Both the position numbers and the translations under genes were made by a program. Positions 1 through 11,503 of a stretch of 11,503 nucleotides of DNA are shown in pieces; position 1 is the first letter of the stretch, and each line of letters begins with the position of its first letter. The notes beneath the pieces are model-generated. The model had not been told where the DNA came from. It did no database searches and saw only the letters and a list, made by a program, of their open reading frames with translations. Source of the stretch: Deltaproteobacteria bacterium (GTDB taxonomy: Bacteria > JAUYMQ01); assembly GCA_030698575.1 (NCBI GenBank), contig JAUYMQ010000334.1:1-11503 (forward strand). The letters run 5' to 3'.

Positions 1-1
1 C

Positions 2-397
2 ATGGCGACCCTGGCCGGAGGGGGGAACTCCAATGAGCTCAGACTCACTCGCAGGCAACGCCAGGTGCTACGACTCTACGCCGAGGGGAAGGGGTCCGGT
101 GCGATCGCGACTCAACTGCGCGTCAGCATCAAGACCGTCGAAACCCACAGGCAGATCGTCAGTAAAAAACTCGGCTTGAAGGGCATCACCGAGTTTACGC
201 GCTATGCGCTGCGCGAGGGGATGGCTTCCCCCTATGGCCGGCTTCATTCAGGCGCTGTCGGCTCGCGCCTCTCGGCGTCGGTACTGCGCGAGTCTACGCG
301 CGGCGTCTTTGCCCCCCCGCCCAGCCACCCCTTGCGCCGGAAGTACCAGAGAAGCCCGCCGGCCGTGGCGGCCATCACCAGCAGCACGAAGGGATAA
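2..397 (+). CDS. LuxR/NarL-type HTH transcriptional regulator, 5'-truncated by the window edge
   Basis: The frame is open from the first bases of the window, so this is probably the C-terminal part of a longer regulator. An ATG at 2 exists, but no upstream sequence is visible to judge it. Residues 13-76 form a GerE/LuxR helix-turn-helix: LTRRQRQVLRLYAEGK, then a recognition helix with VSIKTVETHR (41-50) and a KLGLKG turn. In NarL/FixJ-type response regulators this domain follows a phospho-receiver domain, which would lie to the left. The last 50 or so residues, after LREGM, are rich in Arg, Ser and Pro. They match nothing I recognise and lie antisense to the 3' end of corA, overlapping it by 154 bases. 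The native stop may therefore have been lost by a frameshift or small deletion near 215-245. The domain call is firm. The full architecture and true ends are unknown. Confidence 0.75.
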   Translation: MATLAGGGNSNELRLTRRQRQVLRLYAEGKGSGAIATQLRVSIKTVETHRQIVSKKLGLKGITEFTRYALREGMASPYGRLHSGAVGSRLSASVLRESTRGVFAPPPSHPLRRKYQRSPPAVAAITSSTKG

Positions 398-1413
398 CCC
401 CAGTACCAGTCCAGCTCCGGCATGTTCAGGGGCGAGCGCTTGGTGTTGAAGTTCATGCCGTAGAGGCTCGCGATGAAGCTCAACGGAATGAAGATCGCGG
501 CAAAGATGGTCAGCACCTTCATCACCTGGTTCATCTGATTGTTGATGCTCGACAGGTAGTCCTCCATCAATCCCGAGCTGAGTTCCCGGTAGATCTCCAG
601 AATGTCAATTACGTGAACGGTGTGATCGTAGCAGTCGCGAAGGTAGACGCGCGTTGAGTCGGTGATGTGGGGAATGGGGTCGCGCAGAAGGGAGTTGAGC
701 ATTTCGCGGAGGGGCCAGGTTGAGCGCCGGAGCATCAGGAGGTTGCGGCGGATCTCCCGGATGCGAAAGATAATCTCGTTGTCGGGTTTATGGATCACCT
801 CGTCCTCGAGCGTTTCGATCCGCTCGCCGTACCCCTCCAGGACCGGAAAGTATCCGTCCACGACCGCGTCGAGGAGCGAGTAGAGCAGGTAGTCCGCCTT
901 CTCCTCGCGGATGCGGGCCCTGGAGGTGCGGATTCGGTCACGCACAAGTTCGAAGGCGGGCTCGCCGCTTCGCTCGTGAAATGACAGCACGAAATCCGCT
1001 CCGAGGAAGAAGCTTACCTGTTCGGTGTGGAGATCCTGATCGAGGGAGGCAGCCTGCGCGACCACGAACTGGAGCCCGTCGTACTGCTCGACCTTGGCGC
1101 GCTGGTGGACGTTGACCACGTCCTCGAGCGCGAGGCGGTGGATGTCGAAAATCTCCGCCAGCTCCTCGATCACCGTGGCGTCGCCGAGTCCCTCCACGCT
1201 GATCCAGGTGACCGGCCAGTGGCCCAGGTACTCTCTTGCGTCTTCCGGCGAAATTCCCTCGCGCTCGACGATGCGATCGGGACCGTAGGCCATCACCCTG
1301 AGGACGGGCTTTGGCGCGGCCGGGTCGACGAGCAGTGTTCCGGGTGAGGTACCGGGCTTCGTGCGAGTGCGGAGCCCGACATGGCGGTGTCGCCGCTTGT
1401 GGCGCCTGCTCAT
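244..1413 (-). CDS. corA: CorA-family magnesium/cobalt transporter
   Basis: This is an inner-membrane pentameric divalent-cation channel (Mg2+, Co2+) of the CorA/Alr1/Mrs2 superfamily. Its 389 residues include a basic N-terminal stretch (MSRRHKRRHRH), a large cytoplasmic domain up to about residue 295 with long charged helices, and two C-terminal membrane segments at about 299-317 and 339-357. The signature YGMNF is at 318-322, directly after the first membrane segment, as required for the selectivity filter. The final 25 residues after the RRKGWL boundary are hydrophilic and look like an unconserved tail; this tail is what overlaps the convergent regulator. The ATG at 1413 has a GAGGG Shine-Dalgarno about 7 bases upstream. 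It lies 49 bases downstream of the CBS-domain gene on the same strand, so co-transcription is likely. Family membership is very secure. Transported ion and direction are inferred from the family. Confidence 0.95.
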   Translation of the reverse strand: MSRRHKRRHRHVGLRTRTKPGTSPGTLLVDPAAPKPVLRVMAYGPDRIVEREGISPEDAREYLGHWPVTWISVEGLGDATVIEELAEIFDIHRLALEDVVNVHQRAKVEQYDGLQFVVAQAASLDQDLHTEQVSFFLGADFVLSFHERSGEPAFELVRDRIRTSRARIREEKADYLLYSLLDAVVDGYFPVLEGYGERIETLEDEVIHKPDNEIIFRIREIRRNLLMLRRSTWPLREMLNSLLRDPIPHITDSTRVYLRDCYDHTVHVIDILEIYRELSSGLMEDYLSSINNQMNQVMKVLTIFAAIFIPLSFIASLYGMNFNTKRSPLNMPELDWYWGYPFVLLVMAATAGGLLWYFRRKGWLGGGAKTPRVDSRSTDAERREPTAPE

Positions 1414-1462
1414 GAGCCCACCCTCGCTGGAATGCGGATGAAGCAGAGAGGGCGCCGCGCGC

Positions 1463-1936
1463 TCAGGCGGCGCCTTTCTTCTTCGGGCTGTTCGTGTGGG
1501 GGCGATCGGCGCGGCCCAGCTCGGCCATGAAGTGCAGGAGATCGGTCTCGGTAATCATACCCATCAGATGGTTGTCGTCCACGACGGGGAGGCATCCGAT
1601 CTTCTCGTCGGCCATGATCTCGGCCGCTTCCTGGATGCTCGTCTCTGGCGTGATCGTGATAACATCGCACGTCATGATCTCGTGAAGCTTGATGGATGTG
1701 AGGAAGGCCCGCTTCTCGCCGAGGCCCACGTTGGAGATGGAGGAGAGGCTGGCGCGCAGGAGATCGCGCTGGCTCACGATGCCAACCAGCTCCCCCGCCT
1801 TCACGACGGGAAGATGGCGCACCTGGCCCAGCGCCATGATGTCGTCCACGGTGTCGAGTCGCTCGTCGGCGCTCACCGACACGAGCTTCGGGTTCAGGAT
1901 CGACTTCACGGGCGCTTTCAGGCTATCGCTTCGCAT
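1463..1936 (-). CDS. Stand-alone tandem CBS-domain protein
   Basis: This 157-residue protein consists almost entirely of two CBS motifs, at about residues 11-65 (ending LVGIVSQRDLLRA) and 84-140 (ending LMGMITETDLLHF). Together they form one Bateman module, which in this family binds adenosine nucleotides or related ligands and acts as a regulatory sensor. No catalytic or membrane domain is present. The chosen ATG at 1936 gives MRSDSLKAP and has GGAG five bases upstream. A GTG at 1981 would add 15 unconserved residues and lacks such support. The gene is the first of a leftward pair with corA (49-base gap). CBS domains gate other Mg2+ channels (MgtE) and occur in CorC-type proteins, so regulating CorA or sensing cellular energy/Mg-ATP is a reasonable inference, but nothing in the sequence proves it. 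The ligand is unknown. The short basic tail (PKKKGAA) is unremarkable. Confidence 0.9.
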   Translation of the reverse strand: MRSDSLKAPVKSILNPKLVSVSADERLDTVDDIMALGQVRHLPVVKAGELVGIVSQRDLLRASLSSISNVGLGEKRAFLTSIKLHEIMTCDVITITPETSIQEAAEIMADEKIGCLPVVDDNHLMGMITETDLLHFMAELGRADRPHTNSPKKKGAA

Positions 1937-2018
1937 CGAGGCTCCGTCATGGTCACGCGTCGGGGGGCATGCTCCGGGCACGGTTGATTTCCGGAGGGTG
2001 CAGGCCCCTAGCGGATCC

Positions 2019-2048
2019 TTTCTACTCGATCCGCCGAAGCGGGGTCAA
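2019..2048 (-). promoter_or_regulatory. Candidate sigma-70-type promoter for the CBS-corA unit
   Basis: On the minus strand, TTGACC (2048-2043) is followed after 18 bases by TAGAAA (2024-2019). These match the -35 consensus at 5 of 6 and the -10 at 4 of 6 positions. The implied start near 2012 would leave a leader of about 75 bases before the CBS-protein ATG. A 7-bp inverted repeat, GCGGATC/GATCCGC (2011-2017 with 2028-2034), surrounds the -10 region and could be an operator or a leader hairpin. The prediction is from pattern only. Confidence 0.4.
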
Positions 2049-2092
2049 ACGGTTAAATTCGGCCGTCCCACGGGGCTGGCAAGAACCGCTGC

Positions 2093-2160
2093 CCGGAGAT
2101 TGCTTCGTCGGGCTTCCGGCCCGCGCTTCGCACGGGCCCTCGGCCCTCCTCGCAATGACA
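2093..2160. repeat. Dispersed-repeat-like imperfect palindromic element
   Basis: The segment starts CCGGAGATTGCTTCGTCGGG and ends CTCCTCGCAATGACA, with terminal ATTGC (2099-2103) and GCAAT (2152-2156) inverted relative to each other. It has an internal hairpin-forming CGGGCTTCCGGCCCG (2109-2123). Sequences of the form GAGATTGCTTCG...CTCGCAATGACA recur as short intergenic repeats in many bacterial genomes, and I recognise the ends from that pattern. Only one copy is present here, so repetitiveness cannot be shown from the window. It lies just upstream of the glycosyltransferase start. Confidence 0.55.
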
Positions 2161-2186
2161 GCCGTGGGAAGGGGGTGCGAGAATAG

Positions 2187-3299
2187 ATGATATTCGGCGC
2201 TATTCTGCTTGCGATCGTATTCCTGATCTGGACCTGGCTCGTCATCGGCGTTCTGCACGAGGGCGATCGGTTCCGGCTGCGGTCGCCGCCCCCCGAGGCA
2301 GGAAAAGGCCCGAAGCCCCCTCGGATCTCGGTGATCGTTCCCGCGCGCAACGAGGCCCATCAGATCGCCGTCTGCATTGCTTCCCTTCGCGGGCAGACCA
2401 TTTTGCCGCGCGAGGTCATCGTCGTGGACGACTGCTCGACGGACGGCACCGGCGCCGTCCTGCGCGGGCTGCCTGAAGACGGTGTGCCCGTGACGGTTGT
2501 CGATGGCGCCGCTCCGCCGGCGGGCTGGCTCGGCAAGGCGCACGCGCTTCACCAGGGCGCTGCCCGGGCCACGGGCGAGTGGCTCCTCTTCACCGACGCG
2601 GACACGATCCACGCACCGGAAACACTCGCCGCGGCGCTTGCCCACGCCGGCGGCAGCAACGCTGCGCTCGTTTCGCTCACCGGCGACCAGCGCGCCGAGA
2701 GTTCCTGGGAGCGCATCGTCCAGCCGCTGGTCTTCCGGCTCCTCGATGCCCTCTACCCGCTCGCGGGCGCGAACGGCCCCGATGCCGGCAGGGTCGCTGC
2801 GAACGGCATCTACATGCTGATACGTCGTGACGCCTACGATGATATCGGGGGCCACGAAGCGTTCCGCGGCGCGGTTCTCGAGGACGTCGCCATGGCGCGC
2901 GCGTTGAGAGAGAGGGGGCATCCCACGGCGTTCCTGCGGGGCGATGAGCTGCTGCAGGTCCGGATGTACAGGGAGTTTCGCGAAATCTGGGAAGGCTGGA
3001 CCAAGAACCTCTGGTTCCTGCTGGGCGAGAACGCTGCGCGCGCGCGGATGGTGGCCGCCCTGGTGCTCCTCGCAGGGTTCCTGCCCGGCGCTATGCTATG
3101 GTATGGCGGCGCAACGGGGGGGCTCGCCGCCATCACGGCGGTCGGCGCCGAAGCCTGGTTCCGGCGGGGTCGCAAGCCTCTCTGGGCGCTCACGCTTCCG
3201 CTTGGAGCGCTGCTGCTGGCGGCGATGATTGGCGAATCCGCACGGCGCCACCTCGAGGGCAGGGAGTTCTCATGGAAGGGCAGAACCTACCCGTCATGA
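2187..3299 (+). CDS. Membrane-anchored family 2 glycosyltransferase
   Basis: This 370-residue GT-A fold enzyme transfers a sugar from a nucleotide donor to a lipid or other acceptor at the inner face of the membrane. An N-terminal membrane helix (3-22) is followed by the GT2 core: ISVIVPARNEA (47-57), VVDDCSTDGT (79-88, nucleotide-binding DD), the metal-binding TDADT (136-140) and LEDVAMA (231-237, general-base ED). A degenerate QxxRW-like segment, RMYREFREIWEGW, is at 259-271. Two further hydrophobic segments lie at about 287-305 and 332-348. The arrangement resembles HpnB/CrtQ-like hopanoid- or carotenoid-associated transferases, but the acceptor cannot be read from sequence. The ATG at 2187 follows a GGAAGGGGG run about 11 bases away. 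The end of the gene overlaps the next start, so it is translationally coupled to the pterin genes. A role in pterin glycosylation is possible but speculative. Confidence 0.87.
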   Translation: MIFGAILLAIVFLIWTWLVIGVLHEGDRFRLRSPPPEAGKGPKPPRISVIVPARNEAHQIAVCIASLRGQTILPREVIVVDDCSTDGTGAVLRGLPEDGVPVTVVDGAAPPAGWLGKAHALHQGAARATGEWLLFTDADTIHAPETLAAALAHAGGSNAALVSLTGDQRAESSWERIVQPLVFRLLDALYPLAGANGPDAGRVAANGIYMLIRRDAYDDIGGHEAFRGAVLEDVAMARALRERGHPTAFLRGDELLQVRMYREFREIWEGWTKNLWFLLGENAARARMVAALVLLAGFLPGAMLWYGGATGGLAAITAVGAEAWFRRGRKPLWALTLPLGALLLAAMIGESARRHLEGREFSWKGRTYPS

Positions 3300-3733
3300 C
3301 GATGACCCGCCGCGCGGCCTTCAGCGCGGCTCATCGCTATCACAACCCCGCCTGGGACGCCGCGCGCAACGATGCCGCGTTCGGCGACTGCACCCGTGTT
3401 CACGGCCATAACTACGTGCTCGAGGCGAGTGTCACCGGTCCGGTGGATCCGCGCACGGGCATGCTCATGAGCATTGCCGATTTGAAGAATATCCTGGCGG
3501 AAGAGGTCGGCGGGGTCTTCGATCACCGGCAGCTCGAGGTGGAGGTGCCCGAACTGCGCGGCAGAATCCCGACCTCCGAGAACGTCGTCCACTCCCTCTG
3601 GGGCCGCATAGCGCCCCGTGTGGCCGGGACCGGGGAGGGGTGCTACCGCCTCTCGCGCCTGCGCCTCTTCGAGACCGAGTCGTTCTTCGTCGAGATCGGT
3701 GACGAGGATTCGCCCGGGGGGAGGAACGGTTGA
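3272..3733 (+). CDS. 6-carboxytetrahydropterin / 6-pyruvoyl-tetrahydropterin synthase-family protein, QueD-type motif (paralogue 1)
   Basis: This member of COG0720 (153 residues) acts on 7,8-dihydroneopterin triphosphate, the FolE product. The zinc ligands are H21 (SAAH), H44 and H46 (HGHNY). The nucleophilic cysteine is C40 in CTRVHGH, i.e. the CX3HGH spacing of QueD-type enzymes that make 6-carboxytetrahydropterin for queuosine. D84-H85 (FDHRQL) completes the catalytic triad, and E134 (ETE) matches the pterin-anchoring glutamate. The ATG at 3272 is chosen because GGAG lies five bases upstream. It lies inside the 3' end of the glycosyltransferase gene (28-base overlap). An alternative ATG at 3296 forms an ATGA overlap with that stop but has no well-placed Shine-Dalgarno. 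Family and active site are secure. Which pterin product is made is not, because COG0720 members are functionally promiscuous, so no symbol is assigned. Confidence 0.88.
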   Translation: MEGQNLPVMTMTRRAAFSAAHRYHNPAWDAARNDAAFGDCTRVHGHNYVLEASVTGPVDPRTGMLMSIADLKNILAEEVGGVFDHRQLEVEVPELRGRIPTSENVVHSLWGRIAPRVAGTGEGCYRLSRLRLFETESFFVEIGDEDSPGGRNG

Positions 3734-3735
3734 TC

Positions 3736-4167
3736 ATGGTTCTTCTCACCCATCGCTTCGATTTCTGCGCGTCGCACCGGCTGCACAATCCGGACCTCTC
3801 GGAGCGGGAGAACGATGCCCTGTATGGCAAGTGCAACAACCCCAACGGGCACGGGCACAACTATCAGCTCGAGGTGACGCTCGCGGGCGAGCCCGATCCC
3901 GGGACGGGCATGGTCCTCGAGCTGTCGATCCTGAAGCGGATCGTCGACGAGGAGATATGCGAGCGCTACGATCACAAGAACCTCAACCTCGACGTCTCTG
4001 ATTTCAAGGAGCGGATTCCCACGGCCGAGAACATGCTGCTGGTCATCTGGGAACGCCTGACGGGTCGCATTCCCCGGGGCAAGCTGCACCGCCTCAGACT
4101 GATCGAAACCGCGAACAACAGCTTCGAGTACTTCGGGCCTCCGAAGAACCCGGGAAGCGGGCAATAA
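3736..4167 (+). CDS. 6-pyruvoyl-tetrahydropterin synthase-family protein, PTPS-II-type motif (paralogue 2)
   Basis: This second COG0720 protein (143 residues) has a different active-site signature from its neighbour. C33 lies in [11 protein letters not shown] (33-43), the CX5HGH spacing typical of 6-pyruvoyl-tetrahydropterin synthases of the tetrahydrobiopterin pathway. Zinc ligands are H14 (CASH), H39 and H41. D79-H80 (YDHKNL) and E124 (IETAN) match the triad and pterin-anchor positions. The ATG at 3736 lies 11 bases after GAGG. A TTG at 3730 overlapping the previous stop, with a 5-base spacer, is a real alternative that adds two residues. The preceding gene ends at 3733 and folE begins four bases after this one, so all are one operon. 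It may make 6-pyruvoyl tetrahydropterin or share work with paralogue 1. A sepiapterin reductase, expected for biopterin synthesis, is not in the window. Confidence 0.88.
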
Positions 4168-4171
4168 CGCC

Positions 4172-5743
4172 ATGAAGATTCGTGATCATTACTATGAGAT
4201 CCTGAAGGAACTGGGTGAGGACCCGGAACGGGAGGGGCTCCGCAAGTCGCCCGACCGCGTGGAGAAGGCCCTTCGCTTCCTGACGGGCGGCTACCAGAAG
4301 GATCCGAAACAGGTGCTCAACGGCGCGCTCTTCACCGAGGAGTACAACGAGATGGTCCTCGTGAAGGACATCGATGTCTTCAGCCTCTGCGTGCCAAGTA
4401 AGCAGATCGTCAACGCCGTACGGGGCGCCAAACCCGCCCGAAACCTGCGTGTGGGTGATGAGCTCTGGACGCTGCATGAAGGCAGGATCGCAAGAACGAC
4501 CATCACGAAAATCTCGAGCAGGGCCAGCAGGGATGTGGTCGTTCTGAGGACGGATAGGGGAACCTTCAAAGTGACGTCGGACCACCCCGTCATGACGGAT
4601 CAGGGATGGCAGGAGGCGGGCAAGGTGGATCCGGGAGTCAGAATCGAGTGGATCAATCCCAGGTCGCTTTGTCGGAGACGCGTAAGACCGCAAGAAGGCT
4701 ACCCGCTCGGATACGTCCTGGGAGCCGTTGCATCCGATGGAAGTCTGCAGGATGGCCGTCGCATCTGCCTCACTGTCACGAACCACAAATTCGCCGGCAG
4801 GTTCGCTGAGATGTTCGGCGAGGCCTTCGCGGTATCCACACCTCGCATGGAAAGAGTGAAGGTTCCGTCAGGTTACCGTGGGGAGGAGATCCAGGCCTAT
4901 CGAGTTCGAGTCGTATCCCGGGACGCGGGCGAGAAACTCTGCCGGTGGCTCGGGGTCCACGAGAAGGGGGCCCGCTCGAAGACGAAGACCTTTCGTTTCC
5001 CGGAAGTAACCCTTTCCTCAAGGGAGATGTTCGCCGGATTCCTTGACGGCTACTGCGACGGAGACGGTCATTCCCTGAAGAAGGGCGGCGGACGAATGAT
5101 CGTCACGTCCAACCGCGGGTTCGCAGAGGAACTGGCGCGAGTGCTGCAAACGACAATTGGGAAGGGACATCCCGGCATTTTCCGGGTTTACATATCGCGT
5201 CGATGGGACCAGGAAGGATGGTATGGGCGACACGGATTCCGAAAGGAGCGGGAGTTCTACGTTCCCTTCGACAGCGCCTGGGCGACGGTACTGGGGGTCG
5301 ATCGTGTTCCCCGGCCGAAGAAGCCCTATCGCGTCTACGCGATCAAGTGCGAACCGCATCCGACCTTCCTGGTTGCGGGACATCTAACCCACAACTGCGA
5401 GCACCACTTGCTCCCCTTCTTCGGCAAAGCCCACGTGGCCTACATCCCCGACAAGAAGATCGTCGGCCTCTCGAAAATCGTCCGCCTGATCGAGATCTAC
5501 GCCCGCCGCCTGCAGGTCCAGGAGCGGCTGACCAACGAGGTCGCACAGACCATCGCGGAGCAGCTCGAGCCGCAGGGTGTGGCGGTCGTCATCGAAGCGC
5601 AGCATCTCTGCATGCAGATGCGCGGCGTCGAGAAGCAGAACTCCATCGCCATCACCTCGGCCATGCTCGGCCAGTTCCGCGAGAACGCCAAGACCCGCAG
5701 CGAGTTCCTGGGCCTCATCCACAGCGGCATCCGCCACGTCTAA
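4172..5743 (+). CDS. folE: GTP cyclohydrolase I (FolE) precursor interrupted by an intein
   Basis: This enzyme converts GTP to 7,8-dihydroneopterin triphosphate plus formate, the entry step for folate, biopterin and queuosine-type pterins. The precursor is 523 residues. Residues 1-72 (ending KDIDVFSL) and 409-523 (starting [10 protein letters not shown]) join to a normal-sized 187-residue FolE. The zinc ligands correspond to C409 and H412 in CEHH and to C480 in [27 protein letters not shown] and LTNEVAQTI are all intact, with no frameshift. Residues 73-408 are an intein that begins with Cys, ends His-Asn and is followed by Cys409, so splicing should restore the exact enzyme. Until then a zinc ligand is displaced and the precursor should be inactive. 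The gene lies four bases after the second PTPS-family gene, last in the operon. Host codon use is CGC/CGG/CGT for all 13 extein arginines, unlike the insert. Confidence 0.96.
4388..5395 (+). mobile_element. In-frame intein with LAGLIDADG homing endonuclease, inside folE
   Basis: This is a 336-residue protein-splicing element in the folE frame. Splicing motifs in order: block A starts with nucleophile Cys1 ([10 protein letters not shown], then [12 protein letters not shown]); block B is KVTSDHPV with T63 and H66; block F is [18 protein letters not shown] (314-331); block G is HLTHN (332-336) with penultimate His335, Asn336 and +1 Cys supplied by FolE. Between B and F lie two LAGLIDADG motifs, [12 protein letters not shown] (107-118) and [13 protein letters not shown] (215-227). 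Both keep the terminal acidic residue before Gly, so the endonuclease looks intact. The insertion falls on a codon boundary, CTC|TGC, within the most conserved part of the gene. Arginine codons are AGA, AGG or CGA in 21 of 40 cases, against 0 of 13 in the flanking extein, which indicates acquisition from another genome. Splicing and nuclease activity are inferred from motif integrity. Confidence 0.95.
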
Positions 5744-5744
5744 T

Positions 5745-5771
5745 CTCAGGGGGCCTGAGCGGCCCTTCCTT
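5745..5771 (+). terminator. Possible weak terminator hairpin after folE
   Basis: Two alternative short hairpins overlap just after the folE stop. CTCAGG/CCTGAG (5745-5750 with 5754-5759) has a 3-base loop, and GGGCC/GGCCC (5751-5755 with 5761-5765) has a 5-base loop. The following sequence TTCCTTG is only mildly T-rich, so this is a marginal call. Its position at the end of the pterin operon, before an AT-rich intergenic region, supports it. Confidence 0.3.
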
Positions 5772-5881
5772 GCCGTCTGTACGTCAAAAATACGCCCCCG
5801 TTCACTTTTCTTGATCTAAGTAAATACGCTTAAATATCAGGCATTTGGACCTATGTCGCCGGCCTCTGTGCGCCTCTTTAC

Positions 5882-5899
5882 TGAACGAGCCCTCATTCA
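5882..5899. promoter_or_regulatory. Candidate 18-bp FadR(TetR)-like operator
   Basis: TGAACGA (5882-5888), a 4-base centre, then TCATTCA (5893-5899) form inverted 7-base arms with one mismatch. The layout resembles the 18-bp TGAATGA-N4-TCATTCA box I recall for the Bacillus TetR-type fatty acid regulator FadR. It sits just upstream of the -35 of the predicted promoter for the acyl-CoA dehydrogenase operon. Such arms can occur by chance, so the call is tentative. Confidence 0.3.
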
Positions 5900-5907
5900 A
5901 GGATTCC

Positions 5908-5936
5908 TTGACACCCGCCGATTTGAAGGCTTAAAT
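5908..5936 (+). promoter_or_regulatory. Sigma-70-type promoter for the hydrolase/acyl-CoA dehydrogenase operon
   Basis: A perfect -35 TTGACA (5908-5913) is followed, after exactly 17 bases, by TTAAAT (5931-5936, 4 of 6 match to TATAAT). It lies at the end of an unusually AT-rich intergenic stretch (about 5780-5940). The predicted start near 5943 places a leader of about 42 bases before the ATG at 5985. This is one reason to reject the longer open frame beginning at 5853. Confidence 0.6.
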
Positions 5937-5984
5937 GGGCAGAGCCGTAAAGGCGGCCATCCACCACGCGGAGCCGACCTGATC

Positions 5985-7016
5985 ATGAAATCCCCCCATC
6001 TGCAGAGCCTCGAGCGCCTGGGCATCCGCCTCATCGAAACCCCCACGCCCTTTCCGCAGGTCCCGACCGCCAACGCCTGGCTCATCGAAGGGCCCGAGCT
6101 GACCATCATCGACACGGGCTCGGCCTTCCGCCCCGCCTGGGACGCCTTCAAGGAGCAGTTCGCCAGGACGGGCCACGCGATCGGCGACATCCGCCGCGTC
6201 CTCATCACCCACGGCCACCCTGATCACGCCGGCCTCGCCATGGCCATCGTGAAGCGCTCCGATGCGCGCGTCTTCATCCACGAGGCTGACGCGCGCAAGG
6301 TCACTACGGTGTCCGAGGAGCGCTTCGGCTCGGTCTGGGGGCGCTACGAGACCTATTACCGGCTGCTCGGCATGCCGGCCGACTTCATCGAATACATGCA
6401 CCAGGTGGCCTTCGCCGCGCTTCGGCCCGGAGAGCTGCTCGACACGGTCGAGATGCTCCACGACGGCGACACCTTCGAGGTGGGCGCCGGGAAACTGGAG
6501 GTCCTGGCCTGTCCGGGCCATACGCCCGGCTGCGTCTGTTTCCATCTGCCTGATCACGGTGTTCTGTTTTCAGGCGATCACCTGCTCCCGAGCATTTCGC
6601 CGAACCCGGTGATGGAACTCGGCGCCGAGGCGAGCCTTGAGGAGCCCTGGGAAGGGAAGTTCAGGAGTCTCGTCACCTACATCGAGTCGCTCGAACGGAG
6701 CCGCGCCATGGATCTGGATCTCGTTTTGCCCGGTCACGGCGATACCTTCACCGATCACCGACGACTGATAGACGAGCTGAACAGATTCCACCAAACGCGC
6801 CAGCATCACGTGCTGAAGGCGCTGCGCGCCAGCGAGGCCACCGTGTACGACCTGGCGCGGCAGCTTTTTCCGAACCGGGAGCACATCGAGCTCTTCCTGT
6901 CGATCTCCGAGATGGTCGGCCATCTGGAGGTGCTGGAGGCGGAAGAGAAGATCACGCGGACGCTTCAGGGCGGACGCTTTTACCACCGAATCAACCAGGA
7001 GGACGTGGGATCATGA
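5985..7016 (+). CDS. Metallo-beta-lactamase-fold hydrolase with C-terminal winged helix (LACTB2-like)
   Basis: This 343-residue zinc hydrolase has all metal-binding motifs: THGHPDH (75-81, with H76, H78, D80, H81), the third-histidine motif CPGHTPG (H179), SGDH (bridging D198) and LPGHGDTF (H251). The region after about residue 270 (TVYDLARQLFP, MVGHLEVLEAEEKI, GRFYHR) matches the winged-helix tail of LACTB2-like and related hydrolases. Family members cleave thioesters, esters or nucleic acids; the substrate is not readable. Fusion to an acyl-CoA operon makes an acyl-thioester substrate a reasonable inference. The ATG at 5985 is preferred. It follows GGAG by 11 bases and lies just downstream of a good promoter, whereas a start at 5853 would lie upstream of that promoter and add 44 unconserved residues. 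The stop overlaps the next ATG (ATGA), so translation is coupled. Confidence 0.88.
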   Translation: MKSPHLQSLERLGIRLIETPTPFPQVPTANAWLIEGPELTIIDTGSAFRPAWDAFKEQFARTGHAIGDIRRVLITHGHPDHAGLAMAIVKRSDARVFIHEADARKVTTVSEERFGSVWGRYETYYRLLGMPADFIEYMHQVAFAALRPGELLDTVEMLHDGDTFEVGAGKLEVLACPGHTPGCVCFHLPDHGVLFSGDHLLPSISPNPVMELGAEASLEEPWEGKFRSLVTYIESLERSRAMDLDLVLPGHGDTFTDHRRLIDELNRFHQTRQHHVLKALRASEATVYDLARQLFPNREHIELFLSISEMVGHLEVLEAEEKITRTLQGGRFYHRINQEDVGS

Positions 7017-8143
7017 TTTCATTCGAGCTTGACGAGGATGTCCTCGCCGTCCAGGAGACGGTTCGCAAGTTCGCCGAGAGCGAGCTTCGCGAGGGGATGC
7101 GCGAGGCGGAGACGGCGGGAGGCGTCAGCGACGCGATTGTCACTCGTTACCGCGAGCTGGGGCTCAGCACCCTCGAGCTGCCTGAGCAGCACGGGGGGCT
7201 CGACCTCGGAATGATCACGAAAGTCATCGTCGAGGAGGAGCTGGCTTTTGGCGACGCCGGCATGGCCGCCGCGATCGACCGGGGCGGTCTCGCAGCCTAC
7301 GCGCTTCTCGAGCTGGGGACCGACGCGCAGAAGAAGCAGCACCTGACGGAGGGCCAGAACGGAACAGTCGCTTTCTGGGAGCCCGGCCAGCGGCAGAGCC
7401 TCGGGGATCCGGAAACGACCGTGACGGAGGACGGCGGCGGCTTCCGCATCAACGGAAAGAAGTGCCTCGTTTCCAACGCCGGCCTCGTCGACTGGTACGT
7501 GGTCTTCGGCACGGTCGACAGCTCGCGCGGCTGGGAGGGTGTGCGCGCTCTGCTCGTGCCGAAGGACGCGCCAGGCCTCACCATCGGCGAGCCGGACGAA
7601 AAGGTCGGCCTCTGGGCGCTCCGCACGGCCACGCTCACTCTCGAGGACGTGCACGTGCCGAAAGAGAACCTTCTCTCCGGGTCGGCCTCTGTGCGGGAGG
7701 GGGCCGAGCGACTCATGAACCGCGTGGACCTCGTGAACGCCGCGCGATCCGTGGGGTTGGCGCGTGCCGCCTATGAGTATTCCGTCGGCTACGCCCAGGA
7801 GCGGCAGGCCTTCGGAAGCCCCATCGCCCATCACCAGGCCGTCGCCTTCATGCTGGCGGACATGTCGATCCTGGTCGACAGCGCGCGCGTGATGCTGTGG
7901 CAGGCGGCCTTTCTGGTCGATAAGGGGGAGAATGCCCGGAAGGAGGTTGCGCAGGCGCTCGTCCAGGCCAATACGGTGACCTCCAAGATCACGATCGATG
8001 CGGTACAGGTCCTCGGCGGCGCGGGTTTCATCCGCGACTACCCGGTGGAGAAGTGGATGCGTGACGCGCGCGCCCTTTCACTCCTCTCCGGCACCGACGA
8101 AGCCCAGAACCTGCTCATCGCCGACGCCATCATGGCGGCCTGA
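7013..8143 (+). CDS. Acyl-CoA dehydrogenase-family protein lacking the catalytic glutamate (subunit A)
   Basis: This 376-residue member of the FAD-dependent acyl-CoA dehydrogenase fold has the usual three parts: helical N-domain, beta middle domain (about 118-225) and helical C-domain. It keeps the FAD-contact motifs RQAFGSP (264-270) and QVLGGAGF (332-339). The canonical catalytic Glu position (YEGT in the family) reads LLSGT, with Ser359. The alternative helix-G glutamate used by isovaleryl-CoA dehydrogenase aligns with Val241 in LMNRVDLVNA. The middle-domain loop TEPxAGSD is replaced by WEPGQRQSL (122-130). Alone it is unlikely to dehydrogenate acyl-CoA. Its features complement those of the next gene, so it is probably one subunit of a heteromer. 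The ATG overlaps the preceding stop and has AGGAGG 10 bases upstream. The natural substrate is unknown. Confidence 0.9.
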   Translation: MISFELDEDVLAVQETVRKFAESELREGMREAETAGGVSDAIVTRYRELGLSTLELPEQHGGLDLGMITKVIVEEELAFGDAGMAAAIDRGGLAAYALLELGTDAQKKQHLTEGQNGTVAFWEPGQRQSLGDPETTVTEDGGGFRINGKKCLVSNAGLVDWYVVFGTVDSSRGWEGVRALLVPKDAPGLTIGEPDEKVGLWALRTATLTLEDVHVPKENLLSGSASVREGAERLMNRVDLVNAARSVGLARAAYEYSVGYAQERQAFGSPIAHHQAVAFMLADMSILVDSARVMLWQAAFLVDKGENARKEVAQALVQANTVTSKITIDAVQVLGGAGFIRDYPVEKWMRDARALSLLSGTDEAQNLLIADAIMAA

Positions 8144-8173
8144 CCGCCTGACGTCACGCAAAGGGAGTAAGTC

Positions 8174-9382
8174 ATGATCGATCTGGAGCTGACAGACGCG
8201 CAGCAGAACGTGCGCAGCATGCTGAACTGGTTCGCCAAGACAGAGATGCGTCCGATCGCCCTCGAGGCCGATCGGACCGGCGTGGTGCCGCTTCCCTTCC
8301 TGAAGAAGACGATGGACCTGGGGCTTGCGGGCGGCGCCATGGGCGACATGCAGGCGCCGGAGGAGGGGAAGCCCGAGAAGAAGGGCCCGAAGGGGGCGAA
8401 CCGCATCGCTGTAATCGGCTCCGAGGAACTGGCCTGGGGCGACGCGGCGCTCATCCTGACGTTCCCCGGGCCTGGGCTCGGCGGCCCGCCGGTCACCTAC
8501 ACCGGCACCCCCGAGCAGAAGGAGCGTGCCTTCAAGGTGTTCCGGGAAGATCGGGAGAACCCGCACTGGGGCGCCTACGCGCTCACCGAGCCCGGCGCCG
8601 GCAGCGACGTGGCGAACATTTCGACCACCTGCCGGAAGGACGGCGACCACTACATCCTGAACGGACGGAAGTGCTACATCACGAACGGCGCCCGCGCCGA
8701 CTGGAATGTGGTCTTCGCCACGCTCGACAAGACCCAGGGGCGCGCGGCGCACCGCGCCTTCCTGGTTTTCAAGGACGCGCCCGGCTTCAGTGTCGGTAAG
8801 ATCGAGGACAAGCTGGGCCTCCGCGCGAGCGAGACGGCGGAACTCGTTCTCGAGGATTGCCGGGTTCACAAGAACGATCTCCTCGGCGGCGAAGAGCGCT
8901 ACACCTCGGCGTCGAAGGAGGGTTTTCGCACGGCCATGAAGACCTTCGACAACACCCGTCCGCTCGTGGCCGCCATGGCTGTCGGCATCGCGCGCGCCGC
9001 CTATGAGATCTGCCGCGACTGGGTGAAGGAGAACTACGATCTCAAGCGCCCCATCCCTCGCTACCACCTCATCGCCGAGAAGCTGGCGAACATGGAGCGG
9101 GAGATCCACGCGGCGCGTCTGCTCTGCTGGAAGGCTGCCTGGATGGGCGACCTCGACATTCCCAACAGCCGCGAGGCGTCGGTGTCGAAGTCCTACAGCG
9201 CCGAGGTGGGCCAGCGCGTCACGACGCAGGCCATCGAGATCATGGGTTACGAGGGGACCTACCATCACCGGATGGTGGAGAAGCTCTTCCGTGACGTGAA
9301 GGTTTTCGACATCTTCGAGGGGACGGGGCAGATCCAGCGCATCGTCATCTCGCGGCGCATCCTCCAGGGGCTGACCCGCTAG
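8174..9382 (+). CDS. Acyl-CoA dehydrogenase-family protein with catalytic glutamate (subunit B)
   Basis: This 402-residue acyl-CoA dehydrogenase fold protein would oxidise an acyl-CoA at the alpha-beta carbons, passing electrons to FAD. It has the canonical loop YALTEPGAGSD (135-145), the NGRKCYITNG segment (163-172) and the catalytic Glu382 in FEGTGQIQR. It lacks two motifs held by its neighbour. The RxxFG segment is replaced by KENYDLKRPIPRYHL (285-299), and the GGxG FAD-pyrophosphate contact is replaced by MGYEGTYHH (357-365). A Lys/Glu/Pro-rich insertion lies near 62-74 (PEEGKPEKKGPKG). GGGAG six bases before the ATG at 8174 supports the start, 30 bases after the preceding stop. The two proteins look like halves of one heteromeric enzyme, as in mycobacterial sterol side-chain dehydrogenases. 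That is inference. An independent homomer for an unusual CoA ester is the alternative. Confidence 0.92.
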   Translation: MIDLELTDAQQNVRSMLNWFAKTEMRPIALEADRTGVVPLPFLKKTMDLGLAGGAMGDMQAPEEGKPEKKGPKGANRIAVIGSEELAWGDAALILTFPGPGLGGPPVTYTGTPEQKERAFKVFREDRENPHWGAYALTEPGAGSDVANISTTCRKDGDHYILNGRKCYITNGARADWNVVFATLDKTQGRAAHRAFLVFKDAPGFSVGKIEDKLGLRASETAELVLEDCRVHKNDLLGGEERYTSASKEGFRTAMKTFDNTRPLVAAMAVGIARAAYEICRDWVKENYDLKRPIPRYHLIAEKLANMEREIHAARLLCWKAAWMGDLDIPNSREASVSKSYSAEVGQRVTTQAIEIMGYEGTYHHRMVEKLFRDVKVFDIFEGTGQIQRIVISRRILQGLTR

Positions 9383-9405
9383 CCTCCGGCGCGACGGCGT
9401 TAAGA

Positions 9406-9441
9406 CGCGCGGGCGGGGGCTTGGCGGCCCTCGCCCGCGTG
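9406..9441 (+). terminator. Strong GC-rich hairpin ending the acyl-CoA operon
   Basis: Bases 9406-9420 pair with 9427-9441 around a 6-base loop (TTGGCG), giving 15 consecutive pairs including two G-U. The core is CGCGGGCG/CGCCCGCG. It lies 24 bases after the dehydrogenase stop. No T-tract follows, so it is not a textbook intrinsic terminator. It may act as a 3'-end stabiliser or a U-independent terminator, and it separates the operon from the protease promoter. Confidence 0.5.
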
Positions 9442-9445
9442 GCGC

Positions 9446-9474
9446 TTGAGGTGCCGGCCTGGCTGTCCTACATT
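9446..9474 (+). promoter_or_regulatory. Candidate promoter for the HtrA-type protease
   Basis: TTGAGG (9446-9451) and TACATT (9469-9474) are separated by 17 bases and each match the sigma-70 consensus at 4 of 6 positions. The predicted start of transcription, around 9481-9483, coincides with the GTG start codon, so the message would be leaderless or nearly so. An ECF or heat-shock-type promoter for this kind of gene cannot be excluded. Confidence 0.4.
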
Positions 9475-9482
9475 CCTGCCCC

Positions 9483-10829
9483 GTGAAGACTCCAACCTGC
9501 ATCGCCGCCGCTCTTGCCCTGGTGCTCCCCGTCACCGCTGCGGGCGCTTCGCCTACCGATGCGTCCAGGCGCACGCCCGTCGTGGCGGCGGTCGAGCGCG
9601 TGTCGCCTGCCGTGGTCAACATCAGCGCCGAGAGGGTTCAGGAGCAGCGCATGGCGCCCTTCGGCGGGCTCATGCGAGACCCGTTCTTCGAGCGCTTCTT
9701 CGAGGACTTCGGCCTGCCCGAGTACCGCCGTCAGGTGAAGAGCACCAGCCTCGGCTCAGGCTTCATTGTTGACGGCGAGGGGCGGGTGCTTACGAACGCC
9801 CACGTGGTTGCGCATGCCTCGGACATCCGCGTCACGCTCGTGGACGAGCGCTCTTTTCCGGCCGAGCTGGTGGCCTCCGATCCCAGCTCGGATCTGGCGG
9901 TGCTGAAGATCAAGGATGGGAAGGGACTGCCGCAGGTCAGCATGGGCGCCTCCGACGACCTCATGGTGGGCGAGACCGTCATCGCCATCGGGAATCCATT
10001 CGGGCTCTCGCACACCGTGACCTCGGGCGTGATCAGCGCCACCCGGCGTTCTTTCAAGGGAAACGGGCAGGAGTTCCGGGACTTCATCCAGACCGACGCA
10101 TCGATCAACCCGGGAAATTCCGGTGGACCGCTGGTCAACATTCACGGCGAGGTGATCGGCGTGAACACCGCCATCGTGCAGGCGGCGGAAGGGATCGGCT
10201 TCGCGATCCCCGTCGGCCGGGCGCGGCGCATACTCTCCGATCTCCTCACGTACGGCCAGGTGCAGCTTGTCTGGACCGGCGTCGACGTTCAGACCGTGAC
10301 CCCCGATCTCGCCCCGGCGCTGGGCATGACAGGACGGCCTGGCGTCGTGGTGACCCGGATCGAGCCTGACGGCCCGGGCGAGAAGGCGGGGCTCCGGAAC
10401 GGGGACGTGATCACGCGCTTCGCTTCGCGGCCGGTAGTGGACGAGGAGAGTTTCTTCGCCGCGGTCGACAGCGCGCCCCGGGGCGCCCCCCAGGCGCTCG
10501 AGGGGCTGCGCGACAAGCAGCCACTCGCTCTCATGGTCACCCCCGGGGCGCCCCCGCCGGACTACGCCGATCGGATCCTGGAACGGTCCGCGGGCCTCCG
10601 CGTGAAGACGGACGAGCGGGGCGTAGTCGTGAAAGGGGTGCGGGAGGGGAGCGCCGCGGCGCAATCCGGGATTCGCGCGGGTGATCGCCTGGTGGGCATC
10701 GGAGAGGTGATGGTTGAGTCGCTCGAGGCCTTTCGTCAGGCCCTGCTCGACGCGCGCGGGCAGGGACGGGTTCGTCTCACCCTGCGCCGCGGAAACGTCA
10801 CCGCATCCTTCATCTTCCCGTTGAGTTGA
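9483..10829 (+). CDS. Secreted HtrA/DegP-type serine protease with two PDZ domains
   Basis: This periplasmic S1C protease/chaperone degrades misfolded envelope proteins. The 448-residue precursor has a signal peptide (hydrophobic 5-20, probable cleavage after the AAGA region around 19-22). A trypsin-like domain follows with His107 in LTNAHVV, Asp137 in SSDLAVL and Ser213 in NPGNSGGPL, all intact. Two PDZ domains are at about 264-353 and 366-440 (each with a GLRNGDVI or GIRAGDRLV signature), as in DegP/DegQ. A segment rich in Phe and Arg (57-86, FFERFFEDFG) sits where the regulatory LA loop lies in DegP-like proteins. The GTG at 9483 is the only usable start. An in-frame TGA lies at 9447-9449, the next Met is residue 57, and the signal peptide follows directly. 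No Shine-Dalgarno is visible. It has no obvious operon partner. Symbol withheld, because DegP and DegQ cannot be told apart here. Confidence 0.94.
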   Translation: MKTPTCIAAALALVLPVTAAGASPTDASRRTPVVAAVERVSPAVVNISAERVQEQRMAPFGGLMRDPFFERFFEDFGLPEYRRQVKSTSLGSGFIVDGEGRVLTNAHVVAHASDIRVTLVDERSFPAELVASDPSSDLAVLKIKDGKGLPQVSMGASDDLMVGETVIAIGNPFGLSHTVTSGVISATRRSFKGNGQEFRDFIQTDASINPGNSGGPLVNIHGEVIGVNTAIVQAAEGIGFAIPVGRARRILSDLLTYGQVQLVWTGVDVQTVTPDLAPALGMTGRPGVVVTRIEPDGPGEKAGLRNGDVITRFASRPVVDEESFFAAVDSAPRGAPQALEGLRDKQPLALMVTPGAPPPDYADRILERSAGLRVKTDERGVVVKGVREGSAAAQSGIRAGDRLVGIGEVMVESLEAFRQALLDARGQGRVRLTLRRGNVTASFIFPLS

Positions 10830-10861
10830 CGCCCTGGCGAATAGAACAGGGGCAGGGAGGA

Positions 10862-10890
10862 TTGGCGGGGTCCGCGGGATGTGCTAGGAT
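10862..10890 (+). promoter_or_regulatory. rpoZ promoter with extended -10
   Basis: TTGGCG (10862-10867, 4 of 6) and TAGGAT (10885-10890, 4 of 6) are spaced by 17 bases. TG at 10882-10883 one base before the -10 makes it an extended -10 promoter. It lies about 60 bases before the rpoZ start, in the short gap after the protease gene, so rpoZ can be transcribed independently. Confidence 0.7.
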
Positions 10891-10950
10891 GGGCATCTTC
10901 CGATTCGAGCGGCCCCTTTTGGGACCCAAGCCCACTTCAGGAGGTTCTTC

Positions 10951-11208
10951 ATGGCGCGCGTGAGTGTTGAGGACTGCCTCGAAAGGATCGATAACCGCTT
11001 CGACCTCGTCCTGCTCGCCGCAGAACGAACCAAGCAGCTCTACCGCGGCTCCCATCCCCTCGTGGAGTGCAAGGAAAACAAAGAGGTCGTGACTGCGCTG
11101 CGCGAGATCGCCGCCGGCAAGGTCAGCATGGCCGAGCGCGTGCCCGAAATTGCCGAGGGCGACGAGGCCCCGGCCGCTATCGAGGCCGGTGCCGAACCGA
11201 CCAAGTAA
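10951..11208 (+). CDS. rpoZ: DNA-directed RNA polymerase omega subunit
   Basis: This small (85 residues) subunit helps assemble and stabilise RNA polymerase and in many bacteria contributes to the ppGpp site. The N-terminal signature [20 protein letters not shown] followed by [10 protein letters not shown] and, further on, [15 protein letters not shown] (about 44-58) is the conserved omega core. The C-terminal 25 residues are acidic, alanine-rich and unconserved, as is common. The start at 10951 is certain: AGGAGG (10939-10944) lies six bases upstream. The gene has its own promoter and is followed by a strong intrinsic terminator, so it appears monocistronic. It is often found next to gmk and spoT/relA, neither of which is here. 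Confidence 0.96.
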
Positions 11209-11256
11209 AGCTGAAGCCGTCCGCCGCGCCCTAGATATTGAGAACCGGTTTCAATC

Positions 11257-11291
11257 GAGAACCCCGCAACCCGCGGGGTTTTCTGTTTTTT
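11257..11291 (+). terminator. Intrinsic terminator of rpoZ
   Basis: AACCCCGC (11260-11267) pairs with GCGGGGTT (11273-11280) around a 5-base loop. The stem extends three more pairs (11257-11259 with 11281-11283). It is followed by TG and then six T residues (11286-11291). It lies 48 bases after the rpoZ stop and has all the features of a Rho-independent terminator. Confidence 0.93.
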
Positions 11292-11353
11292 CTCCCTCTT
11301 CAGTCCATCCAGGAGCGCCCCCGCCGCGCGAGCCGGGCGGTGGGAATTGGAAG

Positions 11354-11383
11354 TTGACAGCACGTGAAGTCCCTTGATAGATT
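11354..11383 (+). promoter_or_regulatory. Strong promoter for a rightward gene beyond the window
   Basis: A perfect -35 TTGACA (11354-11359) is followed after 18 bases by TAGATT (11378-11383, 4 of 6). A TG at 11375-11376 places an extended -10 (TGATAGATT). The predicted start near 11390 falls inside the palindrome at 11384-11401. No credible coding region follows within the window, so the regulated gene must begin at or beyond its right end. Confidence 0.65.
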
Positions 11384-11401
11384 ACTGAATGACCATTCAG
11401 T
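11384..11401. promoter_or_regulatory. 18-bp palindromic operator over the transcription start (TetR-type candidate)
   Basis: ACTGAATG (11384-11391), two central bases AC, then CATTCAGT (11394-11401) form a perfect inverted repeat with 8-base arms. It abuts the -10 and covers the predicted start site, the classic place for a repressor. Size and symmetry suit a TetR/AcrR-family dimer, and the TGAATG half-site recalls fatty-acid or multidrug regulators of that family. The cognate regulator is not in the window. Confidence 0.6.
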
Positions 11402-11503
11402 CGCATTCGGGCGGCTGGCGTGTATCTTCCAATAACGCCGACGCGTAGAGCGCCCAACCCCCAAGCCGGGGCCCCCGTGCACCCTCCATCGGGGGGGCGC
11501 GAG

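Follow-up and report, generated by a model that had tools for sequence, protein, structure and literature searches.

Inteins typically insert near the active sites of their host proteins (PMC3359363, PMC7765530). Among the closest described systems, the Mtu RecA intein (PI-MtuI) is a class 1 intein with a LAGLIDADG endonuclease, and the TliVMA and PhoVMA inteins (7qsu, 7qss, and 7qst), hosted by the archaeal V-ATPase, combine a splicing and a LAGLIDADG domain. We analyzed a window, the whole stretch of 11,503 nucleotides, in which a 336-residue insert interrupts the gene for GTP cyclohydrolase I (FolE). This insert shares with the Mtu RecA intein the HINT fold, Cys1, Cys+1, the T..H of block B, the C-terminal HN, and the position of the LAGLIDADG endonuclease. 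However, its host is FolE, the Asp at F:4 is replaced by Ala or Ser, a conserved Cys occurs at F:7, and the identity is about 20%. The TliVMA and PhoVMA inteins gave the best full-length structural and profile match, covering both domains, although their host is not FolE and the domain placement differs (large overall rmsd). Mycobacterial DnaB and fungal Prp8 inteins share with the window intein the Cys-based splicing in an essential host gene; conditional splicing was shown for them, whereas it is only conceivable for the FolE intein. Other FolE proteins carry same-site inteins of the main (type-1) family, for example L096, those of Rokubacteria, and that of Saccharopolyspora spinosa (L058). 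These occupy the same codon with the same HN/CEHH junction (the slash marks the splice point) and are 34-69% identical to the window intein, although 17 same-site inteins are mini-inteins without the endonuclease, unlike the window intein.

The coordinates of all features are given in Table 1.

Table 1. Features of the interrupted folE locus in the window and of the FolE inteins in L049 and L134.
Feature	Position	Strand	Basis
6-pyruvoyl-tetrahydropterin synthase family gene 1	3296..3733	+	PF01242, 99 bits
6-pyruvoyl-tetrahydropterin synthase family gene 2; its end lies 4 bases upstream of folE	3730..4167	+	PF01242, 118 bits
folE precursor ORF (N-extein, intein, C-extein), 523 aa plus stop	4172..5743	+	ORF translation, Pfam
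N-extein, FolE residues 1-72, C-terminal end ...DIDVFSL	4172..4387	+	alignment to solved enzymes
FolE intein, 336 aa, Cys1 to His335-Asn336	4388..5395	+	sequence, family alignment, AlphaFold2 model
Block B, T63-S-D-H66; T and H invariant across the family	4574..4585	+	
Predicted LAGLIDADG homing endonuclease region, about residues 100-270; missing from mini-intein relatives	4685..5197	+	
LAGLIDADG motif 1, intein residues 108-118	4709..4741	+	
LAGLIDADG motif 2, intein residues 217-227	5036..5068	+	
Block F region, Ala at F:4 and Cys321 at F:7	5327..5374	+	
Block G, GHLTHN	5378..5395	+	
C-extein, CEHHLLPF... to the stop; first residue Cys+1 (E. coli Cys110 equivalent)	5396..5743	+	alignment
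Second zinc-ligand Cys codon (E. coli Cys181 equivalent), without intein in the window; second intein here in L049 and L134	5609..5611	+	
Two inteins of L049 FolE	L049:1822-2817 and L049:3031-4026	-	
L134 Actinomycetota FolE, intein at the Cys181 site only, CEHH uninterrupted	L134:1398-3023	-	

The precursor frame remained open through 523 codons with no internal stop. Pfam GTP_cyclohydroI scored 239 bits, split over two stretches of the 523-aa ORF, and TIGR00063 reached 240 bits against a cut-off of 181.6, which corresponds to a full FolE profile. The rat and human GTP cyclohydrolase I sequences aligned end to end with residues 6-73 and 409-518 across a gapless junction, where a single alignment column was contested by Cys73 (the intein Cys1) and Cys409 (Cys+1). 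The sequence-only reading had placed the intein exactly at 4388-5395, between FSL and CEHHLLPF, and the gapless FolE alignment supported these boundaries. Excision of the intein in silico left a FolE of 187 aa; due to the gapless junction with the rat and human enzymes, the spliced product would be a complete FolE. In E. coli GTP cyclohydrolase I, Cys110 and Cys181 are zinc ligands. Numbering by offset, with ORF residue 405 as residue 106 of E. coli 1fbx, assigned ORF residues 409, 412, and 480 to Cys110, His113, and Cys181, so that the zinc ligands are all retained and Cys409 is the Cys110 equivalent, as had been claimed for the +1 Cys.

The intein starts with CVPSKQ (block A from Cys1) and ends with GHLTHN, followed by CEHHLLPF. 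All the splicing residues were present, namely C1, T63 and H66 of block B, H335-N336, and C+1, and both LAGLIDADG motifs harbor an acidic residue. Pfam LAGLIDADG_3 scored 34.6 bits with the whole ORF and 36.3 bits with the intein alone (cut-off 22.5). The AlphaFold2 model of the intein, built with 44 relatives, displayed a HINT fold with a pLDDT of 91.9 and a pTM of 0.85. The top Foldseek matches to the model were the endonuclease-associated inteins TliVMA and PhoVMA, and PI-SceI, with TliVMA as the best (E 1.1e-18), and the splicing domain was superposed on that of the Mtu RecA intein with a Z of 20.3 and an rmsd of 1.7 over 132 residues (VIA-align). The motifs, the Pfam match, and the predicted fold bear out the complete 336-residue intein with a LAGLIDADG endonuclease that had been read from the letters; at the level of sequence and model, the insert is confirmed as a real class-1-type intein with a predicted LAGLIDADG endonuclease region.

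The window intein has Ala at F:4, where most relatives have Ser and class-1 inteins often have Asp. Cys321, at F:7, was conserved in 59 of the 61 inteins of the family alignment (60 loci with both junctions, plus the window), that is, in all 59 type-1 members. We assumed the F:4 and F:7 labels from the spacing to the C-terminus of the Mtu RecA intein. Class 3 inteins need no nucleophile at position 1 and carry a Cys at F:4. A class 3 mechanism was rejected for the window intein, as Cys1 is present, F:4 is Ala, and the Cys sits at F:7. Only some 60% of inteins have the F-block Asp (PMC7765530); therefore, the Ala at F:4 is not disabling as such.

For the distribution of the insertion, GTDB contigs and viral contigs were scanned at the DNA level, with degenerate codons, for the pattern HN/CEHH-x-x-P. 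The scan matched contigs of 62 bacterial species and 8 viral contigs, and every match was an intein-type C-terminus fused to FolE; these counts are lower bounds because the pattern requires HN, CEHH, and Pro. The carriers belong to at least nine bacterial phyla. They comprise Actinomycetota (mainly Pseudonocardiales, and also Streptosporangiales, Rubrobacterales, and Geodermatophilales), Rokubacteria/Methylomirabilota, Nitrospirota, Gemmatimonadota, Chloroflexota, Planctomycetota, Elusimicrobiota, Omnitrophota, and Poribacteria, and some are cultured strains or complete genomes (L068 and L085). The N-extein was present within 60 loci, all of which insert at the same FolE column and have an intein starting with Cys. 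C1, T63, H66, H335, and N336 were invariant in 61 of 61 aligned inteins, and the recurrence of this junction at 60 further loci excludes chance. Within the phylum of Methylomirabilis oxygeniifera, 20 of 95 genomes carry the intein, and most of the others have an uninterrupted FolE.

The suggestion that the insertion site might be new or rare did not hold in nature, given its occupancy in 62 genome and 8 viral contigs. Its proviso, that many FolE inteins might already be catalogued at this site, came true for sequence data and failed for published descriptions: no published FolE intein was found among the open-access papers searched. The CEHH site of FolE is apparently a common and widely shared intein site undescribed in the literature. 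With FolE, the intein hosts, otherwise mostly proteins of DNA and nucleotide metabolism, come to include an enzyme of central metabolism.

When a phage collection was searched, the window intein gave no match, the viral type-1 intein L036 gave one weak match in a tape measure gene, and the viral type-2 intein L039 retrieved 65 records. None of the L039 matches listed was annotated as FolE; they were terminase, dCTP deaminase, other genes, or unannotated. The plasmid search resulted in one weak match, in dnaE. A split intein suspected in one genome (G086) was discarded, as the frame in question encodes a normal FolE without an intein.

Concerning mobility, both LAGLIDADG motifs and their acidic residues are retained in 40 of the 61 inteins. 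Mini-inteins of 141-192 aa account for 17, one of the two motifs is damaged in two more, and the remaining two, both viral, represent another lineage. The endonuclease part showed a dN/dS of 0.05-0.21 in seven pairs of relatives (the nearest relative of the window copy is 69% identical), which indicates that the endonuclease is kept under purifying selection in those relatives. The extein of L049, a Rubrobacter MAG, groups with Rubrobacter (support 100/95), whereas its intein groups with the NC10/Nitrospirota types, and constraining the exteins to the L049 intein grouping was rejected (p-AU 3e-36). Additionally, one intein-free FolE (L003) nests among the intein-bearing Rokubacteria at almost zero distance. 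The window intein pairs with that of L096 (a Candidatus Methylomirabilis oxygeniifera MAG) with full support, and an extein tree constrained to pair the two was not rejected either (p 0.18); a recent move of the window intein from the L096 lineage is only one possibility. The GC3 of the window intein is 0.70, against 0.83 and 0.95 for its exteins and 0.81-0.90 for five neighbor genes. Collectively, the patchy presence, the conflict between extein and intein trees, the lower GC3, and the low dN/dS fit homing with horizontal transfer, including between phyla.

Two relatives deserve separate mention. The shortest intein of the family is a Poribacteria FolE mini-intein of 141 aa (L045:710-1132), a possible splicing tool. 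In a Rokubacteria locus (L059:5818-6900), the intein is intact but the FolE C-extein is cut short immediately after CEHHLLP. The FolE C-terminus continues in a different reading frame (G102:C63:6848-7042), representing either a pseudogene or an assembly deletion.

The window insert is almost certainly a mobile, self-splicing class-1-type LAGLIDADG intein in a recurrent folE site directly before the zinc-ligand Cys. We infer the splicing and homing of the window copy, as well as the order of the chemical steps, as follows. The zinc site could not form in the precursor before splicing. An N-S acyl shift would begin at Cys1, the N-extein would pass to Cys+1 (the Cys110 equivalent) as a branched thioester, and Asn336 would then cyclize as the exteins join into the 187-aa FolE. 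The endonuclease would cut intein-free folE alleles, into which the intein would be copied, and such copying into empty folE would explain the patchy distribution.

The window MAG is 91.6% complete, with 4.6% contamination and 653 contigs, and no other folE or FolE2 was found in it. None of 97 relatives compared was closer to this organism than the level of domain. The two tandem pterin synthase-family genes upstream of folE (window 3296-4167) differ from each other, and the second has CNNPNGHGH. With a sole folE, no FolE2, and two adjacent pterin synthase-family genes, pterin synthesis very likely depends on splicing, in agreement with the sequence-only reading.

Dependence on splicing is not regulation. 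A conditional zinc or redox switch, in which Cys1, Cys321, and Cys+1 would restrain splicing under oxidant or zinc and gate pterin synthesis by cell state, is unlikely. This proposal draws on the conservation of Cys1 and Cys321 in all 59 type-1 inteins, on Cys+1 being itself a zinc ligand, and on the sole folE of the window MAG. Three reports describe reversible inhibition of mycobacterial DnaB inteins by zinc and oxidants (PMC7360933, PMC6195587, and PMC8557812), which also counts for such a switch. However, Cys-dependent inteins can generally be inhibited in vitro by zinc or oxidants, and a needed regulatory role is opposed by the lack of the intein in most FolE proteins of the M. oxygeniifera phylum and by an extra uninterrupted FolE in 8 of the 19 carrier genomes checked. 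Cultured carriers with no second folE include Actinokineospora inagensis and Longimycelium tulufanense. Inteins fill the site in nine or more bacterial phyla as well as viral contigs, related species show full, mini, and empty states, and several carriers are cultured; both the homing cycle and a possible regulatory function are therefore testable, and FolE offers one small, easily assayed enzyme for such tests.

We consider it very improbable that a degenerate, non-splicing intein inactivates the window folE, with pterins obtained otherwise. Such decay could be read from the Ala at F:4 and from the broken FolE C-extein of the Rokubacteria relative L059, but the window frame is open, the nucleophiles and block B are intact, the exteins are complete, and the sole folE adjoins two pterin synthase genes. 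Even more remote is an assembly chimera, in which the assembler joined a foreign intein into folE. The fragmentation and contamination of the MAG and the GC3 of the intein, unlike its surroundings, would be compatible with a chimera; nevertheless, both junctions are in frame, and the insertion codon is shared with 60 other loci, several of which belong to cultured strains or complete genomes (L068 and L085). The mobile, self-splicing intein is the reading we retain.

The most interesting part of the finding is a two-cysteine pattern in FolE. The viral inteins L034 and L039 are 17-18% identical to the window intein and have the classic VANGxVVHN tail, which indicates that the CEHH site was taken by at least two intein lineages. 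The L049 FolE ORF, of 864 aa, harbors two inteins, one before each zinc-ligand Cys (the Cys110 and Cys181 equivalents). The second has 332 aa (EAEHL/CYDRETEIL...VVSGN/CMTMRGV) and immediately precedes the Cys181 equivalent. Among 396 genomes searched from the L049 phylum, one more second-site intein was found, in L134, with 317 aa and 63% identity to that of L049. Inteins thus occur at each of the two cysteine zinc ligands of FolE. No convincing sequence similarity was detected between CEHH-site and Cys181-site inteins, and the latter, apparently unrelated to the former, were found in two Actinomycetota genomes, one with both sites filled. With unrelated inteins at both of its zinc-ligand Cys, FolE clearly illustrates how inteins insert at catalytic residues. 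No Cys181-site intein was found in viral contigs, and one match was rejected as a FolE that lacks an intein and contains HNCM naturally.

These data raise the reading of FolE as a hot spot at Cys110 and Cys181, which unrelated inteins occupy singly or together and where splicing senses zinc or redox and gates pterin synthesis. That both sites are occupied is shown by L049 and L134, whereas splicing there may sense zinc or redox only by conjecture, and the reading as a whole is improbable. The endonuclease motifs of the L134 intein look degenerate. Two viral FolE inteins of the different lineage at the CEHH site, L034 and L038, have a Cys at F:4, and L034 also has Cys1.
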